A DNA stretch of 64,000 nucleotides. Origin: an uncultured Armatimonadota bacterium. GTDB taxonomy: Bacteria; Armatimonadota; Fimbriimonadia; Fimbriimonadales; Fimbriimonadaceae. The notes below the pieces were generated by a model that worked only from the letters and a program-made list of their open reading frames with translations, searched no databases and was not told the origin of the DNA. Numbering within the stretch: the first letter of the stretch is position 1; every line of letters begins with the position of its first letter. Of the stretch, positions 1 to 64,000 are shown piece after piece. The stretch lies in contig CAILEM010000067.1 in the NCBI GenBank assembly GCA_903833215.1, positions 1 through 64,000 of the forward strand, written 5' to 3'. A program made the translations under genes and the position numbers.

Positions 1-250
1 CTCTCGACGAATACCGTTGCACCATTCCGATGGCACAGCAGACAAAAATCGGCCGAGGATCGCATCCATGCTTTCCATGAGCTAAGGACGAAGGAAACAC
101 TCGAAAAATACTTGATGGCATTGGTCTCCGTGGCGTCGTCCGGAAACGTGAGTACGTCACTTTGGCGCAACGGAGATGCCAACAACGGCGCCCCTCTACC
201 CAATACAGATTTCCGCACATTCGCCACAACGCGAGCCGCCGTAGCGGCCA
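1..250. other. left-edge region, no gene assigned
   Basis: No gene can be assigned safely. The minus strand is open from an ATG at 78 to the window edge (26 codons, starting MESMDAILGRFLSAV), which could be the start of a gene divergent from the MFS transporter, but there is no clear ribosome binding site. Plus-frame 1 is open through the whole stretch and into the transporter, most likely as a shadow. The rest of the stretch would hold the promoter of the transporter gene. Confidence 0.3.
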
Positions 251-1501
251 ATGCCGTATCATCTTGGCTTCATGCTCAAAGGTCGAAAGGCGGCGCTTCC
301 GTTCATATTTATCACGCTCCTAATCGACGTGATCGGCTTTGGGTTGGTCATTCCCGTATTGCCGGACCTGGTGGGTTCTCTTGCCGGTGGGTCGAGCGAC
401 CACCGCGCCCGGATTTACGGCATTCTGCTCTCGGTCTACGGCCTGATGCAGTTCCTGTTTGCCCCGATTCTTGGCAACCTCAGCGACCGATTTGGTCGGA
501 GACCCGTCCTCCTGTTTAGCCTGTTTTTCACAGGTATCGATTACGTGATTCAGGGTGCGGCGCCTGCCATCACTTGGCTGTTTGTGGGTCGAATTCTCGC
601 GGGAATCACTGGAGCGAGTTTCACTGCGGCGACCGCCTACATCGCTGATGTGACCCCACCTGAGAAGCGAGCTCAGAGCTTTGGCATGATCGGCGCCGCG
701 TTCGGAGTCGGCTTCGTGATAGGTCCTGCCCTTGGCGGTTTGCTTGGGCAATATGGTGCCCGGGTACCGTTTTGGGCTGCGGCAATCGCGTCGGTTTTGA
801 ACCTGCTGTATGGTTTGCTCGTGCTGCCGGAGTCGCTCGACAGAGAGCATCGACGCCCGTTTAACCTCAACAGCCTGAATCCTCTGAAGAGCATGGGAAT
901 CCTTGCCCGCCAGAAGTGGGTTTTGTTGCTGGCGTTCACCGCAAGCTTTCTTTGGCTTGCCCAACAGGTCCCGCCAAGTTCATGGGTGCTCTACACCGAA
1001 TACCGATTCGGTTGGGACAAGCGTGCCAACGGACTATCGCTGGCTGTGTTTGGGCTCGCAATGATGCTCGTCCAGGCTGTGGTCATACGTCGTCTCTCCA
1101 AGAAGTACGGCGACGGAGGACTGCTGGCGATCGGCATCAGCTTCAACTTCGTCGGCTTCATCTTGATTGGAAGCTCCTTCTCAAGTGGCATGATGATGGC
1201 TTCAATGCTGCTCTGGACGATGTCGGCCGTATCAGGGCCCGGCATTCAGAGTTTGGTGTCGAAGCAGTACGATGAGTCGGAACAAGGTGCCGCCCAGGGA
1301 TCGCTCACCGCGATTCAGAGCCTGACCAGCATCATTGGTCCGCCCATCTTCACCACAACCTTTGGATACTTCACCGGTCCGTCCCCGATCAAGATTCCAG
1401 GCTCGCCATTCTTCCTTGGTGCATGCCTTACAGCAATCGCGGCATTGCTGGCTCGTTTGGCGATGAAGATGAAGGGCCATACCCATCCTGAAACGCCTTA
1501 A
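251..1501 (+). CDS. MFS transporter, TetA/drug-efflux type
   Basis: A 12-helix major facilitator protein of 416 residues, the usual length for TetA-like proton antiporters. Helix 1 carries GLVIPVLPDL. The loop between helices 2 and 3 holds motif A (GNLSDRFGRRP), and helix 5 carries the antiporter motif C form GPALGGLLG. Together these suggest proton-driven export of a small molecule from the cytoplasm; the substrate cannot be told from sequence. The start is uncertain: ATG 251 or the in-frame ATG 272 (MLKGRKAALPF) would both leave helix 1 intact, and neither has a clear ribosome binding site. It stands alone, 41 bases ahead of a sialate esterase that has its own ribosome binding site. Confidence 0.9.
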   Translation: MPYHLGFMLKGRKAALPFIFITLLIDVIGFGLVIPVLPDLVGSLAGGSSDHRARIYGILLSVYGLMQFLFAPILGNLSDRFGRRPVLLFSLFFTGIDYVIQGAAPAITWLFVGRILAGITGASFTAATAYIADVTPPEKRAQSFGMIGAAFGVGFVIGPALGGLLGQYGARVPFWAAAIASVLNLLYGLLVLPESLDREHRRPFNLNSLNPLKSMGILARQKWVLLLAFTASFLWLAQQVPPSSWVLYTEYRFGWDKRANGLSLAVFGLAMMLVQAVVIRRLSKKYGDGGLLAIGISFNFVGFILIGSSFSSGMMMASMLLWTMSAVSGPGIQSLVSKQYDESEQGAAQGSLTAIQSLTSIIGPPIFTTTFGYFTGPSPIKIPGSPFFLGACLTAIAALLARLAMKMKGHTHPETP

Positions 1502-1542
1502 CGGCCCCAGCCGGTATATTTCGCTTGTCGGAAGGATTGACG

Positions 1543-3495
1543 ATGATGACATCACTTCTACTGATGCTGGCGGCCAGTATGTCTACTGCAACAATTAACG
1601 AACCATTGCCGTTTTTGAGCCCAATGTTCGGAGACCACATGGTTCTCCAGCGTGACAAGCGAAACACCTTTTGGGGTTGGACCAAGCCGGGGGAGAAAGT
1701 TAGAGTTACGATCGGAGGCAAGTCGGCATCTGGCGTAGCCGATGATACTGGCAAATGGGTTGTCAAGCTGAACCCGCCACCTGTGGGTGGTCCGTATTCT
1801 CTGAAAGTTCAGGGTTCCCAGCAGGTTGAACTGCAGGACATTTTGGTGGGTGACGTTTGGTTATGTACTGGCCAATCGAATATGGAAATGGGATTGTCCC
1901 AGGCCCTCAACGGTAAGGCCGAAGTCGCTTCCGCCGACGAACCTCAAATCCGTTTGTATATGGCACCTCGTCAGTACGCCTATGCACCCAAGGCAATCAA
2001 TGCCGCCGCGTGGAAGGTCTGCACTTCCAAGACGGTTGGAAAAGATGGTTGGGGAGGCTTCTCCGCGGTCGGCTACTTTTTCGGCCGAGAGTTACAGCAT
2101 AAGCTTCAAGTTCCGGTGGGTCTCGTAGCGATAGCGTGGGGTGGCACGAGCGCTGAGGCGTGGACCAGTGCGGGCGCCCTTCGCCCCCTATCCGATTTCA
2201 ATACCGAACTCGATCAACTTGAGGCACTTCAGCAAGCCAAAGCAGACCCGATCGGAACGTACAACGAACTCTGGATCACCCAGCACAATGCCGGCACATT
2301 GGGCGCTTGGCAAAAGCCTGAAAGCGCGACTTCTGACTGGAAGGCGACAACTTTGGCCAACGGATTTGCCGACCTCGGCATGTCTGGAAAAAAGGGTGTG
2401 GTCTGGTTCCGAACGACCGTCGACCTCGCGATGCCGCCGACCGGAGAGACCGCAACGATAGCCCTTGGCCGCATCCAAACAGCGGATACCGTGTGGGTCA
2501 ACGGCACGAAGGTCGGAAGCAGCAATGGCCAGGGCCAGAGGGTTTATATCTTCGCTTCCGCGCTTTTGAAATCGGGTCAGAACGTAGTCGCCATCCAGGT
2601 GTTCAACACCCGGGGGAAAGGTGGTTTTGCGCAATCTTCAACTCCACCCGCACTTAAGTTGGCAGATGGAACCCGAATCGATCTCGCTGGCACCTGGCTC
2701 GGAAAAGTCGGTGGCGAAATCAAGCAAGGTGGCCCCATGCCGAAGGATGGCGAGCCAAATCCGACGATTCCAACCGTTCTCATGAACGGCATGATCGCCC
2801 CCGTTTCTCCGATGGCGATTCGTGGCGCCATCTGGTATCAGGGCGAAACGAATTCCGGTCGGTCCTACCAATACCGACGCCTTCTTCCCGCCATGATTGC
2901 CGACTGGCGCAAGCTGTTTGGCCAGGGCGACTTCCCGTTCTACATCGTTAGCCTCGCCGCCTGGAAAGCACGCTTAGCCCAGCCAAGCGAGGATGGCTGG
3001 ACTGAACTCCGCGAGGCTCAAGCGATGACTGCCGCCAAGGTTCGCCACAGTGGAATTGCGATTACCACCGACATCGGCGACGCAATCGATGTCCACCCTA
3101 AAGATAAGAAGACCGTTGGTGAACGACTGGCCCTCATCGCTTTGGCAAACGAGTTTCACGAGAAGATCGAATTCTCCGGCCCCACCTACAAGCGAATGAA
3201 GGTCGAGGGTAACTCCATCCGATTGAGCTTTGATCACGTCGACAAAGGCCTCGTCGCAAAAGGCGGCGAACTTGTAGGATTCGCGGTTGCCGGTGACGAT
3301 CGAAAATGGCATTGGGCAAAAGCCAAGATCGATGGCGAGACTATTCTCGTTTCATCTCCAGAGGTGCCGAAGCCAATCGCGGCTCGATTCGCCTGGGCGG
3401 CCAATCCCGACTGCAACCTCTACAACACCGCCGGTCTCCCCGCTATCCCGTTCCGAACGGACGACTGGAAGGGTGTCACTGCAGATAACAAGTAA
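1543..3495 (+). CDS. secreted sialate O-acetylesterase family protein (SGNH hydrolase)
   Basis: Family known for removing O-acetyl esters from sialic acids and other sugars. ATG 1543 is preferred to the in-frame TTG at 1525 because GGAAGG sits about 7 bases upstream and a signal peptide (MMTSLLLMLAASMSTA) follows directly. The nucleophile-serine block reads CTGQSNMEMG, a central block reads IWYQGETN, and the Asp-His pair lies in a DVHPKDK segment near the C-terminus. Between them sits a jelly-roll insertion (WFRTTVDL to DTVWVNGTKVG) like the sugar-binding domain of GH2 enzymes, which is usual in this family. The protein is probably periplasmic or extracellular. It is followed after 33 bases by a GH2 glycosidase, so the two likely act on the same acetylated glycan. 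Family certain, substrate inferred. Confidence 0.9.
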   Translation: MMTSLLLMLAASMSTATINEPLPFLSPMFGDHMVLQRDKRNTFWGWTKPGEKVRVTIGGKSASGVADDTGKWVVKLNPPPVGGPYSLKVQGSQQVELQDILVGDVWLCTGQSNMEMGLSQALNGKAEVASADEPQIRLYMAPRQYAYAPKAINAAAWKVCTSKTVGKDGWGGFSAVGYFFGRELQHKLQVPVGLVAIAWGGTSAEAWTSAGALRPLSDFNTELDQLEALQQAKADPIGTYNELWITQHNAGTLGAWQKPESATSDWKATTLANGFADLGMSGKKGVVWFRTTVDLAMPPTGETATIALGRIQTADTVWVNGTKVGSSNGQGQRVYIFASALLKSGQNVVAIQVFNTRGKGGFAQSSTPPALKLADGTRIDLAGTWLGKVGGEIKQGGPMPKDGEPNPTIPTVLMNGMIAPVSPMAIRGAIWYQGETNSGRSYQYRRLLPAMIADWRKLFGQGDFPFYIVSLAAWKARLAQPSEDGWTELREAQAMTAAKVRHSGIAITTDIGDAIDVHPKDKKTVGERLALIALANEFHEKIEFSGPTYKRMKVEGNSIRLSFDHVDKGLVAKGGELVGFAVAGDDRKWHWAKAKIDGETILVSSPEVPKPIAARFAWAANPDCNLYNTAGLPAIPFRTDDWKGVTADNK

Positions 3496-3528
3496 TTAGG
3501 TTAACGCGTTTTCCGGTATGGTTGGAAC

Positions 3529-6129
3529 ATGAAGGTTCTTGCCTGGGGCATCGTGGCTTCGGTTGTGGGTTTGGGTTCAGCAAGTTGCTTAGCGCAAACT
3601 TCGGTGCCGGTTGGGAACTGGCAATTACAGGACGAGGCGAAGGTGGCGGCCAATGGGCGAACCCTTTCTGAGGTCGGATTCAAGACGTCCGGGTGGTACA
3701 ACGCCGTCGTTCCTGGAACGGTGTTAACGACCCTCGTCGCCAACGGCGTGTACCCCGAACCGCTCTACGGTGAGAACAACCGAACCATCCCTGAGAGCCT
3801 TTGCCGGACCAGCTATTGGTATCGAACCGAGATCATAGTGCCGCGGACGCTCAACAAAGAGCGACGCTGGCTGCAGTTTGACGGTATTAACTACATCGCG
3901 AATATCTGGGTCAATGGCCGCCAAGTCGGCGATATCAAGGGTGCGTTCACACGCGGCGTATTCGACGTCACAAAAGACACCGCACCTGGGAAACGAGCCG
4001 CTATCGCGGTTGAGATTTTGCCGCCGCCCCACCCTGGCAACCCGCTGGAACAAACCCTCAAGGCAGGAACGGGTCCGAACGGCGGACTGCTTGGTCTCGA
4101 CAACCCAACCTTCCACGCAACCGTCGGTTGGGATTGGATTCCCGGCATTCGTGACCGCGACATGGGGCTGTGGCAAGGAGTGAAACTCGCCACAAGCGGC
4201 CCGGTAGTGGTTTATGACCCATATGTGAAAACAACGCTTCCTCTTCCCAAGATCGACTCTGCCGAAGTCGCAGCAGACGCAACGCTGACCAACACGACCA
4301 GTGTCATGCAATCTGGCACGCTGGTCGGCACCTATGAAGGGATGAAAGGAAGTTTCACGGTCCCATTTCACCTTGCCCCTGACGAAACCAAGGTGGTTAA
4401 GTCACCTGCCATCCATGTCCGCCAGCCAAAGCTTTGGTGGCCCAACGGCTACGGCGCGCAGAACCTGTGCCAGTTGCACCTCAAGGTTGTCGTGGATAAG
4501 TCGGTGTCAGACACCGAGGACACGACCTTCGGCATCCACTCGATCAGCTACTTCCGCCCCGGCGAAAAGACGATGACGATCAGCGTCAACGGCGTGCCGA
4601 TCATGTGCAAGGGCGGCAATTGGGGCATGGACGAGGCGATGAAACGCAGCCCGAAGAAGCGACTAGACGCCCAGCTTCGGCTACACCACGACGCCAACTG
4701 CACTATGGTCCGGAACTGGATTGGCATGAGCACGCAGGAAGACTTTTACGCAGCCTGCGACAAGTACGGCATCCTGATCTGGGACGATTTTTGGCTGGCC
4801 AACCCAGCCGACGGACCCGTCCCGGTACACAGCGATTGGTTCCTGCAGAATGCTCGCGAGAAGCTCGTTCGGTTCCGCAACCACCCTTCCGTCGGCGTAT
4901 GGTGCGGAAGAAATGAAGGCAATCCGCCGAAGGTTCTTGACGACGGATTGGCTCAACTCGTGAGCGAACTCGATCCGGCCCGTTTCTATCAGAAGCACTC
5001 GTCGGCGACGAACGGCGTCGGAGGCGGTGGCCCATATTCTCTTCGCCCGATGGGCACCTACTTCGGTCCATTTCGCGATTCAATGCATACCGAGATCGGT
5101 GCGCCATCGATCCCAACCCTCGAGGCCGTTCAGAGCATGATGCCCAAGAAAGATTGGTGGCCAATCAATGATGACTGGGCACAGCATGATCTATGTCGCG
5201 GGGCTCAACGTGGCGACCAGTATCCGATTCAGATTGCAAGCGAATTCGGTCCTCTTACCGGTCTTCCCGATTTCGTGCGGAAATCTCAGTTGGTCAACTA
5301 CGAGTGCTATCGCGCGATCTTTGAGGGCCGCAACTCCAAGCTGTTCAACAGCGCCAGTGGTGTGCTGCTTTGGATGAGCAATCCCTGCTGGCCGAGTTTT
5401 GTGTGGCAACTCTACAGCTACGACCTCGACCCGAACGGAGCCGAGTTCGGAACGCAAAAAGCGTGCGAGCCGATTCACATCCAGATGAATCCAAACAACG
5501 GCCAGATACAGGTCATCAACAACACTCCACAAACCTTGTCGAAGGTGACGGTAACCATGTTGATCTTCAACCTTAATGGGCAAAAGGTTCAGAACGCGAC
5601 CCAAGCAGTGAATGCGTTGCCGAGTGCGGCGACTGACGCCTTTCTCGCCCCCAGTCCTTCTGAAACCAATGGACCGGTTGAGTTGCTGAAGCTCGAACTC
5701 CACGATGCCCGAGGCAAGCTGCTATCCGACAACGTTTATTGGCGATCCACGAACGGATCCACGGATTACACCGCTCTCAACTCGCTTCCGCGGGTTGGAC
5801 TCAGCGTGTCCGCCGACCGCATTTCTTCCGGACGCACCACGCGAATCGCAGTATCGATTCGAAACTCAACACAATCGATCGCCTTGATGGCACACCTCCA
5901 ATTACGAAACGCCAAAACCGGCGAACGCGTCCTCCCCGTCTTCTACAGCGACAACTACCTAACTCTCTTCCCTGGAGAATCAAGGAAGGTGACGGTGGAG
6001 TGCGCAACCTACGACCTGAAGGGTGAGTCGCCAAGTTTGGCCGTCGACGGCTGGAATACCGTCGTCGGGGAAGGCTCGGGTGGAGATGTGCCCGTGACAA
6101 CAAACGAAGCGGCGTTCAGACGCCAATAG
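3529..6129 (+). CDS. secreted GH2 glycoside hydrolase (beta-mannosidase / exo-glucosaminidase type)
   Basis: 866 residues with a signal peptide ending near LGSASCLAQT. It has the GH2 order: N-terminal jelly roll (WYNAVVPGTVLTTL, SYWYRTEI, DGINYIANIWVNG), Ig-like middle, and a TIM barrel from about residue 330. The acid/base glutamate is E463 in WCGRNEG and the probable nucleophile is E572 in ASEFG. C-terminal Ig-like domains follow. The opening block resembles beta-mannosidases and CsxA-type exo-beta-glucosaminidases more than beta-galactosidases. It should release terminal sugars from polymer or glycoprotein glycans outside the cytoplasm, alongside the esterase upstream. The coding region ends 17 bases before the first copy of the inverted-repeat element. 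Exact linkage specificity is not readable from sequence. Confidence 0.88.
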   Translation: MKVLAWGIVASVVGLGSASCLAQTSVPVGNWQLQDEAKVAANGRTLSEVGFKTSGWYNAVVPGTVLTTLVANGVYPEPLYGENNRTIPESLCRTSYWYRTEIIVPRTLNKERRWLQFDGINYIANIWVNGRQVGDIKGAFTRGVFDVTKDTAPGKRAAIAVEILPPPHPGNPLEQTLKAGTGPNGGLLGLDNPTFHATVGWDWIPGIRDRDMGLWQGVKLATSGPVVVYDPYVKTTLPLPKIDSAEVAADATLTNTTSVMQSGTLVGTYEGMKGSFTVPFHLAPDETKVVKSPAIHVRQPKLWWPNGYGAQNLCQLHLKVVVDKSVSDTEDTTFGIHSISYFRPGEKTMTISVNGVPIMCKGGNWGMDEAMKRSPKKRLDAQLRLHHDANCTMVRNWIGMSTQEDFYAACDKYGILIWDDFWLANPADGPVPVHSDWFLQNAREKLVRFRNHPSVGVWCGRNEGNPPKVLDDGLAQLVSELDPARFYQKHSSATNGVGGGGPYSLRPMGTYFGPFRDSMHTEIGAPSIPTLEAVQSMMPKKDWWPINDDWAQHDLCRGAQRGDQYPIQIASEFGPLTGLPDFVRKSQLVNYECYRAIFEGRNSKLFNSASGVLLWMSNPCWPSFVWQLYSYDLDPNGAEFGTQKACEPIHIQMNPNNGQIQVINNTPQTLSKVTVTMLIFNLNGQKVQNATQAVNALPSAATDAFLAPSPSETNGPVELLKLELHDARGKLLSDNVYWRSTNGSTDYTALNSLPRVGLSVSADRISSGRTTRIAVSIRNSTQSIALMAHLQLRNAKTGERVLPVFYSDNYLTLFPGESRKVTVECATYDLKGESPSLAVDGWNTVVGEGSGGDVPVTTNEAAFRRQ

Positions 6130-6146
6130 CCGTGCACCGCAGCCCA

Positions 6147-6256
6147 CGTAGTCGGCGGTGATCGTACCGACGTCCGGAAACGCGATTTCGGGTGATCTCT
6201 ACCGAACGGCCAAGAAAAGCAAGGCTGCTGCGTCAGGTGGATCACCGCCGACTACG
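6147..6256. repeat. ~110-bp terminal-inverted-repeat element, copy 1
   Basis: The left end CGTAGTCGGCGGTGAT and right end ATCACCGCCGACTACG are perfect inverted copies. The interior shares a long block with copies 2 and 3 (GACGTCCGGAAACGCGATTT and GGCTGCTGCG). The right arm is less complete internally than in copy 2. It encodes no protein. It resembles a REP/MITE-type non-autonomous element. Confidence 0.85.
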
Positions 6257-6304
6257 GCGGCAGGTGAGCCCGAAATCGAGTGGACGCAAAATCACCCGCA
6301 GCCC

Positions 6305-6416
6305 CGTAGACGGCGGTGATCGTACCGACGTCCGGAAACGCGATTTCGGGTGATTTCTACCGAACAGCCAAGAAACGTGCAAGGCTGCTGCGTCGGTACG
6401 ATCACCGCCGACTACG
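6305..6416. repeat. ~110-bp terminal-inverted-repeat element, copy 2
   Basis: The best-preserved copy. The outer 26 bases at each end (6305-6330 and 6391-6416) are inverted complements with a single mismatch, so the transcript would fold into a long hairpin. It lies 48 bases from copy 1 in the same orientation. Confidence 0.88.
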
Positions 6417-6570
6417 TGGGCTCCGGTTCCGGCAGACTCCTGTAAATTCGAGGGGTCCGCTTGCAGATCGCCTGAGCCGGATCCCCAAGAACGGGGTCGA
6501 AAACTCCCGAATTTACCGACGGTCTCGTTGGCTCCAGAACTGAGCCTTTTCCCGAATGAGCCGCAACCGC

Positions 6571-7881
6571 CTAGGGCGAGCGAGACCAAATCGAGGGCGA
6601 ACCCACGGTTTTCATCTCTGTATCATTTGGAACCTTGACAGATCGCAGTGTGCCACCTTCGCCATCACTCGCACTAATCACGATCTGCTTGCCATCGAAC
6701 TTGTAGTCGATGGGCTTTTGGTCTATCGGACTCAACAAATCATCTGTCCGAAGCTCCTTTGGAACCTTTTCTAGAGAGATCGCCCGAAGGAGTGCGACAT
6801 AGCACCTTCGTTGCGCTTCAAGGGCCAGATCGAGGACATCGGCTTTTCCGTCATCCTGCACGAGAGCTTCGTAGACGGACGCGGCAGTCGGAAAAGCCGC
6901 CATTCCCTGGAGCAGTTCTTCGTTCGCCGACTCATTCTGAGTAGTTCGTTCGGAACCTGAGAGACTGTATGACTCCCAACTCTTCCTCGCTGCCTTGATC
7001 ACTTGAACTTTGGCACGAGGCTGATTGATAAGGAGCTTGGCGTAAGGCTCTAATTTGGATGTATTCTCCGGCTTGACCCCAAGCTCTTCAAGCCCTTTTT
7101 TTGTCTGCGAAGACTCGATAAGGTCCTTCATCATCAGTAGCTTGTCCCTATTCATCACCTTCATATCGACCTTCGGAAAGGCTTTGATCAGCTCAGCGGA
7201 TAGCCTTCGGTACGCGGCAACTCGTGGATTCTGAATTTGCCAAATGGCGAGATGGTGTATGCAGTTGCCCCAAATCCCTACGTCAACGAGTACATCAATC
7301 ATATTCCCTTCCTCGCTTGCGTGCTGCCCGATTTGCCTAGCCCGATTAAGATCACGAATTGCGTCTTCGGGTCGCCCCTCGCTCGCAGCCAAGTCAGCAC
7401 GCATGAGCTCCAGTTTGGACGCCGCCTTCATTTGGGCCAACTCGGGAAAGAGAACCGCAAAACCTTTCGTCCAATCCCGGTTGAACCAACATCTTGGTAG
7501 ACGAGCCGCCTGGTCGGCCAAGTCGAGGGCGGGTTTGTTTTGATCGAGGACCTTTCTGACCGACTCCCTAACCGTTTGAGAAGGTCTCAACATGAGCGTG
7601 GCATCGAGCTTCGTCGTTTCATCGGTCAGCTTCACCTTGAGCTTGCCAAATTGTCGGTACAGCCCTGCGGCGTTTTCATCTGGCTTCGCAGGCTTAATGG
7701 TTGCCGCATATTCCTGCCAAGTGGTGGGCAGCCCCTCTGCTCTCGCGAGCGACAGCTCTTTGTTCAGTGCCGTCTCATTGAAAGCAGCCTCGCGACGGTC
7801 GCCAACGTACTTCGCGATGCCAGCAATAACCACGAGAAAGGCGACTACTCCAAAACAGCCTGAGAGAATTTTCCGATTCAT
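6571..7881 (-). CDS. hypothetical protein with N-terminal membrane anchor
   Basis: Product not recognised. I place the start at ATG 7881 (MNRKILSGCFGVVAF), because the longer reading frame up to 8154 runs through repeat copy 3. This gives 436 residues: one hydrophobic helix at about residues 6-22, then a long soluble, mostly helical, Lys/Glu/Leu-rich region ending with a beta-like tail. That topology suggests a protein anchored in the cytoplasmic membrane with its bulk outside. There is no catalytic motif or cysteine pattern that I recognise. Repeat elements flank it on both sides, which may mean it is a small mobile or decaying locus. Upstream of the start I see no strong ribosome binding site, so the start is tentative. 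Confidence 0.65.
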   Translation of the reverse strand: MNRKILSGCFGVVAFLVVIAGIAKYVGDRREAAFNETALNKELSLARAEGLPTTWQEYAATIKPAKPDENAAGLYRQFGKLKVKLTDETTKLDATLMLRPSQTVRESVRKVLDQNKPALDLADQAARLPRCWFNRDWTKGFAVLFPELAQMKAASKLELMRADLAASEGRPEDAIRDLNRARQIGQHASEEGNMIDVLVDVGIWGNCIHHLAIWQIQNPRVAAYRRLSAELIKAFPKVDMKVMNRDKLLMMKDLIESSQTKKGLEELGVKPENTSKLEPYAKLLINQPRAKVQVIKAARKSWESYSLSGSERTTQNESANEELLQGMAAFPTAASVYEALVQDDGKADVLDLALEAQRRCYVALLRAISLEKVPKELRTDDLLSPIDQKPIDYKFDGKQIVISASDGEGGTLRSVKVPNDTEMKTVGSPSIWSRSP

Positions 7882-8013
7882 TTTTTGGCACCAATGTCGC
7901 CAACCTGTTGAATCCATTATCTCATTGGTTTGAGCCAAATTCGCGTTGCACCCGAAATGTGCCGAATATCGAAACTCACAGCTAGCCCAAAGCAAGCCAT
8001 ACACCACCTGCCC

Positions 8014-8118
8014 CGTAGTTGGCGGTGATCGTACCGACGTCCGGAAACGCGATTTCGGGTGATTTCTACCGAACGGCCAAGCAAGGCTGCTGCGTCGGTA
8101 CGATCTCCGCCGTCTACG
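8014..8118. repeat. ~110-bp terminal-inverted-repeat element, copy 3
   Basis: Same orientation and interior as copies 1 and 2. The left arm is CGTAGTTGGCGGTGATCG and the right arm ends CGATCTCCGCCGTCTACG. The outermost right bases overlap the end of the HAD hydrolase gene and supply its TAG stop codon on the minus strand. Confidence 0.85.
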
Positions 8119-8749
8119 TGGCGAAGTGGTGTACCAGTTTGGCTGGGCTCTCACACAGTGCGGCTGCGCCAGCTTCGACGAGTTCCTCGCGGCTGCCGTA
8201 GCCGTAAAGGACGCCGATGCATGAAATGCCGGCTTGATAAGCGCCGATCACATCGTATTTCCGATCTCCAACCATCACCGTTACTGATGGATCGAGAGAC
8301 TCGGTCGCAAGGATGTGGCGGATTAAGTCACCTTTGTCGGAATGTGAACCATCAAACGCGCTGCCGAAGACTTTGGTGAAAAACCCGTAAAGGTCGAAAT
8401 GCTCAAGGATCCGGATAGCAAATGGCTCCGGCTTCGATGTTGCCAGCATAAGCACATGACCGGAAGCAACTAGTTCTGCTAGCGCCTCGGGAATGCCGGG
8501 ATAAACCTCATTCTCGTAAATCCCAACGTCTTTGAACCGCCCCCGAAACAGGTCAACTGCGGCTTGAACCCGCACGGAATCGTCGGTTTTCAGGATCTCA
8601 CGAAACGAATCCTGGATCGGTGGCCCGATCCAGGATTCAAGAACCTCCATTGGAGGAACTGCAATGTCCAGACTTCGCAAAGCATGCTCTATGCACCGAG
8701 TAATCCCCAATTTGGGGTCGGTCAGCGTGCCGTCGAGGTCGAAAAGAAT
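8114..8749 (-). CDS. HAD-superfamily phosphatase (phosphoglycolate-phosphatase-like), start codon unusual
   Basis: The protein is a Haloacid-dehalogenase-fold phosphatase with a helical cap. Motif I (FDLDGTLTD) is encoded at about 8721-8746, upstream of the first usual start codon (TTG 8710), so the real gene must begin earlier. In frame there is no ATG, GTG or TTG for over 70 bases further upstream. The candidates are ATT 8749 (taken here) or ACG 8764, which overlaps the stop of the isomerase gene before it. Motif II is seen in LMLATSKP and motifs III/IV near GSHSDKGDLI and VMVGDRKYDV. It is third in a leftward operon with a Gfo/Idh oxidoreductase and an isomerase-like protein, so a sugar phosphate is a likely substrate. 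The stop codon is provided by repeat copy 3. Confidence 0.8.
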   Translation of the reverse strand: MLFDLDGTLTDPKLGITRCIEHALRSLDIAVPPMEVLESWIGPPIQDSFREILKTDDSVRVQAAVDLFRGRFKDVGIYENEVYPGIPEALAELVASGHVLMLATSKPEPFAIRILEHFDLYGFFTKVFGSAFDGSHSDKGDLIRHILATESLDPSVTVMVGDRKYDVIGAYQAGISCIGVLYGYGSREELVEAGAAALCESPAKLVHHFAT

Positions 8750-8756
8750 GGTCTTC

Positions 8757-9518
8757 TTACACGTCGCAGAGCTTATAGGACGCCTCCAGAGCTTGCAGGA
8801 GGTCTCCTTTAGGAATGAACTCGTGACCCACGTACCCCGTGTAACCCGTCTCCGCGATCGCTTTCATGATCGCTGGATAATACAGTTCCTGCGTGTCATC
8901 CATATCGCGTCGACCAGGGTTGCCGGCGGTGTGATAGTGGAAGAAGTGCTTGTGGTTATCACGGATCGTGCGGATGATATCGCCCTCCATGATCTGCATG
9001 TGATAAATGTCGTACAGCAGTCCGATTCGTGGTGAGCCGACTCGTTCGCACACGGCGACTCCCCAAGGCGTCTTGTCCGCTTGATATCCACCATGGTCGA
9101 CTCGGCTGTTGAGAAGCTCGATAATGACGTTGATCCCGGCGTCTTCGGCCTGCTTGGCAACACGCTTCAAACCGATGGCGGAGTTCTCGATTCCCTCCTC
9201 GTCAGAATGGCCGGGCCGTCGCTCACCGCTGAACACGATCAGGTTGGGGATTTTGAATTTCTTGGCAACTTCGAGATTTTCAAGGATCAAAGCTTCTATT
9301 TCGGCATGACAGTCAAGGTCGTTCAGTCCCTTCACTTCAAGCTTGTGGCCGGGATGGGAGGCGATCACGAGTCCGTGATCAAGTGCCATCTGGAATTTAT
9401 CAACCGGAAGCAGTTCCACTGCTTTATAGCCGATCTTCTTCGCCGTCGCCATGACGACCTCATCGGGAACCTTGCTTCCAGCGAAGCACCACCAAGAAAA
9501 GGATTGATTGATAGGCAT
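8757..9518 (-). CDS. hydroxypyruvate isomerase-like TIM-barrel protein
   Basis: 253 residues of the AP-endonuclease-2-like TIM barrel shared by hydroxypyruvate isomerases and sugar-phosphate isomerase/epimerases. Typical strand motifs are visible: NQSFSWWCF at the start, LIVFSGERRPG, VIIELLNSR with the metal-binding glutamate, LLYDIYHMQIMEGD with Asp and His ligands, and GHEFIP at the end. AGGGAG lies just upstream of ATG 9518. It starts 12 bases after the oxidoreductase gene and its TAA stop overlaps the probable start of the HAD phosphatase, so the three genes are one operon, likely a small catabolic pathway for a sugar or sugar acid. Aldose/ketose specificity is inferred only. Confidence 0.87.
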   Translation of the reverse strand: MPINQSFSWWCFAGSKVPDEVVMATAKKIGYKAVELLPVDKFQMALDHGLVIASHPGHKLEVKGLNDLDCHAEIEALILENLEVAKKFKIPNLIVFSGERRPGHSDEEGIENSAIGLKRVAKQAEDAGINVIIELLNSRVDHGGYQADKTPWGVAVCERVGSPRIGLLYDIYHMQIMEGDIIRTIRDNHKHFFHYHTAGNPGRRDMDDTQELYYPAIMKAIAETGYTGYVGHEFIPKGDLLQALEASYKLCDV

Positions 9519-9530
9519 AATTCAGACTCC

Positions 9531-10511
9531 CTAAAGACTCACCGGCTTACCGGTTTCCAAACTTCGATTCGACGCTAACGAGACGAGGGCGCTTTTGACT
9601 CCATCGGGATACGAGCTTCGAATTCCTGACCGGTCCCCTGTCCGAACCGCATCGACAAAGGCTTGATCTTCGATCGTGAATATCCCTTCTTCTCCCTTAA
9701 TGCTTTCAGGCTCCGCCCCCCGGGCCTTGATCAGAACGTCGTGATTCCACTCAGAAAAGTGAAAGTTATGGTTAAGCGAATGCACGTCGAGAAACAGGCT
9801 TCCGCCAGCGTTTGAACTGCAGCTTGCCATCAGGTTCGCAACACCGCCGTTCGCAAACTTCATCGCCACTGTCACCGCGTCGTCCATTGTGTACCCAGGG
9901 ACACCTTTGTTAAAGCCGTTGGCAGCAGCAGCGTAAACTTCAACGACTTCCCCAAACAGGTACCGAGCAAGATCCACCGTGTGGGTTGCCTGCTCATGGA
10001 ATTGCCCGCCGCTCTTGCTCTTGTCCGTCCACCATGGATGGTGTCCCGGAGTACCTCCCCACCAGCCGCCAAACGCCATGATCGGTGGGTCTTCAGCGAT
10101 AATCTCGCGGACACGCTGCACACTCTGTCGATACCGGGTCATGTATCCAACGCTGGTGATCAGGCCGAGGTTCTCCACCTCGGTTGCGATCTCATGAAGA
10201 AACCCTGGATCGAGGCCGACTGGCTTCTCGCAGAAGAACGGCAAGTTTGCACTGAGCGCGGCACGCTCGGCATCACCGTGAGCGAAAGGTGGAACGAAAA
10301 TGAGTACGGCATCCACGCCAGCATCCTGAGTCAAGGCCGTTGCAGACTCAAATACCGTTGCCCCCGTCTTCTCCGCCATCGCAGCGGCTGCCTCGGGATT
10401 GGCATCCGTTACCGCCACGATCTCCGCCCCCGTCACAGTTAAAATGGCATCAGCATGGGCCCTCGCGATGCCCCCGGTTCCGATAAAACCCAGTCGTATA
10501 TTGTCAGCCAC
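9531..10511 (-). CDS. Gfo/Idh/MocA-family NAD(P)-dependent oxidoreductase
   Basis: 326 residues with an N-terminal Rossmann fold (GFIGTGGIARAHADA), the family's CEKPVGL motif that bears the catalytic lysine, and a C-terminal alpha/beta substrate domain (GGQFHEQATHTVDLARYLFG with the conserved His). These enzymes oxidise or reduce sugars and cyclitols. The start is GTG 10511, preceded by GGAGAG. It is the first gene of the leftward operon with the isomerase-like protein and the HAD phosphatase, a common set for conversion of unusual sugars released by secreted hydrolases such as the neighbouring GH2 enzyme. Substrate unknown. Confidence 0.9.
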   Translation of the reverse strand: MADNIRLGFIGTGGIARAHADAILTVTGAEIVAVTDANPEAAAAMAEKTGATVFESATALTQDAGVDAVLIFVPPFAHGDAERAALSANLPFFCEKPVGLDPGFLHEIATEVENLGLITSVGYMTRYRQSVQRVREIIAEDPPIMAFGGWWGGTPGHHPWWTDKSKSGGQFHEQATHTVDLARYLFGEVVEVYAAAANGFNKGVPGYTMDDAVTVAMKFANGGVANLMASCSSNAGGSLFLDVHSLNHNFHFSEWNHDVLIKARGAEPESIKGEEGIFTIEDQAFVDAVRTGDRSGIRSSYPDGVKSALVSLASNRSLETGKPVSL

Positions 10512-10985
10512 GTTGCTTCTCTCCTATCGACTTCAAACGCATCAGCGCGTTTGCATTCCTTTAACCGATATTGGAGGTTATGGCGGCGAGAGTCAAGGGA
10601 TTTTGCGGGCCAATTTGGGAAATCGTGCTAAACGGATGTAGAACCATGTCCTATGGCAAAGCGAATTCAGAGCCGTGTTGCGAAATGATGTGACGCGGAA
10701 ATCAAAATCTGTTACAAACCGGTAGCAACGCACTCTCGACAGGACGGGAGCGTTTCGCCTCTGATACCCTCTCTAGCGGCCAAGGAGACGGTCGGGAGCA
10801 ATACTGGTCAGTTAGTGTCTTGGGCCTTGGTTCTTAGACCGGAACTGTCGGCTTGGGTTCCTTCTCCCCTTGCAGGGTCAGAAGGTCAGGATGAGGGGTC
10901 AGCCATGAACGATGTCGACGCAGTCGACATGTCCTTGTGACTTCTCGATTTCTCCTCAACGGCACGCCTCGCCCCTACACTTGGG
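10512..10985. other. gene-free spacer with short repeats
   Basis: 474 bases with no credible gene. It must carry the promoter for the leftward sugar operon. Visible structure: a perfect palindromic stem ATGTCGAC-GCA-GTCGACAT at 10912-10930, and a half copy of a window-wide repeat, GGCACGCCTCGCCCCTACAC, at 10961-10980. Confidence 0.6.
10961..10984. repeat. GGCACGCCTCGCCCCTACAC interspersed repeat (half copy)
   Basis: Shares the CACGCCTCGCCCCTACAC core with fuller copies near 35753 and 46048. The stretch CCCCTACACTTGG at 10972-10984 recurs at 17348-17360. It lies just past the stop of the LTxxQ protein gene. Confidence 0.6.
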
Positions 10986-11639
10986 CTAGCCGCCGGTGCC
11001 CGTACCGGGCTCGGGGGTGGGGACGAAGGGTTTGCCGCTTAGGGTTTTCAGTTTGGCTTTCTGGGCAGCGGTCAGGATTTTCCCGATCTCTTCGTTCAGG
11101 ATTTTTTGATTCTTCTTCATCGTTTCCTGAACATCGGCGAACTGGATTTCTCCGCCTCGGAGTTTTTCCCAGGCGGCGGCGGTGGCTTTGCCCTGGGCGG
11201 TCATCAGGTCGGCAATTTTGGATTTCTGGGTGTCGGTAATCGACAGGCTCTTCTGGACATCGGCAACAGCGGCACTGGCAAAGCTGGACAGTTGGATTGC
11301 GATCTCTTTGAGTCTTGTCTGCTGCGTTGTTGTGAGAATGGCGTTGACTTCCTCAACGATCTTCTTGCCAATATTTTCGAACGCCTTCTTTCGCGCTTCA
11401 GGATCATCGGCGCTGATTCGGCCAGCTTCCATAAATCGTGCGGCAAGTCCCTGCTGCAGGTCGTACAACTTTGCCTTTTGGTCGTCAGTCACCTGAAGGT
11501 CAGACCGAACATCTTCCCGCTGCAGCAAAATGGCAGGGTTCGCGGCAGGGTTGCCCATCATGCCTCTCATACCTTGGGCAAACGAAGTTGCCATGAGGCA
11601 CGCGACGGAAAGTAAAACAATTATTGACTTGAGATTCAT
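10986..11639 (-). CDS. secreted LTxxQ-motif (Spy/CpxP-like) protein
   Basis: 217 residues from ATG 11639 (MNLKSIIVLLSVACLMATSFA), which begins a clean signal peptide; the longer frame to 11711 would bury it. The mature protein is almost all helical and holds four LTxxQ-like repeats: VTDDQKAKLYDL, LTTTQQTRLKEI, ITDTQKSKIADL and LTAAQKAKLKTL. Such motifs mark the Spy/CpxP family of periplasmic stress proteins and chaperones, in which the helices form a cradle. The duplicated layout suggests two such units in one chain. The tail is Pro/Gly/Thr rich. Function as a periplasmic chaperone is inferred from the family. Confidence 0.75.
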   Translation of the reverse strand: MNLKSIIVLLSVACLMATSFAQGMRGMMGNPAANPAILLQREDVRSDLQVTDDQKAKLYDLQQGLAARFMEAGRISADDPEARKKAFENIGKKIVEEVNAILTTTQQTRLKEIAIQLSSFASAAVADVQKSLSITDTQKSKIADLMTAQGKATAAAWEKLRGGEIQFADVQETMKKNQKILNEEIGKILTAAQKAKLKTLSGKPFVPTPEPGTGTGG

Positions 11640-11802
11640 TGCGTCTAGTCTCTGCCCAAATGCCAGGTTTGAACGGTTTTCCGTGCGTTTGCGATCCGCA
11701 GCGAGGCGCATAACTCCACGATACGACTAGCTTAATCGAAAGAAGCGGCGCGGAGACAAACCACTAAACAATTCTAACGAATCCAACGCATGAAATAGGA
11801 AT

Positions 11803-12720
11803 CTACGGCTCAATCGAGTCGAGCGCCACGACCCACGAATAGGCCCTTGAGAATAGTTCTGCTTTGCCCATGCCGAAGACGCGACGGAGAGCCGAGTCCG
11901 TACGGTCCTGGCCTTTGAGAGTTCTCACGAGGTTGATTCGTGGTGACTCATTGGCAATTTCGTGCAGGAATTCGCCGAGGCGATTGACACCATCAATCGT
12001 GGACAGATATCTCCCCAGCCATCCCGCCTGTTGGTAGGCCATCCAGATCTCTTCTTTCGTGCCATCGTCATCCGATCGGTCAACGAGCATCACTTCAAGA
12101 TCGGTTGGACTGAGCCACATCGATGGATCGACTCGAAACTGTTCCCATATCTCAGCATCGAACCGACGCTCGACCAATACCGAAATGGCTTCTTCCACCC
12201 AACGAGGGGCATAGTCGTCAGTGACGTTTGAACTAATGACGTGCGCATATTCATGTGCAACCGCTTGGCTGAACTCAGATTCGTCGTCAACCAGATAATT
12301 CGGAAGACATATCTTCTCATAGGGCTCTTTGCTTACGCAGTACCCGTAGGGATTCGTCGCCCAGGGGGCATCCGTCACTTCCGCCAGAATGGCAAGTCGC
12401 GTTGGCACCTTGTGCTCCCAACCAAGTCTCTTTGCAACATCAATACAGGCTTGAAGAGTGCGCTCCCCCAACTCACCTTCAATCCCCATCGTCTCATCGG
12501 CAACGAATTCCAAAGTCAGCCAAGGGGCGACCTGAAGCACCGAACTCTTGGCCCGAGTCATCGCTTCCGCTTCAATAATTCGATACCAACGAATCAACTC
12601 TCCCGCTTCGCCAACGCCGTGCTCCGAAATTTCCTCGAAAGCGTCGACCATGCGGTCTTGGTAGTAATGCTCAAAGGCTGCCTCCCAATGTGGAGTATCA
12701 GAAGCATGAGGATTTGCCAT
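11803..12720 (-). CDS. putative zinc metallopeptidase (HExxH, peptidase MA-like)
   Basis: 305 residues without a signal peptide. A gluzincin signature is present: HEYAH at residues 156-160, followed by W174-V-E-E-A, where E177 can be the third zinc ligand. The layout matches the peptidase-MA-like superfamily. The helical region after it (YQQAGWLGRYLSTIDG, LGEFLHEIANES) is typical of those proteins, which often sense or trim other proteins. Substrate unknown. It diverges from the zinc-ribbon gene with only 34 bases between the starts, so the promoters overlap. Confidence 0.7.
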   Translation of the reverse strand: MANPHASDTPHWEAAFEHYYQDRMVDAFEEISEHGVGEAGELIRWYRIIEAEAMTRAKSSVLQVAPWLTLEFVADETMGIEGELGERTLQACIDVAKRLGWEHKVPTRLAILAEVTDAPWATNPYGYCVSKEPYEKICLPNYLVDDESEFSQAVAHEYAHVISSNVTDDYAPRWVEEAISVLVERRFDAEIWEQFRVDPSMWLSPTDLEVMLVDRSDDDGTKEEIWMAYQQAGWLGRYLSTIDGVNRLGEFLHEIANESPRINLVRTLKGQDRTDSALRRVFGMGKAELFSRAYSWVVALDSIEP

Positions 12721-12754
12721 CTAGCGACTCGTTTCCTTCATACTCTATCTTCCA

Positions 12755-13255
12755 ATGCCGAGACTTTGCCCAGATTGTAACGTTAACATGATTCCGCGCG
12801 ATTTTATCGGGGTCACCGTCGACACTTGCCTACAGTGCGCAGGCATCTTCTTCGATGAAGGAGAGGTCAACGAAATCCGAGCCCGAGGCGGAAACGTTGC
12901 CTTTCAAGAACTTGATGAACTCATTCAGCCCACTCCCGAATATTTCGCTCTCGAAGAGAACAAATACCGAAAGTGTCCGAGTTGCGTTGCAACCATGAGA
13001 CGTTATCGATACATGTATTCGTCGCCGGTTTTCCTCGATAGCTGCGAATCTTGTGGCGGAATTTGGGTCGAAAATGGCGAATTGACGAAGATGAAGGAAT
13101 ATCTCGAAGGTCAAAAGCTAACGAAGACAGCCCCTCTGAGCCCAGAGCGCGATGAAGCCGTCGCCACGCTCGACGCCATCGCAATCGAACAGCATGCAAA
13201 AGCGGATCGTGCCCACCGGATCGCACGCTTCCTTTCGTTCCACCCTTGGTCGTAA
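12755..13255 (+). CDS. TFIIB-type zinc-ribbon protein
   Basis: 166 residues with two copies of the bacterial zf-TFIIB domain. The first pairs CPDC (5-8) with CLQC (25-28) and the second pairs CPSC with CESC, each followed by the family's GIFFDEGE/GIWVENGE turn. These small cytoplasmic zinc proteins are widespread and of unknown role. The C-terminal 45 residues are charged and helical. It is followed after 18 bases by msrB, so the two are probably cotranscribed, which may hint at a link to oxidative or metal stress (inference). Confidence 0.82.
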   Translation: MPRLCPDCNVNMIPRDFIGVTVDTCLQCAGIFFDEGEVNEIRARGGNVAFQELDELIQPTPEYFALEENKYRKCPSCVATMRRYRYMYSSPVFLDSCESCGGIWVENGELTKMKEYLEGQKLTKTAPLSPERDEAVATLDAIAIEQHAKADRAHRIARFLSFHPWS

Positions 13256-13273
13256 TTGCGCGTATAACTATCC

Positions 13274-13678
13274 ATGAGCGAAGAGATCCTCAAAACAGAA
13301 GACGAATGGCGTGGTGTTCTCACCCCCGAGCAGTTCCAGGTGTTACGCAATAAGGGAACCGAGAGGCCCTTCACCGGCGAGTATTGGGACCACAAAGAGC
13401 AAGGCGTTTACCGTTGCGCGGGATGTGGCGAAGAGCTGTTCGACTCGACCACAAAGTACGATTCCCACTGCGGCTGGCCCTCATTTTTCGATTCCCTCGA
13501 AAAATCGAAGATTCGAGAGATCGAAGACCGAAGCCACGGCATGCATCGTGTCGAAGTCGTATGCGCCAAGTGCGGCGGGCACCTAGGACACATCTTCCCG
13601 GATGGTCCCAGACCAACCGGCGTGCGTTACTGTATCAACTCCGTTTCTCTCAAGTTCGAGCCCAAACCTACGGCTTAG
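13274..13678 (+). CDS. msrB: peptide-methionine (R)-S-oxide reductase MsrB
   Basis: Reduces methionine-R-sulfoxide in damaged proteins. It has 134 residues, the usual single-domain length. Structural zinc is held by C48/C51 (CAGC) and C97/C100 (CAKC). The catalytic cysteine is C120 in VRYCINS, and C66 in SHCGWPSF is the likely resolving cysteine. Catalytic-site residues of the HVE block are partly changed (HRVEVVC). No signal peptide, so cytoplasmic. Its stop overlaps the stop of the convergent TPR gene by four bases. Confidence 0.96.
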
Positions 13679-14358
13679 TGTTTGAGAAAGTGATTGAGCC
13701 TTGTTGCAGGCAAGTAATTCGGGTCCAGCTTAAGTGCCGCCGCGACGTCCTTTTTGGCTTCGGCGATCTGGTTGAGTTGGACCTCTGCCTGGGCACGCGC
13801 AAAATAATAGCTTGCGTGTGGCTTGGAATGAGCCAAAGACATATTGGCTTCGTCTACCGCTAGCTTGTAATCGTTGCGATTGAAGGCGATCATACTGATG
13901 ATGTGGTGGCAGTCGGCGACGATGGCGTCTACCTTCGACTTATCGCCCTCCATCTTCAGGTTCCCCGGAAGCGGTGCATCGACGAGGCTTTGATTCAGTC
14001 GCTCAAGTGCGGTATCGGTGTCGCCAGACAGGTAATAGAGCAGCCCCGCCTCAAAATATCCCGCTGCCATGTCTGGTCGAAATGCGTTCATGGCGTCGAG
14101 AGTTTTAGCTCCCTCCAAAGCCGCATCCTTGTCCGCCTGCTCCAGTTCCAGCCCCATGTTGAACTTACCAACCGCAGTGGGCGTGGACTTCGTCACCTTC
14201 TCAAGCGCATAGTTGTACTGGGCTTCACTTTCGATAACGGCTAAGCCGTTGGCCATCTTGCCAGGTCGGTTCGAGAGGAAAAGTACCAAGGCCGTCCCGA
14301 TGATGGCGACCACCGGGACGATGTATTTGTTTTTGGCGTCGGGCTTCTTAGCTTGCAA
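13675..14358 (-). CDS. membrane-anchored TPR protein
   Basis: 227 residues: a short charged N-terminus, one transmembrane helix at about residues 12-29 ([17 protein letters not shown]), then tetratricopeptide-like helical repeats ([54 protein letters not shown]). Such proteins act as scaffolds; the partner is unknown. The start is TTG 14358, which overlaps the leuS stop by 11 bases, so translation is probably coupled to leuS. The 3' end overlaps the end of msrB on the other strand. Confidence 0.78.
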
Positions 14359-17011
14359 CGAAATTCACCAACTTTCGAGGCACCACAATCACTTTCCGTA
14401 TGGTCTTGCCTTCCAAGTGGGCGGCAACCTTTGGCAGCGCTTTTGCGGCGGCTTCGACCGCCTCATTGGTGGCATCAGCCTCCATTTCCAGCGTTTCGCG
14501 AAGTTTACCGTTGACCTGAACCGCCACCGTCACCGTATCGTCAACTGCCAGCGCAGGGACGAACACGGGCCAAGACACATCGACCGTGAAATCGGACTTT
14601 CCGATGTCATGCCAAAGCTCGTCGGCTGAGTGCGGTGCGGCTGGACTGAGCAGCAAGATCAACGTCTCAATCGCTTCGGAGAGGCTCAATGCAAACGCTC
14701 GGCTTGGATTCGCCTTGTGCTTGGCAACGAGGTCGGTAAGGTCGTTCACGTAGATCATCAGCGACGACACATAGGTGTTAAATGCAAACCGGTCAATGTC
14801 GGCGGTAGCCTTTTTGATCGTCTTGTGCGTCCGTCGTCGGATGTCTTTGCTGACATCGTCTGCTTCTTCGAAACCGATGAAATTTCTCCATTCCGCGAAG
14901 TACATCGGCTTCGCTTCGTCAATCAGCTTGAAGATCTTGCTCAAGAACCGAACTTGGCCCTGCATGCCGTCGTTCGACCACTGAACGTCGGCATTGAACG
15001 GCGCGACAAACAGCAGATACATTCTTAGGGCATCCGCCCCGTACGACTCGACGGCGTCTTCCGGTGTGACGACATTCCCTTTGGACTTCGACATACGCGT
15101 CCAGCGATGGAAGATGTCTTCCTCGTTGTAGTTCGCGATATCGGCAAACGACACCACCACGCCGTCTTCGCCGACTTCAAGATTCTCGTCTTCACGAGGC
15201 CGGCGATAGGGAGTCAGCGCCAACACTTGGCCTTGGTTTTCCAACCGAGCAAACGGCTCCTTTACCGTCACCAAGCCTGCGTCGTACAAGACCTTGGTCC
15301 AGAACCGGGCGTAGAGGAGGTGCATGACGGCATGTTCGGCACCGCCCACATAACAGTCGACCGGCATCCAGTACTTCGCGGCATCAAAGCTCCATGGCTC
15401 TTTGTCGTTTGCCGGATCGCAGAATCGAAGGAAATACCACGACGAGCAGGCAAATCCGCCCATCGTATCGGTTTCGCGCTGACCCAGGCGGCCATCCAAG
15501 TCCGTTGTGTTGACAAACTCGGGGATGTGGGCCAAGGGAGACGTGCCGTCGCCGGAGGGCTCGTAGTCATCGACCATCGGCAGTTCGACGGGCAAGCAGT
15601 CCAACGGTACCGGCTGCATTTCACCATCCTTGGTGTGGATGATGGGAATCGGGCAGCCCCAATAGCGTTGCCGTGAGATCAGCCAGTCTCTCAGTCGGTA
15701 CTGGATCTTCCGCTCGCCAATTCCCAAGCCTTCCATCCAGATGCCGAGTTCCGATTGAGCAGCAAAAACGGGCTTGCCCGTGTACTCACCCGAGCTCACG
15801 AGAATGCCGTCCTTGGCGACATACGGAAGCACGACTTCAGAACCGTCGGAGGGTGCAATAACTTGAATGATGTCGATGCCGAACTTCTTGGCAAATTCGA
15901 AGTCTCGCTCATCGTGCCCAGGAACCGCCATGATCGCGCCGGTACCGTAAGTGGCGAGTACGTAGTCGGCGACCCAGATCGGCACTTGTTCGCCGTTCAC
16001 CGGATTGATCGCATAGGCGCCTGTGAACACGCCTGTCTTTTCGCGATTGGTGGCCAATCGGTCGATATCGCTTAAGGTTTTGGCGCGCAGTTGATAGGCG
16101 CGCACATTTTCAGCATGCTCTTCGTCAACCGTCTTCAGAATCTTTTCGAGCAATGCATGCTCGGGAGCGAGAACGCAGAAGGTCATCCCGAATACGGTGT
16201 CGACTCGAGTCGTAAACACCTCGAACGCCAACCTATTCTGGAGATTCTTCACGACAAACTCAGGGTCCTCATTTGCATGAAGCGCCTTCGTCGCCGACGA
16301 CGCCAACTGCATCGTGAACTGAACGCCTTCGCTACGACCAATCCAGTTGCGCTGCTGGCTCTTGATGCCTTCTGGCCAATCCAAATCATCCAAGTCGTCA
16401 AGTAGACGCTGGGCATACTCCGTGATCTTGAAGAACCACTGGGGGATGTATTTTTTCTCCACCAACGCGCCGGAGCGCTCGGCTCGGCCACCAATGATCT
16501 CCTCATCGGCCAAAACCGTCTTGTCGATGGGATCCCAGTTCACGGCTGCCATAGATCGGTAGGCCAACCCACGCTTGAACAGCAGTTCGAAGATCCACTG
16601 CGTCCACTGATAAAACGTCTTGTCAGAGCTTGAAAATGAGCGTGACCAGTCGTAGGACACGCCAACCAGTTCCATTTGGCGACGATAGGTCGCTGCGTAC
16701 TGCTTGATCATCGGCTCGGGATGCGTCTTCTTCTTGATCGCCTCATTTTCCGCAGGCAGTCCGAAGGCGTCAAAGCCCATTGGGTGCAAGACATTGAAGC
16801 CCTGCATCAGCTTCATTCGGCAAATGACGTCGGTCGGAACGTAATTTCGGCAGTGACCGACACTAAGCCCGGCGCCAGAAGGATAGGGAAAGAAATCGGC
16901 ACCGTAGAACTTGGGTGCATCGGGATTCGATCGCGTCTTGAAAAGATCGGCGTCTTTCCAGCGCTTCCGCCATTGGGCCTCAAAGCCAGCGGGATCATAT
17001 CGGTCTGCCAT
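14348..17011 (-). CDS. leuS: leucyl-tRNA synthetase
   Basis: Charges tRNA-Leu. 887 residues from ATG 17011 (MADRYDPAGFEAQWRKRW); the frame to 17062 adds an unlikely leader. Class I features: N-terminal YPSGAGLSVGH, where the HIGH box has Ser for its first His, a long editing insert (TRVDTVFGMTF, GTGAIMAVPGHDERDFEFAK), the KMSKS loop (RMSKSKGNVV), and a C-terminal anticodon-binding domain ending with the leucyl-specific VNGKLR segment. A TPR gene is coupled to its 3' end. I see no T-box leader upstream. Confidence 0.97.
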   Translation of the reverse strand: MADRYDPAGFEAQWRKRWKDADLFKTRSNPDAPKFYGADFFPYPSGAGLSVGHCRNYVPTDVICRMKLMQGFNVLHPMGFDAFGLPAENEAIKKKTHPEPMIKQYAATYRRQMELVGVSYDWSRSFSSSDKTFYQWTQWIFELLFKRGLAYRSMAAVNWDPIDKTVLADEEIIGGRAERSGALVEKKYIPQWFFKITEYAQRLLDDLDDLDWPEGIKSQQRNWIGRSEGVQFTMQLASSATKALHANEDPEFVVKNLQNRLAFEVFTTRVDTVFGMTFCVLAPEHALLEKILKTVDEEHAENVRAYQLRAKTLSDIDRLATNREKTGVFTGAYAINPVNGEQVPIWVADYVLATYGTGAIMAVPGHDERDFEFAKKFGIDIIQVIAPSDGSEVVLPYVAKDGILVSSGEYTGKPVFAAQSELGIWMEGLGIGERKIQYRLRDWLISRQRYWGCPIPIIHTKDGEMQPVPLDCLPVELPMVDDYEPSGDGTSPLAHIPEFVNTTDLDGRLGQRETDTMGGFACSSWYFLRFCDPANDKEPWSFDAAKYWMPVDCYVGGAEHAVMHLLYARFWTKVLYDAGLVTVKEPFARLENQGQVLALTPYRRPREDENLEVGEDGVVVSFADIANYNEEDIFHRWTRMSKSKGNVVTPEDAVESYGADALRMYLLFVAPFNADVQWSNDGMQGQVRFLSKIFKLIDEAKPMYFAEWRNFIGFEEADDVSKDIRRRTHKTIKKATADIDRFAFNTYVSSLMIYVNDLTDLVAKHKANPSRAFALSLSEAIETLILLLSPAAPHSADELWHDIGKSDFTVDVSWPVFVPALAVDDTVTVAVQVNGKLRETLEMEADATNEAVEAAAKALPKVAAHLEGKTIRKVIVVPRKLVNFVAS

Positions 17012-17784
17012 AGACAGATAGTTTAGCTGAGGCTGAACGCCGGACGCGCGGACTCTGAGCAAGAGGCAAACGAGCTACGCGAGTAATATTGAGCCCGTCT
17101 CCACCACCTATTGAGATACCTTACGCGCTTATTGAATAACCCAAGAAACGAAAAGCGCGCTAGAAATCGGGCAAGCCCGGTTCACAGCGCGCATATCGTT
17201 TGCTCTCTGCGGAGTGGCCATAAACGACTACCCCGCAGTTTGCGACCGGTTTCCAGCGTACCGACTCGCGCTTTTCAGCGTCTGTCGATCGCCCCGATTC
17301 CGGGGTCGGGCCTTTGGTCGGGGAGGGCGAATGTACACCCGTCTTTTCCCCTACACTTGGCTGGCTTGATCGTCATCTTCCCAGTCAAGGTTGCAAAGAA
17401 CCCAAAGCTTTCCGATGCCACCGAAGACACACTTGGCTCTTCGGCGCTACACTCCTGAGTCACTGGTCCAAGATTCCTCAGTAGGTGGCGGTCGGCCGTT
17501 TTGCTTCGTTTGAGCGGTGTTAATCCTGCTCATTTCGGCCCGTTACCGGTCCGTTGCGGAAGTCCTCCGCATCTCTGCATTTTGCTCGCCTTCAGAAGAA
17601 GAGGCTCCTGATTCTCCGCCTTTCGTTGGAGCTTCGGTCCGTTTCACCTCAGCGGCTTGCATAGTTAATATACACCTGGTCTATGTAAGTGCCAAGACTT
17701 TTTTTCGTTAGTTTTCCACAATTTTCGGTGGATAACTTTTGGGTTCTCGCTGGTGTTTTTCCAGGGTAGGTAGCATGACTACTA
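17012..17784. other. 773-base gene-free region with hairpins
   Basis: No credible gene on either strand. It must hold the promoters for leuS and the aldo/keto reductase. Structure seen: a nested hairpin at 17155-17192 (outer stem GCGCGCT/AGCGCGC, inner stem CGGGC/GCCCG), a CCCCG/CGGGG stem near 17290-17305, the repeat core CCCCTACACTTGG at 17348-17360, and an inverted pair of near-consensus DnaA boxes at about 17710-17735. I looked for tmRNA, RNase P, SRP RNA and tRNA signatures and could not confirm any; an unknown structured RNA is possible. Confidence 0.5.
17155..17192. other. nested hairpin upstream of leuS
   Basis: The outer arms GCGCGCT (17155-17161) and AGCGCGC (17186-17192) enclose inner arms CGGGC (17168-17172) and GCCCG (17175-17179). 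It lies about 145 bases ahead of the leuS start, on the leader side. Could be a terminator, a leader structure or part of a small RNA; the sequence does not decide. Confidence 0.4.
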
Positions 17785-18768
17785 GTGAAATATCGCGAGT
17801 TAGGAAATACAGGCTGGAAGGTTAGCGAGGTCAGTTTCGGGGCGTGGGCGATCGGCGGAACTTGGGGCCCAGTCGATGACACCGATTCTCTCAGAGCAAT
17901 GCACACCGCCGTCGACATGGGTGTCAATTTCTTCGACACCGCCGACGTCTATGGTGACGGCCGTAGCGAGCGGTTGCTGAGGCAGTTGCGTTCGGAGCGA
18001 AGTGATCAGATTTACGTGGCCACCAAGGCCGGTCGACGCCTGAACCCCCACGTCGCCGAGGGATACACCAAACAGAACCTATCCTTATTTATTGAACGTT
18101 CCCTTCAGAATCTCGGTGTGGACGCGCTCGACCTGCTTCAATTGCACTGCCCTCCCACCGACGTTTACTTCCGGCCAGAAGTATTTGAGGCTTTGGAGTC
18201 CTTCGTCACCCAAGGCAAGCTCAAGCACTATGGATTGAGCGTGGAACGGGCAGAAGAAGCGCTGAAAGCGATGGAGTACCCCAATGTCCAATCCATCCAA
18301 ATCATCTTCAACATCTTTCGACAACGACCAGCTAGCCTGGTTTTGAAGCAAGCAAATGAGAAGAAAGTCGGTATCTTGGCTCGGCTTCCGTTGAGTTCGG
18401 GAATGCTCACCGGCAAGATGGCCCCCGACACTCAGTTCAGTGATGACGACCATCGCACCTTTAATCGAGAAGGAGCCGCTTTCGACAAGGGGGAAACCTT
18501 CTCCGGAGTGCCTTACGCCGTCGGACTGGAGGCCGTTGAAGACGTCCGCCAACTTCTGCCAGCCGGCTTTTCAATGGCCCAGTTCGCTCTGAAGTGGATT
18601 CTGATGTTCGATGGCGTGACTTGCGCCATCCCCGGTGCTAAGCGACCCGACCAAGCCGTAGATAACTTCGGGGCATCCGACCTGCCCGACCTATCGCCGG
18701 ACACGATGGAGCAGCTCTCAGATTTGTATTGGTCAAAAATCGCGCCTTATGTTCATCAGAGATGGTAG
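17785..18768 (+). CDS. aldo/keto reductase
   Basis: 327 residues forming an NADP-dependent TIM barrel. The catalytic tetrad is intact: D51 and Y56 (FFDTADVYG), K81 (VATKAG) and H121 (LLQLHCP). The start is GTG 17785 (MKYRELGNTGWKVSEVSFG), where the canonical first strand begins. Cofactor-binding segments LARLPLSSGMLTGK and AIPGAKRPDQ are present near the C-terminus. It most resembles YhdN/Tas-like reductases of general aldehyde and ketone metabolism; the substrate cannot be named. A MarR regulator follows after 33 bases and could control it. Confidence 0.93.
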   Translation: MKYRELGNTGWKVSEVSFGAWAIGGTWGPVDDTDSLRAMHTAVDMGVNFFDTADVYGDGRSERLLRQLRSERSDQIYVATKAGRRLNPHVAEGYTKQNLSLFIERSLQNLGVDALDLLQLHCPPTDVYFRPEVFEALESFVTQGKLKHYGLSVERAEEALKAMEYPNVQSIQIIFNIFRQRPASLVLKQANEKKVGILARLPLSSGMLTGKMAPDTQFSDDDHRTFNREGAAFDKGETFSGVPYAVGLEAVEDVRQLLPAGFSMAQFALKWILMFDGVTCAIPGAKRPDQAVDNFGASDLPDLSPDTMEQLSDLYWSKIAPYVHQRW

Positions 18769-18801
18769 GAATTTCATTAGGCTCCCTCATAATTATTCGC
18801 T

Positions 18802-19287
18802 ATGGACGGACTTAATGATTCTCTATCGGGCCAGGCCGGGCTGCTGTCAGAACTCCTGACCGCAGCCATCGAGCCAAAGCTGGAAGCGACCGGTGTAAGT
18901 CTGGGCACATTCGAGCTTCTCAGTGCCGTTCACGCGAGCGGCGGTCGGGCCACTCAAGTGGAGGTCGCCAAACGGTTGGGGATCACACCTCCTTCACTCT
19001 CAGAATCCGTCAAGGGAGCGACGAATCGCAACCTTATCGAGCAACACACCGATTCAGAAGATGGCCGACGAAAAATACTAAAACTCACGCCGAGCGGACG
19101 AAAAGCGATGCTGTCCATCGTCAAAGGTGTTAGTAGCGCTGAAATTCGTATGATTGATGGGATCGATCCGATGCAAATCGCGGTTGCAATAGACGTCTTG
19201 AAAAAGGTGAATCGCAATCTCGCCAGGATCGTACAGGATGAATCCCAACCCAAAAAGCGAGTGAAGGCGGTTAGCCGAGCAACGTAG
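18802..19287 (+). CDS. MarR-family transcriptional regulator
   Basis: 161 residues with a winged helix: the recognition helix lies in TQVEVAKRLGITPPSLSESVKGATNR and the wing in IEQHTDSEDGRRKILKLTPSGRKA, the hallmark DxRxxxxxLT segment of MarR. Flanking helices at both ends form the dimer interface. Such proteins usually repress neighbouring genes and are released by small phenolic or oxidising ligands. The aldo/keto reductase just upstream on the same strand is a plausible target, though I could not identify an operator palindrome. The Lys/Arg-rich tail is unusual but short. Confidence 0.9.
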   Translation: MDGLNDSLSGQAGLLSELLTAAIEPKLEATGVSLGTFELLSAVHASGGRATQVEVAKRLGITPPSLSESVKGATNRNLIEQHTDSEDGRRKILKLTPSGRKAMLSIVKGVSSAEIRMIDGIDPMQIAVAIDVLKKVNRNLARIVQDESQPKKRVKAVSRAT

Positions 19288-19295
19288 CAGGCCCT

Positions 19296-19865
19296 ATGAA
19301 ACCGATTGAATACCGATCAGACATCCAATATCTCCAGGCACTGAGGTGCGTGGAGTATCGCTTGCCGAACCATGGCCATTTGCGCAAGCAGGGCTATGTG
19401 CTGACCTTGGGTCTGCGGTATGGGTTGACCGCCATCGCGGCAACGTTTCACCTTCTGGAAACCGCGAACGGTGAGGATGAGCAACTGATTTTAGGTTCGA
19501 CCAAGTCATGGGGAAGGCTGGTTGAAGATCATGTTCGCTTCGAGATCATTAACCGAGTTCCATTTCGAGTTGACCTTGCCTTCCCCATTGCCGTGAGTCG
19601 ATGTGCGGAGCGATCTATGCGCATTGCGCTTCCCATGGTTCGTCGACTTTGCCCTTTGGAAAGCTGCCTGCAAGAGACCGCCGAGCAATACATCAACGAA
19701 AACATTTACGGCGTCAAGATGAATTGGCCGTGGTACAAGCGGCGGGCTGCAGTAAGGGAATTCCGCCTTCACACCCAAGAATCGTTGAGTTACGCACACA
19801 ACTTTTTCGAGCGTCGCCAGGTAGATCTCGACGAAGTTCCAGAAATTGCCATGTTAGGCGAATAA
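19296..19865 (+). CDS. hypothetical protein
   Basis: Not recognised. 189 residues, soluble, no signal peptide, with an Arg-rich middle and a long helical C-terminus (WYKRRAAVREFRLHTQESL). The ATG lies 8 bases after the MarR stop, so it is probably translated in the same transcript. The frame is clean and GC-rich at third positions, which supports a real gene. No catalytic motif that I can name. Confidence 0.68.
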   Translation: MKPIEYRSDIQYLQALRCVEYRLPNHGHLRKQGYVLTLGLRYGLTAIAATFHLLETANGEDEQLILGSTKSWGRLVEDHVRFEIINRVPFRVDLAFPIAVSRCAERSMRIALPMVRRLCPLESCLQETAEQYINENIYGVKMNWPWYKRRAAVREFRLHTQESLSYAHNFFERRQVDLDEVPEIAMLGE

Positions 19866-19932
19866 ACCTACAACGATTCTCGTTTGTGATTCGTCCTCAG
19901 TCAGCATAGGGGTGTAAGAGGGGCAGCTTTTC

Positions 19933-20304
19933 GTGATCCGGATAGTAGGTCTTCAGAGAAACGAATCAACCGCGCAAGAGTTCGTCTTGCTACAAAACCA
20001 AGGCTCGTTGCGACTGAGTCTTCGGGGACACCTGGTTGTGAGTGATGCCGCTATCGAACATTCCGATCTCTCCTTTGCCGCCCACGCGTTCAACGACGAC
20101 GTGCAGGTTCCGCCCGGGATGTACATCTTGTTGGCGACAGGCCGAGGAAATCCTCGATGGGTTAGAACCAAAGAGGGCGCTCTCGTGTATTACGCATACA
20201 TGAATCGAGACACATCTGTTTGGGAACGCGCCTCAGGATCGGTGCACGTTCTCTGCCCGCAACACACCTTTGCCGAACGGGCTCCAGCGCTGTTGCTGAG
20301 TTGA
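19933..20304 (+). CDS. small protein, possibly lamin-tail-like beta domain
   Basis: 123 residues from GTG 19933, with GAGGGGC about 8 bases upstream. The sequence is nearly all predicted beta: IVGLQRNESTAQEFVLL, then LRLSLRGHLVVSDAA, a PPGMYILLATG strand and an MNRDTSVWERASGSVHVL strand. This order resembles lamin-tail domains (new-residue strand, SGW-like strand, PPG strand, W-D strand), but similarity is weak and the call is tentative. No signal peptide. It ends 32 bases before the CHASE2 gene on the same strand, so it may belong to that module. Confidence 0.6.
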   Translation: MIRIVGLQRNESTAQEFVLLQNQGSLRLSLRGHLVVSDAAIEHSDLSFAAHAFNDDVQVPPGMYILLATGRGNPRWVRTKEGALVYYAYMNRDTSVWERASGSVHVLCPQHTFAERAPALLLS

Positions 20305-20336
20305 TCGCTGGCTTCTTTTGCTAGGAGAGGACGGCA

Positions 20337-21770
20337 TTGAGTCAGACAACTCCCGAACACCAATCCATCACGGCTGCGTCATTTCGCGTCCTCGGCTTCC
20401 TCCATAACCGTTTGTGGGGTCGAATTGTCCTCGGCCTCGCCTTAGCGGCGCTCGTGCTTATCTTCAAGAAGTTCGCGATCGAGCACCGTAGTGGGTACGA
20501 AGAGGCACGACTCTGGACTTACGAGCAGATCCAAAGTGTTCTCTCCAATCAGAACCCGACCCAATCTCCGGTTCAGATCGTAGACATCTCCCACATGCCG
20601 AAGCAAAGTGGCAAGAAAGTCGCCGTCACTGGAATCGACGATAACGAAAGTGCCACCTCACGAGCTTCGCTAAAGAATCTCCTTACAAAGATTGCCCAAT
20701 CGGGTGCCCGCTCGATCGGTGTCGACGTTGACTTCTCCCCGGATGATCAAGGCAACCCCATTACCCTCGATGACGCGGAGTTTTTGAAGGACTGTGAGAA
20801 GCTCTCCAAAGAGACCGGCGTCCCCATCTTTTTCGGGGTGGACCGTCATGCCGCCGGCCCAAAAGCAGAATGGCTGGGAAGTATTGAGCATGTCGGACTC
20901 GCGGCCGGCCTTGGAATTGGCAACGAAAAGGTGCAGGGTCCCGCCAATGAAATGTCCGGCCACGTCGATGAAGTCTTAAGAATGTTCTCTTGGACCAAGT
21001 CCGAGCCGAAATTTATTCCCCTACCTTCAATTGCCTATGCGCTCGCGACCGCCAACCACCCCGAATCTCAAGAACTACCAAGTGGACTTTCGTGGGCGAT
21101 TGAGTTCAAATCGGAGTTCGCCCCGGACCCGGCGCTGGAAACGGTCGGATTCCTAGTCGACTATCGACTCTTGCTGCCGCTACGCAAGACGGCCCTTCCT
21201 TATACAAAAGTCGCAACCTCCCCGCCGCAAACCTTTACCGGAAAGGTCGTGATCCTCGGAGTCGTCAACCTCTTCAAAGACGACGGTCGAATACTGAAGC
21301 GCGGAGACGACCTGTTTCGGGTGCCAAGCCGAAGCGGCCTCTATTCTGGTGTCCTGTTGCATGGCTGCGCGGTGGACACGCTCATCGATTCCCCACTCCG
21401 TGAGTGGACCCTTTTAGGGGGAGTCGTCGCCGACTTTGCCTTGGCGTTGTTCGCCATTGGCCTCGTCGAATTTGCGGGGTGGTTCCTTTACGGCCGACAT
21501 GGCAAAAAGCACCACCATTTCCGCATCCACTGGTCGGTTACCGCCGTAATAGCTGTTGCGATTGGTGCAGTTGCGATCCCGTTCGTCGGAACCTTTCGAC
21601 TGGCTTGGGATGACGCGTCATTCGTCGCGCTTGGGCTAATCGCCCATACCGGTCTCGATCATATTCTTGGAAACGCAGTTCACAAACATGAGCCTCCATC
21701 GCACCACGAAACCGAGCCTCCCGCCCCGATAGACCCGACTCCACCGGAAGACGCACCAACGACACCATGA
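20337..21770 (+). CDS. CHASE2-domain membrane sensor protein
   Basis: 477 residues from TTG 20337, with a strong AGGAGAGG upstream. Layout: cytoplasmic start, helix 1 at about 27-45 (LWGRIVLGLALAALVLIF), an extracytoplasmic CHASE2 region at about 60-345 (QIVDISHMP, SIGVDVDFSPDD, VDYRLLLPL, FTGKVVILGVVN, SGVLLHGCAVDTLI), then three C-terminal helices and a Pro-rich tail. CHASE2 is a sensory domain found on kinases, cyclases and, in many bacteria, as a stand-alone protein next to caspases. Here no output domain is fused, so output probably comes from a partner. The stop overlaps the DUF4384 start by four bases (ATGA), which indicates coupling and joint function with the caspase-bearing gene that follows. 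Confidence 0.9.
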   Translation: MSQTTPEHQSITAASFRVLGFLHNRLWGRIVLGLALAALVLIFKKFAIEHRSGYEEARLWTYEQIQSVLSNQNPTQSPVQIVDISHMPKQSGKKVAVTGIDDNESATSRASLKNLLTKIAQSGARSIGVDVDFSPDDQGNPITLDDAEFLKDCEKLSKETGVPIFFGVDRHAAGPKAEWLGSIEHVGLAAGLGIGNEKVQGPANEMSGHVDEVLRMFSWTKSEPKFIPLPSIAYALATANHPESQELPSGLSWAIEFKSEFAPDPALETVGFLVDYRLLLPLRKTALPYTKVATSPPQTFTGKVVILGVVNLFKDDGRILKRGDDLFRVPSRSGLYSGVLLHGCAVDTLIDSPLREWTLLGGVVADFALALFAIGLVEFAGWFLYGRHGKKHHHFRIHWSVTAVIAVAIGAVAIPFVGTFRLAWDDASFVALGLIAHTGLDHILGNAVHKHEPPSHHETEPPAPIDPTPPEDAPTTP

Positions 21771-22708
21771 GAACCCTAAGAATCGTCCTTCCCCTCCTCG
21801 CCAGCGCCTCAACTGCCTTGTGTTTGGCCAGTGTCGACAAGCCAAAATTCGTCGGCTGGATCGTCGATGCGAGTTGTCCAGCCATTAAGCGCAAGCAACT
21901 GTCCGGGAAAGTCGATAACCTAACACCCAGCGATGTCCAGAACCTGCGCCTCTACGCCGGCCAATCGGTTCGAGCCACGAAATCTGGAACCGTCAACCTA
22001 TTACTCCACGGTCACAAAACCCCACTTACGCCTCGAGACGGTTGGGTACTCCTCAAAGAAAATCCGAACTCCGTGACCAAGGGGCAGAGCATTTATCCAG
22101 AATTTGTATCTCCGGCTGGACAGGAGAAAGGCAAGAGCGCGAGCCCTGAGGCGATCTGGCGGCGGATGAGTCTGCTCTCGCTGCAAACTCCGGCCAACGC
22201 GAAAGATCTTCGTGTTCAACTGCGCATCAAACCGGTTGATGCCCAAGGCAAACCCAAAGCAAAGGTGCCGATCGTCAATGGCCTCGTCGCGATCAAACAC
22301 GGGGACCCCGTCGTTGTCGAGATCAGCAACGATAGTTCGATCCCACTTTACATCTCGCTCGTCGATATCGACCGGGTTGCCAACGTGGAGATCCTCAGTC
22401 CTCAAGCTCCTGCCACCGAGGTCCTCGTTCCAGCCAAGTCGAAGTGGACCCGCTTGCCGAGTCCGTTCTACATGAGCGTTCCCAGCGGCTTTGACTCCGG
22501 CATTGAACACTTCAAGGTAATCGCCTCGACTCACCGAATTAACTTGAGCCGCCTCGCCACCAAAGGAATGACCGACCAAGCGGAATCGGTCAAGCCAATT
22601 TCCGATCCATTGGCCTACCTTCTCAAAGCTTGCGGAACCGAGGACACCCTTGCAAATCCGGGCCGATGGACAACCGCGCAACAAGACTTTCTTGTACAAA
22701 GCAAATAA
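21767..22708 (+). CDS. secreted DUF4384-domain protein
   Basis: 313 residues with a signal peptide ending near CLASVDKP. A DUF4384-like domain covers about residues 145-235: the marks are GDPVVVEISND, PLYISLVDIDRVANVEIL and a YMSVPSGFDSG strand followed by FKVIAST. DUF4384 is a beta-sandwich often fused or adjacent to caspases and kinases and is thought to bind or present ligands. Role here is inferred from context: secreted partner of the CHASE2 protein (overlapping genes) and of the WD40-caspase 56 bases downstream. The first 140 residues (a WIVDASCPAIKRKQL region) are of unknown fold. Confidence 0.85.
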   Translation: MRTLRIVLPLLASASTALCLASVDKPKFVGWIVDASCPAIKRKQLSGKVDNLTPSDVQNLRLYAGQSVRATKSGTVNLLLHGHKTPLTPRDGWVLLKENPNSVTKGQSIYPEFVSPAGQEKGKSASPEAIWRRMSLLSLQTPANAKDLRVQLRIKPVDAQGKPKAKVPIVNGLVAIKHGDPVVVEISNDSSIPLYISLVDIDRVANVEILSPQAPATEVLVPAKSKWTRLPSPFYMSVPSGFDSGIEHFKVIASTHRINLSRLATKGMTDQAESVKPISDPLAYLLKACGTEDTLANPGRWTTAQQDFLVQSK

Positions 22709-22764
22709 CGTGTGATCCATCATAAGTGGGTTGCACCTAGATCTGCTCAAGGTTATTTCGTAAG

Positions 22765-25641
22765 ATGGCATTCCTATCGCTTATCCAACTGTCCATCCTT
22801 TTGCTTGCTCGATCGAGGGTGTCCCAGGGACAAGGCCCGACGACTCAGCCAATCTTGCGGATCGAGGCGAATTCCCACGCAGGCTATGTCTCCGGGGTTG
22901 CCACCGATCGCGCCAGTAAATTCCTGGTGACGGCAAGCGATGACAAGTCCGCGCGGGTTTGGGAGCTTCCTTCCCTCCGACTCCTCAAGGTTCTGCGTCC
23001 TCCGATTGGCACCAGCGCCAATGAAGGCAAGCTCTACACCGTCGCCATCTCCCCCGACGGCAGCACCGTCGCCCTCGGTGGCTGGACCGGGTTCGAGTGG
23101 GACAAAATAGTAAGCGTGTACATGTTTGATCGTGAGAGCGGTCAGATGATCGGTCGGATCCAGCAGTTGGCATCGGTCGTTCAGGCCCTGGCCTTCGACT
23201 CTGCCGGAAAGCGCCTTGCGATAGGCCTCGCAAGTGGCGGATTTCGCGTGGCCCAAGTATCCGATGGCGCAACGCTATTCGAAGATAGCAAGGTCACCGA
23301 GGGCGTAACCGGAGTCGCGTTTGAACCGACCGGGAAGCTGGCAGTCTCAAGTTCAGACAAAATCTTACGGCTCTACGATCTCGCCTATACGGCGGTCCAC
23401 CAAGCTGCCTTATCTAGTCTGGGCCTACCTGCGGGACTGGCCTTCTCACCGGACGGTGCCCACATTGCCGTCGCCACCGAAGGGAAGCCTAGCGTCACCC
23501 TCTATTCAGGAACGGACCTGAGCAAGGAGATTTCCCCGCGAACGACGGGACTCAACGAGTCGGTTGGGGCCGTATGTTGGTCGAACGATGGAACAACCCT
23601 CGTGGCAGCGGGAGCCGCCACAAGGCAGGGCCGCTTCATCATGCGCTCGTGGAATAACCACGGGATGGGTGACCCCGTCGACGTACCAGTCGGCAGCAAC
23701 ACCATCTACTCGCTGGCACCCATTGCCGAGAAGGACTTTGCATTCGGTGCCGCAGATTCCTTTGGAGTAGCTGCCAACGCTGCAATTGAGGTTGCCGTAG
23801 CAGACCCACGAAGCGTTGGGGCAGGTTTTCAGGTTACTCGCGATGGAGATGGAGTTTGGTTTGCCTACGCCAACGGGGGCAACGAGCCCGCATCGTTTTC
23901 GATTGCCGCACGCGCCATCAACGTGGCGTCAACCAGTGATGCCGTTCACTCCGCCGGGACACCGCCTATCCATAGCGCCGAGGGAATCTCGGTGACGAAC
24001 TGGTTTGCCTCCGACGAGCCGAAGCTCAACGGCGTGAAGTTGCCACTGCGCGAGGGAGAGAAATCGCAATGCTTCAGCATCGTTCCCGATGGCTCCGGCA
24101 TGCTGCTTGGCACCGATTGGCGAGTCTGCAGCTACGACGCGAAGGGCACGTTGAAATGGGGGACCGACACCGCGAGTACCTGTTGGGGCATCAACCTAAC
24201 CGGCGATGGCAAACTCGTCATTGCGACTTTGGGTGATGGGACGATCCGCTGGTACAACGCCTCAACCGGTGCCGAACTGCTCGCCCTGTATCCGCATACC
24301 GACAAGAAGCGGTGGGTTCTCTTCACCGCGAGTGGTTATTACGATTGTTCGCCTGGCGGCGAGGATCTCATCGGCTGGAGTGTGAACAACGGTCCTGATC
24401 ACGCAGCCGACTTCTACCCTGCCAGTCGTTTCCGACCCAGCAAATACCGCCCCGACGTCATCGACAAGATCCTGGGAACAATGGACGAAGCCGAGGCGCT
24501 ACGCCTTGCCGATGCCGCTCGGACCCAAGCCCCCAAAGAACGTGCTGTGCAGGAGATTCTTCCTCCCGTCGTCCGCATACTCAGCAAGAACAACCAGGGA
24601 TTCGACGGAAAATCCGCGAAGATTGAGTACTCGGTGAAGACGCCAACCGGCGAGCCGATCACGAAAATTGCCTTCCTCATCGATGGGATATCGGTGAAGG
24701 TAGAAGATCATCTGAACTTGGTCGCCAAGGTGGAAGCCAAGAAGGATGTCACTCTCGATCTCCCCAATAAAGACGCCAACGTCTCTGTGATCGCCTTCAA
24801 TCGGTTTGGCGCCGGCGAGGCTGAAACGGTGAGTTTTCGCTACAAGTCCGGCTCGGTGACGCCACCGGTTCCCCCCGCCCCCGTCATTCAGCCCACTCTG
24901 TACGTCCTCTCGATTGGAGTGGGCTCGTACAAAGACGCCCGTGTGGCAAGCCTCAAATTCCCGGTAAAAGACGCCAACGATTTCGCGAACAAGATCAAAG
25001 CCCAAGGAGGCGGACTGTACAAGGATATCCAGATCCGAACCCTGCCCAATCCCAACTTGGAGACGATCATGGACGGCCTGGAGTGGATCCAGAAGTCAAT
25101 GAATTCCCACGACGTGGCGATGATCTACCTGTCAGGCCACGGCGAAAACGACAACTCCAATAATTACTATTTCCTCCCCGCCACGTTCAACCAAGATCGC
25201 GTGCTAGCCACCGGCCTCAGCTTTGCCGCGATTCGCAACACCATCGAATCTCTCCCCGGAAAGCGTTTGCTGTTCGTCGACACCTGCCGTTCCGGCAACG
25301 CTTTCGGCAACGGAACCGTGCGCGGCGGAGCGGGGGATATCACCGGCTTAATCCACGAACTTTCGAGCGCCGAAAACGGCGTGGTTGTGTTCACCGCATG
25401 CACCGGTCGTGAGTCCGCGATCGAAAAAGACGAGTGGGGCAACGGCGCCTTCACGAAAGCCCTCCTTGAGGGCCTCGACGGCAAAGCCTCGACTTCGCCC
25501 GACGGCAAGGTCACGGTCACCATGCTCGACGCCTACATCACCAAGCAAGTAGCTGCCCTCACCGGCGGCCGCCAACACGCCACCTGCATCAAACCCCAAA
25601 CCATCCCCGACTTCCCCATCGCCATCGCGAAGGTCAAGTAA
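22765..25641 (+). CDS. secreted WD40-repeat caspase-family protease (C14)
   Basis: 958 residues. A signal peptide (MAFLSLIQLSILLLARS) is followed by a beta-propeller of WD40 repeats from about residue 35 to 500 (LVTASDDKSARVWELPS, LAFDSAGKRLAIGL, IRWYNASTGAEL). A conserved linker (CSPGGEDLIGWSVNNG, DEAEALRLADAART) leads to an Ig-like domain at about 600-690, then a caspase domain from about 710. The catalytic dyad is intact: H792 in YLSGHGEND and C841 in FVDTCRSG, and a YKDARVASLKFPVKDAN start is typical of bacterial caspases. This should be a cysteine endopeptidase with Arg/Lys- or Asp-type preference not readable here. Because of the signal peptide it likely acts outside the cytoplasm, unlike most metacaspases. 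Third gene of the CHASE2 / DUF4384 / caspase module; the propeller probably recognises or scaffolds a target. Confidence 0.93.
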   Translation: MAFLSLIQLSILLLARSRVSQGQGPTTQPILRIEANSHAGYVSGVATDRASKFLVTASDDKSARVWELPSLRLLKVLRPPIGTSANEGKLYTVAISPDGSTVALGGWTGFEWDKIVSVYMFDRESGQMIGRIQQLASVVQALAFDSAGKRLAIGLASGGFRVAQVSDGATLFEDSKVTEGVTGVAFEPTGKLAVSSSDKILRLYDLAYTAVHQAALSSLGLPAGLAFSPDGAHIAVATEGKPSVTLYSGTDLSKEISPRTTGLNESVGAVCWSNDGTTLVAAGAATRQGRFIMRSWNNHGMGDPVDVPVGSNTIYSLAPIAEKDFAFGAADSFGVAANAAIEVAVADPRSVGAGFQVTRDGDGVWFAYANGGNEPASFSIAARAINVASTSDAVHSAGTPPIHSAEGISVTNWFASDEPKLNGVKLPLREGEKSQCFSIVPDGSGMLLGTDWRVCSYDAKGTLKWGTDTASTCWGINLTGDGKLVIATLGDGTIRWYNASTGAELLALYPHTDKKRWVLFTASGYYDCSPGGEDLIGWSVNNGPDHAADFYPASRFRPSKYRPDVIDKILGTMDEAEALRLADAARTQAPKERAVQEILPPVVRILSKNNQGFDGKSAKIEYSVKTPTGEPITKIAFLIDGISVKVEDHLNLVAKVEAKKDVTLDLPNKDANVSVIAFNRFGAGEAETVSFRYKSGSVTPPVPPAPVIQPTLYVLSIGVGSYKDARVASLKFPVKDANDFANKIKAQGGGLYKDIQIRTLPNPNLETIMDGLEWIQKSMNSHDVAMIYLSGHGENDNSNNYYFLPATFNQDRVLATGLSFAAIRNTIESLPGKRLLFVDTCRSGNAFGNGTVRGGAGDITGLIHELSSAENGVVVFTACTGRESAIEKDEWGNGAFTKALLEGLDGKASTSPDGKVTVTMLDAYITKQVAALTGGRQHATCIKPQTIPDFPIAIAKVK

Positions 25642-25671
25642 CAACCTGCATGGTCGTCGACGATCACCAGG

Positions 25672-25704
25672 AGCGCCGGAGGTGCGTCCCTATACCAGCC
25701 CAGG
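25672..25704. repeat. 33-bp AGCGCCGGAGGTGCGTCC repeat, copy A
   Basis: Identical over 33 bases to copy B, 191 bases downstream. Lies directly after the caspase gene, at the edge of the accessory island. Confidence 0.85.
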
Positions 25705-25862
25705 CCTACCCCTCCGAAAGCACCAACGGTGCGCCCCATAATAGCGAAGGCCGCACGCCTGGTACCGGCAGCCGCCCGTTCCCGGAGCGCCAACGGTGCG
25801 ATCCATCTCGTCTGTGGGCGCCGCCCATAGACCAACCCAAAACGTCGCAGGCCACATCCGGT

Positions 25863-25906
25863 AGCGCCGGAGGTGCGTCCCTATACCAGCCCAGGGTGAA
25901 ACCCTG
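25863..25906. repeat. AGCGCCGGAGGTGCGTCC repeat, copy B, with CCAGGGTGAAACCCTGG palindrome
   Basis: Same 33 bases as copy A followed by the palindrome CCAGGGTGAAACCCTGG, which can fold back. An inverted copy of the whole unit lies at 30824-30868. Confidence 0.85.
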
Positions 25907-26426
25907 GTGAAATTGAGCCACCAACCCCAGAGCCCTGAATGGGCGACATATTTCGTCGCTGGGCATCGCCCGACGACTCCGCTTAACGCCAAAAGTCCAC
26001 CACATCGGTACCCATCCCAATTCGTCCTCCGACCGGCTCGCTGCTCGTTCAATCGTTTTGTTTTCTTCGAGGTCTCGCTCGAACGCTCACACCGCTGGGT
26101 GCTGTCTCCCCCCGCCATCCCGAACCGTCGCTTAACCGTTCGTCATCGCTGGGCTCGCGTCAAACTCGGCCCTTCGGCCTCAAACAGTGACGCGCTGACT
26201 GCCCAGCAACGAGCGAACGGCGACGCTTAGGGACGTCGGGGGGAGACGAGTTGGACTTTCCCCTTCCGGAACCCTGCGGGTGATCACAGGCTGGGTTTTC
26301 AAAACGACCGGCCTACTCCTCCGAGACCACCAACGGTGCGCCCAATATTAGCGAAGGGTGAAACCCTGGACTCGCCGACACATCCTGTCTGTGGGCACCG
26401 CCCACAGACCATGATAAAATACGTGT

Positions 26427-26639
26427 GTGCAGCGAACAGATCTCCTCGACACGAAAGACTGGGCACACCAGGAGATGCTTCGGCTGCTACGCGCCCTCAC
26501 TCCGTCCGAGCGAATGCAGATGGTTGTCCGGGCAATTGACGCCAGCAGACAGATCGACGAAGCGGCTCAGTTACGCCTCTCCCGCGAGTTGGAATCAAAG
26601 TCATTGCCAGACGTGACTCAGAGCCCGCTAGACCGTTGA
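26427..26639 (+). CDS. small hypothetical protein
   Basis: 70 residues from GTG 26427 (MQRTDLLDTKDWAHQEMLRL). The body is a helical pair with LRALTPSERMQMVVRAIDA, a pattern (LTPxERLxMxxxL) common in small uncharacterised proteins that sit next to restriction or toxin genes in repeat-rich regions. No domain can be named. Codon pattern and composition differ from the surrounding repeats, which supports a real gene, but it is short. Confidence 0.5.
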   Translation: MQRTDLLDTKDWAHQEMLRLLRALTPSERMQMVVRAIDASRQIDEAAQLRLSRELESKSLPDVTQSPLDR

Positions 26640-26775
26640 CCCAAGCAGGAGCTTTCCAATCTGGCCCTCTCTCACGTCAAAGTGGGAGAGGGAAGGGCGA
26701 GGGTAAATCCGGTCCGAAACCGCGTCGAGCCAAAGGCGAGACTCCACTTTTCCGAAATCACCCCACCAAAGGACC

Positions 26776-27456
26776 TCACTTCCCCCGCAACGCACACGCC
26801 TCAATCTCCTCAGGCGCCACCGGATACGGAACGGGCAGGGCCGGCAAGAAAGTCGAGACACCCGGCTTGGCGAGCCTTATAATCTCTTCGAACGACAGCG
26901 ATCGATCGACAGAACGACGCCCCGACTTCGACGTGAACCAATACCAAAACTTGCGACTGTGGGCACCCCGCAAACAATAACTGGCATAGCCCCTTTTGGC
27001 GTTCAGAACAGCCCGCACCGCCGGACTGACCTTGCCACGCGGCTTGAGTCCCTCGCGGTAAAGCAACTTGATCAACGTCCCCGCCGAATCAAGGCTTTTC
27101 GGAATGTCGTTGTACGTCGAGAACGTAAACCGAGTCAATCGTAGCTCCCATTTGGCGCGGATCAATCCATCGCGCTTCGTCTCGTACTGCAAAACCTCCA
27201 CACTCCCAGCAGCAAGCTCCGCCGGACTCCCAGCCTGATTAATGTAAAACCGCTCAGAAGCCCCACCTTGAGGGAAAACAATCTCGGTAGGACGATCTTC
27301 CAGAGTGTCGTGAAACCATAAATTGCTACGTTTGGCATCATGGCGTCCGGCGAGGTACTCGTCAAAAGAAGACCGTCCCCATCCAAGTCTTTCCACCGCC
27401 GACTCAGGCGTTTTCCCAGCGTATATCGCAACCAGAATCGCAACGAGGGTGATCAT
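26776..27456 (-). CDS. hypothetical secreted or anchored protein
   Basis: Not recognised. The start is set at ATG 27456, giving 226 residues that open with a hydrophobic segment (MITLVAILVAIYAGKTPESA), either a signal peptide or anchor. The longer frame to 27540 has no such leader. The mature part is mixed alpha/beta with a Trp/Arg-rich patch (SRKFWYWFTSKSGRR). It follows the next gene on the minus strand by only 4 bases, so the two are one small operon. Confidence 0.6.
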   Translation of the reverse strand: MITLVAILVAIYAGKTPESAVERLGWGRSSFDEYLAGRHDAKRSNLWFHDTLEDRPTEIVFPQGGASERFYINQAGSPAELAAGSVEVLQYETKRDGLIRAKWELRLTRFTFSTYNDIPKSLDSAGTLIKLLYREGLKPRGKVSPAVRAVLNAKRGYASYCLRGAHSRKFWYWFTSKSGRRSVDRSLSFEEIIRLAKPGVSTFLPALPVPYPVAPEEIEACALRGK

Positions 27457-27460
27457 AGTT

Positions 27461-27874
27461 TCAGTGGTGGCTCTTCTCTCGCCTGCATCGATACCATGTG
27501 CCGTCCATGAAGCAAAGATCGTATCCAAATCTAGATGCAATGGCCAGTATTTTCCGCCGTGCTTGCTTCAAGCGGCTCTTCTTAGCGACTACACTGGCGA
27601 ACCAAATATCTCCATCGGATACATAAAGGAATTTTCGAGTTTCCCGGCTGAAATGGGAGAGCATTGAATGAAATTTGTCCACATGACTACCACGAACCTC
27701 TATTGCTGAACAAAGATCAACCCATGGATCATCCGCGGGCGGGTTTTGCAGACTGCTTTCTTCGCGCTTTTGAAGCTGCGACGACGAATCTTGGAGCCCC
27801 CAACCGGAGTTCACCAAGATCGTCGCCAGCAGTCCAATCGAAAGTGCCTTCTTCACAGAATAACGCCTCATCAC
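27461..27874 (-). CDS. hypothetical secreted small protein
   Basis: 137 residues with a good signal peptide (MMRRYSVKKALSIGLLATILVNSGWG); start GTG 27874 or ATG 27871, with GGAGTG just ahead. The mature region ends with a short beta-rich module (FLYVSDGDIWFASVVAKKS, YDLCFMDGTWYRCRREK) that looks like a STN/secretin-like half domain, but this is only a resemblance. Two cysteines near the C-terminus could pair. Partner of the gene 4 bases downstream. Confidence 0.6.
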   Translation of the reverse strand: MMRRYSVKKALSIGLLATILVNSGWGLQDSSSQLQKREESSLQNPPADDPWVDLCSAIEVRGSHVDKFHSMLSHFSRETRKFLYVSDGDIWFASVVAKKSRLKQARRKILAIASRFGYDLCFMDGTWYRCRREKSHH

Positions 27875-28215
27875 ACTCCACCCCGCGTGGCGATATCACC
27901 TACCAGGCAATCCACCTCAGTCAAATTCTCTCGTCCTACGGCCCACACAAATCAACTGTCCAATTATCGCTTGATGCTGGATGGCGACAACCATCAAGCG
28001 ATCACAGAGTTCAACTCAATGCCAGATATTGTATGTCACTCGGATCGATTTACTGACACCTTTGTCGAGGAGGGTAAAGACTGCTGAGACCGTTTCCGTT
28101 CGCTTCGACTTGCCCGTCAGCCCAGGACGGATACAGTAATGACATTCCACCAGTTGGGCGCTCCCGTACTGAGGAAAAGCCACACCACAACTTAGAGCGG
28201 CAAATACAGCTGGAT
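27875..28215. other. gene-free spacer
   Basis: 341 bases between two leftward genes. The only structure I see is a perfect 9-bp inverted pair CGCTTGATG (27968-27976) and CATCAAGCG (27992-28000), without a following T-run. It should contain the promoter for the 27461-27874 gene. Confidence 0.55.
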
Positions 28216-28803
28216 TTATCGGGCCAACCCACGCTTTTTGGTGCCCACCTTGCGACTAACAATCAGGCGCACTTTGGCCGAAACTAGCGAAAACTCAATG
28301 TCCTTCCCGTCGATGCTAGCCCATCTGGAAATATAGCCCTGGACGTAAATAGGCTTACTCGAGCTCGCAAACGGCACATTTGGGATAGCCACCTTTATTG
28401 ATAACGTCAACCCAGGCCCCAGCGGGATCAAGTCCTCTTTTTCAAGCCGTCGTTCAAGAACTGCAAATCTCCTTTCATAGGCTTTTAACGCATGCAGTTT
28501 GCCTCGCGAAGTCTGCTCCCAAAAATCGAAATCAAACATATGCTCACTGATCGGCGGAACGAGGATGGGTCGTCGCGTAAGGTTGGTGATTGAGGCCTCA
28601 ACCAGCACTGAACTGGCAATCATTTCCGCCCTAATAGTCAGCTTCGGACCAGATCCGTGTGTCCTAAGCTCGGCGAAGTCGATGACGAAATATGGCTCAG
28701 GAAGGTCAAGTGCTGGCGCAACTGGCATAGAAAAAGGCGTCGCCGCTCCTTGACACAAAGTCCAACTCAGTAAGCCGAAGCGCCAAACGGTTGAGATCAA
28801 CAT
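28216..28803 (-). CDS. hypothetical secreted protein
   Basis: 195 residues. A hydrophobic leader (MLISTVWRFGLLSWTLCQGAAT) is consistent with a signal peptide. The rest is a predicted beta sandwich (KLTIRAEMIASSVLVEASITNL, LGPGLTLSIKVAIP) with a basic tail, the pattern of small exported Ig-like proteins. No family recognised. It lies divergently from the next gene, 103 bases away. Confidence 0.62.
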   Translation of the reverse strand: MLISTVWRFGLLSWTLCQGAATPFSMPVAPALDLPEPYFVIDFAELRTHGSGPKLTIRAEMIASSVLVEASITNLTRRPILVPPISEHMFDFDFWEQTSRGKLHALKAYERRFAVLERRLEKEDLIPLGPGLTLSIKVAIPNVPFASSSKPIYVQGYISRWASIDGKDIEFSLVSAKVRLIVSRKVGTKKRGLAR

Positions 28804-28906
28804 TGGTAAATAAGATGTATCACAAGAACCTCCTTCGACCGAACGAATTCACTGATTCAATTTGGCAGTTGAGAGATTTAGACGGATAATAGCGGATCAG
28901 GAGCGA

Positions 28907-29017
28907 ATGATGTGCAAATGGGTTAACCCTCTTCTTTTGATTGCGTTTGTGCTTGATGCGCCTCCGCAGAACCAAAAGGATATCGCCGAGCGGGGAACGA
29001 CATGGGTGGCCAAATGA
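28907..29017 (+). pseudogene. short signal-peptide-like frame, possible 5' part of a frameshifted gene
   Basis: ATG 28907 or 28910, after a GATCAGGAG ribosome binding site, opens a 36-codon frame that reads like a signal peptide (MMCKWVNPLLLIAFVLDAPP) and stops at TGA 29015. The next frame is open in +1 and gives the 29510-ending protein. Either this is an independent short frame or the gene was split by a frameshift or sequencing error. Confidence 0.35.
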
Positions 29018-29510
29018 TGTCGTCGTGGTGGACCAATTGGTAGCTTTTATCTATCTCGCAGGTGCCTTACTGCAGGTGAACGCACTTTCTCAGCAGTCTG
29101 CGGGAGACGAGTTGAAATGGCCGGTAAAGCAGATTTCTATAGTTGGCAAACGGGCCAACTTCGGATTTGAACTCGTCACGCTTGACGGGAAATGCAAACT
29201 AGTCATTGCCGAGCTTGCTTGGGCTCCGCGTATGATGGCCCTACCGGGCAGACGAGCCCTCCATCTTCAGTATGTATTGCCAACTGGTCAGGTCATCCAT
29301 CTTGTCGAGGCAGCCCATCTCAAAGGTATCCGATGCATTCAAAATTCGGATGAGATCTTGAGTCAAGGTTATTTTCCGTTTACCAGGCCCATTTCGTTCA
29401 GCAACAACCTCGGCGTTAGGTATGGATACAAGAATAATACGGACGTTGCCGTTGCTGGTCCCATCCCTGACATTGATGAGATTTACAAGGTTCTGAAACT
29501 GAAATACTAG
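28941..29510 (+). CDS. hypothetical protein, start uncertain
   Basis: 189 residues if TTG 28941 is the start; a GTG near 29023 (VVDQLVAFIYLAGALLQVNA) would give a shorter form with its own hydrophobic leader. The mature part is mixed, with strands such as KQISIVGKRANFGFELVTL and LHLQYVLPTGQVIHLVE, then FSNNLGVRYGYKNN. No family recognised. The upstream overlapping frame carries a better signal peptide, so the true protein may be a fusion of the two (see the entry at 28907). Confidence 0.5.
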   Translation: MRLCLMRLRRTKRISPSGERHGWPNDVVVVDQLVAFIYLAGALLQVNALSQQSAGDELKWPVKQISIVGKRANFGFELVTLDGKCKLVIAELAWAPRMMALPGRRALHLQYVLPTGQVIHLVEAAHLKGIRCIQNSDEILSQGYFPFTRPISFSNNLGVRYGYKNNTDVAVAGPIPDIDEIYKVLKLKY

Positions 29511-29631
29511 CGAGCACTTGCTGTGCAGTCTGGCAAGTTGAGTTCTAGTTGGCTCCATCTGTAACCAAAAGGCTGGCCATCGCGAGGTCAACATCGCGCC
29601 TATTTGTGACTCATCGAGGTACAATTAATCG

Positions 29632-30006
29632 GTGTCAACACGCATCTTCACCGTGCCCGACTTCATCAAATTTGTGAAGAAGGAGCGGATTGCGGACGCT
29701 GCGCTTGTCGATGCCATCGAGAGGGTAGAACGCGGCCTGGTGGACTCATACCTCGGTGGTGGGCTCATCAAACTGCGGGTGGCTCGGCCCGGCCAGGGAC
29801 GAAGCCGCGGGTTCCGCACGATCGTAGCTTGCAGCTTGGGTGCTCGTGCCTTCTTCTTAGTCGGGTACGGCAAGAACGACCTGGACAACATCGGAGACAC
29901 CACCTTGGCTCGGCTTCGCCTTATCGCAGAGGAACTACAGCGACTTACAGATGACGAGTTGGACAGCCTAACGGCTTCGGGAACAATGAGGGAGATCGCA
30001 CGATGA
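29632..30006 (+). CDS. RelE/HigB-family toxin
   Basis: 124 residues from GTG 29632. The core GGGLIKLRVARPGQGRSRGFRT, then ACSLGARAFFLVGYGKNDLDNI, is the signature of the HigB2-like RelE mRNA interferases, which cleave mRNA at the ribosome. Its stop overlaps the ATG of the HTH gene downstream by four bases (ATGA), the usual toxin-then-antitoxin order for the HigBA group. Function is well supported by family plus pairing; activity is not provable here. Confidence 0.88.
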   Translation: MSTRIFTVPDFIKFVKKERIADAALVDAIERVERGLVDSYLGGGLIKLRVARPGQGRSRGFRTIVACSLGARAFFLVGYGKNDLDNIGDTTLARLRLIAEELQRLTDDELDSLTASGTMREIAR

Positions 30007-30419
30007 ATACGACACGGAAAAGCAAGATGAAGACCGTCACGGACACAGCGGCCGCCGACCGCTATACCCTCGACAACACGCGAGAGACGGAGGAGATGTT
30101 GGCGAGTCTAGGAAAGTTCTCTGCCAAAGAGATCGTAGCCTCCCAGGCACTGCGTGCCTCCGTCGGAGCTAGGTCGTTGCGCCTTGGTGATGCACGCTTG
30201 TTCGATTCGTCCAGTGTGCCCGCAATCATTGACTTTACTCCCGAAACAGTGCGAAAACTGCGCGAGAGGGAGGGCGCCTCTCAGGCGGTGATGGCTGCCC
30301 ATCTCGGTGTGGCCACCAAAACCCTGAGTCAGTGGGAGCGCGGTCAGCGCAAGCCTGAGGGTCCTGCGGCGAAGCTGCTGTCGCTGGTGCAAGCGCATGG
30401 TCTTCAGTATCTCCGATAG
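30003..30419 (+). CDS. HTH (XRE-type) antitoxin of the HigB-type pair
   Basis: 138 residues. A DNA-binding domain fills the C-terminal half: the HTH runs through ETVRKLREREGASQAVMAAHLG and ATKTLSQWERGQRKP, typical of HigA/MqsA-like antitoxins that end with a Xre fold. The N-terminal half is a polar toxin-binding region. It should neutralise the upstream toxin and repress the pair's promoter. Confidence 0.87.
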   Translation: MNTTRKSKMKTVTDTAAADRYTLDNTRETEEMLASLGKFSAKEIVASQALRASVGARSLRLGDARLFDSSSVPAIIDFTPETVRKLREREGASQAVMAAHLGVATKTLSQWERGQRKPEGPAAKLLSLVQAHGLQYLR

Positions 30420-30422
30420 ATC

Positions 30423-30662
30423 TTGATATCAACTGCTCCATGGCACGCTTCCCGAACGGTGGGTGGAGACGCATGTGTTCGACATACGCGCATTCCGGTC
30501 TGGCTCGTTGTCCGCTGCAAGCAGACGGGATTCACGGATGAGCAGATATTGTCAAACTATCCCGGACTGACTGCAGCCGACCTTACCGCAGTATGGGATT
30601 TCTATGCGTCCCATTCCGAGAGGATTGATGCGGAGCGGCGATCTCACGAAGAAGCAGCCTAA
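30423..30662 (+). CDS. DUF433 (VapB45-type) antitoxin
   Basis: 79 residues from TTG 30423, 3 bases after the HTH antitoxin stop. The DUF433 signature is present: VGGDACVRHTRIPVWLVV, then TDEQILSNYPGLTAADLTAVWDFYASH. DUF433 proteins are winged-helix antitoxins paired with DUF5615 PIN-like toxins encoded just downstream. Here only the first codons of such a toxin remain (next entry). Confidence 0.85.
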   Translation: MISTAPWHASRTVGGDACVRHTRIPVWLVVRCKQTGFTDEQILSNYPGLTAADLTAVWDFYASHSERIDAERRSHEEAA

Positions 30663-30715
30663 TGGCAAGTCACTACACCAACGAAAACGTGCCAATAGGT
30701 TTGGGACCGGGTTAG
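30662..30715 (+). pseudogene. truncated DUF5615 PIN-like toxin remnant
   Basis: ATG 30662 overlaps the DUF433 stop (TAATG), as expected for the toxin gene of such a pair. The reading frame gives MASHYTNENVPIGLGPG and then a stop. The YTNENVP segment matches the DUF5615 N-terminus, where an Asp/Asn-Glu-Asn core leads the PIN-like active site. The remainder is missing, replaced by repeat sequence. The loss leaves an orphan antitoxin. Confidence 0.55.
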
Positions 30716-30823
30716 GCTGATTGCTATGAATTGGAATTTTGACGTGGCGGAAGGCTGTAGGCGATGCCCACAGACGGCATGGGTCGCACCTTCAGTGCTC
30801 TGGTTTGGTGGGTTTGGCTTTCA

Positions 30824-30868
30824 CCAGGGTTTCACCCTGGGCTGATATAGGGACGCATCTCTGGCGCT
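30824..30868. repeat. inverted copy C of the AGCGCCGGAGGTGCGTCC repeat
   Basis: Reverse complement of copy B: 3 mismatches over the 33-bp unit (30836-30868), and a perfect match over the attached CCAGGGTGAAACCCTGG palindrome (30825-30841). It lies on the far side of the toxin-antitoxin island from copies A and B, in inverted orientation. Confidence 0.85.
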
Positions 30869-30908
30869 ACCTCATGTGTTCGAATGTTGGTCGGTTTGCG
30901 ACTCCAGG

Positions 30909-33002
30909 CTACGTTCGGAGGTCGGGGGGACCTACGAAGCGGAAGCCTATTGTGATGCTACGGTCGTGGGGGTCGATAGTGCGTTTGGTTTTGGGGTCGA
31001 GGTGGGTGCGTTTGGCACTTAGGAAGTCAGCGGGCAGGTGTTCGGCCCACGAACCGCCTCGGATGACCATGGTGGGGCCGGAGCCGATGGGGTCCGTCTG
31101 CTTTTTGCTGATGTCCGCCTCGTAGCCATCGCGACACCACTGGAACACGTTGCCGGCCATATCCAAGCACCCGTACGGGCTGACACCGTCAGGATGCGCA
31201 ATTACCGGCGCGGGACCGCCCGCCGACAATGGCTTTTCGGCGGAAAATTGAAGGTTCTTGGGAATAAATTCTTTGCCCCACGGATAGGACAACTTCCCGA
31301 AACCGCGTGCGGCATGCTCCCATTGCGCTTCAGTGGGAAGGTCCCCACCGGCCCACCTGCAGTACTCACGCGCCTCTTCCCATGTCACGTTGACCATCGG
31401 ATTCTCGTCGTGCCAATCATAGGAAGGCTTGTATTTGTCCCAGTCAAACGGTTTCGGAAAAATTTCGTTGTAACCATCGGGAGCTTGGGTGAAGGCCTTG
31501 AACTCCTTCACGCTGACAAGGGTCCGACCGATCCAGTAAGCGGACAAGGTCACGTTGTGAGGCGGGTTATCGGCCTGGCCTTCATCGCCCATTTTGAATG
31601 GCCCGTTCCAAACGTAGACCATCTCAAAGTTGGCCTTGATATTTTTCTGAATCCTAGGCTTCCGTAGCTGCCCTGGGTCGGCATCGGGAAGGTCCTGCTT
31701 CTCGTTTCGTGGGGTTGAGTCCACACCAACCGTCGCAACAAGCGAACGACCTTCGACGGCGTAAACGGTGTCGGACTTGAATTCGATCTCTTGCTTCTTG
31801 CTCGTCTCACCCCCTGAAGAAGTCACGGTGTATTTGCCGGCGATAAGGGGCACGATCGTCGTGGCTCCGGCGGGAACAGTCACCACCGCGAAGGTTTGGC
31901 TACCATTTTCAAACTTCACCTCAAGGGCGGCAGAGCTGGAGTTCATCACCGTCACCTTCGGCATTTCGTCGGCAACTAGCGTGACGGCCGGCGCCATGCG
32001 AATCGCCCGCTGAAGCTCCGGACCATCGACGATTTGGCCCTGGCCGGTTGCCCGAACCAGGTCGAGCACGACTTCTCCACTTGCCGGCCACAACTGCTGG
32101 GCGACGCGCGCCGCCACCGCCGCATCGTCGTAATCGCCTTCCAGCGTGAGAACCCGCGATAGGTTCCAATGTGCGGCTCCTGAATACGGGGACAATTTGA
32201 CGGCGTTCAACGCATCTGCCACCGCTTCGCTCAATTCACCGGACGCATCCTGCCCCTTCTTCTGCTTCAACCGCGTGAGCTGGATCTCCGAATTGGTTTT
32301 TGCTTCCAAGGCGAGGTCAAAGTTCGGATCCTTCTTAAGGGCAAGTTGGAACGACGCCTTCGCCTCGGTGAACCCGGCCTGCGTGCATTGACTTGCGTTC
32401 TGAAGGCCCGCTGCATAGAACTGTTGCGCTTCGGGGGATACCGTAGGGGTGGGACCGGGACGAGGGTGGACCGTGGATGCCGCGGCCGGACGCAGGACCT
32501 TGGCGAACTGGGCTGGAAACTTCTCGACAAGATCTCCACTATCTTTGGGATAGTTGATCTCCATCTGTGAGACCTTATCGGGATCGGATTGCCCCGAGTT
32601 CACATCCACCAAAGTGCACTCGACATTCAACGTCGATCCAGTGAGCTTGTAGCTTCCGGTGACAATCGAGTTCAGGCGCAGCTTTTTCGCCAAGGCCAAG
32701 GCTTCGGCGAGATTACGACGCGGCTGCCCAACCGCTCCGCTTCGAATCTCTTTCCAAATGATGTTCTGCCCCAGCACCGACATTCCGCCCAGTTCGTTAA
32801 GGCTGTTGGTAATGCTCTCGCCAAGAGTGATCCCGATCGCCGCCGTCTCCGCGGCACCGCTCTCGTTGCGGAAAGGGATGACCGCCACCCGCTCCAAAGG
32901 TTCTTCGCCTGCCTGGCCCTGCTGGCCATGCCCCAGTGCGGCCCCCATCAGGATGGCGGCCAGGGTCGCAAGGCTAATCAGTGGTGTCCAGCGCATCGTC
33001 AT
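30909..33002 (-). CDS. secreted protein with TolB/CsgG-like, TPR and FGE-sulfatase-fold domains (paralogue 2)
   Basis: 697 residues. A signal peptide (MTMRWTPLISLATLAAILMG) is followed by a TolB/CsgG-like domain at about 38-170 (RVAVIPFRNESG, RLNSIVTGSYK), TPR repeats at about 188-330 (AKASFQLALKKDPNFDLAL, AAVAARVAQQLWPASGEV), a beta-rich region, and a C-terminal FGE-sulfatase domain at about 455-697 (MVNVTWEEAREYCRWAGGDLPTE, LDMAGNVFQWCRDGYEA, VIRGGSWAEHL). The two catalytic cysteines of real formylglycine-generating enzymes, in the segment after RGGSW, are not there, so this is a binding or scaffold domain, not an oxidase. Tandem paralogue of the next gene (37 bases between them). Confidence 0.85.
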   Translation of the reverse strand: MTMRWTPLISLATLAAILMGAALGHGQQGQAGEEPLERVAVIPFRNESGAAETAAIGITLGESITNSLNELGGMSVLGQNIIWKEIRSGAVGQPRRNLAEALALAKKLRLNSIVTGSYKLTGSTLNVECTLVDVNSGQSDPDKVSQMEINYPKDSGDLVEKFPAQFAKVLRPAAASTVHPRPGPTPTVSPEAQQFYAAGLQNASQCTQAGFTEAKASFQLALKKDPNFDLALEAKTNSEIQLTRLKQKKGQDASGELSEAVADALNAVKLSPYSGAAHWNLSRVLTLEGDYDDAAVAARVAQQLWPASGEVVLDLVRATGQGQIVDGPELQRAIRMAPAVTLVADEMPKVTVMNSSSAALEVKFENGSQTFAVVTVPAGATTIVPLIAGKYTVTSSGGETSKKQEIEFKSDTVYAVEGRSLVATVGVDSTPRNEKQDLPDADPGQLRKPRIQKNIKANFEMVYVWNGPFKMGDEGQADNPPHNVTLSAYWIGRTLVSVKEFKAFTQAPDGYNEIFPKPFDWDKYKPSYDWHDENPMVNVTWEEAREYCRWAGGDLPTEAQWEHAARGFGKLSYPWGKEFIPKNLQFSAEKPLSAGGPAPVIAHPDGVSPYGCLDMAGNVFQWCRDGYEADISKKQTDPIGSGPTMVIRGGSWAEHLPADFLSAKRTHLDPKTKRTIDPHDRSITIGFRFVGPPDLRT

Positions 33003-33039
33003 TGCAGGTTCAATCCTCAGGGTCTCAAGAAATCGGAGA

Positions 33040-35283
33040 TCAATCGTTTACAGGAAACACCACACGGAAACCGATGGTGTCGCGGACGTCCAACTGGGTT
33101 CGCCGAAGCGAAGGGCGGAACAGATCGGGATTATGATTGCGCCACGAGCCACCGCGAAGGCCATGAATAAGACCTTGCGAATAGGCATCGAAGCACCACT
33201 CCCACACGTTGCCTGCCATATCCAAGCATCCAAACGGGCTCGCTCCTGTCGCATGGGCCGTCACCGGCGTCGTACGCAGACCCGAGCCAACGCTTCCGGG
33301 AGACCATTGAAGCTTGGTTGGGTCCCAGTTGTTGCCCCAGGGATACTTCAGCCGATCGGGGCCACGGGCGGCGTACTCCCACTCGGCCTCGGTTGGCAAT
33401 CGCCCGCCTACGTATTTCGCATAGGCCTGAGCTTGCTCCCAGGTGACATTGACGATGGGGTGATCCGGAATCCATCCCCACGCGGGACGATGCTGTTGAA
33501 CGTCAAACCAGTCGACTCGCTGATTTCCGCGATTCTGTATGGTTTGTGCGAAGGCCAAAAACTCCTTATAGGTCACCAGTGTTTTGCTGATCCAGAAGGA
33601 AGTGATGTGGGCTTTGTGAACCGGATTCGTTGGCTGGTCGTCATCGCCGAGCGTCACGTCTCCACCCGGGACAAATACGTCATCCGCGCCTGTTCGTCGA
33701 TTGTGGCGTACCTTTCCTGCTGCCGCTGGCCCCGTAGGCGTTTCGTTGCGGCCCGGTTTCAGCCGGGCGACGATCGGCAGGGTGACGCCTGGCGCGGCAT
33801 GGATCTCCAAGCTGAACGGCTCGTAGCCGTCCTTGGTGACCTGAATCGTCACCGTTCCCGTGGGTGAAACGCTGGAATCGTATTTGTAATCCTGCGGTGC
33901 CTCGCCGAGTTCACTCCCACCCACCGACACCTTGGCCCCGCCGATTTCGCTGGAAATCTTGAGGGTGGCAGGCAGGTGCTTATCGACTGGCTTGCCGCCG
34001 TCTTCGGTATCGATGGCGCTGACGGATAGGGTTTGACCGTTGAGGTCGTAGGTCTTTTCTGAGCTAAAATTGCGGCTCACCGCCTGCACCGACCCACTCC
34101 GCGTGGTGGTCACGGTGTAGCGACCGGATGCCAAGCCGACGACTCGCGACTCACTCGCTGGGACCTCGACAGAGGCGGCAATGGCACCACTTTCCTGAAC
34201 GAATTGGTACTCCTGGTCGACCTTTTCATCGTTGACGACGGTCACTTTCGGGAGTTCGTCAATCACGAGCGAAAGGGCGGGGGTCATCTTCAGCGCCCGC
34301 TGAAGATCGGGTCCATCTACGATTTTGCCCTTTGAAAGAGCTCGGTTCAGGTCGACGGCAACCTCGGCGTTCGCTGGCCACAGTTGGGCGGCAACTCGCG
34401 CCGCGATTGCGGCCCCTTCGTAGTTCCCGATCAGGGTGAGGGCACGTGACAGTTGCCAGTGGGCTCCGCCGTAGTAGGGAGCTCGCTTCACACCCTCAAA
34501 CGCGTCACTCACCGCGTCTTGCCGATCTTGAAGCGCGTTCTTCCCCGCTTTTTCTTTCATCCGCGCCAGTTGGGTTTCGGTATCGGATTTGGCAACGTAG
34601 GCCTGAGCATAGTCGGCGTCCTTCTTAAGGGCGGCTTGGAATGCGGCTTTGGCGTTGGTGAGTCCCTCCTCCGAGTTGCGATCTGCTTTGTCCAATCCTT
34701 CGGAATACAGGAGATGGGCAGCGGGAGATGCCGACATCTCCTTAGGAATGATCGGTTTGGGATGGCTCGTCGAGGCAGCAGCCGGTCGAAGGAGGCGAGA
34801 AACTTGCTCGGGGACCTTGTACAGCAAGCCCACATAGTTTTTCGGATACTCGTCCGCCTCGGTAATCTTCTTGTCGTCTTCCTTGGCGCCAGATTTGACA
34901 TCAACCACCCAGCAGTCGATTTGGAGGTTTCCTCCCGCCTTTTTGTACGATCCGACGACAAGGGTGCTTACCCGAAGCCTCTTGGCGAGGGCCAAGGCGT
35001 CGGGAAGGCTCTTGCTCACATTGGTCTGCCCCTTGGCTTGTCGCAACACATCCTGAGGCAGCACCGCAAGAGTGTCCAGACGGTTGAGAGAGTTGGAGAT
35101 TTCCTCGGCGATTTCGGTTCCCACCGAAGCCGGGCTGTCGTCCAGGGTCTGAAAAGGGATGACGGCAATCTGCTGTGCAGCCGCGTCTTGCAGAGGTTGC
35201 CACGGTTGGTGGACGGAACTCGCGCTCGCCAAAAGCAAGCCCGAGACACATGCTAATAGCCCCCGCCTAAACCACATGTCCAT
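33040..35283 (-). CDS. secreted protein with TolB/CsgG-like, TPR, PEGA and FGE-sulfatase-fold domains (paralogue 1)
   Basis: 747 residues, with AAAAGG about 7 bases before ATG 35283. The domain order is the same as in the downstream paralogue: signal peptide; TolB/CsgG-like region (IAVIPFQTLDDSP, VSTLVVGSYKKAG); TPR region (NAKAAFQAALKKDADYAQA, GAAIAARVAAQLWPANAEVA). It adds a clear PEGA domain at about 436-515 (KISSEIGGAKVSVGGSELG, VTIQVTKDGYEPF). The FGE-sulfatase domain starts near 540 (FVPGGDVTLGDDDQPTN, GGRLPTEAEWEYAARG, LDMAGNVWEWCFDAYS, GLRGGSWRNHN). As in its partner the catalytic cysteine pair is absent. It probably acts at the cell surface as a ligand-binding multi-domain protein. 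First of the two-gene operon. Confidence 0.87.
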   Translation of the reverse strand: MDMWFRRGLLACVSGLLLASASSVHQPWQPLQDAAAQQIAVIPFQTLDDSPASVGTEIAEEISNSLNRLDTLAVLPQDVLRQAKGQTNVSKSLPDALALAKRLRVSTLVVGSYKKAGGNLQIDCWVVDVKSGAKEDDKKITEADEYPKNYVGLLYKVPEQVSRLLRPAAASTSHPKPIIPKEMSASPAAHLLYSEGLDKADRNSEEGLTNAKAAFQAALKKDADYAQAYVAKSDTETQLARMKEKAGKNALQDRQDAVSDAFEGVKRAPYYGGAHWQLSRALTLIGNYEGAAIAARVAAQLWPANAEVAVDLNRALSKGKIVDGPDLQRALKMTPALSLVIDELPKVTVVNDEKVDQEYQFVQESGAIAASVEVPASESRVVGLASGRYTVTTTRSGSVQAVSRNFSSEKTYDLNGQTLSVSAIDTEDGGKPVDKHLPATLKISSEIGGAKVSVGGSELGEAPQDYKYDSSVSPTGTVTIQVTKDGYEPFSLEIHAAPGVTLPIVARLKPGRNETPTGPAAAGKVRHNRRTGADDVFVPGGDVTLGDDDQPTNPVHKAHITSFWISKTLVTYKEFLAFAQTIQNRGNQRVDWFDVQQHRPAWGWIPDHPIVNVTWEQAQAYAKYVGGRLPTEAEWEYAARGPDRLKYPWGNNWDPTKLQWSPGSVGSGLRTTPVTAHATGASPFGCLDMAGNVWEWCFDAYSQGLIHGLRGGSWRNHNPDLFRPSLRRTQLDVRDTIGFRVVFPVND

Positions 35284-35371
35284 TTGTACCTTTTCTCAGT
35301 CTGTGGAAGTGAAGCGATTGAGGTTCAAGAGACACCGTTAACACAATGAATCCCTTTCCGGTCGTAGAGGA

Positions 35372-35568
35372 GAGGCGTGCCTTAATGTCAAATAGTTTTG
35401 GCAGAATGGTCTTGTTCTGTAGCCGCGGCATGGTTTTTGGCCGCGCACCCAGCTCGCGGCTTGAACCCATTTTTGATCTTGGCGAACGGTCCGAACGCCG
35501 GTAAAAGCCATCCGGCGGCTACGGCGGCTGTTTAAATACCAAAACTGTTTGACATAAAGGCACGCCTC
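35372..35568. mobile_element. 197-bp element with 30-bp terminal inverted repeats (MITE-like)
   Basis: The left arm 35372-35401 and right arm 35539-35568 are inverted complements over 30 bases with 2 mismatches; the left end begins GAGGCGTGCCTTA. Inside lies a second inverted pair, 35419-35433 (GTAGCCGCGGCATGG) and 35508-35522 (CCATCCGGCGGCTAC), so the whole can fold into a long cruciform or hairpin. It encodes no transposase, and no duplicated target site is obvious. Distinct in sequence from the ~110-bp element at 6-8 kb. Confidence 0.75.
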
Positions 35569-35752
35569 GCTTCTTGCGTTCGGTGTGACACATCAATACG
35601 CCAAGCCCGGACAATGGATACGTGCGGTTCTTTCAAAAATCGACGTCTGTGTGGCAACTCTTCTTTGGCTTAGTGTGCAGCGCCATTCATCTACAGTGGA
35701 GACCACGTTTCTTGCGCAAATCACCTTTTCGTGGCAACCCTTCGTTGGGTAA

Positions 35753-35776
35753 GCGAGGCATGCCTCGCCCCTACAC
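35753..35776. repeat. GCGAGGCATGCCTCGC palindrome with CCCCTACAC tail
   Basis: GCGAGGCATGCCTCGC (35753-35768) is a perfect 16-bp palindrome followed by CCCCTACAC. It is the same unit as at 46048-46071 and a half copy at 10961. It lies just past the end of the pseudopilin gene on its 3' side. Confidence 0.75.
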
Positions 35777-35790
35777 CGGACGGGTTATGT

Positions 35791-36564
35791 TTACGGCACC
35801 AAACGTGTCGGGATGAACTTGGTCCACATGGGGCTTTTGAACTTGAAGGACAGGGCGGAGTACCACTTGCCGCTGGTGTCGGCATTCACGAGGTTTCCTC
35901 CGTTGTGGTGCTGTGTTCCGAAGACGTCGGTTTCCCCGGTAGAGGGCACGAATTTGCCGTCATTTCTCGAGGTCACATCCTCATCGACGAGCATGAAGGT
36001 TGCGGATGGGAACGTGATCACGGACTCGGAAATGGCAAGCGTACCGATCCCGCCATCGTTGAGTGGAATCTTCTCGGTGGCGAAATTCCCGTTCATGGTG
36101 GTGGTGATCCTTTGGTTGAGGGTGGATACAGGATTACCACTTGAGTGATCGAGGCCCGAGTCCTCGGTAGGACATTTATAAATCTTCTCCGACATCGTAT
36201 AGGGCCAAAGCGATCCTCGGGTCGGGTCTGCCACGTTACAAATATCCGTCGTGTCGTTCGCATTTGGGCAAGGGGGACTGGTCGTCCCAACCAACGGCGA
36301 ATTGCCGCTGAGCACCCAAGCAGAATTTGGATATCGGTTGCCGTAAGGCGCTGCGTACACTCCATCAGAGTCACCCAAATAGACGGAGAATGCCGTGCCT
36401 AACTGCCGCATATTGCTCAGACATGTCGCGGACTGGGCCGACGCCTTTGCCTGGGCAAACACCGGGAACAAGATCGCGGCGAGCACGGCAATGATGGCGA
36501 TCACCACCAGCAACTCGATGAGCGTAAATGCTCGTGAAATTAAAGAGTTCCGACAAACGACCAT
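35791..36564 (-). CDS. type IV pseudopilin-like protein with prepilin cleavage/methylation signal
   Basis: 257 residues. The N-terminus is a class III signal: a basic start, then AFTLIELLVVIAII, cleaved before F by a prepilin peptidase and methylated. The long helix ends FAQAKASAQSATCLSNMRQLG, followed by a beta-rich globular part (YPNSAWVLSG, SATFMLVDEDV, GTQHHNGGNLVNADTSGKWYS). The HHNGGxxxNxD type C-terminus is that of the H-x9-DG / DUF1559-like pseudopilins that are very numerous in Armatimonadota and Planctomycetota. Likely part of a surface filament or type II-like secretion apparatus; role of this single member unknown. AGGGGA lies about 12 bases upstream. Confidence 0.87.
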   Translation of the reverse strand: MVVCRNSLISRAFTLIELLVVIAIIAVLAAILFPVFAQAKASAQSATCLSNMRQLGTAFSVYLGDSDGVYAAPYGNRYPNSAWVLSGNSPLVGTTSPPCPNANDTTDICNVADPTRGSLWPYTMSEKIYKCPTEDSGLDHSSGNPVSTLNQRITTTMNGNFATEKIPLNDGGIGTLAISESVITFPSATFMLVDEDVTSRNDGKFVPSTGETDVFGTQHHNGGNLVNADTSGKWYSALSFKFKSPMWTKFIPTRLVP

Positions 36565-36593
36565 CGCGACAATCCCCTACTCAGTCCGACGGA

Positions 36594-37193
36594 TCAACCG
36601 ACGTTGACCAAGTTCATTCCAGACTCAAGGCTTTCGTTGACGATGGCGACAATGCCCTCGGCGGCACGACGAACGGCGAGATCGACCGACACCCGTTCAT
36701 CAGGGGTGAAGGGCCCCAAGACATGATCGATCGTGGTGCTACCGGCAGCAGCATCGATGCCCACCTTGAGTCGAGGATACTCGGTTGTGCCAAGCGATGC
36801 GATGAGACTTTTGTGGCCATTGTGTCCACCCGCGCTTCCACCAGGCTTGAGGCGAGTTCGCCCCAATCGCAAGTCGAGGTCGTCTGCAATCACCAAGATG
36901 CGATCAGGCAGAATTCCATACTCACGCGCAAGAGGAGCGACCGATCGTCCGCTAAGGTTCATATACGTCATCGGCTTGACGAGCACGACCTGGGTGTCAC
37001 CGATCTTGCCCAACCCGAAGCGGGCGTTGTGCTTGCCCTTGTCGAGCTTGATCTTGTGCTTTTCGCTCAGGTAGTCGATAACTTCGAACCCGACATTGTG
37101 TCGGGTCCCCCGATATTCGCCGCCAGGATTGCCAAGGCCCACGATGATCCACTCAGGCGGCAAAGTGGGCTTGGATGCGCGTCGAAACGTCAT
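36594..37193 (-). CDS. pth: peptidyl-tRNA hydrolase
   Basis: Releases tRNA from abandoned peptidyl-tRNA. 199 residues, normal length. Conserved blocks are present: IVGLGNPGGEYRGTRHNVGF, with the catalytic His in the RHNVG segment, KPMTYMNLSG, the Asp in IADDLDLRLG, and GGSAGGHNGHKSL. It is the last gene of a leftward operon with wecB and the WecA-like transferase (23 bases after wecB). Confidence 0.96.
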   Translation of the reverse strand: MTFRRASKPTLPPEWIIVGLGNPGGEYRGTRHNVGFEVIDYLSEKHKIKLDKGKHNARFGLGKIGDTQVVLVKPMTYMNLSGRSVAPLAREYGILPDRILVIADDLDLRLGRTRLKPGGSAGGHNGHKSLIASLGTTEYPRLKVGIDAAAGSTTIDHVLGPFTPDERVSVDLAVRRAAEGIVAIVNESLESGMNLVNVG

Positions 37194-37216
37194 ATGAGAT
37201 TCCTAATACGACGGTC

Positions 37217-38350
37217 CTAGTTCCACATCGGCACTTCGGGGGTCTCGATTCCGAGTGATTTCAGAACCAGATACCGAATGCGCTCCGAGGCTTTACCGTC
37301 TCCATAAGGACTTACGGCATTGGCCATCGCTTTGTAGGCAGCGGGATCGCCAAGGAGTGTGGTTCCCTCCTCAATAATCCGATCTGTGTTCGTGCCGACC
37401 AGTTTTGCCGTCCCTGCCGTCACACCTTCTGGTCGCTCCGTCGTGTCTCGAAGCACAAGAACGGGGATTCCGAAGGCAGGCGCCTCTTCTTGAACGCCGC
37501 CAGAATCGCTGAGAATGAGCGTGCTGCGCTGCATCAGCTTGACGAACAGTTCGTACTCGGGCGGCTCGATCAGCTTGATGCGATCGTGATTGCCCAAGAT
37601 CGGAATAAGTGTCTCGCGAACGGTTGGGTTCGGGTGCATCGCAGTGACAAGGAGAACATCCGGGAACTTGTTGACGAGGGCCAGCGCCGCCGTCGCGATG
37701 TTCTTCTGTGGCTCACCCCAATTCTCACGACGGTGGGTTGTCATCAAGACAACGCGACCGGTGTGCTCGGGGAACCAAGGCTGCTCGCCTTGATTGGCGG
37801 CCAACACCACCGCGTCGATGCCGGTGTTACCGGTGACAAAAATCTTGCTGGGATCGTGGTGTTCGTGAAGCAGGTTATCTCGGCTCCACGTCGTTGGCGG
37901 GAAGTGGAGATCTGCGGTGACCGAAGCGACTCGCCGGTTGTACTCCTCGGGAAATGGATTGCGAACGGTGTCGGTTCTCAATCCGGCTTCGATGTGCCCA
38001 AACGGAACGTTGCGATAGAACGCGTCCATCGCAGCCACAAGTGTGGTCGTGGTGTCTCCCTGTCCGAGAATATAGGCGGGTTGGTACTTCTGAACGAGAT
38101 TGTCCAGGCCATCCAACGCTCGGCAGGTGACCTGGGCAAGCGAGGAGCCGTGCTGCATGATCTCTAGATCCTCGTTCGGTTTGAGTCCGAAGGTGGCAAG
38201 AGACTGGTACAGGATTTCCTTATGCTGCCCTGTCGAAATCAGCATGGGTGTACATACTTCGGAGAATTTCAGGAACTCAAGCATCACCGGGGCAACCTTG
38301 ATGGCTTCCGGTCTCGTTCCGATGACACAAAAAATGACGGGTTTAGACAT
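37217..38350 (-). CDS. wecB: UDP-N-acetylglucosamine 2-epimerase (non-hydrolysing)
   Basis: Converts UDP-GlcNAc to UDP-ManNAc for surface polysaccharides. ATG 38350 (MSKPVIFCVIGTRPEAIKVAPV) gives 377 residues; the longer frame to 38404 overlaps the next gene and adds a poor leader. Canonical blocks: GTRPEAIK, VTGNTGIDAVV, THRRENWG, and the C-terminal SDSGGVQEEAPAFGIPVLVLRD. The start overlaps the stop of the WecA-like gene by 8 bases, which makes joint translation likely. Confidence 0.95.
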   Translation of the reverse strand: MSKPVIFCVIGTRPEAIKVAPVMLEFLKFSEVCTPMLISTGQHKEILYQSLATFGLKPNEDLEIMQHGSSLAQVTCRALDGLDNLVQKYQPAYILGQGDTTTTLVAAMDAFYRNVPFGHIEAGLRTDTVRNPFPEEYNRRVASVTADLHFPPTTWSRDNLLHEHHDPSKIFVTGNTGIDAVVLAANQGEQPWFPEHTGRVVLMTTHRRENWGEPQKNIATAALALVNKFPDVLLVTAMHPNPTVRETLIPILGNHDRIKLIEPPEYELFVKLMQRSTLILSDSGGVQEEAPAFGIPVLVLRDTTERPEGVTAGTAKLVGTNTDRIIEEGTTLLGDPAAYKAMANAVSPYGDGKASERIRYLVLKSLGIETPEVPMWN

Positions 38351-39377
38351 GGGTGTTTCGCACGACGAACAAAGCAACTGCGCAAAGTGCCGCAGCAGCA
38401 GCATACAAGATGAGAACGGTTTGTCGTTGAGTTAGCCCTTTTCCAAGCAGTTGGTGATGAAGGTGTCGCTTGTCCGCTTGGGTAATCGGCTGACCGCTGA
38501 GGATACGCCGCGTAATCACCACGAAGGCATCGGCGATCGGCACTCCGAACACCAACACCGGCATGAATAGAGAAACCGCCGCAGCTGTTTTCAGGGCGCC
38601 GACGATACTCAAGCAGGCCATCATGAAGCCCAGCACGTAAGCACCACCGGTGCCCATGAAGATTTTTGCTGGGTTGTAGTTATGGCGGAGGAAGCCCACC
38701 GCCGAACCGGCGATGGCAGCGGCAACAATCGCAACTCTTGGTTGATGGGAGTACACCGCAATCACGATGAGTGTCGCAGCCGAGATCGCGGCGATTCCAG
38801 CGGCAAGACCATCGACACCGTCAATGGTGTCCATCGTCTTTGTGACCACGAAGATATACGCGGCGGTGAGTGGAACGGCAAAGGCACCCAGTGCGATGTA
38901 GGAAGCCGGCCCGCTGATCGGAATGCCAAGCGTGCTGATCTGAACTCGACCCACCTCGCCATAAAAAAACTGAACCGAGATGCCAGCGGCGAGGAGCACA
39001 AGCGCTTGAACCTTGGCCTTGTACTGGTGCAAATCGTCGAGAGCACCCACGATGACCAACAAGCCAGCGATCACCAGCATCGCAATGAGATAGTGCGGAA
39101 AGATGGTTGACTGGGGATGTGCAAACGGCATCACCGCACAGACGGCAACGACGATTCCTCCATAAATGGCGAGTCCGCCCCATCTTGGAATCGGCTTGGT
39201 GTGAACGCGTCGATTGTCGCTGGCAGGGTCATCGACCGCGCCTTGCTGAATCGCCATATTCCGAACCAGAGGGGTGAGGAAATAGCTGACGATAAGAGCA
39301 AACACAGCGGTTAGCAGGGGAAAGCGGAACCCTTGGAGGGCACCGCTACCTTCGGCTAACAACTGCGTATGGTTCAT
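38343..39377 (-). CDS. undecaprenyl-phosphate GlcNAc-1-phosphate transferase (WecA/TagO type)
   Basis: 344-residue polytopic membrane enzyme (about ten helices) that transfers a sugar-1-phosphate from a UDP-sugar to the lipid carrier, the first step of a surface glycan. Diagnostic motifs: LVIVGALDDLHQY (Mg site), TMDTIDGVDGLAAG, GTGGAYVLGF and the C-terminal KRHLHHQLL. It overlaps wecB downstream and the deaminase upstream (ATGA), so dCMP deaminase, this enzyme and wecB share one transcript. Which polymer is primed is unknown. Confidence 0.92.
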   Translation of the reverse strand: MNHTQLLAEGSGALQGFRFPLLTAVFALIVSYFLTPLVRNMAIQQGAVDDPASDNRRVHTKPIPRWGGLAIYGGIVVAVCAVMPFAHPQSTIFPHYLIAMLVIAGLLVIVGALDDLHQYKAKVQALVLLAAGISVQFFYGEVGRVQISTLGIPISGPASYIALGAFAVPLTAAYIFVVTKTMDTIDGVDGLAAGIAAISAATLIVIAVYSHQPRVAIVAAAIAGSAVGFLRHNYNPAKIFMGTGGAYVLGFMMACLSIVGALKTAAAVSLFMPVLVFGVPIADAFVVITRRILSGQPITQADKRHLHHQLLGKGLTQRQTVLILYAAAAALCAVALFVVRNTHV

Positions 39378-39850
39378 ATATTCAGATCCACCGGCTCCAG
39401 GCGATTGTCGATGAACCGCATGACCTCAATTCCTGAATCTTTGAAAAGCTCTTTCGAAAAATTGTCCGGGTAGTCGCCTTCATAGATAACCCGAACAATT
39501 CCGGCGTTGATGATCATCTTCGCGCAGTTGTTGCAGGGCTGGCAGGTGACGTACATCGTGCTGCCCTCACAAGCAATTCCCATCATCGCCGCTTGAAGCA
39601 ACGCATTTTGCTCGGCATGAAGTGCCCGAATACAGTGCCCGGCGCGCAAACATCCTGCTGGCCAGTCGTGATGTTCACCATCTTCGGGACAGTGAGGCAA
39701 ACCTCTGGGTGCACCGTTATAGCCGGTCGCCAACATACGCTTATCGCGTACGATTACGGCGCCAACGGATCGGCGGGGGCAGGTTGCGCGAGTCTTTACC
39801 AACTGCGCAATCTGCATAAAATACGCATCCCAACTCGGGCGCTCCTGCAT
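39374..39850 (-). CDS. deoxycytidylate (dCMP) deaminase family protein
   Basis: 158 residues. The zinc-dependent deaminase site is intact: H78 and E80 in ALHAEQNAL, and C106/C109 in QPCNNC. SVGAVIVRDKRMLATGYNG and the GLPHCPEDGEHHDWPAG insert with extra Cys/His are typical of dCMP deaminase and ComEB proteins, which provide dUMP for thymidylate synthesis. It overlaps the WecA-like gene by four bases. Confidence 0.92.
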   Translation of the reverse strand: MQERPSWDAYFMQIAQLVKTRATCPRRSVGAVIVRDKRMLATGYNGAPRGLPHCPEDGEHHDWPAGCLRAGHCIRALHAEQNALLQAAMMGIACEGSTMYVTCQPCNNCAKMIINAGIVRVIYEGDYPDNFSKELFKDSGIEVMRFIDNRLEPVDLNI

Positions 39851-39895
39851 CGCAAAGATTATGACGGATGAACACCGGTCATGGCTTTGCCAGGT

Positions 39896-40987
39896 TTAGC
39901 GTACAGTCTTGAGATAGACGCTTTCGAACCGAGCCGACATCTCTTGGAGCGTAAATTTCTGCTCAACGATATGTCGTCCCATGCGGCCCATTTGCTCGCG
40001 CTCATCGTTATTGGCGAGCAAGTAGCTCACCGCTTCCGCAATTTCTTCGGGGCGGAGATCAACCAGCAAGCCAGTCTGCTTGTGGCGAACAACTTCGGGA
40101 AGAGCCCCCACTCGAGTCGCAACCACAGCCTTTCCGCGTGCCATTGCTTCGATCGCGGCCACTCCAAACGTTTCCATTCGTGACGGAAGCGTGCTGAGCG
40201 TGAAAGAATCGAGCATCCGGGGAATATCGTGCCGAACACCGGTGATGGTAATTCGATCTTGAATTCCAGCATCGATAATCGCCTGGTCGATTTCGGGGCG
40301 AAAAACCTCTTCGACTTTGCCGACGAAAACGAGATGTGCCTCAGGATGTTCCCTGCTCACGCTTCGCATGGCCGAAATCATCTCCAACTGCCCCTTATCT
40401 CGGCAAACCTTGCCAACCAGACCAACCAAGCGCCGGTTTTGCGGAATGCCCAGTTCGTCCTTTACGGCTTCGGGCCGGGCCATCTCGAAATCGACAAAGT
40501 CGGTTCCGTTGTATACGGTCTCAATAAATCGCTCAGGAATACCGCGGCCGTGGAGCATGCCACGGACAAAATTGCTCACGGCGACCAGCTTGTTTCTGCG
40601 GCGTGCGAGGCGTCGATAAATCTGATCGTTGTTGGCGATGTGAACGCTGGTTACGATGGGAACGTTGGTGAGCAACCCAAGCGCGTGGCCAATATAGGCA
40701 GACCGCGTTAGGTGGGTGTGAACGACGTCAATCTTGCTTCGGCGAACCTCGCGAACAAGGTAGCCCATGGTTCGCCACCAGCCACTACCCTTCATGTAGC
40801 TGCTGTGAACAGGAATTCCCTCTTGCTCAAGGATGTCCGGCAACCAACCTGGCCCCGGTGTGAGGACCTGAACATGATGGCCCCGCCTTTTGAGGCCCTG
40901 GGAAAGACAGAAGACATGCCGCTCTGCGCCCGACGTCGCGCTGCTGGAGCACATTTGAAGTACGTTTAGTGTTTCTGGTCGGCCCAA
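39896..40987 (-). CDS. glycosyltransferase family 4 protein
   Basis: 363 residues with a GT-B fold. The N-terminal Rossmann-like part begins LNVLQMCSSSATSGAERHV, and the donor-binding C-terminal part has GLVGKVCRDKGQLEMISAM, a STLPSRMETFGVAAIEAMARGKAV block with the catalytic EFG-type glutamates, and TGLLVDLRPEEIAEAV. It should add a sugar from a nucleotide-sugar donor to a lipid-linked or surface glycan, in keeping with wecA/wecB downstream. The start is TTG 40987; no strong ribosome binding site. Acceptor and donor unknown. Confidence 0.92.
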   Translation of the reverse strand: MGRPETLNVLQMCSSSATSGAERHVFCLSQGLKRRGHHVQVLTPGPGWLPDILEQEGIPVHSSYMKGSGWWRTMGYLVREVRRSKIDVVHTHLTRSAYIGHALGLLTNVPIVTSVHIANNDQIYRRLARRRNKLVAVSNFVRGMLHGRGIPERFIETVYNGTDFVDFEMARPEAVKDELGIPQNRRLVGLVGKVCRDKGQLEMISAMRSVSREHPEAHLVFVGKVEEVFRPEIDQAIIDAGIQDRITITGVRHDIPRMLDSFTLSTLPSRMETFGVAAIEAMARGKAVVATRVGALPEVVRHKQTGLLVDLRPEEIAEAVSYLLANNDEREQMGRMGRHIVEQKFTLQEMSARFESVYLKTVR

Positions 40988-41057
40988 ATCTAGTTCTGCA
41001 CCCCGGCGCGATGTAGGATACCTTACTCAACGACGCTAACCAGCCATACTGAACTTC

Positions 41058-42419
41058 ATGGTCCAGCAGCCAGCCCCCGGCAAGGACGCCCGAAAAACAT
41101 TCAAAGAACGCATAGCATCCTCAAACATTTACCGGGTTTTTAGCTACAGCGATTTCCGACTGCTTTGGATCGGTGCGTTCCTCAGCTTCACGGGCAGCCA
41201 GGTTCAAAACATCGCCCAAGGCTATTTCGTATATCGCCTCACTGAAGACGAATCAAAGCTGGGATTCGTGTCGTTTTGCTCTAGTTTTGCGGTATTTCTC
41301 GTTGGATTCTTAGCCGGATCGTTTGCCGATGCTTTCGACAAGCGCGCGGTGCTCATCATCACCCAAGCTGTTTTCGCTATAGGCGCCTTCTATTTGGCGA
41401 TTGCGACCCATTTCAGGTTCGTCCAGTACTGGCAAATCGCCGCCGTTGCCGGGGTTCTGGGTCTGGTTTCGAGTGTCGAGATGCCGACACGACAATCCAT
41501 TATCAGCAGGGTTGTGCCACCAGAAGTGCTCTCGATGGCGGTTCCTGTGAATGCTCTTACTTTTAATGTAGCGCGCATTTTAGGACCGGCAATTGGGATG
41601 TTGCTCCTTGTTTACTTCGGCGTCGCCATGTGCTATCTGCTAAATGGCATTAGCTTCATTGCTCTGATTTGGGCGGCGCTGGCGATCAAGGCAAATCTCA
41701 AGTCGCATCCCAGGGCACCGCAACCCATCCGTGATCTTTTGATGGAAGGGTTCCTGTACACGATGCGAGATGTACGGCTAAAGACTTTGTTCTTTCTGGA
41801 GACCATTACGGCCGCGTGCGGTCTTGCCTACCTTCCGATGCTGCCAGCCTACGTTCACCAAGTCATGGGGATCGGCGGACGTGAGTCGTTTCGAGCTGGC
41901 CAGGCCGACCCTTCGAAATCCGTGCTTGGATGCCTATATATATGTGTCGGAGTTGGCGCAATCACGGGCTTGCTTCTGGTTACCCAGTACGCCGAGGCTC
42001 ACCACAAAGCCGCGATTATTCGAGCCTCGATGTGGACGATTGGAATTGGCCTGTTTATCTTAAGCTTTGCTCGCCATCCGATCCTTGTCTATCCGGTGTT
42101 GGTTTTCATGGGTGCGGCGTCGGTCGCCCAACTCAACACCACCAATGCGCTGTTTCAATTGATGTCACCCGAGAGGCTTCGGGGCCGGGTTATCGCGATG
42201 CACATCTGGGCGATCAATGGCCTCTCGCCGTTTGGGGTGCTCCTCTTCGGTTGGGTCGCCGCGCAAACCCGACTTAACAGCCATATCGCGGTCGGGTCGC
42301 GAATATTCACTCTCCCAATTACCGGCGTATCGCTTTCGATGCAGATCGGTGGGCTTTGCGTGATTTTTGGGGCACTTGCAGCAAGCCTATCAAAACGTGG
42401 TTTGTCTGGGCTTGCTTAG
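41058..42419 (+). CDS. MFS transporter (EntS-like efflux type)
   Basis: 453 residues with about 12 helices and long charged termini. The sequence shows YSDFRLLWIGAFLSFTGSQVQNIAQGYFVY, typical of the MFS_3 group of exporters to which the enterobactin exporter EntS belongs, then GFLAGSFADAFDKRAVLI (motif A region). Motif A is weak, as is usual for this group. It is divergent from the glycosyltransferase (70 bases between), so one promoter region serves both. Cargo unknown; lipid, glycan or siderophore are possible. Confidence 0.87.
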   Translation: MVQQPAPGKDARKTFKERIASSNIYRVFSYSDFRLLWIGAFLSFTGSQVQNIAQGYFVYRLTEDESKLGFVSFCSSFAVFLVGFLAGSFADAFDKRAVLIITQAVFAIGAFYLAIATHFRFVQYWQIAAVAGVLGLVSSVEMPTRQSIISRVVPPEVLSMAVPVNALTFNVARILGPAIGMLLLVYFGVAMCYLLNGISFIALIWAALAIKANLKSHPRAPQPIRDLLMEGFLYTMRDVRLKTLFFLETITAACGLAYLPMLPAYVHQVMGIGGRESFRAGQADPSKSVLGCLYICVGVGAITGLLLVTQYAEAHHKAAIIRASMWTIGIGLFILSFARHPILVYPVLVFMGAASVAQLNTTNALFQLMSPERLRGRVIAMHIWAINGLSPFGVLLFGWVAAQTRLNSHIAVGSRIFTLPITGVSLSMQIGGLCVIFGALAASLSKRGLSGLA

Positions 42420-42453
42420 AAACCCTGAGCGACATACCTGAGTAGAATCTACT

Positions 42454-42906
42454 ATGCCCCGACGCGAGGTCGACGAATGGTTTTTTCAGGTGGGAAGCGA
42501 ACTCCACCGCATCACCGACGAGCTTTCTGGCGGTCGTCCAAGAGTGGCTACGGGCCGCGCCTGGGAGCCACGGATTGATCTCATCGAAGAGAGCACTCGA
42601 TTCCTGCTAAAAGCCGAAATTGCGGGAGTGCGCGGCGAAGAGATTCAGTTACTGTATGTTCCTGAACGACATTCGCTACTTCTGCGAGGAAACCGAGAGG
42701 AAGAGGACTATTCCGACGGCACGCGAACAGGCATACATCAACTAGAAATCTTTTATGGCGAATTTCAACGTGAGGTCAGGCTCCCTGATGTTTCGATTGA
42801 CGCGACACAAATCCGCGCGCAATATCGAAATGGGTTCCTGCTCGTCATGATCCCCAAACTGGAAAGAATCGTCGTAACGAGAACCGTAACGATCAAGAAC
42901 ACCTAA
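42454..42906 (+). CDS. small heat-shock protein (Hsp20/alpha-crystallin family)
   Basis: 150 residues. The alpha-crystallin domain is seen in WEPRIDLIEESTRFLLKAEI, then HSLLLRGNREE, and it ends with the GFLLVMIPK strand and a short tail. It is an ATP-independent holdase that keeps unfolded proteins soluble. The stop overlaps the ATG of lon by one base (TAATG), giving a heat-shock pair in which unfolded clients can be held and then degraded. Confidence 0.92.
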   Translation: MPRREVDEWFFQVGSELHRITDELSGGRPRVATGRAWEPRIDLIEESTRFLLKAEIAGVRGEEIQLLYVPERHSLLLRGNREEEDYSDGTRTGIHQLEIFYGEFQREVRLPDVSIDATQIRAQYRNGFLLVMIPKLERIVVTRTVTIKNT

Positions 42907-45344
42907 TGGCAGAACTGAAGCTACCGATTGAAGACGAGCTAATCGAAATGGAAACGGGGGAACCCCAGATCCACGAGCCGTCTGAAGAAGAATCCAAGCC
43001 GGATATCCCATCCGAGCTCAACATCCTGCCACTTCGCGAAAACGTTATCTACCCAATGCTGATCGCACCGCTCAGTGTTGCTCGCGAGGCAGGCGTCCAG
43101 TTGATCGATGAAAGCATTGTCGGCAACAACCGAGTCATCGGCGTCATTGCACAAAAGAACCCGCAAGAAGAAAACCCTGGGTTCGATGACGTTTATGAAT
43201 ACGGCTGTGTCGTCATCATTCGAACACTGGTCAAGATGCCCGATGCCGTGCGGCTCATCGTGCAGGGCGTGTCAAGATTCCGTATCGTCGAACGCCTAAG
43301 CACCTCGCCGTATATGCGAGCAAGGATTGAGGTCATCGACGAGCCAGTCGTCTCGGAAGAAAAGTCCGAGGAGATTGAGGCTCTGCGACGATCCGTTGCT
43401 GCCCTCTTTGAGCAGGCCATCCGGCTTTCCCCCCAACTCCCAGACGAGCTACGCACGCTCACCCAAGCGGTTCAAGAGACCAACGTCATGGCCGACCTCG
43501 TCGCCGCCCACATGACTTTGGATGTCGAAGACAAGCAGAAAATCCTTGAGACTCAGCCGATTCAGGAACGCCTTCGCCTTCTGCTGCAGATGTTGAGCAA
43601 GGAAGTCCGCGTCCTTGAGCTCACCAGCAAGGTGCAGAACGAAGTCAACACTGAACTCAGCAAATCGCAACGCGAATACTACTTGCGTGAGCAGCTGAAA
43701 GCTATCCAGCGAGAGCTTGGCGAGGTCGATGACCGAACCGAGGACCTTGACGAGCTTCGTCAGCAGATCGACAACTCGAAGATGAGCGCTGAGGCCCTCA
43801 AAGAAGTCAACCGAGAGTACGACCGCTTGAGAAGGATGAATCCGGGTGCGCCTGAGTACACGGTTGCTCGTACCTACATCGATTGGGTCACGTCGATGCC
43901 TTGGGGCAAGTCCAGCGACGATATCCTTGACCTCAAGCACGTCAAAGAGATTCTTGATGTCGACCACTTTGGTCTGGAAAAGATCAAAGACCGAATCATA
44001 GAATTCCTTGCGGTGCGAATCGTCAAAACCGAAGGAAAGATCCGTCAGCCGATCCTTTGCTTTGTCGGGCCTCCCGGCGTTGGAAAAACCTCTCTTGGTC
44101 GATCTATTGCCCAGGCGATGGGGCGCAAGTACGGTCGCATCTCTCTTGGCGGCATGCGAGACGAAGCTGAAATCCGTGGTCACCGTCGAACCTACATCGG
44201 TGCCTTGCCCGGTCAGATCATTCAAGGATTGCGCCGCGCGGAGACGGACAATCCTGTGTTCGTTCTGGATGAAATCGACAAGCTCGGCAATGACTTCCGA
44301 GGAGATCCCTCATCGGCTTTGCTCGAAGTTTTGGACCCCGAGCAGAACAGTACGTTCCGAGATCACTACCTCGACACGCCGTTCGACCTCAGCAAGGTGT
44401 TCTTCATCACGACGGCGAACCGAATAGACACGATCCCGGCGGCACTGCGTGATCGAATGGAGATCATTGAACTCGGCGGCTATACCGAAGAGGAGAAGAT
44501 CGAAATTGCCGAGCGTCACCTCATCCCCAAACAGATCGAAGAGCATGGCCTTAAGTCCACGCAAATCGCGATCAAGCGCGAGAGTGCGCAGAGACTCGTT
44601 CGCTATTACACGCGCGAAGCCGGTGTGAGAAGCCTTGAGCGTGAGGTTGGAAGCGTCGTCCGACGTGCGACCCGCATGTTCGCAGAAGGTCATAAGGGCA
44701 AGATCAACGTCACCCAGAAATTCATCGAATCGGCCTTGGGTGCACCGCGATATACGATCGACGAAGTTGTTGAGCGAGACATGATTCCGGGTACGGCGGT
44801 TGGCCTAGCTTGGACACCTGTCGGCGGTGAAGTCTTGTTCATCGAAACGACCAAGATGTCGGGCCACAAGGGATTGATCGTCACCGGTCAACTTGGCGAT
44901 GTCATGAAGGAATCGGTCACGGCGGCTTTAAGCTACATTCGAAGCCATACCGAGCAACTGAACATCAACCCTGACTTCTACGACAAGGTCGAACTTCACG
45001 TCCACGTCCCGGCTGGAGCCGTACCGAAGGACGGTCCGAGCGCTGGTGTTACGATGCTGACTGCTCTGACTTCCCTTTTGACGAACCGAAGGGTCAAGTC
45101 TCGCTTGGCGATGACAGGTGAGCTCACTCTTAGCGGTCAGGTTCTTCCCGTAGGTGGCATTAAAGAGAAGATCCTTGCCGCAAACCGGGCCGGCGTGAAC
45201 ACGCTCATCCTTCCCGAGCAAAACGAGAAGGATTACATGGAAGATGTCCCTCTGGAGATTCGCACCCACTTAAAGGCTCACTTCGTGAAGCATGCCGAGC
45301 AAGTCTTGAAGCTCGCCCTCGAAAAGCCGACAAAGTCGAACTGA
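42906..45344 (+). CDS. lon: ATP-dependent protease Lon
   Basis: 812 residues, usual for LonA. N-terminal substrate domain with LNILPLRENVIYPML, a coiled-coil region (QREYYLREQLKAIQRELGE), AAA+ module with Walker [10 protein letters not shown] and Walker B VFVLDEIDKL, and the Ser-Lys protease domain with S712 in KDGPSAG and K755 in GGIKEK. It degrades damaged and short-lived cytoplasmic proteins. Cotranslated with Hsp20 and ended by a strong hairpin terminator. Confidence 0.98.
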   Translation: MAELKLPIEDELIEMETGEPQIHEPSEEESKPDIPSELNILPLRENVIYPMLIAPLSVAREAGVQLIDESIVGNNRVIGVIAQKNPQEENPGFDDVYEYGCVVIIRTLVKMPDAVRLIVQGVSRFRIVERLSTSPYMRARIEVIDEPVVSEEKSEEIEALRRSVAALFEQAIRLSPQLPDELRTLTQAVQETNVMADLVAAHMTLDVEDKQKILETQPIQERLRLLLQMLSKEVRVLELTSKVQNEVNTELSKSQREYYLREQLKAIQRELGEVDDRTEDLDELRQQIDNSKMSAEALKEVNREYDRLRRMNPGAPEYTVARTYIDWVTSMPWGKSSDDILDLKHVKEILDVDHFGLEKIKDRIIEFLAVRIVKTEGKIRQPILCFVGPPGVGKTSLGRSIAQAMGRKYGRISLGGMRDEAEIRGHRRTYIGALPGQIIQGLRRAETDNPVFVLDEIDKLGNDFRGDPSSALLEVLDPEQNSTFRDHYLDTPFDLSKVFFITTANRIDTIPAALRDRMEIIELGGYTEEEKIEIAERHLIPKQIEEHGLKSTQIAIKRESAQRLVRYYTREAGVRSLEREVGSVVRRATRMFAEGHKGKINVTQKFIESALGAPRYTIDEVVERDMIPGTAVGLAWTPVGGEVLFIETTKMSGHKGLIVTGQLGDVMKESVTAALSYIRSHTEQLNINPDFYDKVELHVHVPAGAVPKDGPSAGVTMLTALTSLLTNRRVKSRLAMTGELTLSGQVLPVGGIKEKILAANRAGVNTLILPEQNEKDYMEDVPLEIRTHLKAHFVKHAEQVLKLALEKPTKSN

Positions 45345-45348
45345 AGGC

Positions 45349-45378
45349 ACGCCCTACTGGCACTTACCAGTAGGGCGT
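45349..45378 (+). terminator. hairpin terminator after lon
   Basis: Perfect 12-bp stem ACGCCCTACTGG / CCAGTAGGGCGT with a 6-base loop (CACTTA), immediately after the lon stop and followed by an AT-rich stretch but no long T-run. Confidence 0.85.
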
Positions 45379-45389
45379 AATATTTCACC

Positions 45390-45983
45390 ATGATCGAGAC
45401 ACCGCTATTCGGTCGATTCCAGGGCGAAGATAAACGTTTGGTCTTCTCCGCGCCAATGCCCTATCACGTCCTCGTACGCGGCAGCGTCGGCGGTGGGGTT
45501 GGCATGGTCTTGTTCGGATTCCTGTTTGAGTTGACCGGGTTTGATGGCCCCTTATGGCCCGCGTGGTGGATTTGGATCGGTCTTCTCGTTGCCCTTGCCG
45601 GAATCGCCGCAGCGTTTTCGTTGGTGAGCATCTCTTTCGATATCCACGAAAAGCGCTACCGAAGGAGGCATGGCCCTGGGCTTTTCAGCAACCTTCGTCT
45701 GGGTAGCACCCAAGAACTCGACGCTTTGGTTCTGATTGCCGAGCCGAACTCGCGATTGACAACCGGCGGGGTGACCTACCACTTGGTGCTGCACTGGAAA
45801 GGTGAGGCTCAGCCAATCATGGTCTTGCAGCAGGACACGAGAGTCCTCGTACCTGGACAGCCCCTAAACATCGCCGCCCAGCAGTTGCTAACTCAAGGTC
45901 TCAAATACGCGAAGGCGCTCAACATCCCGTTCTACGACAACAGTCACTTCGCATCGAAGTGCCCTGTCCCGATCTGGAAGTAA
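45390..45983 (+). CDS. hypothetical membrane protein
   Basis: 197 residues, two transmembrane helices near residues 28-48 (VRGSVGGGVGMVLFGFLFEL) and 58-82 (WIWIGLLVALAGIAAAFSL), then a soluble region with SFDIHEKRYRRRHG and LVLHWKGEAQPIMV. The layout (short N-terminus, helix pair, beta-rich cytoplasmic part) is that of small conserved membrane proteins without assigned role. It follows lon after a terminator, so it likely has its own promoter. Confidence 0.7.
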   Translation: MIETPLFGRFQGEDKRLVFSAPMPYHVLVRGSVGGGVGMVLFGFLFELTGFDGPLWPAWWIWIGLLVALAGIAAAFSLVSISFDIHEKRYRRRHGPGLFSNLRLGSTQELDALVLIAEPNSRLTTGGVTYHLVLHWKGEAQPIMVLQQDTRVLVPGQPLNIAAQQLLTQGLKYAKALNIPFYDNSHFASKCPVPIWK

Positions 45984-46047
45984 GAAATCTTGTTCCGGTG
46001 TAGATGCTAGGCGACCCAAGTTGGTTGGTCCCACTAAAAACGGGTAA

Positions 46048-46073
46048 GCGAGGCACGCCTCGCCCCTCTACAC
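46048..46073. repeat. GCGAGGCACGCCTCGC palindrome with CCCCTCTACAC tail
   Basis: Second near-perfect copy of the palindrome seen at 35753 (central AC instead of AT), again after a gene end. The GTAAGCGAGGCAYGCCTCGC core is shared. Confidence 0.75.
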
Positions 46074-46213
46074 ATTTTGCTACGGGCTGAAGAATGGCCA
46101 ATACACGGGCTTCCAATTGAATAAGCCCTCTCTGCAGTTAAACCTTGCCACTCGTATCAGCCCGAAGCACATGAATCGCGTTGGAGGTACGACTCTAGGT
46201 GCGAAATTGGGTA

Positions 46214-46516
46214 TTAACCACCAGTTGTCGACGACTTGGTTGTTGTCGTACTCGATGAACTTGATCCATCGGGAGGATTGTTGGTGGTTGTGGATGTATC
46301 AGTCTTTGTGTCGGATCCTTTGGCAGGAGGCTGAACAACAACCACGGGAGGTGTGGCCTGATCGTGAATAACCATAGTACTCGGTGCTCGATCGTGAACG
46401 ACGGTGTCGCGTCCTGGGGTGACCACGACGTCGGGTGCTGGTTGCTGGCAACCCGCGGTGATGGCAATTGCGACTGCACCGGCGAGGATTGCTCTAGCTT
46501 GAATGGATAAATTCAT
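46214..46516 (-). CDS. small lipoprotein with Ser/Thr-rich tail
   Basis: 100 residues with a lipobox (AIAITAGC; lipidated Cys near residue 23). The remainder is Pro/Val then Thr/Ser rich and ends in a low-complexity tail (SSSSSTTTTKSSTTGG), the pattern of a linker or spacer on the cell surface. No fold recognised. The DNA in this tail is repeat-like, so length may vary. Confidence 0.6.
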   Translation of the reverse strand: MNLSIQARAILAGAVAIAITAGCQQPAPDVVVTPGRDTVVHDRAPSTMVIHDQATPPVVVVQPPAKGSDTKTDTSTTTNNPPDGSSSSSTTTTKSSTTGG

Positions 46517-46759
46517 GTGACTCTCCTGATCGCAGAGTCTGACCCTGCGCAGGTTAGTCCGAAGGAATTACTTTGAAGTTCCGTAATCGCGGAAGATCGG
46601 ATAATTTGGTTGGGATCCGGGCCAATCTATTCTTTGGCAAATTGGCCCGACTGCGTCGCAATCCTCACTGAGGGAACTCTCTGCCTACGCGTCTATTGAA
46701 GAGAAACAATTAGGATCGACAAGCCGCTGAAACCAGTAAGGATCGTCTTAGTGAACTAA

Positions 46760-47074
46760 CTATCCACGATCTCGGTGCCGACCTCGACCTCGATCTCGAT
46801 CTCGATAGCGACGAAGTGTTTCTCGCTCGCGATCCAGTTCATTTTCGATGCGGCGCACTTCTCTAAAATTACGGTGAGACCGCGCTCGCTCTCTCTCCGA
46901 TTTCAGATCATCAATCCTTCTCTCCACACGGCGAATATCCCGCTGGAGACGATCTTCGGAGCTCTCCCGTCGACCGTGCTCATACGACCGTTGAGCAGAT
47001 GCTGTCGGTCCCGAACAAATGGTTGCGACACCCAATAATGCCAAGGCAACCGCGCGAAACAACTTTGTATTCAT
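46760..47074 (-). CDS. small secreted RDR-rich protein
   Basis: 104 residues from ATG 47074 with AAAGGAGAG upstream and a signal peptide (MNTKLFRAVALALLGVATICSGPTASA). The mature chain is a charged helix (RDIRRVERRIDDLKSERERARS) and ends in a run of RDRD/RGR repeats encoded by a 6-bp tandem repeat on the DNA. It might bind nucleic acid or acidic polymers at the cell surface, but nothing shows this directly. Confidence 0.65.
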   Translation of the reverse strand: MNTKLFRAVALALLGVATICSGPTASAQRSYEHGRRESSEDRLQRDIRRVERRIDDLKSERERARSHRNFREVRRIENELDRERETLRRYRDRDRGRGRHRDRG

Positions 47075-47340
47075 CTCGATTACTCTCCTTTCATTGATTG
47101 ACAAGCTAGAAATATAGCTTGACAACGGGATTAGACGGGGAAGTATTCAGAGTGTTCAAATAATTCGAACCTTTCCCGAAAACTCACTACATGTGTCTTC
47201 GCATCCATTGCTTCTAAATGAATACCTTGCGCTAGTTTGTAATGGAGTCTCCCTAGAGAATTTATGTTCTATCTATTCTATTCATAGACAATTTTATCAA
47301 ATGTATCGATTTGGGATACCAAATTCCAGAGGTTCGGAAT

Positions 47341-49074
47341 TCACTTCAGGACCATTCGAACTTGTGCCGAATGGTGAATCTTCACTTGACGAGAAAACTT
47401 GCCAGTACTGAATTCAAAATCACCTTTGAATACCCTGTACTTTGCATTGCCAAATCTATCGGTCGTAAGTGTCGTGTCAGACCACCATCGCTTCTTTACA
47501 AGATCAAGCCATGCTTGACCGTTGGGTTTTACTTTCCAGTTCTTATCCACTAAAGCTCCGGCAGGTTGCCACATACTTCCCTCCCAAAAGCCCCACATCG
47601 TAAAACCAGTTGTGGCAGGATGGGCAAACCAAGCCGTCAAGAGGTCACGTGTGTAATCTGCCTGTGCTTGGGGGTCGGCAATCGGTAAGTCGAATTCAGT
47701 GATTTGGATGGGAAGACCAAATTTCGCAAAGCGGTCGACAATACGCCATATGTCGGGGGGTGCCGTCATGACCTCACCGAAATGCCCCTGCATCCCGATG
47801 CCTTGCAGTGGAGCCCCATTCTTAAGAAGGTATCGAAGCATCCTCTCAAATTCCGCCTGCTGGGACTCCGTTTTCCCTCCGTTGGTTAGAATCGTATTCT
47901 CGTTTAGGTAGAGAGTCGGCCGTGGATCGAGTTCATGCATCAACTTGAACAGTCGAACGTAGATTTCTTCCGAACCGAATATCTTTGGCAGATCTCGTAG
48001 GTCACGTGTCTCGTTGGTCACATCCCAACTGACAAATCCAAAAGGCTTGGTGAAGGCAATCTTCTCCCGAATGTGCTTGTCCATTTCTGCCCAGAGCACC
48101 TTGGGATCGTTCTCATACTTTTTCAGGCGAGTGGGCATAAATTGCCAGCCAGGGTAAATCAGGACGTGGGCCTTTGTTGTGATGCTGTGTTCCTTAAGCC
48201 ACACAGGATAGGCCTTGTACAGCTTTTGAGAATTGGGGTCTTCCCATCCCCAATCAGCCCAATACATGGGTGTCGTGGCCTTGTTATAGGCACTAAGAAA
48301 CCACTTTCGATATTGCTCGCCATCGGGGTTCGATGCGAGCAGCGATGATTCTACAAAGGAGCCGAATTCATAGGCATGTCGAAGCTGCTTGACGTGAACT
48401 TTTGCTCCCTTAACCGGCTTACCCTTCGAATCTGTAACGTGGACCAACACGTCGGCTTTGCGATAGCGGTCAATTTTCTCGTTCGCTTCTTTTCGCCACG
48501 GTGCCGACGCTTCGCGTCCTGGATAGGTTAGCGGAGTGAAAGGAAGTGCCCCAGAGTAATGCCCCAAATTGTTGGCTGAGAAATCACGAAATTCAATTTC
48601 CTGGGCGCGCGAAGCTACATGGAAAGTAATGGCCATCGACCCAGGAGCGATCTCGTGGTCGGAAGTCCACTTGACGTTGTACCGGTGCCAAGTATTTCCC
48701 GGCAATCCTTGCGCGCTGAAGTACCCAATCCAAGGAGCGACGTTGCGTTGTGCATACATCGACCAAAGCCCACCACCCAATGACGGAGAGCGAGACTCAA
48801 ATGTGACAAAGACGACATCACCGGTGTGAATCGGAACTTGGCTCACTTCCGACATCACTTGGACGACGTAGGGATTCTGCCCCGCTCGTTTCACATCGAC
48901 TCGCAAGCCACCGGGTAACGATTTGCTCGACATATCAGAGGGTGGACCCGAGGCAGTCAACTTCGAAGACAGCAGCTGGGTCGCCGAGGACATCGCTTCT
49001 TTTGGCAACTGAGCCGACAGCATTGCCGCCATTAGAACAAACACCGCAGTAGATACATTCAGCCGAAGATTCAT
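47341..49074 (-). CDS. secreted GH10 endo-beta-1,4-xylanase
   Basis: 577 residues with a signal peptide (MNLRLNVSTAVFVLMAAMLSA). Residues about 40-190 form a beta-sandwich like a carbohydrate-binding module. The GH10 TIM barrel starts near 220 (KVHVKQLRHAYEFGSFVE), and the catalytic residues are E355 in WDVTNETRD (acid/base) and E460 in ITEFDLP (nucleophile). It should cut xylan-type chains outside the cell. The C-terminal 70 residues are a short beta extension. The gene sits in an AT-rich surrounding and next to the RDR protein, with no other sugar gene close by. Confidence 0.93.
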   Translation of the reverse strand: MNLRLNVSTAVFVLMAAMLSAQLPKEAMSSATQLLSSKLTASGPPSDMSSKSLPGGLRVDVKRAGQNPYVVQVMSEVSQVPIHTGDVVFVTFESRSPSLGGGLWSMYAQRNVAPWIGYFSAQGLPGNTWHRYNVKWTSDHEIAPGSMAITFHVASRAQEIEFRDFSANNLGHYSGALPFTPLTYPGREASAPWRKEANEKIDRYRKADVLVHVTDSKGKPVKGAKVHVKQLRHAYEFGSFVESSLLASNPDGEQYRKWFLSAYNKATTPMYWADWGWEDPNSQKLYKAYPVWLKEHSITTKAHVLIYPGWQFMPTRLKKYENDPKVLWAEMDKHIREKIAFTKPFGFVSWDVTNETRDLRDLPKIFGSEEIYVRLFKLMHELDPRPTLYLNENTILTNGGKTESQQAEFERMLRYLLKNGAPLQGIGMQGHFGEVMTAPPDIWRIVDRFAKFGLPIQITEFDLPIADPQAQADYTRDLLTAWFAHPATTGFTMWGFWEGSMWQPAGALVDKNWKVKPNGQAWLDLVKKRWWSDTTLTTDRFGNAKYRVFKGDFEFSTGKFSRQVKIHHSAQVRMVLK

Positions 49075-49171
49075 GGATTACCTAAAGTTGGCACCGATCG
49101 CGTGAGTAACGCTCCACAGATTAGATGCCTCTAAACAAATGGAGTTCAGCAGCTCTTCTTCAAATCAGACC

Positions 49172-49876
49172 ATGAAAGTATTTATTGTTCACGCCCACCC
49201 CGAGCCTAGAAGTTTCAACGCGGCTTTGACTCAAGAGGCAGTCAAGGTATTAACTGCCGAGGGTCACGAGGTCGTCGTATCAGACCTCTATGCACAGGAA
49301 TGGAATCCGGTATCTGACCGGCGAAATTTCACGACGGTCGCGAATCCTGAGTATCTCAAACTTCAAGATGAGGAAAGACATGCCAGCGCGAACCACAGCT
49401 TTGCACCCGACGTTCAAGCTGAACTTGACAAGGCCCTGTCCTGCGACGCACTGATATTCCAGTTCCCAATGTTCTGGTTTTCAATGCCCGCGATCCTAAA
49501 AGGTTGGGTCGACCGAACCTTTGCTGCGGGAGAAACATACGGTAGAGGGCGCTGGTTTGATAATGGTGTGTTCAAAGGGAAACGCGCGATGCTGTCAATA
49601 ACTACGGGCGGGCCGGAGAGCTTATTTACGGAGGATGGCCTGAACGGAGACATCCACCAGCTTCTGTATCCCATCAACCACGGAACATTTCGCTTCGTTG
49701 GGTTTGACGTCCTTCGTCCGTTTGTGGCTTGGAGTGCGGCCGCGGCCGGTGATGAAGGGCGGGCAAAGTACCTTGAGGAATACGGCCAACGCCTGCGCAC
49801 ACTTTGGACTGAGACCCCAGTCTCGTACCCCTCGCTTTCCGAATTTGACCCCAGCACATTCCGCCGACGTAGCTAA
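49172..49876 (+). CDS. NAD(P)H:quinone reductase-like flavodoxin-fold protein
   Basis: 234 residues from ATG 49172 (MKVFIVHAHPEPRSFNAALTQ), the canonical start of this family; the frame to 49139 adds a low-complexity Ser leader. FMN/FAD contacts in HPEPRSFN and FQFPMFWFSMPAILKGWVDRTF match KefF/MdaB/NQO-like reductases, as does LSITTGG. It transfers two electrons from NAD(P)H to quinones. It precedes tilS by 41 bases on the same strand. Confidence 0.92.
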   Translation: MKVFIVHAHPEPRSFNAALTQEAVKVLTAEGHEVVVSDLYAQEWNPVSDRRNFTTVANPEYLKLQDEERHASANHSFAPDVQAELDKALSCDALIFQFPMFWFSMPAILKGWVDRTFAAGETYGRGRWFDNGVFKGKRAMLSITTGGPESLFTEDGLNGDIHQLLYPINHGTFRFVGFDVLRPFVAWSAAAAGDEGRAKYLEEYGQRLRTLWTETPVSYPSLSEFDPSTFRRRS

Positions 49877-49917
49877 GAGGCGAAGCGTGGTGTCCAAGAC
49901 CGGTACCATCAAGGGCA

Positions 49918-51297
49918 ATGCTCGACCGATTCCGAAGTCATCTATTGAACTCGGGCCTAATTCCTGATGGGGCTCGGATATTGGTTGGTTACAGTGGAGG
50001 TGCAGACAGCACAGCACTACTCCACCTCCTCCACCGATGCGGAATCGACGTCGTCGCGGGCCACCTTCATCACGGGCAAAGAGCCGAAGCGGATGATGAG
50101 ATGGCGCAATGTCAGGCGTTTGCAGATAGTCTTGATATCCCGTTTGCTGCGGGCAGAGCGGATGTACCAAGAATGTCCAAAGAACTTGGTATCGGTATAG
50201 AAGAAGCTGGTCGAGAGGCACGCTATGGTTTTTTCAAACAGGCGGCTTTCAGCACTCAAAGTGACTTCGTAGCCACCGCCCATACTCGCACCGATCAGGT
50301 TGAAACGATCCTATTCAATATCACGAGAGGCACTGGACTAAGCGGCCTTGCTGGCATTCCGGAAAGCCGTGAAAACATCATCCGCCCTCTTCTGCCTTTT
50401 AGCCGCGAGGAAACCACAGGCTATTGCGCAGAACACGGCTTATGGACTCACGACGATCCTGCAAATACCGATTTGGCCTACTCAAGGGCTCGTTTCCGGT
50501 CGCGTATCGTTCCTGAACTCAAGCTCGTGAACCCTGGCCTAGATGCCGCGATTCTGCGACTTTCCTCCATTGCCGACGAAGAAGACCGGTTTCTGAATGG
50601 AATGGCTGCTGCTGCGCTTGAACAGGCTGAAGTTCCACTCAACGGAAGTTTGCGGTTCCTCACCGAAGATGCGGAAATGCGTTTTGATCGCAACAGACTC
50701 GCTCACTTACCTGAAGTGCTTCGAAAACGGGCTCTTCGTCTCGCATGTGAAGCTCTGGGCAGCCCCCTCTCTTTTGATCAGACCCAAATCGCTTCTAGAG
50801 GAATTGGCGAGAATCTGCCTGGTGCGATCACCGCTGAAGGGGGTGACGTTGTGATTGAATGGGGCGATGAGGCGGTCGATATAAGGCGTCTGGTTCGTGA
50901 ATCTCCATTTCGTCACGCCCTGACACTCCCCGGAGAAACCCTCAGTGAAGAGTTCGGCTGGCAATTTACGGCCTTTCAATCCGAATATGCTGGACACGAG
51001 CCGATCCGAGCCAGCCTACAAACGGTCATGGATTCCTCGAAAGTGAAGGAACCACTGCATTTTCGAAGCGTCAAATCTGGCGATACGCTACAACCATTGG
51101 GATTTCAGGGGAGAAGAAAGCTTTCGGACCTTTTGTCCGAAGCCAAACTCACACCTGCCGCCCGCCAACGGCTTCCGATTGTGTGTGATATGATCGGTCC
51201 GCTTTGGGTGCCCGGAGTCTGTCTGGACGAAAGAGCACGGCCAAATGGATTATCTAGCCAGGTAATTGTACTGAGATTTGGCACCCTTAACCCTTAA
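49918..51297 (+). CDS. tilS: tRNA(Ile)-lysidine synthase
   Basis: Adds lysine to C34 of the minor tRNA-Ile so it reads AUA. 459 residues. The PP-loop ATPase motif SGGADS is at 26-31, followed by HLHHGQRAEADDEM and ATAHTRTDQVETILFNITRGTG. The C-terminal TilS domain carries LQPLGFQGRRKLSDLL. FtsH follows after about 70 bases, an order seen widely in bacteria. Confidence 0.95.
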   Translation: MLDRFRSHLLNSGLIPDGARILVGYSGGADSTALLHLLHRCGIDVVAGHLHHGQRAEADDEMAQCQAFADSLDIPFAAGRADVPRMSKELGIGIEEAGREARYGFFKQAAFSTQSDFVATAHTRTDQVETILFNITRGTGLSGLAGIPESRENIIRPLLPFSREETTGYCAEHGLWTHDDPANTDLAYSRARFRSRIVPELKLVNPGLDAAILRLSSIADEEDRFLNGMAAAALEQAEVPLNGSLRFLTEDAEMRFDRNRLAHLPEVLRKRALRLACEALGSPLSFDQTQIASRGIGENLPGAITAEGGDVVIEWGDEAVDIRRLVRESPFRHALTLPGETLSEEFGWQFTAFQSEYAGHEPIRASLQTVMDSSKVKEPLHFRSVKSGDTLQPLGFQGRRKLSDLLSEAKLTPAARQRLPIVCDMIGPLWVPGVCLDERARPNGLSSQVIVLRFGTLNP

Positions 51298-51370
51298 GGC
51301 TGGCATAATATACGGAACGCGCATCCCTAGGCGAGCGTAGCCTAATCAAGGAAACTCCCTTGGAGAAGTT

Positions 51371-53320
51371 TTGACTAAACCAGCTAGAACATTATTGATA
51401 ATCGTGATTGGCGTGATCTTTGGGATCGCTCTGATCAGTTCCGTTGGGACCGGCAACAGCGGTGGGAATTTTTTCGGTGGAAAGACCACACAACCGCTTC
51501 GCTATGACCAACTTGTCACCGCACTAAAGGAGAAAAAGGTCAAGACGGCTAACTGGCAACAGAATAGCCTGACAGGTGAGCTAAGAAACGGTACCCAATA
51601 CGTTGCCACTGTGCCCGAAAAAGATAGCGAGGGCGCCAAATCCCTCGTCGAGAAACTCGAAGCCAGTGATGTAGAGTTCCAATACGATCACCCTCCGGTG
51701 ATCGCGATGGTTTTGAGCGTTCTGTCGGTCATTGCATTCCCGCTACTCATTCTTGCAGTGATCTACTTCCTCCTGATCAGACCAGCCCAAATGGGCGGTA
51801 ATCAGGCGCTCAGTTTCGGACGAAGCAAAGCCAAACGCGTTGGAGAGTCGGGACCTAAAGTGACCTTCGATGACGTCGCCGGTATTGAAGAGGCGAAAGC
51901 TGAACTCTTCGAGATCGTTGACTTCCTGAAAAACACAAAGAAATATGCCGCCCTCGGCGCGAAGATCCCGAAGGGCATTCTTCTCACCGGCCCTCCAGGC
52001 GTGGGTAAAACCCACCTTGCGAGAGCCATTGCCGGTGAAGCAGGCGTTCCGTTCTTCCATATCAGCGGTTCTGACTTCGTCGAGATGTTTGTTGGTGTCG
52101 GTGCAGCCCGTGTTCGAGATCTGTTCGAAACCGCGAAAGCTCACAGACCCTCACTTATCTTTGTCGACGAAATCGATGCCGTCGGTCGTCAGCGTGGCGC
52201 TGGTCTCGGTGGCGGTCACGATGAGCGTGAACAGACGCTGAACCAGTTGCTCGTGGAAATGGATGGATTCGACCCGAATTCAGGTGTCATCCTCATCGCG
52301 GCAACCAACCGTCCCGACGTACTCGACCCAGCTTTGTTGAGACCAGGTCGCTTTGACCGACAAATTGTCGTCGACGCCCCTGATGCCGTCGGCCGATTGG
52401 CAATCCTAAAGATTCACGCGAAGGGCAAGCCATTTGAGCAAGACATCGACCTCGACTTGTTAGCGAAGAGCACACCTGGATTCACTGGTGCTGACCTAGC
52501 CAACATGCTGAATGAAGGCGCCCTTCTTGCAGCTCGCGGCGGTCATACGAAGATCCACCAGGGAGACCTTGAAGAGGCTCTTGATCGCACGATCGCAGGT
52601 CCTCAGCGCCGGTCTCGTGTTATTGACCCTCGAGAGCGTGAGATTATCGCTTTCCATGAGGCCGGGCACGCTGTGGTTGGAGAACTTCTCGAGCACGCAG
52701 ACCCTGTCCATAAGGTGACCATTCTCCCACGCGGTATGTCGCTGGGCTCCACTTGGCAACTGCCCATCACCGATAAGTATCTCGTTTCGAACGACGAACT
52801 TACCGATGACATCACCGCCCTCCTCGGCGGGCGCGTTGCAGAAGAGATCGTCTACAACCAGACGACCACAGGAGCTAGCAACGACCTCGAAAGAGTCACT
52901 CGAATTGCCCGTGCTATGGTTTGCGAGTACGGTATGAGCGAGCGCCTTGGAACCCTTGCATTGGGACGCCGAAGCCACAACCCGTTCCTGGGCCGAGACT
53001 ACAACGACGAGCGAAACTACTCCGAAGAAGTTGCCAAAATGATCGACGAAGAAGTTCGTGCGATCGTGGATCGATGCCACCAAAGGGCCATCGATATGTT
53101 GTCAACGCACCGTGAGAAACTCGACGCAGTTGTACAGGCTTTGCTGGAAAGAGAAACGCTTTCTCGAGAGGATTTCTTAACGGTTATGGCAGGCGATGCG
53201 CTTGCTCCGATGCCGATCGCTCCCGAGACAACTCCTGAGCCAATGAAGGACTCAAGGGAGTCGGAGAAGACTTCTAAGGCACAAATCCCGCCTCCAAGAC
53301 TTGAGCCTGGTCCAGCTTAG
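51371..53320 (+). CDS. ftsH: ATP-dependent zinc metalloprotease FtsH
   Basis: 649 residues from TTG 51371 with GGAGAA upstream. Two N-terminal membrane helices flank an extracytoplasmic loop; then the AAA+ module (Walker [10 protein letters not shown], Walker [22 protein letters not shown]), and the M41 protease with H429EAGH433 and the distal Asp near [10 protein letters not shown]. It degrades membrane proteins and regulators. The C-terminal 45 residues are a flexible Pro-rich tail. A terminator follows. Confidence 0.97.
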
Positions 53321-53358
53321 TTGAAAACTGAGCAAAATCATGAGATTGCTCGATTCTA

Positions 53359-53392
53359 TGCCTCCCGTAGGGCTATTGTCCTACTGGAGGCA
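53359..53392 (+). terminator. hairpin terminator after ftsH
   Basis: Arms TGCCTCCCGTAGG (53359-53371) and CCTACTGGAGGCA (53380-53392), 13 bp with one mismatch. It lies between the ftsH stop and the TPR gene, so the TPR gene probably needs read-through or its own promoter. Confidence 0.8.
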
Positions 53393-53415
53393 GGTGCTAT
53401 ACTCTCGTCTCGACG

Positions 53416-53772
53416 GTGGCTATGACTTTGGACATCGACCAGATTTACCAACGCGGATTTGATCTCAGGTGCGAAGGGCGCTACTCTGAAGCCAGGGTAG
53501 AGCTTGAAAGGGTCGTGAGGCAGCAGCCAGGCCATGTTGATGCACTTCATCAGCTTGGTCTGATTCAAGGGTTCGAGGGCGACTTTGACGGCTCGCTTGC
53601 AACTTTACAGAACTTGAGTAACCAGAACCCAAAGAACTTGGGAATCCGTTACGACCTCGCGATGACTCAGATGATGCTGGGTATGTACGAGGAAGCCTGC
53701 GCTCAGTTGCGATACATCTTGTCTGTGGACCCAACCCACGAGAAAGCTGCTCAGCAAGCCACTTACTGCTAG
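53416..53772 (+). CDS. small TPR protein
   Basis: 118 residues from GTG 53416 or ATG 53422. Three tetratricopeptide repeats are visible: ARVELERVVRQQPGHVDALHQ, SLATLQNLSNQNPKNLGIR and ACAQLRYILSVDPTHEKAA. No signal peptide. A small cytoplasmic scaffold; the partner is unknown. It lies after ftsH, past a hairpin terminator, on the same strand. Confidence 0.8.
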   Translation: MAMTLDIDQIYQRGFDLRCEGRYSEARVELERVVRQQPGHVDALHQLGLIQGFEGDFDGSLATLQNLSNQNPKNLGIRYDLAMTQMMLGMYEEACAQLRYILSVDPTHEKAAQQATYC

Positions 53773-53926
53773 GTAAGCGCAGAACCCCATCTCCACTACG
53801 CCCTTATTCGCCCAGGCAATGTGTGCCTTCTTCGTCAGCAGTTATCTCTCGGACGCCAGGCAATTGCTTAGACGAGCTCACAAAGTGGTCGCTGCAGATA
53901 CCGAATGCCCGCCCCCCAATAGTCGG

Positions 53927-53975
53927 TTGATGCAAGCCTCCAGGCTCCGCTTTCAGCTCCGTCTGGAGGCATCAA
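53927..53975. terminator. hairpin 1 of a tandem pair
   Basis: Outer arms TTGATGC / ATCAA and inner arms GCCTCCAG / CTGGAGGC, with an internal TTTCAGCTCC loop region. Homologous to hairpin 2; probably a bidirectional terminator between convergent genes. Confidence 0.65.
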
Positions 53976-54025
53976 CGGTCGAACTGGCTTCTTCATCGGG
54001 CTGCGCGAATTCGAACTCTGGTTAA

Positions 54026-54070
54026 TTCAAGCCTCCATGCTCGGCTTTCAGCTCCGGCTGGAGGCGTGAA
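54026..54070. terminator. hairpin 2 of a tandem pair
   Basis: Arms TTCAAGCCTCCA / TGGAGGCGTGAA (one or two mismatches) around the same TTTCAGCTCC segment. About 75 percent alike to hairpin 1, so one arose from the other by duplication. Confidence 0.65.
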
Positions 54071-54120
54071 CCTCAGGGGTACTTCCTTATCGGCCACGCC
54101 ACATGGACGTGACCGACGAG

Positions 54121-55284
54121 CTAAAAGAAGTCGATACAATATGTCGGGCTGGGCGTAAGCAGCCACTGAGCAGCTCGGAAGTTTTCCTGAGACGTGACAC
54201 TGACGCGACCTTGAGCCGCAAGCTGACCTATGCTTGGCTCTCCAAGGAACGCCTGCGCGAAATTTCGGATGTCAAGCGTGATTCCTGCCTGCAATGAGGT
54301 TCTTTCAACAGAAACATTGCCGTCCTTGAATTGCACGTTCCATGGCCCGTTGTTGGCCGCGACCAAGTCATCAGCTACTTCCAGAATGAACTCACCCGAA
54401 ATCGCTTGGTCTGGCTTCAAACTAGCCAACGCACCGGGCACATCGTTGACACGGAACATGATAGGTCGGTCGAGGCTTACTTCAATTCCCTGATCTAGGT
54501 AATCGGTATAGAAGGGTCCATCGGATGGCTCAAACCAGCTCAAGGCGTGCTTATTTATCGCCAGTCCACCCAACATCGATAAAATGCCCTCATAACCAGC
54601 CCTGGTGCTCCATACGAGCTCAGAAATGTGATCTGTTGTCCAAAATGACGTGCTATGCGAAACCACCGCGTACGCCTCGATAGGATCGCCAACTGCGTAG
54701 ATTGTGAGCTGACGATTCTCGCCGAGTACACGCTGCCATTGAGATTTGGTGCGCAAGTTCAGCCCACTTCGTGACCGAGCAAACGAGCTATAGCAGGGCA
54801 CTAGTTGCTCCCAATCACCCGGGCTCAGACGGCGAACGGGTAAATCGCTATCAATCTTTGGCCAACGGTTGGTCGGGCACACGACTTTTGACCGTCGCCC
54901 AGCGACCTCGTATCCAAATTTCCTGTAAAACTTCTCGCGGTACGCGTACAAGGAGGCCAAAGGCGTGCCGTTCTCTCGAAAGTACGAAACAAGCCATCCA
55001 AGCATTGCACTCCCCACGCCACTTCTCCGCATCTCAGGAAGGACGGCAACCGCGGCTACACCACCGCAGCCAAGGGTGGCGAGGCCTCTAGACGCAGTTA
55101 AGTCAAGCACATTGCAACCAGCCGCTATTTGGCCATTGAGTTCCACCACAAACGACTGTGATCCAGGCGACGCAATCCGCCTTTCCTGCGGGTATGGATC
55201 TCCGTTGTTGTAGGTCAGCGACCAAACCGCAAAAAGCCCTTCGTAGTCCCGATCTTCCACGGGCCTCACCAAAATATCAGCCAT
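54121..55284 (-). CDS. Eis-like GNAT N-acetyltransferase with SCP2-like domain
   Basis: 387 residues from ATG 55284. Two GNAT-like modules: the first binds acetyl-CoA (VAAVAVLPEMRRSGVGSAMLG, motif A) and ends YAYREKFYRKFGYEVAG; the second, from about 160, is the degenerate middle one. The C-terminal 100 residues (SLKPDQAISGEFILEVAD, VERTSLQAGITLDIRNFAQAFLGEPS) form a sterol-carrier-like domain. This layout is that of the Eis family, which acetylates amines, including aminoglycosides in some members. Substrate here is unknown. Confidence 0.9.
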   Translation of the reverse strand: MADILVRPVEDRDYEGLFAVWSLTYNNGDPYPQERRIASPGSQSFVVELNGQIAAGCNVLDLTASRGLATLGCGGVAAVAVLPEMRRSGVGSAMLGWLVSYFRENGTPLASLYAYREKFYRKFGYEVAGRRSKVVCPTNRWPKIDSDLPVRRLSPGDWEQLVPCYSSFARSRSGLNLRTKSQWQRVLGENRQLTIYAVGDPIEAYAVVSHSTSFWTTDHISELVWSTRAGYEGILSMLGGLAINKHALSWFEPSDGPFYTDYLDQGIEVSLDRPIMFRVNDVPGALASLKPDQAISGEFILEVADDLVAANNGPWNVQFKDGNVSVERTSLQAGITLDIRNFAQAFLGEPSIGQLAAQGRVSVTSQENFRAAQWLLTPSPTYCIDFF

Positions 55285-55335
55285 CGGTTTTGGAGCATAC
55301 ACCCAGTCAGTGCCTCGAAGTGGGAAAATAGGTAC

Positions 55336-56319
55336 ATGCCTCTTAGAGTTGGCTTGTTAACCGCCGCGCACCTGCATGTTGGGGGATACGCCTCTGCATG
55401 TAAAGCCCACCCAGATGTCGAACTGATTGGAATGTGGGACGATGAACCGATCCGCGCCAAGGCGTTTCTTGAAGGTCGAAATATCCCGTTTTACGAGTCG
55501 TTCGATGAACTCCTGGCGAAAGTTGATGCTGTTGTCATCACGAGCGAGAACATGCGGCACGCCGAATTGGCGGTACTTGCCGCAAACGCTGGTAAGCACA
55601 TCCTCTGTGAAAAACCGTTGGCAGCGACGGAAGAACATGGGCAGTTGATCCTGGAAGCGGCAGCCAAAGCAGGAGTTAAGCTGATGACGGCATTCCCCTG
55701 CCGCTTCTCTCCCGCTTTTCAGAACCTAAAGCGCAGGGTTGCTACCGGTGAGATCGGCGAGATTCGTGGAATCTGTGCGACGAATCGAGGTCGATGCCCA
55801 TTTGGTTGGTTTACCGAACCCGAATTATCGGGGGGTGGTGCTCTCATCGACCATGTTGTTCATGTAACCGACCTGCTGCGTGATCTTCTCGGCGAAGAGC
55901 CGATTCGGGTCCAAGCCCAGACCGGCAACAACGTTTACGGTCAACATTGGGAAGACACAGCAATGCTTACTCTTGAATTTGCCAGTGGAGTCTTTGCGAC
56001 CCTCGACTCCAGCTGGTCTCGTCCCCAAAGTTTCCACACCTGGGGCGACGTCACCATGAATGTGGTCGGTGAGAAAGGAGTCATAGAGCTCGACATGTTC
56101 GGCCAGTCGATCCAAAGATATCATGCAGGTTCGATTACCCATGCGTCTCATGGATTTGGTTCCGACCTCGATGCGCTAATGGTTGACGATTTCGTTCGTG
56201 CCTGTCTTGATGACCGACCCGTCACGGTGACTGGCATCGATGGCATGCAGGCGGCTCGCGTCGCAATTGCGGGCTACGAAAGCGTCAAGGTTGGCCAACC
56301 CGTCGCTTTGGCAATCTAG
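55336..56319 (+). CDS. Gfo/Idh/MocA-family oxidoreductase
   Basis: 327 residues. Nucleotide-binding start (RVGLLTAAHLHVGGYASACKAH), with a shortened glycine loop: GxGxxG is replaced by AAHLHVG, which is less usual. The CEKPLAAT motif with the catalytic lysine and the GGGALIDHVVHVTDLLRDLLG helix with the His are intact. Divergent from the Eis-like gene (51 bases apart). Likely a sugar oxidoreductase of unknown substrate; only about a quarter to a third alike to the 10-kb family member by eye. Confidence 0.9.
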   Translation: MPLRVGLLTAAHLHVGGYASACKAHPDVELIGMWDDEPIRAKAFLEGRNIPFYESFDELLAKVDAVVITSENMRHAELAVLAANAGKHILCEKPLAATEEHGQLILEAAAKAGVKLMTAFPCRFSPAFQNLKRRVATGEIGEIRGICATNRGRCPFGWFTEPELSGGGALIDHVVHVTDLLRDLLGEEPIRVQAQTGNNVYGQHWEDTAMLTLEFASGVFATLDSSWSRPQSFHTWGDVTMNVVGEKGVIELDMFGQSIQRYHAGSITHASHGFGSDLDALMVDDFVRACLDDRPVTVTGIDGMQAARVAIAGYESVKVGQPVALAI

Positions 56320-56330
56320 CTCGTACTCTA

Positions 56331-56364
56331 AGTCCGTTGGCAAAGATCACGTTGCCAACGGACT
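56331..56364. terminator. bidirectional hairpin terminator
   Basis: Perfect 13-bp arms AGTCCGTTGGCAA / TTGCCAACGGACT with an 8-base loop. It serves the oxidoreductase on the plus strand and gpsA on the minus strand, whose stop codon overlaps the right arm. Confidence 0.85.
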
Positions 56365-57349
56365 ACTTAAGGAAGTCTCCCATACTTGACGTCCTCTCCA
56401 TGAGCATCGCCACCGCCTGAATTGGCTGAACCCGTCCGCTTAGAACGGCCCCAACCGCTGCGAACACAGGCATTTCGACGTTGTGCTGAATCGCCAAAAG
56501 GCTGGCGGCGTGACAAGTTGGCACACCTTCTGCCACCTGCCCTAGTTCTGACAGGGCCGCCTCTAGTGAATGTCCCTCGCCGAGGGCACGTCCTAAACGA
56601 TAGTTTCGAGAAAGGCGACTTACGGCAGTAGCGAAGAGATCGCCAACACCGGCTGGCCCAAGAAAAGTATCCATCCGCGCACCCATCACCAATCCAAGGC
56701 GAGCCATTTCCATGAGCCCTCTCGAGAGGAACGCACCCTTGGTGTTGTCTCCGAAACCCAAACCATCCGACATCCCAGCCCCAATTGCCAACACATTTTT
56801 CAGGGCACCGGCAAGCTCGACCCCCTTTACGTCGTCGCTGGTAGAGACTCGGAACGACTTTGACATAAACGCGTCGCGAACCTGATTTCTGGCTTCTTCG
56901 CTTTCAAATGCCGCCACAGCTGCTGTTGGTATGCCTCGCGTGATCTCCACCGCGAGGTTGGGGCCACTGATAATTCCCACTTGTGCGCCACGAAGCTCTT
57001 CCGAGACGACCTCACACATCGACTTACCAGTGTCCGTTTCTAAACCCTTTGAAGCGACGACGACGAGAGGATGAACGCCCAGAACCGACTTCGCGATTTG
57101 CCTGACCGCAGACGATGGCACTGCCACTACCGTCATGTCGACGTCTTTCGGTTCGTGCGCGAAGCTCGCAAAATGAACCGAGGTTGGAATTTCGAACTCA
57201 GGAAGATAGTGAGAGTTGTGACGCGTGGCTTCCATCAGCCCCAATTCACTCTCGTTTCGGCCGATCAGCGTCACGTTATGACCATTACGCGCGAGCAAAA
57301 TGGCCAGGGCAGTCCCCCAACTTCCGGAACCTAGTACCGTCACGTTCAT
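56363..57349 (-). CDS. gpsA: NAD(P)-dependent glycerol-3-phosphate dehydrogenase
   Basis: Makes sn-glycerol-3-phosphate for phospholipids. 328 residues, normal length. The Rossmann start is VLGSGSWGTALAILLARNGH; other blocks are VVASKGLET, ISGPNLAVEI, and the catalytic lysine in ELAGALKNVLAIGAGMSDGLG. The C-terminus has GVGDLFATAVSRLSRNYRLG. A single gene ended by a shared terminator. Confidence 0.96.
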   Translation of the reverse strand: MNVTVLGSGSWGTALAILLARNGHNVTLIGRNESELGLMEATRHNSHYLPEFEIPTSVHFASFAHEPKDVDMTVVAVPSSAVRQIAKSVLGVHPLVVVASKGLETDTGKSMCEVVSEELRGAQVGIISGPNLAVEITRGIPTAAVAAFESEEARNQVRDAFMSKSFRVSTSDDVKGVELAGALKNVLAIGAGMSDGLGFGDNTKGAFLSRGLMEMARLGLVMGARMDTFLGPAGVGDLFATAVSRLSRNYRLGRALGEGHSLEAALSELGQVAEGVPTCHAASLLAIQHNVEMPVFAAVGAVLSGRVQPIQAVAMLMERTSSMGDFLK

Positions 57350-57423
57350 CGGTGGCGAGGTTACCGCCTTCAGGGGTTTTCATACGCGCCTTGCCTTACG
57401 CAGGGTAAAACCAGACACTCAGC

Positions 57424-58149
57424 ATGCTTCAAGTGTCCAGGCTCGTTAAGCAATACAAGAAATTCCGAGCCGTTGATGATTTGAGCTTCACAATCAGTCC
57501 CGGCGAAATCGTGGGCCTTCTTGGACCAAACGGAGCAGGAAAAACGACCGCTTTACGCTGCGTGTCTGGAATTCTGAAACCAACCGAAGGAAGCATTCTC
57601 ATCAACGGTTACGATGTCGTCCTTGACCAAGCAAAAGCGAAGTCCGGCCTCGCTTTCGTGCCAGAAGTTCCATCTCTCTACGAACTGCTCACTGTCGACG
57701 AACACCTCCGATTTGTCGCAATGTGCTTTGACACCCTCGATCGCTACGAAGAACTCCGGGATACGCTACTAGAGAGGTACGACCTTAATGAGAAGAGAAA
57801 TCATCTCGTCGCCACGCTCAGCAAAGGAATGCGACAAAAACTATCGGTCGCATGTGCCCTCATCCACAACGCGAATGTGCTTCTGTTCGACGAACCCATG
57901 ATTGGCATAGACCCAGCGGGGGCGAAGGAGCTGAAGGACGAAATCGTTCGGCAGCGGGACAATGGCTCCGCTATCCTTATCTCGACGCATTTGCTCGATA
58001 CGGCAGAAAAACTCTGCGATAGAGTCATCATTGTTGCCAAGGGTCGGAAACTCGCTGAGGGCACGCTTGAGCAGCTTCAACACCTAAGTAATCGGGAGGG
58101 CCAAAGTTTGGAGCAAATATTCCTCGCCCTGACCGAGCCGGAGGCGTAG
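57424..58149 (+). CDS. ABC transporter ATP-binding protein
   Basis: 241 residues. Walker A is GPNGAGKTT, signature LSKGMRQKL, Walker B VLLFDEPMIGID, and the H-loop is in LISTHLLDTAEKLCDRVI. The protein resembles the NatA/CcmA type that drives export. The stop is directly followed by the permease ATG (TAGATG), with GGAGG near the end of this gene acting as the ribosome binding site for the permease. Confidence 0.94.
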   Translation: MLQVSRLVKQYKKFRAVDDLSFTISPGEIVGLLGPNGAGKTTALRCVSGILKPTEGSILINGYDVVLDQAKAKSGLAFVPEVPSLYELLTVDEHLRFVAMCFDTLDRYEELRDTLLERYDLNEKRNHLVATLSKGMRQKLSVACALIHNANVLLFDEPMIGIDPAGAKELKDEIVRQRDNGSAILISTHLLDTAEKLCDRVIIVAKGRKLAEGTLEQLQHLSNREGQSLEQIFLALTEPEA

Positions 58150-59826
58150 ATGCGACCACTGGTATTTCTGAGTGTCAGATCGCTGGTGAACTCGATCCAT
58201 CGAGCCCTCACCTCTGGCAAGCGCATGGTCACCCTGATTTTCGCCGTGGTCTATTACGGCTGGCTCGTTTTCCGCCCCGTTTCCGATCGTGCGCCGATGT
58301 TGCCAGGATCCATGCCGATCCTCACTCCAGACCAGACAGATGCGATTGTATTTTTGTGCTTCGCGTTTATGTCGTTGATCCTGACAGTGACACTTTCTAA
58401 GCCGAAGGCAGGGTTCCGCCAAGCGGATATTGACGTTCTTTTTGCCACACCCATTAGTCCACGAATCGTGATGTTCTTCCGCATGGCACGGGACTATGTG
58501 TGGACACTCTTGACACCGTTTCTGTTTGCGGTGTTTGGCGGGCAAAGGAGTTTCGTTGCCACGAAGCTCTTCTTCGAAGGAATGCATACCAACAGCTTTT
58601 TGGCTGTCCGACTAGCGATGCTCGCCTGGTTCCTGATGGCGATGGCATGGGTCTCAATTGGTTATGGCGTGGGATTCCTTATCAATCGCAGTGATCTCGA
58701 TGCTGATCGAAACAAGAAATACCTCGACATTCTTTTAGCGATCACATGCGTGTCGACGCTTCTCGTTGTAGTCGTCAGTATTACGCGAGACCCGGAACTT
58801 CAAACGGTGGCTACCATTGCGCACTCACCCTTCATGCGCATCGTCTTGTTCAGCGCGACGGCTGCGTGCTGGATGGTAATGGGAACTCTTAATGGCCAGT
58901 TTGTCTTCGTTTTGCTGGGCACAGGAATTCTGCTCGCAGGCATAGGCATAGGCATCTGGCTTGCTTTGACTCAATTGCCGTTCATGTATGACCAAGCAGC
59001 TGCAAAAGGTTTTGGGTCAAGCGAACGCAGGCTCCTTATGCGCAATAACGACCTTTACGGTCTCTCCGCACATAAGGCCAGAGAAGGCAAATTCAAAATC
59101 GGGTTCATCAGCAGGAAGATAGGCAATATGCGGGTCCGTGGCGCAGCCGCACTGGTGTGGAAGGAGGTCATTCTCCAGTTAAGGTCCTCTCCTTACTTGT
59201 ACTTGCTGTTTGGCTCGATTCTGCTCATGATGTTGGTGCCGGCCTTGACGCTCAAGAGCGATTCGCGGCCCGAGAGAGTTCTTGCAACGGGTATGGCGAT
59301 ACTCATCACTCAGGCAGTGGGCGTCCTGATGTTGACCATGAATAGCGCCGTGAGCGGCTTTATCGAACTCCTGAAACGAGTGGATTTTCAGAAGCCGCTT
59401 CCATTTCGACCTGCTGGAACCGTATTTTGGGAAGTTGCCGCAAAGTGCATCCCGAACTTGATTATTGCGACCATCGCATCAATCCTCGTGGTTATGTTCC
59501 GCCCGGTGATGTGGGCCTACGCGGGTGCGTCTATCTTTCTTGTTCTAGGATTGAGCCTAATCGTCTCATCGACGGTTTTTCTCGTTACTGTGGCGTTTCC
59601 GGATGCGGGCGACGCCTCTCAACGAAGCTTCCGAGGAATTCTCATTCTCCTAGGCAGTTTGATATGCGGAATTCCGGGGTTTGGCCTGCTCGCAGTACTG
59701 ATGGGCTATCTTCACGTGAGTCCAATCCTCGCAATTCTGCCTGCCACTGCAATTAATGTTGGCGTTGCGGTTATTGTGTCCGTGTTCGCAGGTGGGCTCT
59801 ACGCTGCTTACAACCCAAGCGAGTAG
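58150..59826 (+). CDS. putative ABC exporter permease
   Basis: 558 residues with about 10-12 transmembrane helices, such as FLCFAFMSLILTVTLS, FLMAMAWVSIGYGVGFLI and LYLLFGSILLMMLVPALTL. Central loop residues include KADIDVLFATPISPR-like text (RQADIDVLFATPISPRIVMF), the hallmark of the putative ABC exporter family often found with a single ATPase. Cargo unknown. Together with the ATPase upstream it forms a complete exporter of two gene products. Confidence 0.86.
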   Translation: MRPLVFLSVRSLVNSIHRALTSGKRMVTLIFAVVYYGWLVFRPVSDRAPMLPGSMPILTPDQTDAIVFLCFAFMSLILTVTLSKPKAGFRQADIDVLFATPISPRIVMFFRMARDYVWTLLTPFLFAVFGGQRSFVATKLFFEGMHTNSFLAVRLAMLAWFLMAMAWVSIGYGVGFLINRSDLDADRNKKYLDILLAITCVSTLLVVVVSITRDPELQTVATIAHSPFMRIVLFSATAACWMVMGTLNGQFVFVLLGTGILLAGIGIGIWLALTQLPFMYDQAAAKGFGSSERRLLMRNNDLYGLSAHKAREGKFKIGFISRKIGNMRVRGAAALVWKEVILQLRSSPYLYLLFGSILLMMLVPALTLKSDSRPERVLATGMAILITQAVGVLMLTMNSAVSGFIELLKRVDFQKPLPFRPAGTVFWEVAAKCIPNLIIATIASILVVMFRPVMWAYAGASIFLVLGLSLIVSSTVFLVTVAFPDAGDASQRSFRGILILLGSLICGIPGFGLLAVLMGYLHVSPILAILPATAINVGVAVIVSVFAGGLYAAYNPSE

Positions 59827-59895
59827 CGGCGGTACACTGAATTTGCTGCGAACTGGTGGCGGCCATTCCTTGTTGTAAGCGACAGGAGAGATTCT

Positions 59896-61014
59896 ATGAA
59901 GGTGCGGAGTTCCACAAAGATCGCGATTGGGTTCGTCATTATTGCTGGCGGCGGAATATTCGGATATCAATTCGTCATGCGTCGGGCAATTATGAGCGAG
60001 CAATTTGCTCCGGTAATTCCTGGTGATGTCAACTTAGTCGGTATCAATGCCGGAACTGGATTCCGGATTATCGTCGCCAACCAAATGGCTCAGCTCGTGC
60101 AGACCACTGGTGGCTTCGGCGGCATTGAGTCGGACTCTGGTGGCGCAACGGAAGGTGCAATCAAGAAGCGCGTACCCGTGCGTGAGATGCTCATGGTTTT
60201 GCAGGGCAAGGAAGATGCCTTGGGCTCTTTCATCATGAAGGTCAACGACAAGGATGAGAGTGATGCTTGGCCACCGATTCGCGTCGTTTGGACTGCAGAA
60301 CGGCTAAAGAAAGCCATTGGCGGGGATAAGGCCGAGGAAGCGAAACTCGTCCACGACCTTAACATGAAGCTGGATGGCACGCCTTTGCCCGACCTCAACA
60401 GGAACGCCATGGAGAACGGAATCATCCTAGACTATCCGGTTCCCGTACGAGTAAATATGGGTGGAGTAGTCAAAACCCTCTACGGTCGAGTTCGAGAGCC
60501 ATACAAGCCAATTCTGATGAGCACTGTTGAGAAGAAACTCACAGATAAGCAAATCACCAACGACATGATTGCTGGCTACTATGCGGAAGAGTCCAAATCA
60601 ATCGCCGAAGGCAAGGGTCGGCACGAGGACATTCGCAAAGGCATCATGGAGCGACTGTCTGAGGACAATGCTAAAGAACTCCGAGCAGCACCGGAACGCA
60701 TCCTACAAAGCGCCGAAGTCGTTGTAAGTGACAAACACATCGATAGTGCTAGCTACCGCAAGTACGAAACGACAAACGGCAAGATGAACGACCTGACGAT
60801 CGAGATGACCGATGAGGGCCGTAAACGACTTTGGAAATTCTCCGAGGATCGAGTCGGGACTCAATTGATGCTCATTGTCAATGGCGTCGCGATCGCCGCG
60901 CCGAGAATCAATCACGAATTAGCCCAAGGCGAAATTACCATCACGCAAATGGCGGATGAAACGTTAGTTAAGCAAGCCACCGATGCGTTGAACAAGAATA
61001 AGAAAAAGGGATAA
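59896..61014 (+). CDS. single-helix protein with SecD/P1-head-like domain
   Basis: 372 residues from ATG 59896 with AGGAGAG upstream. One membrane helix at about 8-27 (KIAIGFVIIAGGGIFGYQFV), then a mainly helical middle. The C-terminal 70 residues (LTIEMTDEGRKRLWKFSEDRVG, LMLIVNGVAIAAPRINHELAQGEITI) match the head subdomain of the SecD periplasmic P1 region, where FT-xx-G and VLDGxVxSAPxI are typical. The remaining SecDF membrane helices are absent, so it is not a translocase motor but could be a stand-alone extracytoplasmic partner. Tandem with a lipoprotein and a secreted protein. Confidence 0.78.
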   Translation: MKVRSSTKIAIGFVIIAGGGIFGYQFVMRRAIMSEQFAPVIPGDVNLVGINAGTGFRIIVANQMAQLVQTTGGFGGIESDSGGATEGAIKKRVPVREMLMVLQGKEDALGSFIMKVNDKDESDAWPPIRVVWTAERLKKAIGGDKAEEAKLVHDLNMKLDGTPLPDLNRNAMENGIILDYPVPVRVNMGGVVKTLYGRVREPYKPILMSTVEKKLTDKQITNDMIAGYYAEESKSIAEGKGRHEDIRKGIMERLSEDNAKELRAAPERILQSAEVVVSDKHIDSASYRKYETTNGKMNDLTIEMTDEGRKRLWKFSEDRVGTQLMLIVNGVAIAAPRINHELAQGEITITQMADETLVKQATDALNKNKKKG

Positions 61015-61022
61015 CTCTCAAC

Positions 61023-61874
61023 ATGAAGAACCGTTTGCTCACCATTTTGCCGCTCTTGGTATTTGTCATCGCCGGGTGTAATTCCGGGCCAGAGGAAAAG
61101 GTTGCACCCACGTCTGGAGTGGTCGCTGATAAAGTCCCTTCTGGCGGGAATGTCAACAGGACCACCACTGCCGAGATGACTGGAGCAGCGCCTACAGGCG
61201 GTAGCGCCGATGCCAGCCCGACCAAGAATCCCGATGGTATCGGTGGTGGAGTAGGTGCCCCTCCGCCAAAACCTCCGACCCCGGTTTCCCCAATACCGGC
61301 CCCCACCAACATCAAGCACGAAGGTTATCAATATTCTGGCGCCGAAAATACAAGGCCGGTGGATTTAGAACTGACGATGAGCAGTCAGCCGAACCAAGTC
61401 ACAACCGGGGCTCAGATCATCACCCACACGAATGCGACCGGCGATAAAGCGTTTTACACTGTCGAGCGCACCGGCGGTCTGCAAATGCTCGGAACAGAAG
61501 AGTGGATGATCGACAAAGATGGAGTGTTCACCACCAAGTCCTCGAAAATGAGCTTCGGTGACAGGGCAATGGAACTTCCAGCCGACCCTAAACCCGGAAT
61601 GTCGTGGACGGTCCATCCCAAGGCAGATAAGACATCGGGCAACATGGACATGCTGATGACCTTCAAAATCATCGGTAAAGAGACGGTCACTACTAAGAAA
61701 GGCATGCACCCTGACGCTCTTCGCGTAGAGCAAATTGGCGAAGGCACCGTTCAGTCGCACAAGATTCGAACGGTTTCCCAGAATTGGTATGTCAAGGGAT
61801 TGGGACTTGTGAAAGCTGAAATGAAATCCACCGCCGATGGCAAGACAGATACGATCATGATCCAAGAGAGGTAG
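61023..61874 (+). CDS. lipoprotein, hypothetical
   Basis: 283 residues; lipobox VIAGC with C19. A Pro/Gly/Thr-rich linker to about 95 (APPPKPPTPVSPIPAP) precedes a beta-rich domain (FYTVERTGGLQMLGTEEWMI, MSWTVHPKADKTSGNMDMLMTF). The domain is similar in style to the next protein, and both end with QERxx or related IVxxxx strands, hinting at a paired role. Spacing to the SecD-like gene is 8 bases. Function unknown. Confidence 0.75.
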   Translation: MKNRLLTILPLLVFVIAGCNSGPEEKVAPTSGVVADKVPSGGNVNRTTTAEMTGAAPTGGSADASPTKNPDGIGGGVGAPPPKPPTPVSPIPAPTNIKHEGYQYSGAENTRPVDLELTMSSQPNQVTTGAQIITHTNATGDKAFYTVERTGGLQMLGTEEWMIDKDGVFTTKSSKMSFGDRAMELPADPKPGMSWTVHPKADKTSGNMDMLMTFKIIGKETVTTKKGMHPDALRVEQIGEGTVQSHKIRTVSQNWYVKGLGLVKAEMKSTADGKTDTIMIQER

Positions 61875-61879
61875 AGCCC

Positions 61880-62476
61880 ATGATTCTCAGCCTAATATGT
61901 TTAGCGGCATTGCAAAGTGCAAAGGCCAGCGACTTCTTTCCGGTTCTTGCGGGAACGGTGCGAACGTACGAACAAAAGTCGAAAAGTGAGTTGCTGGTCA
62001 ATACCATTGGCAAGTCGATAGACATGGGCGGGATTGATGTCATCCCTGTCACCGAAATCACGGGAGGCTCGGAGCAGCGGACAACCTACTACCGAGTCGA
62101 ATCCGATCAGGTCACGATCGTCGCGTACGACATCAACAAGCCATTGGCCGTCCCGATGCCGGTGCTGAAAGTGGGCACCGGCAAGGTCACATGGGACTAC
62201 CAAGGAAACACAGGAACCGGAAATACGGGTGAACGCTACCTTGCCCATGGAGAAGCCAAAATGGCCGGGCAACGATCTATCCTGGGCAAGAAAGTGGATG
62301 TCCTGATCGTCAAACTTGAGGCGGCGGTCGGCGGCGGTATGGCTGGGGTTACCTTTAGTCAAACCACCGTTTATGCGCGCAACATTGGCATGGTAGAGCA
62401 GTCAACGATTCAAAGACTCGGGAAGAAGAAGATTGAAGCTTCGTATCACTTAGTGAGCATCGAAAAGGCTCCTTGA
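61880..62476 (+). CDS. hypothetical secreted protein
   Basis: 198 residues with a short signal peptide (MILSLICLAALQSAKA). The mature part is beta rich (FPVLAGTVRTYEQKSKSELL, GGSEQRTTYYRVESDQVTIVAYD, VKLEAAVGGG). Begins 5 bases after the lipoprotein stop. It resembles the lipoprotein's C-terminal domain in strand order, so the two may be distant paralogues. Function not recognised. Confidence 0.72.
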   Translation: MILSLICLAALQSAKASDFFPVLAGTVRTYEQKSKSELLVNTIGKSIDMGGIDVIPVTEITGGSEQRTTYYRVESDQVTIVAYDINKPLAVPMPVLKVGTGKVTWDYQGNTGTGNTGERYLAHGEAKMAGQRSILGKKVDVLIVKLEAAVGGGMAGVTFSQTTVYARNIGMVEQSTIQRLGKKKIEASYHLVSIEKAP

Positions 62477-62496
62477 TTCGGCCTGCGTGAAATTCT

Positions 62497-63642
62497 ATGG
62501 CAAGCCTGACCCGAGAATCAGGATATGGTGTTGAGCAACGCCGAGGGCCCAGGATCGACTGGCTCTTGCTGTTGGCGACATGCATCCTGATTGTTGTCGG
62601 CATGATGTCCCTCTACAGTGAAGGGGTTACTCATGATGGCGGAGCCAATTTTCGCACTCAACTCCGAAATACATTTATAGGCCTCGTGCCGTTCTCAATT
62701 TTCGCCTTCACACCACCGCGTATTTGGATGCGGGCTGTGAATCTGATTTACTCCGTGAACGTGATCACGCTGATCACGGTACTTGTTCATGGCGCCCACA
62801 AGAAAGGGGCCGAGCGATGGATTCAGCTTGGCCCAGTGCAATTTCAACCGAGTGAGATGGCGAAGATCCTCTTAGTTCTTACGCTAGCGGCGTTCTACGC
62901 CAAGCGCCAAGACTCTATCCAAAAGCCGTCAACCTTTGGTCTTGGGATACTCCATACCCTCGTGCCGGTCGTCCTGTGCCTCCTACAGCCTCACCTTGGG
63001 GCAGCGATGGTGTTGACCGTGATCTGGTTTGGCGTCTCGCTGGTTGCTGGCGTGCCCACGAAGTTTCTCGCCACCGCCATCGCTGTTCTTGTAGCGTTGG
63101 GTGCATTCATGGTTGCAGCTATATCGATTCCCAATGCTCCCAAGTTCCTGCACGCCTACCAAATTCAGCGACTGCTGGGAATCACCAGCAACGATCCTAA
63201 GGGCAAAGGATGGCAAACGAACCGTGCCGAGATTGCGTTCGGTGTCGGCGGAATCGCAGGCACGGGATACCTTCAGGGCGAACAGAAAGCTGGTCATTTC
63301 ATCCCAGAGCAACACGATGATTTCATCTTTACCGTCGTCGGTGAAGAAGGTGGTCTTGTCGGTTGCACCCTCGTACTCATTGCATACGGCTTCTTCTTCT
63401 ATCGCCTATGGCTTGTGATGTTTTTTGCCTCCGATCCGTTCTATAAATCGATCGTCGCAGGTCTATTTTCGGCACTGGGCTTTCACATGTTTGTCAACAT
63501 CGCGATGGTACTCCACATCATGCCCGTCGTGGGCCTGTGGCTTCCCTTCTTGAGCTATGGAGGGACCGCGATGTGGATGTGTATGTCCTGTGTTGCTCTT
63601 GCCCTCTCAATCAAAGGTAGGGAAAAACCACTTCTCTTTTAG
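62497..63642 (+). CDS. FtsW/RodA/SpoVE-family peptidoglycan polymerase
   Basis: 381 residues, about 10 helices. SEDS landmarks: VQFQPSEMAKILLV, then GYLQGEQKAGHFIPEQHDDFIFTVVGEEGG and the final LPFLSYGGTAMW. These polymerise lipid II. It is not accompanied by a penicillin-binding protein in the window, so RodA versus FtsW cannot be told. The start at ATG 62497 gives a cytoplasmic N-terminus of about 20 residues before the first helix, as usual. Confidence 0.92.
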   Translation: MASLTRESGYGVEQRRGPRIDWLLLLATCILIVVGMMSLYSEGVTHDGGANFRTQLRNTFIGLVPFSIFAFTPPRIWMRAVNLIYSVNVITLITVLVHGAHKKGAERWIQLGPVQFQPSEMAKILLVLTLAAFYAKRQDSIQKPSTFGLGILHTLVPVVLCLLQPHLGAAMVLTVIWFGVSLVAGVPTKFLATAIAVLVALGAFMVAAISIPNAPKFLHAYQIQRLLGITSNDPKGKGWQTNRAEIAFGVGGIAGTGYLQGEQKAGHFIPEQHDDFIFTVVGEEGGLVGCTLVLIAYGFFFYRLWLVMFFASDPFYKSIVAGLFSALGFHMFVNIAMVLHIMPVVGLWLPFLSYGGTAMWMCMSCVALALSIKGREKPLLF

Positions 63643-63717
63643 CGACGTCATCGCCGTTCGTTCCGTCGAAACGAAGCGCAGCGGTGAGACTCGACTTCGG
63701 ATGAGTAACATAACCTT

Positions 63718-64000
63718 ATGCTTGCCCTAGCGATGACGTCGCTCTTCCTGGTTCAACATACGACGCTTGCGTCTGGACGTCTATTGGACCCCAAACACCG
63801 GTTGGGTCCAGGTTCCTATGTCGGCGCGGGTGTGGATGGCAAGCCGGTCATCATCGTTCGTGGTCAGGATTTTACGCTTGATCTGACCGCTCGCACCCTG
63901 ACCGCAGTCCATACAAATGGTCAACAGCAAGACTCCTATGAAGGAATTGGCATCCTGTTGGATTCGTGCAAGAACGTTACGCTCAAGAATGTAAAAGTCA
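63718..64000 (+). CDS. secreted right-handed beta-helix protein (partial at window end)
   Basis: ATG 63718 opens a frame that runs off the window (94 codons seen). A weak signal peptide (MLALAMTSLFLVQHTTLASG) is followed by GSYVGAGVDGKPVIIVRGQDFTLDL and LDSCKNVTLKNVKV, the repetitive beta-helix turn pattern of NosD and pectate-lyase-like proteins. The rest lies beyond the edge. Confidence 0.7.
   Translation, partial: MLALAMTSLFLVQHTTLASGRLLDPKHRLGPGSYVGAGVDGKPVIIVRGQDFTLDLTARTLTAVHTNGQQQDSYEGIGILLDSCKNVTLKNVKV

Follow-up and report, generated by a model that had tools for sequence, protein, structure and literature searches.

Prokaryotic caspase homologues have mostly been treated as cytoplasmic death proteases. 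The closest described relatives of the protease considered here are the prokaryotic metacaspases and orthocaspases (MEROPS C14; PMC3501461, PMC8283722), which share with it the Peptidase_C14 domain, the His-Cys dyad and WD40 repeats, and some of which also possess an N-terminal helix or signal peptide. Caspases with WD40 repeats, others with DUF4384 and others with signal peptides are already known (PMC3501461, PMC7475262, PMC8283722, PMC6426788). A CHASE2 sensor is joined with a caspase domain in the CHASE2-metacaspase of Trichodesmium erythraeum (PMC2853523, PMC3501461), a DUF4384-type domain is linked to the caspase in caspase-DUF4384 proteins (PMC6426788, PMC7475262), and the gene for a small exported protein lies beside that of a CHASE2 sensor in the FecR (LysM-FecR)/CHASE2 histidine kinase operon, BiofilmReg (PMC5192318). 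Our literature search found no description of a module that unites exported caspases with CHASE2 and DUF4384, and it encountered CHASE2 and DUF4384 together only as separate accessory domains.

Here, we have analysed a three-gene locus in a window of 64,000 nucleotides from an uncultured Armatimonadota bacterium. In T. erythraeum CHASE2 and caspase form one fused protein whose caspase is predicted to be cytoplasmic (PMC2853523, PMC3501461), whereas here they are encoded by separate genes and the caspase is probably exported. The CHASE2 protein of the BiofilmReg operon (PMC5192318) has a histidine kinase output, whereas the one described here has no output domain, is followed by a caspase and is accompanied by a small protein in which FecR homology was looked for and not found. 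In contrast to the caspase-DUF4384 proteins (PMC6426788, PMC7475262), the DUF4384-type domain here appears to form an exported protein of its own that is coupled to CHASE2. Compared with known metacaspases, the caspase domain lies C-terminally, preceded by two propeller blocks and by an Ig-like domain, and the signal peptide is conserved across a defined cross-phylum family. We propose, and regard the chances as evenly balanced, that the three genes form an envelope-side sensor-protease module which, under the control of a signal, would cleave after Arg/Lys in the extracytoplasmic space. The features on which this proposal draws are as follows.

20337-21770, + strand: gene 1, CHASE2 membrane protein of 477 aa with a Pro-rich tail at its end (Pfam CHASE2, hydrophobic helices)
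21767-21770, + strand: 4-nt ATGA overlap of the gene 1 stop and the gene 2 start (sequence)
21767-22708, + strand: gene 2, predicted exported DUF4384-like protein of 313 aa (signal-peptide-like N-terminus, sub-threshold DUF4384 match, orthologue in the same position in sister species G004)
22142-22702, + strand: region encoding about residues 126-312 of gene 2, homologous to a caspase C-terminal domain (BLASTP, genome search)
22765-25641, + strand: gene 3, probably exported WD40-caspase of 958 aa (Pfam WD40 and Peptidase_C14, AlphaFold2, family of 80 loci)
25138-25140, + strand: codon of catalytic His792 (invariant in 28/28 aligned family members)
25279-25287, + strand: codons of Asp839 (predicted S1 pocket, basic P1), Thr840 and catalytic Cys841 (Asp839 and Cys841 invariant in 28/28)

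The preliminary description of this DNA had placed three genes on one strand with the first two overlapping by 4 nt, and all of its coordinates, the + strand and the ATGA overlap proved right. This overlap makes translational coupling of genes 1 and 2 likely on sequence grounds. Genes 2 and 3 are separated by 56 nt, and no terminator was called in this gap. The upstream genes at 18802-20304 were considered as operon members and rejected, given that the genes adjoining the CHASE2-DUF4384 pair in the sister species are different. Directly 3' of the caspase gene, positions 25642-26369 hold imperfect repeats of ~36-63 nt that are 72-89% identical, with a further weak copy of the repeat core at 30848; these look like a repeated intergenic element.

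Gene 1 starts with a TTG codon, upstream of which lies AGGAGAGG. Its Pfam CHASE2 match (61.5 bits vs a cut-off of 26.3) covers residues 52-366, with an N-terminal hydrophobic helix before it (30-48) and at least two C-terminal helices after it (359-377 and 401-419; a possible third is only weak), an arrangement that agrees with the CHASE2-sensor architecture. Because the N-tail and the loop joining the first two C-terminal helices carry the positive charges, the CHASE2 domain is expected to lie outside. The cytoplasmic output domain that is usual in this class, a kinase or cyclase, was not found by Pfam in the 477 residues, and beyond the C-terminal helices there is a proline-rich tail and nothing else. 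The original assignment of a CHASE2 membrane sensor without an output domain therefore holds, and this is the only CHASE2 protein in its genome.

Gene 2 had been described as a secreted DUF4384 protein. The first part of this stands, the N-terminus being a clear Sec-type signal peptide, but the DUF4384 match is weak (19.5 bits, under the Pfam cut-off of 27, E=0.0011) and falls in the same register with a profile built in this analysis, although the domain is backed independently by homology to caspase C-termini. When a profile of gene 2 and its orthologue in the sister species was searched against 291 genomes of the phylum, the only other matches were in G201 and G269 (E=2.2e-7 and 1.7e-9), both within the C-terminal half of gene 2. 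Pairwise BLASTP of this half against the two caspase C-termini, as single comparisons, gave E=6e-14 and 5e-19. In G201 the part that matches gene 2 is the C-terminal domain of an exported caspase, which scores 75 bits for Peptidase_C14 and has the dyad motifs SGHG and DSCHSG; the G269 frame has a DSCFSG motif and no Pfam caspase match in the stretch scanned. The domains that match gene 2 at L211 and L210 are likewise under the DUF4384 cut-off. Since its C-terminal half is homologous to caspase C-termini elsewhere, gene 2 looks like a stand-alone version of a domain that is attached to caspases in other genomes, and these comparisons support its homology with exported caspases. A FecR-like identity for gene 2, prompted by the company it keeps, was rejected (no Pfam FecR match; hhalign probability 1.5%). 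AlphaFold of gene 2 alone returned a pLDDT of 33, too low for the model to be of use.

Gene 3 carries a Peptidase_C14 domain (47.1 bits vs a cut-off of 21.4) together with WD40 repeats. Its order is a signal helix (2-19), two propeller-like blocks (~30-545), linker helices, an Ig-like domain (~600-695) and the caspase (710-955), where the Ig-like and caspase names come from Pfam and the order of strands and helices, the model coordinates not having been inspected. The AlphaFold2 model, built on 28 family members, has a pLDDT of 86.8 and a pTM of 0.86. The hits listed by Foldseek for the whole protein are propellers and say nothing about the protease part. The NCBIfam model for EACC1-associated caspases (NF047832) scored 81.8 bits, under its cut-off of 140, and a PDB sequence search with the caspase domain alone returned weak matches to MCR-1-type transferases around the His motif, which we judged to be chance. 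The 958-residue caspase with an intact His792/Cys841 dyad was confirmed, with Asp839 also intact, and the enzyme is apparently active. In metacaspases the S1 residue is an Asp placed two positions ahead of the catalytic Cys, and because Asp839 stands in this place, cleavage after a basic P1 residue (Arg/Lys) is predicted.

A scan of one genome per species placed gene 3 in a family of 80 loci, most of which aligned near full length at 25-43% identity, with members in Pseudomonadota, Thermodesulfobacteriota, Acidobacteriota, Bacteroidota, Spirochaetota, Armatimonadota and others. We scored signal peptides with a home-made rule rather than SignalP (a hydrophobic core, a net positive n-region and small residues at -3/-1), by which 51/62 family members have one, compared with 157/608 background ORFs. 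In the family this peptide sits just before a conserved PILRIETGMH motif, and export of the family is well supported. The preliminary description had assigned signal peptides to both gene 2 and gene 3; whilst the former is clear, the latter is atypical. The N-terminus of gene 3, MAFLSLIQLSILLLARSRVSQGQG, is hydrophobic but without a charged n-region, and it fails the rule through a Gln in the core as well as this missing charge. It may be, then, that the signal peptide has been lost and that the window caspase is a cytoplasmic enzyme acting as a classical orthocaspase, a reading that would suit a hydrophobic stretch preceded by no positive charge and followed by Arg16 and Arg18. We nevertheless consider this very unlikely, as the stretch lies exactly where the orthologues' signal peptide sits, just before the conserved PILRIE motif, AlphaFold2 gives a separate N-terminal helix followed by disorder, and export is what caspases of this phylum ordinarily show. 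Export of the window caspase itself is likely, mainly because its orthologues carry the signal peptide.

The same rule found a signal peptide in 19/23 testable caspases of the phylum, including the second caspase of this genome (L031), so that exported caspases are, by prediction, the rule in Armatimonadota. The view that an exported caspase is the opposite of ordinary metacaspases consequently had to be given up for these bacteria; exported or membrane metacaspases were already noted in 2012 (PMC3501461). In one genome of the same genus (G005, L106:5763-12108), three exported caspases lie within 6.5 kb, the first and third with DUF4384 and the second a different caspase.

Conservation of the three-gene order in other genomes had been suggested as a check on the module. 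The combination does recur, in G045, G092 and L127, but the strict triplet is not universal. Amongst 19 relatives of the same genus that were searched, counterparts of both gene 1 (46% identity) and gene 2 (36%) occur only in the sister species G004, where their order is kept and the CHASE2 protein is also without an output domain. Gene 3 is absent from this genome; a different exported caspase-TPR gene converges on the gene 2 orthologue with a 4-nt overlap. This bears on the proposal in both directions, since the CHASE2-DUF4384 pair touches an exported caspase gene there too, and yet the caspase partner has been swapped. In a member of the same family (G045:C16) a CHASE2-cyclase is followed by a small exported protein and then an exported WD40-caspase, and elsewhere in the phylum (G092:C3) a CHASE2-cyclase is followed by a small exported protein and then an exported caspase-PEGA-TPR protein, the cyclase being read from sequence in G045 and from Pfam in G092. 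Because it carries a cyclase, CHASE2 in these two genomes must also signal inward, which counts against the module. The gene 3 orthologue of G092 lies elsewhere (C32), where it adjoins an exported caspase-DUF4384 fusion.

More distantly, in an uncultured proteobacterium (L127), genes for an OmpA-WD40-caspase, the gene 3 orthologue, DUF4384 (31.9 bits), FecR (33 bits, both over their cut-offs), a CHASE2-cyclase and an LPP20 lipoprotein lie contiguously on one strand. The first of these, adjoining the gene 3 orthologue at L127:4893-9842, encodes a 1649-aa protein of TPR, OmpA, WD40 repeats and caspase; by its domains this OmpA-fused caspase would fit the periplasm and may tie such caspases to the cell wall side. 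In Flaviaesturariibacter (L206:5110-11157), genes for an exported caspase, a trypsin-PDZ protease, an output-less CHASE2 protein (~394 aa) and a small exported protein occur together, a row that could possibly represent a periplasmic protease relay. A transglutaminase-like exported protein is encoded near the WD40-caspase at L131:4299-8157 and L129:3354-5060 (Geomonas; Geobacter sp. OR-1 by similar N-terminus). CHASE2 genes suggested by a BLAST cluster in L142 and L159 were not counted, as Pfam found none in those stretches, and a PstB-like ABC ATPase and similar single-linkage neighbour clusters were taken as chance neighbours.

Is the association between these genes more frequent than might be expected? 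Across 29 genomes of the phylum, a caspase is encoded within 10 kb of 4/52 CHASE2 genes where 0.60 would be expected (P=0.003); leaving out the window's genome gives 3 against 0.59 (P=0.02). Across 40 genomes with the gene 3 family, there are 8 cases of CHASE2 within 8 kb of DUF4384 (0.51 expected) and 5 cases of the family within 10 kb of CHASE2 (0.32 expected, P about 2e-5). These figures need careful interpretation, given that the Poisson values ignore shared ancestry and clustered genes, that the genomes were partly chosen for having CHASE2 or the caspase, and that 2/5 of the caspase-CHASE2 cases are Geobacterales. The co-occurrence of CHASE2, DUF4384 and caspases that had been claimed beyond this genome is borne out, as it recurs in other genomes above expectation. 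Most members of the gene 3 family have no CHASE2 within 10 kb (it is near in 5/40 genomes), so the link is recurrent and not obligatory.

The main rival to the module is that two independent units stand side by side, namely a CHASE2-DUF4384 sensor pair and a separately arrived exported WD40-caspase that works alone. That most of the family lacks a nearby CHASE2 would be expected on this reading, as would the separate start region of gene 3 after its 56-nt gap, the scattering of its close orthologues over phyla, and the presence in the sister species of another caspase, in convergent orientation, in place of gene 3. The caspase tree is compatible with it too, the window member having no strongly supported place (93/80) and a long branch of 1.26. 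Set against these points, the pair adjoins an exported caspase of one kind or another in each of the two species where it occurs, CHASE2, a small exported protein and an exported caspase recur in G045 and G092, the co-location is above expectation, and the gene 2 domain is fused to caspases elsewhere. On balance we find two separate units a doubtful explanation.

The envelope-side module starts from the layout, the domains, the intact dyad and the statistical co-occurrence of the parts that the sequences reveal; from these we infer the interaction of the proteins, gating by CHASE2, a signal, substrates and a purpose, which may be envelope stress or quality control, or controlled lysis. The CHASE2 protein would be anchored in the cytoplasmic membrane, its sensor domain facing outwards, and the co-translated DUF4384-like protein would be exported and serve it as a soluble partner or adaptor. 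The WD40-caspase, also exported, would dock through its propellers and, once a signal is sensed, cleave extracytoplasmic (envelope or extracellular) proteins after Arg/Lys. OmpA, FecR, LPP20 and trypsin-PDZ as neighbours in relatives point to envelope functions, whereas the signal peptide of the window caspase, in lacking a charged n-region, weighs against the scheme. It is a more tentative suggestion that a relay lying wholly outside the cytoplasm, from output-less CHASE2 through a DUF4384/FecR-type exported adaptor to the exported WD40-caspase, extends across phyla.

An exported caspase triggered by a sensor could also serve suicide or fratricide by destroying the envelope of the producing cell or of a neighbour. 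Caspase homologues have repeatedly been proposed to act in the cell death of prokaryotes, and for the extracellular ones Asplund-Samuelsson et al. (PMC3501461) suggested a role at the cell surface or in fratricide. A PADLOC caspase model does match the gene 3 domain, but amongst the caspase-type models it is only the generic one, reporting on the caspase fold, and no PADLOC defence-system model matched genes 1 and 2. Beside the caspase there is no toxin, immunity or NTP-switch gene, and in relatives it is envelope proteins and signalling enzymes that are encoded nearby. Cell death is possible, with nothing in this analysis specifically favouring it, and we regard such a system as improbable.

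Family or neighbourhood members occur in the sequenced strains Geobacter sp. OR-1, Geomonas sp. Red32, Azospirillum agricola and Flaviaesturariibacter aridisoli. A conserved neighbourhood of exported caspases with CHASE2, DUF4384 and FecR leads to a concrete hypothesis for each of these components, that of sensing and proteolysis in the envelope, and the recurrence of its parts in distant bacteria suggests a little-studied control of proteolysis outside the cytoplasm.
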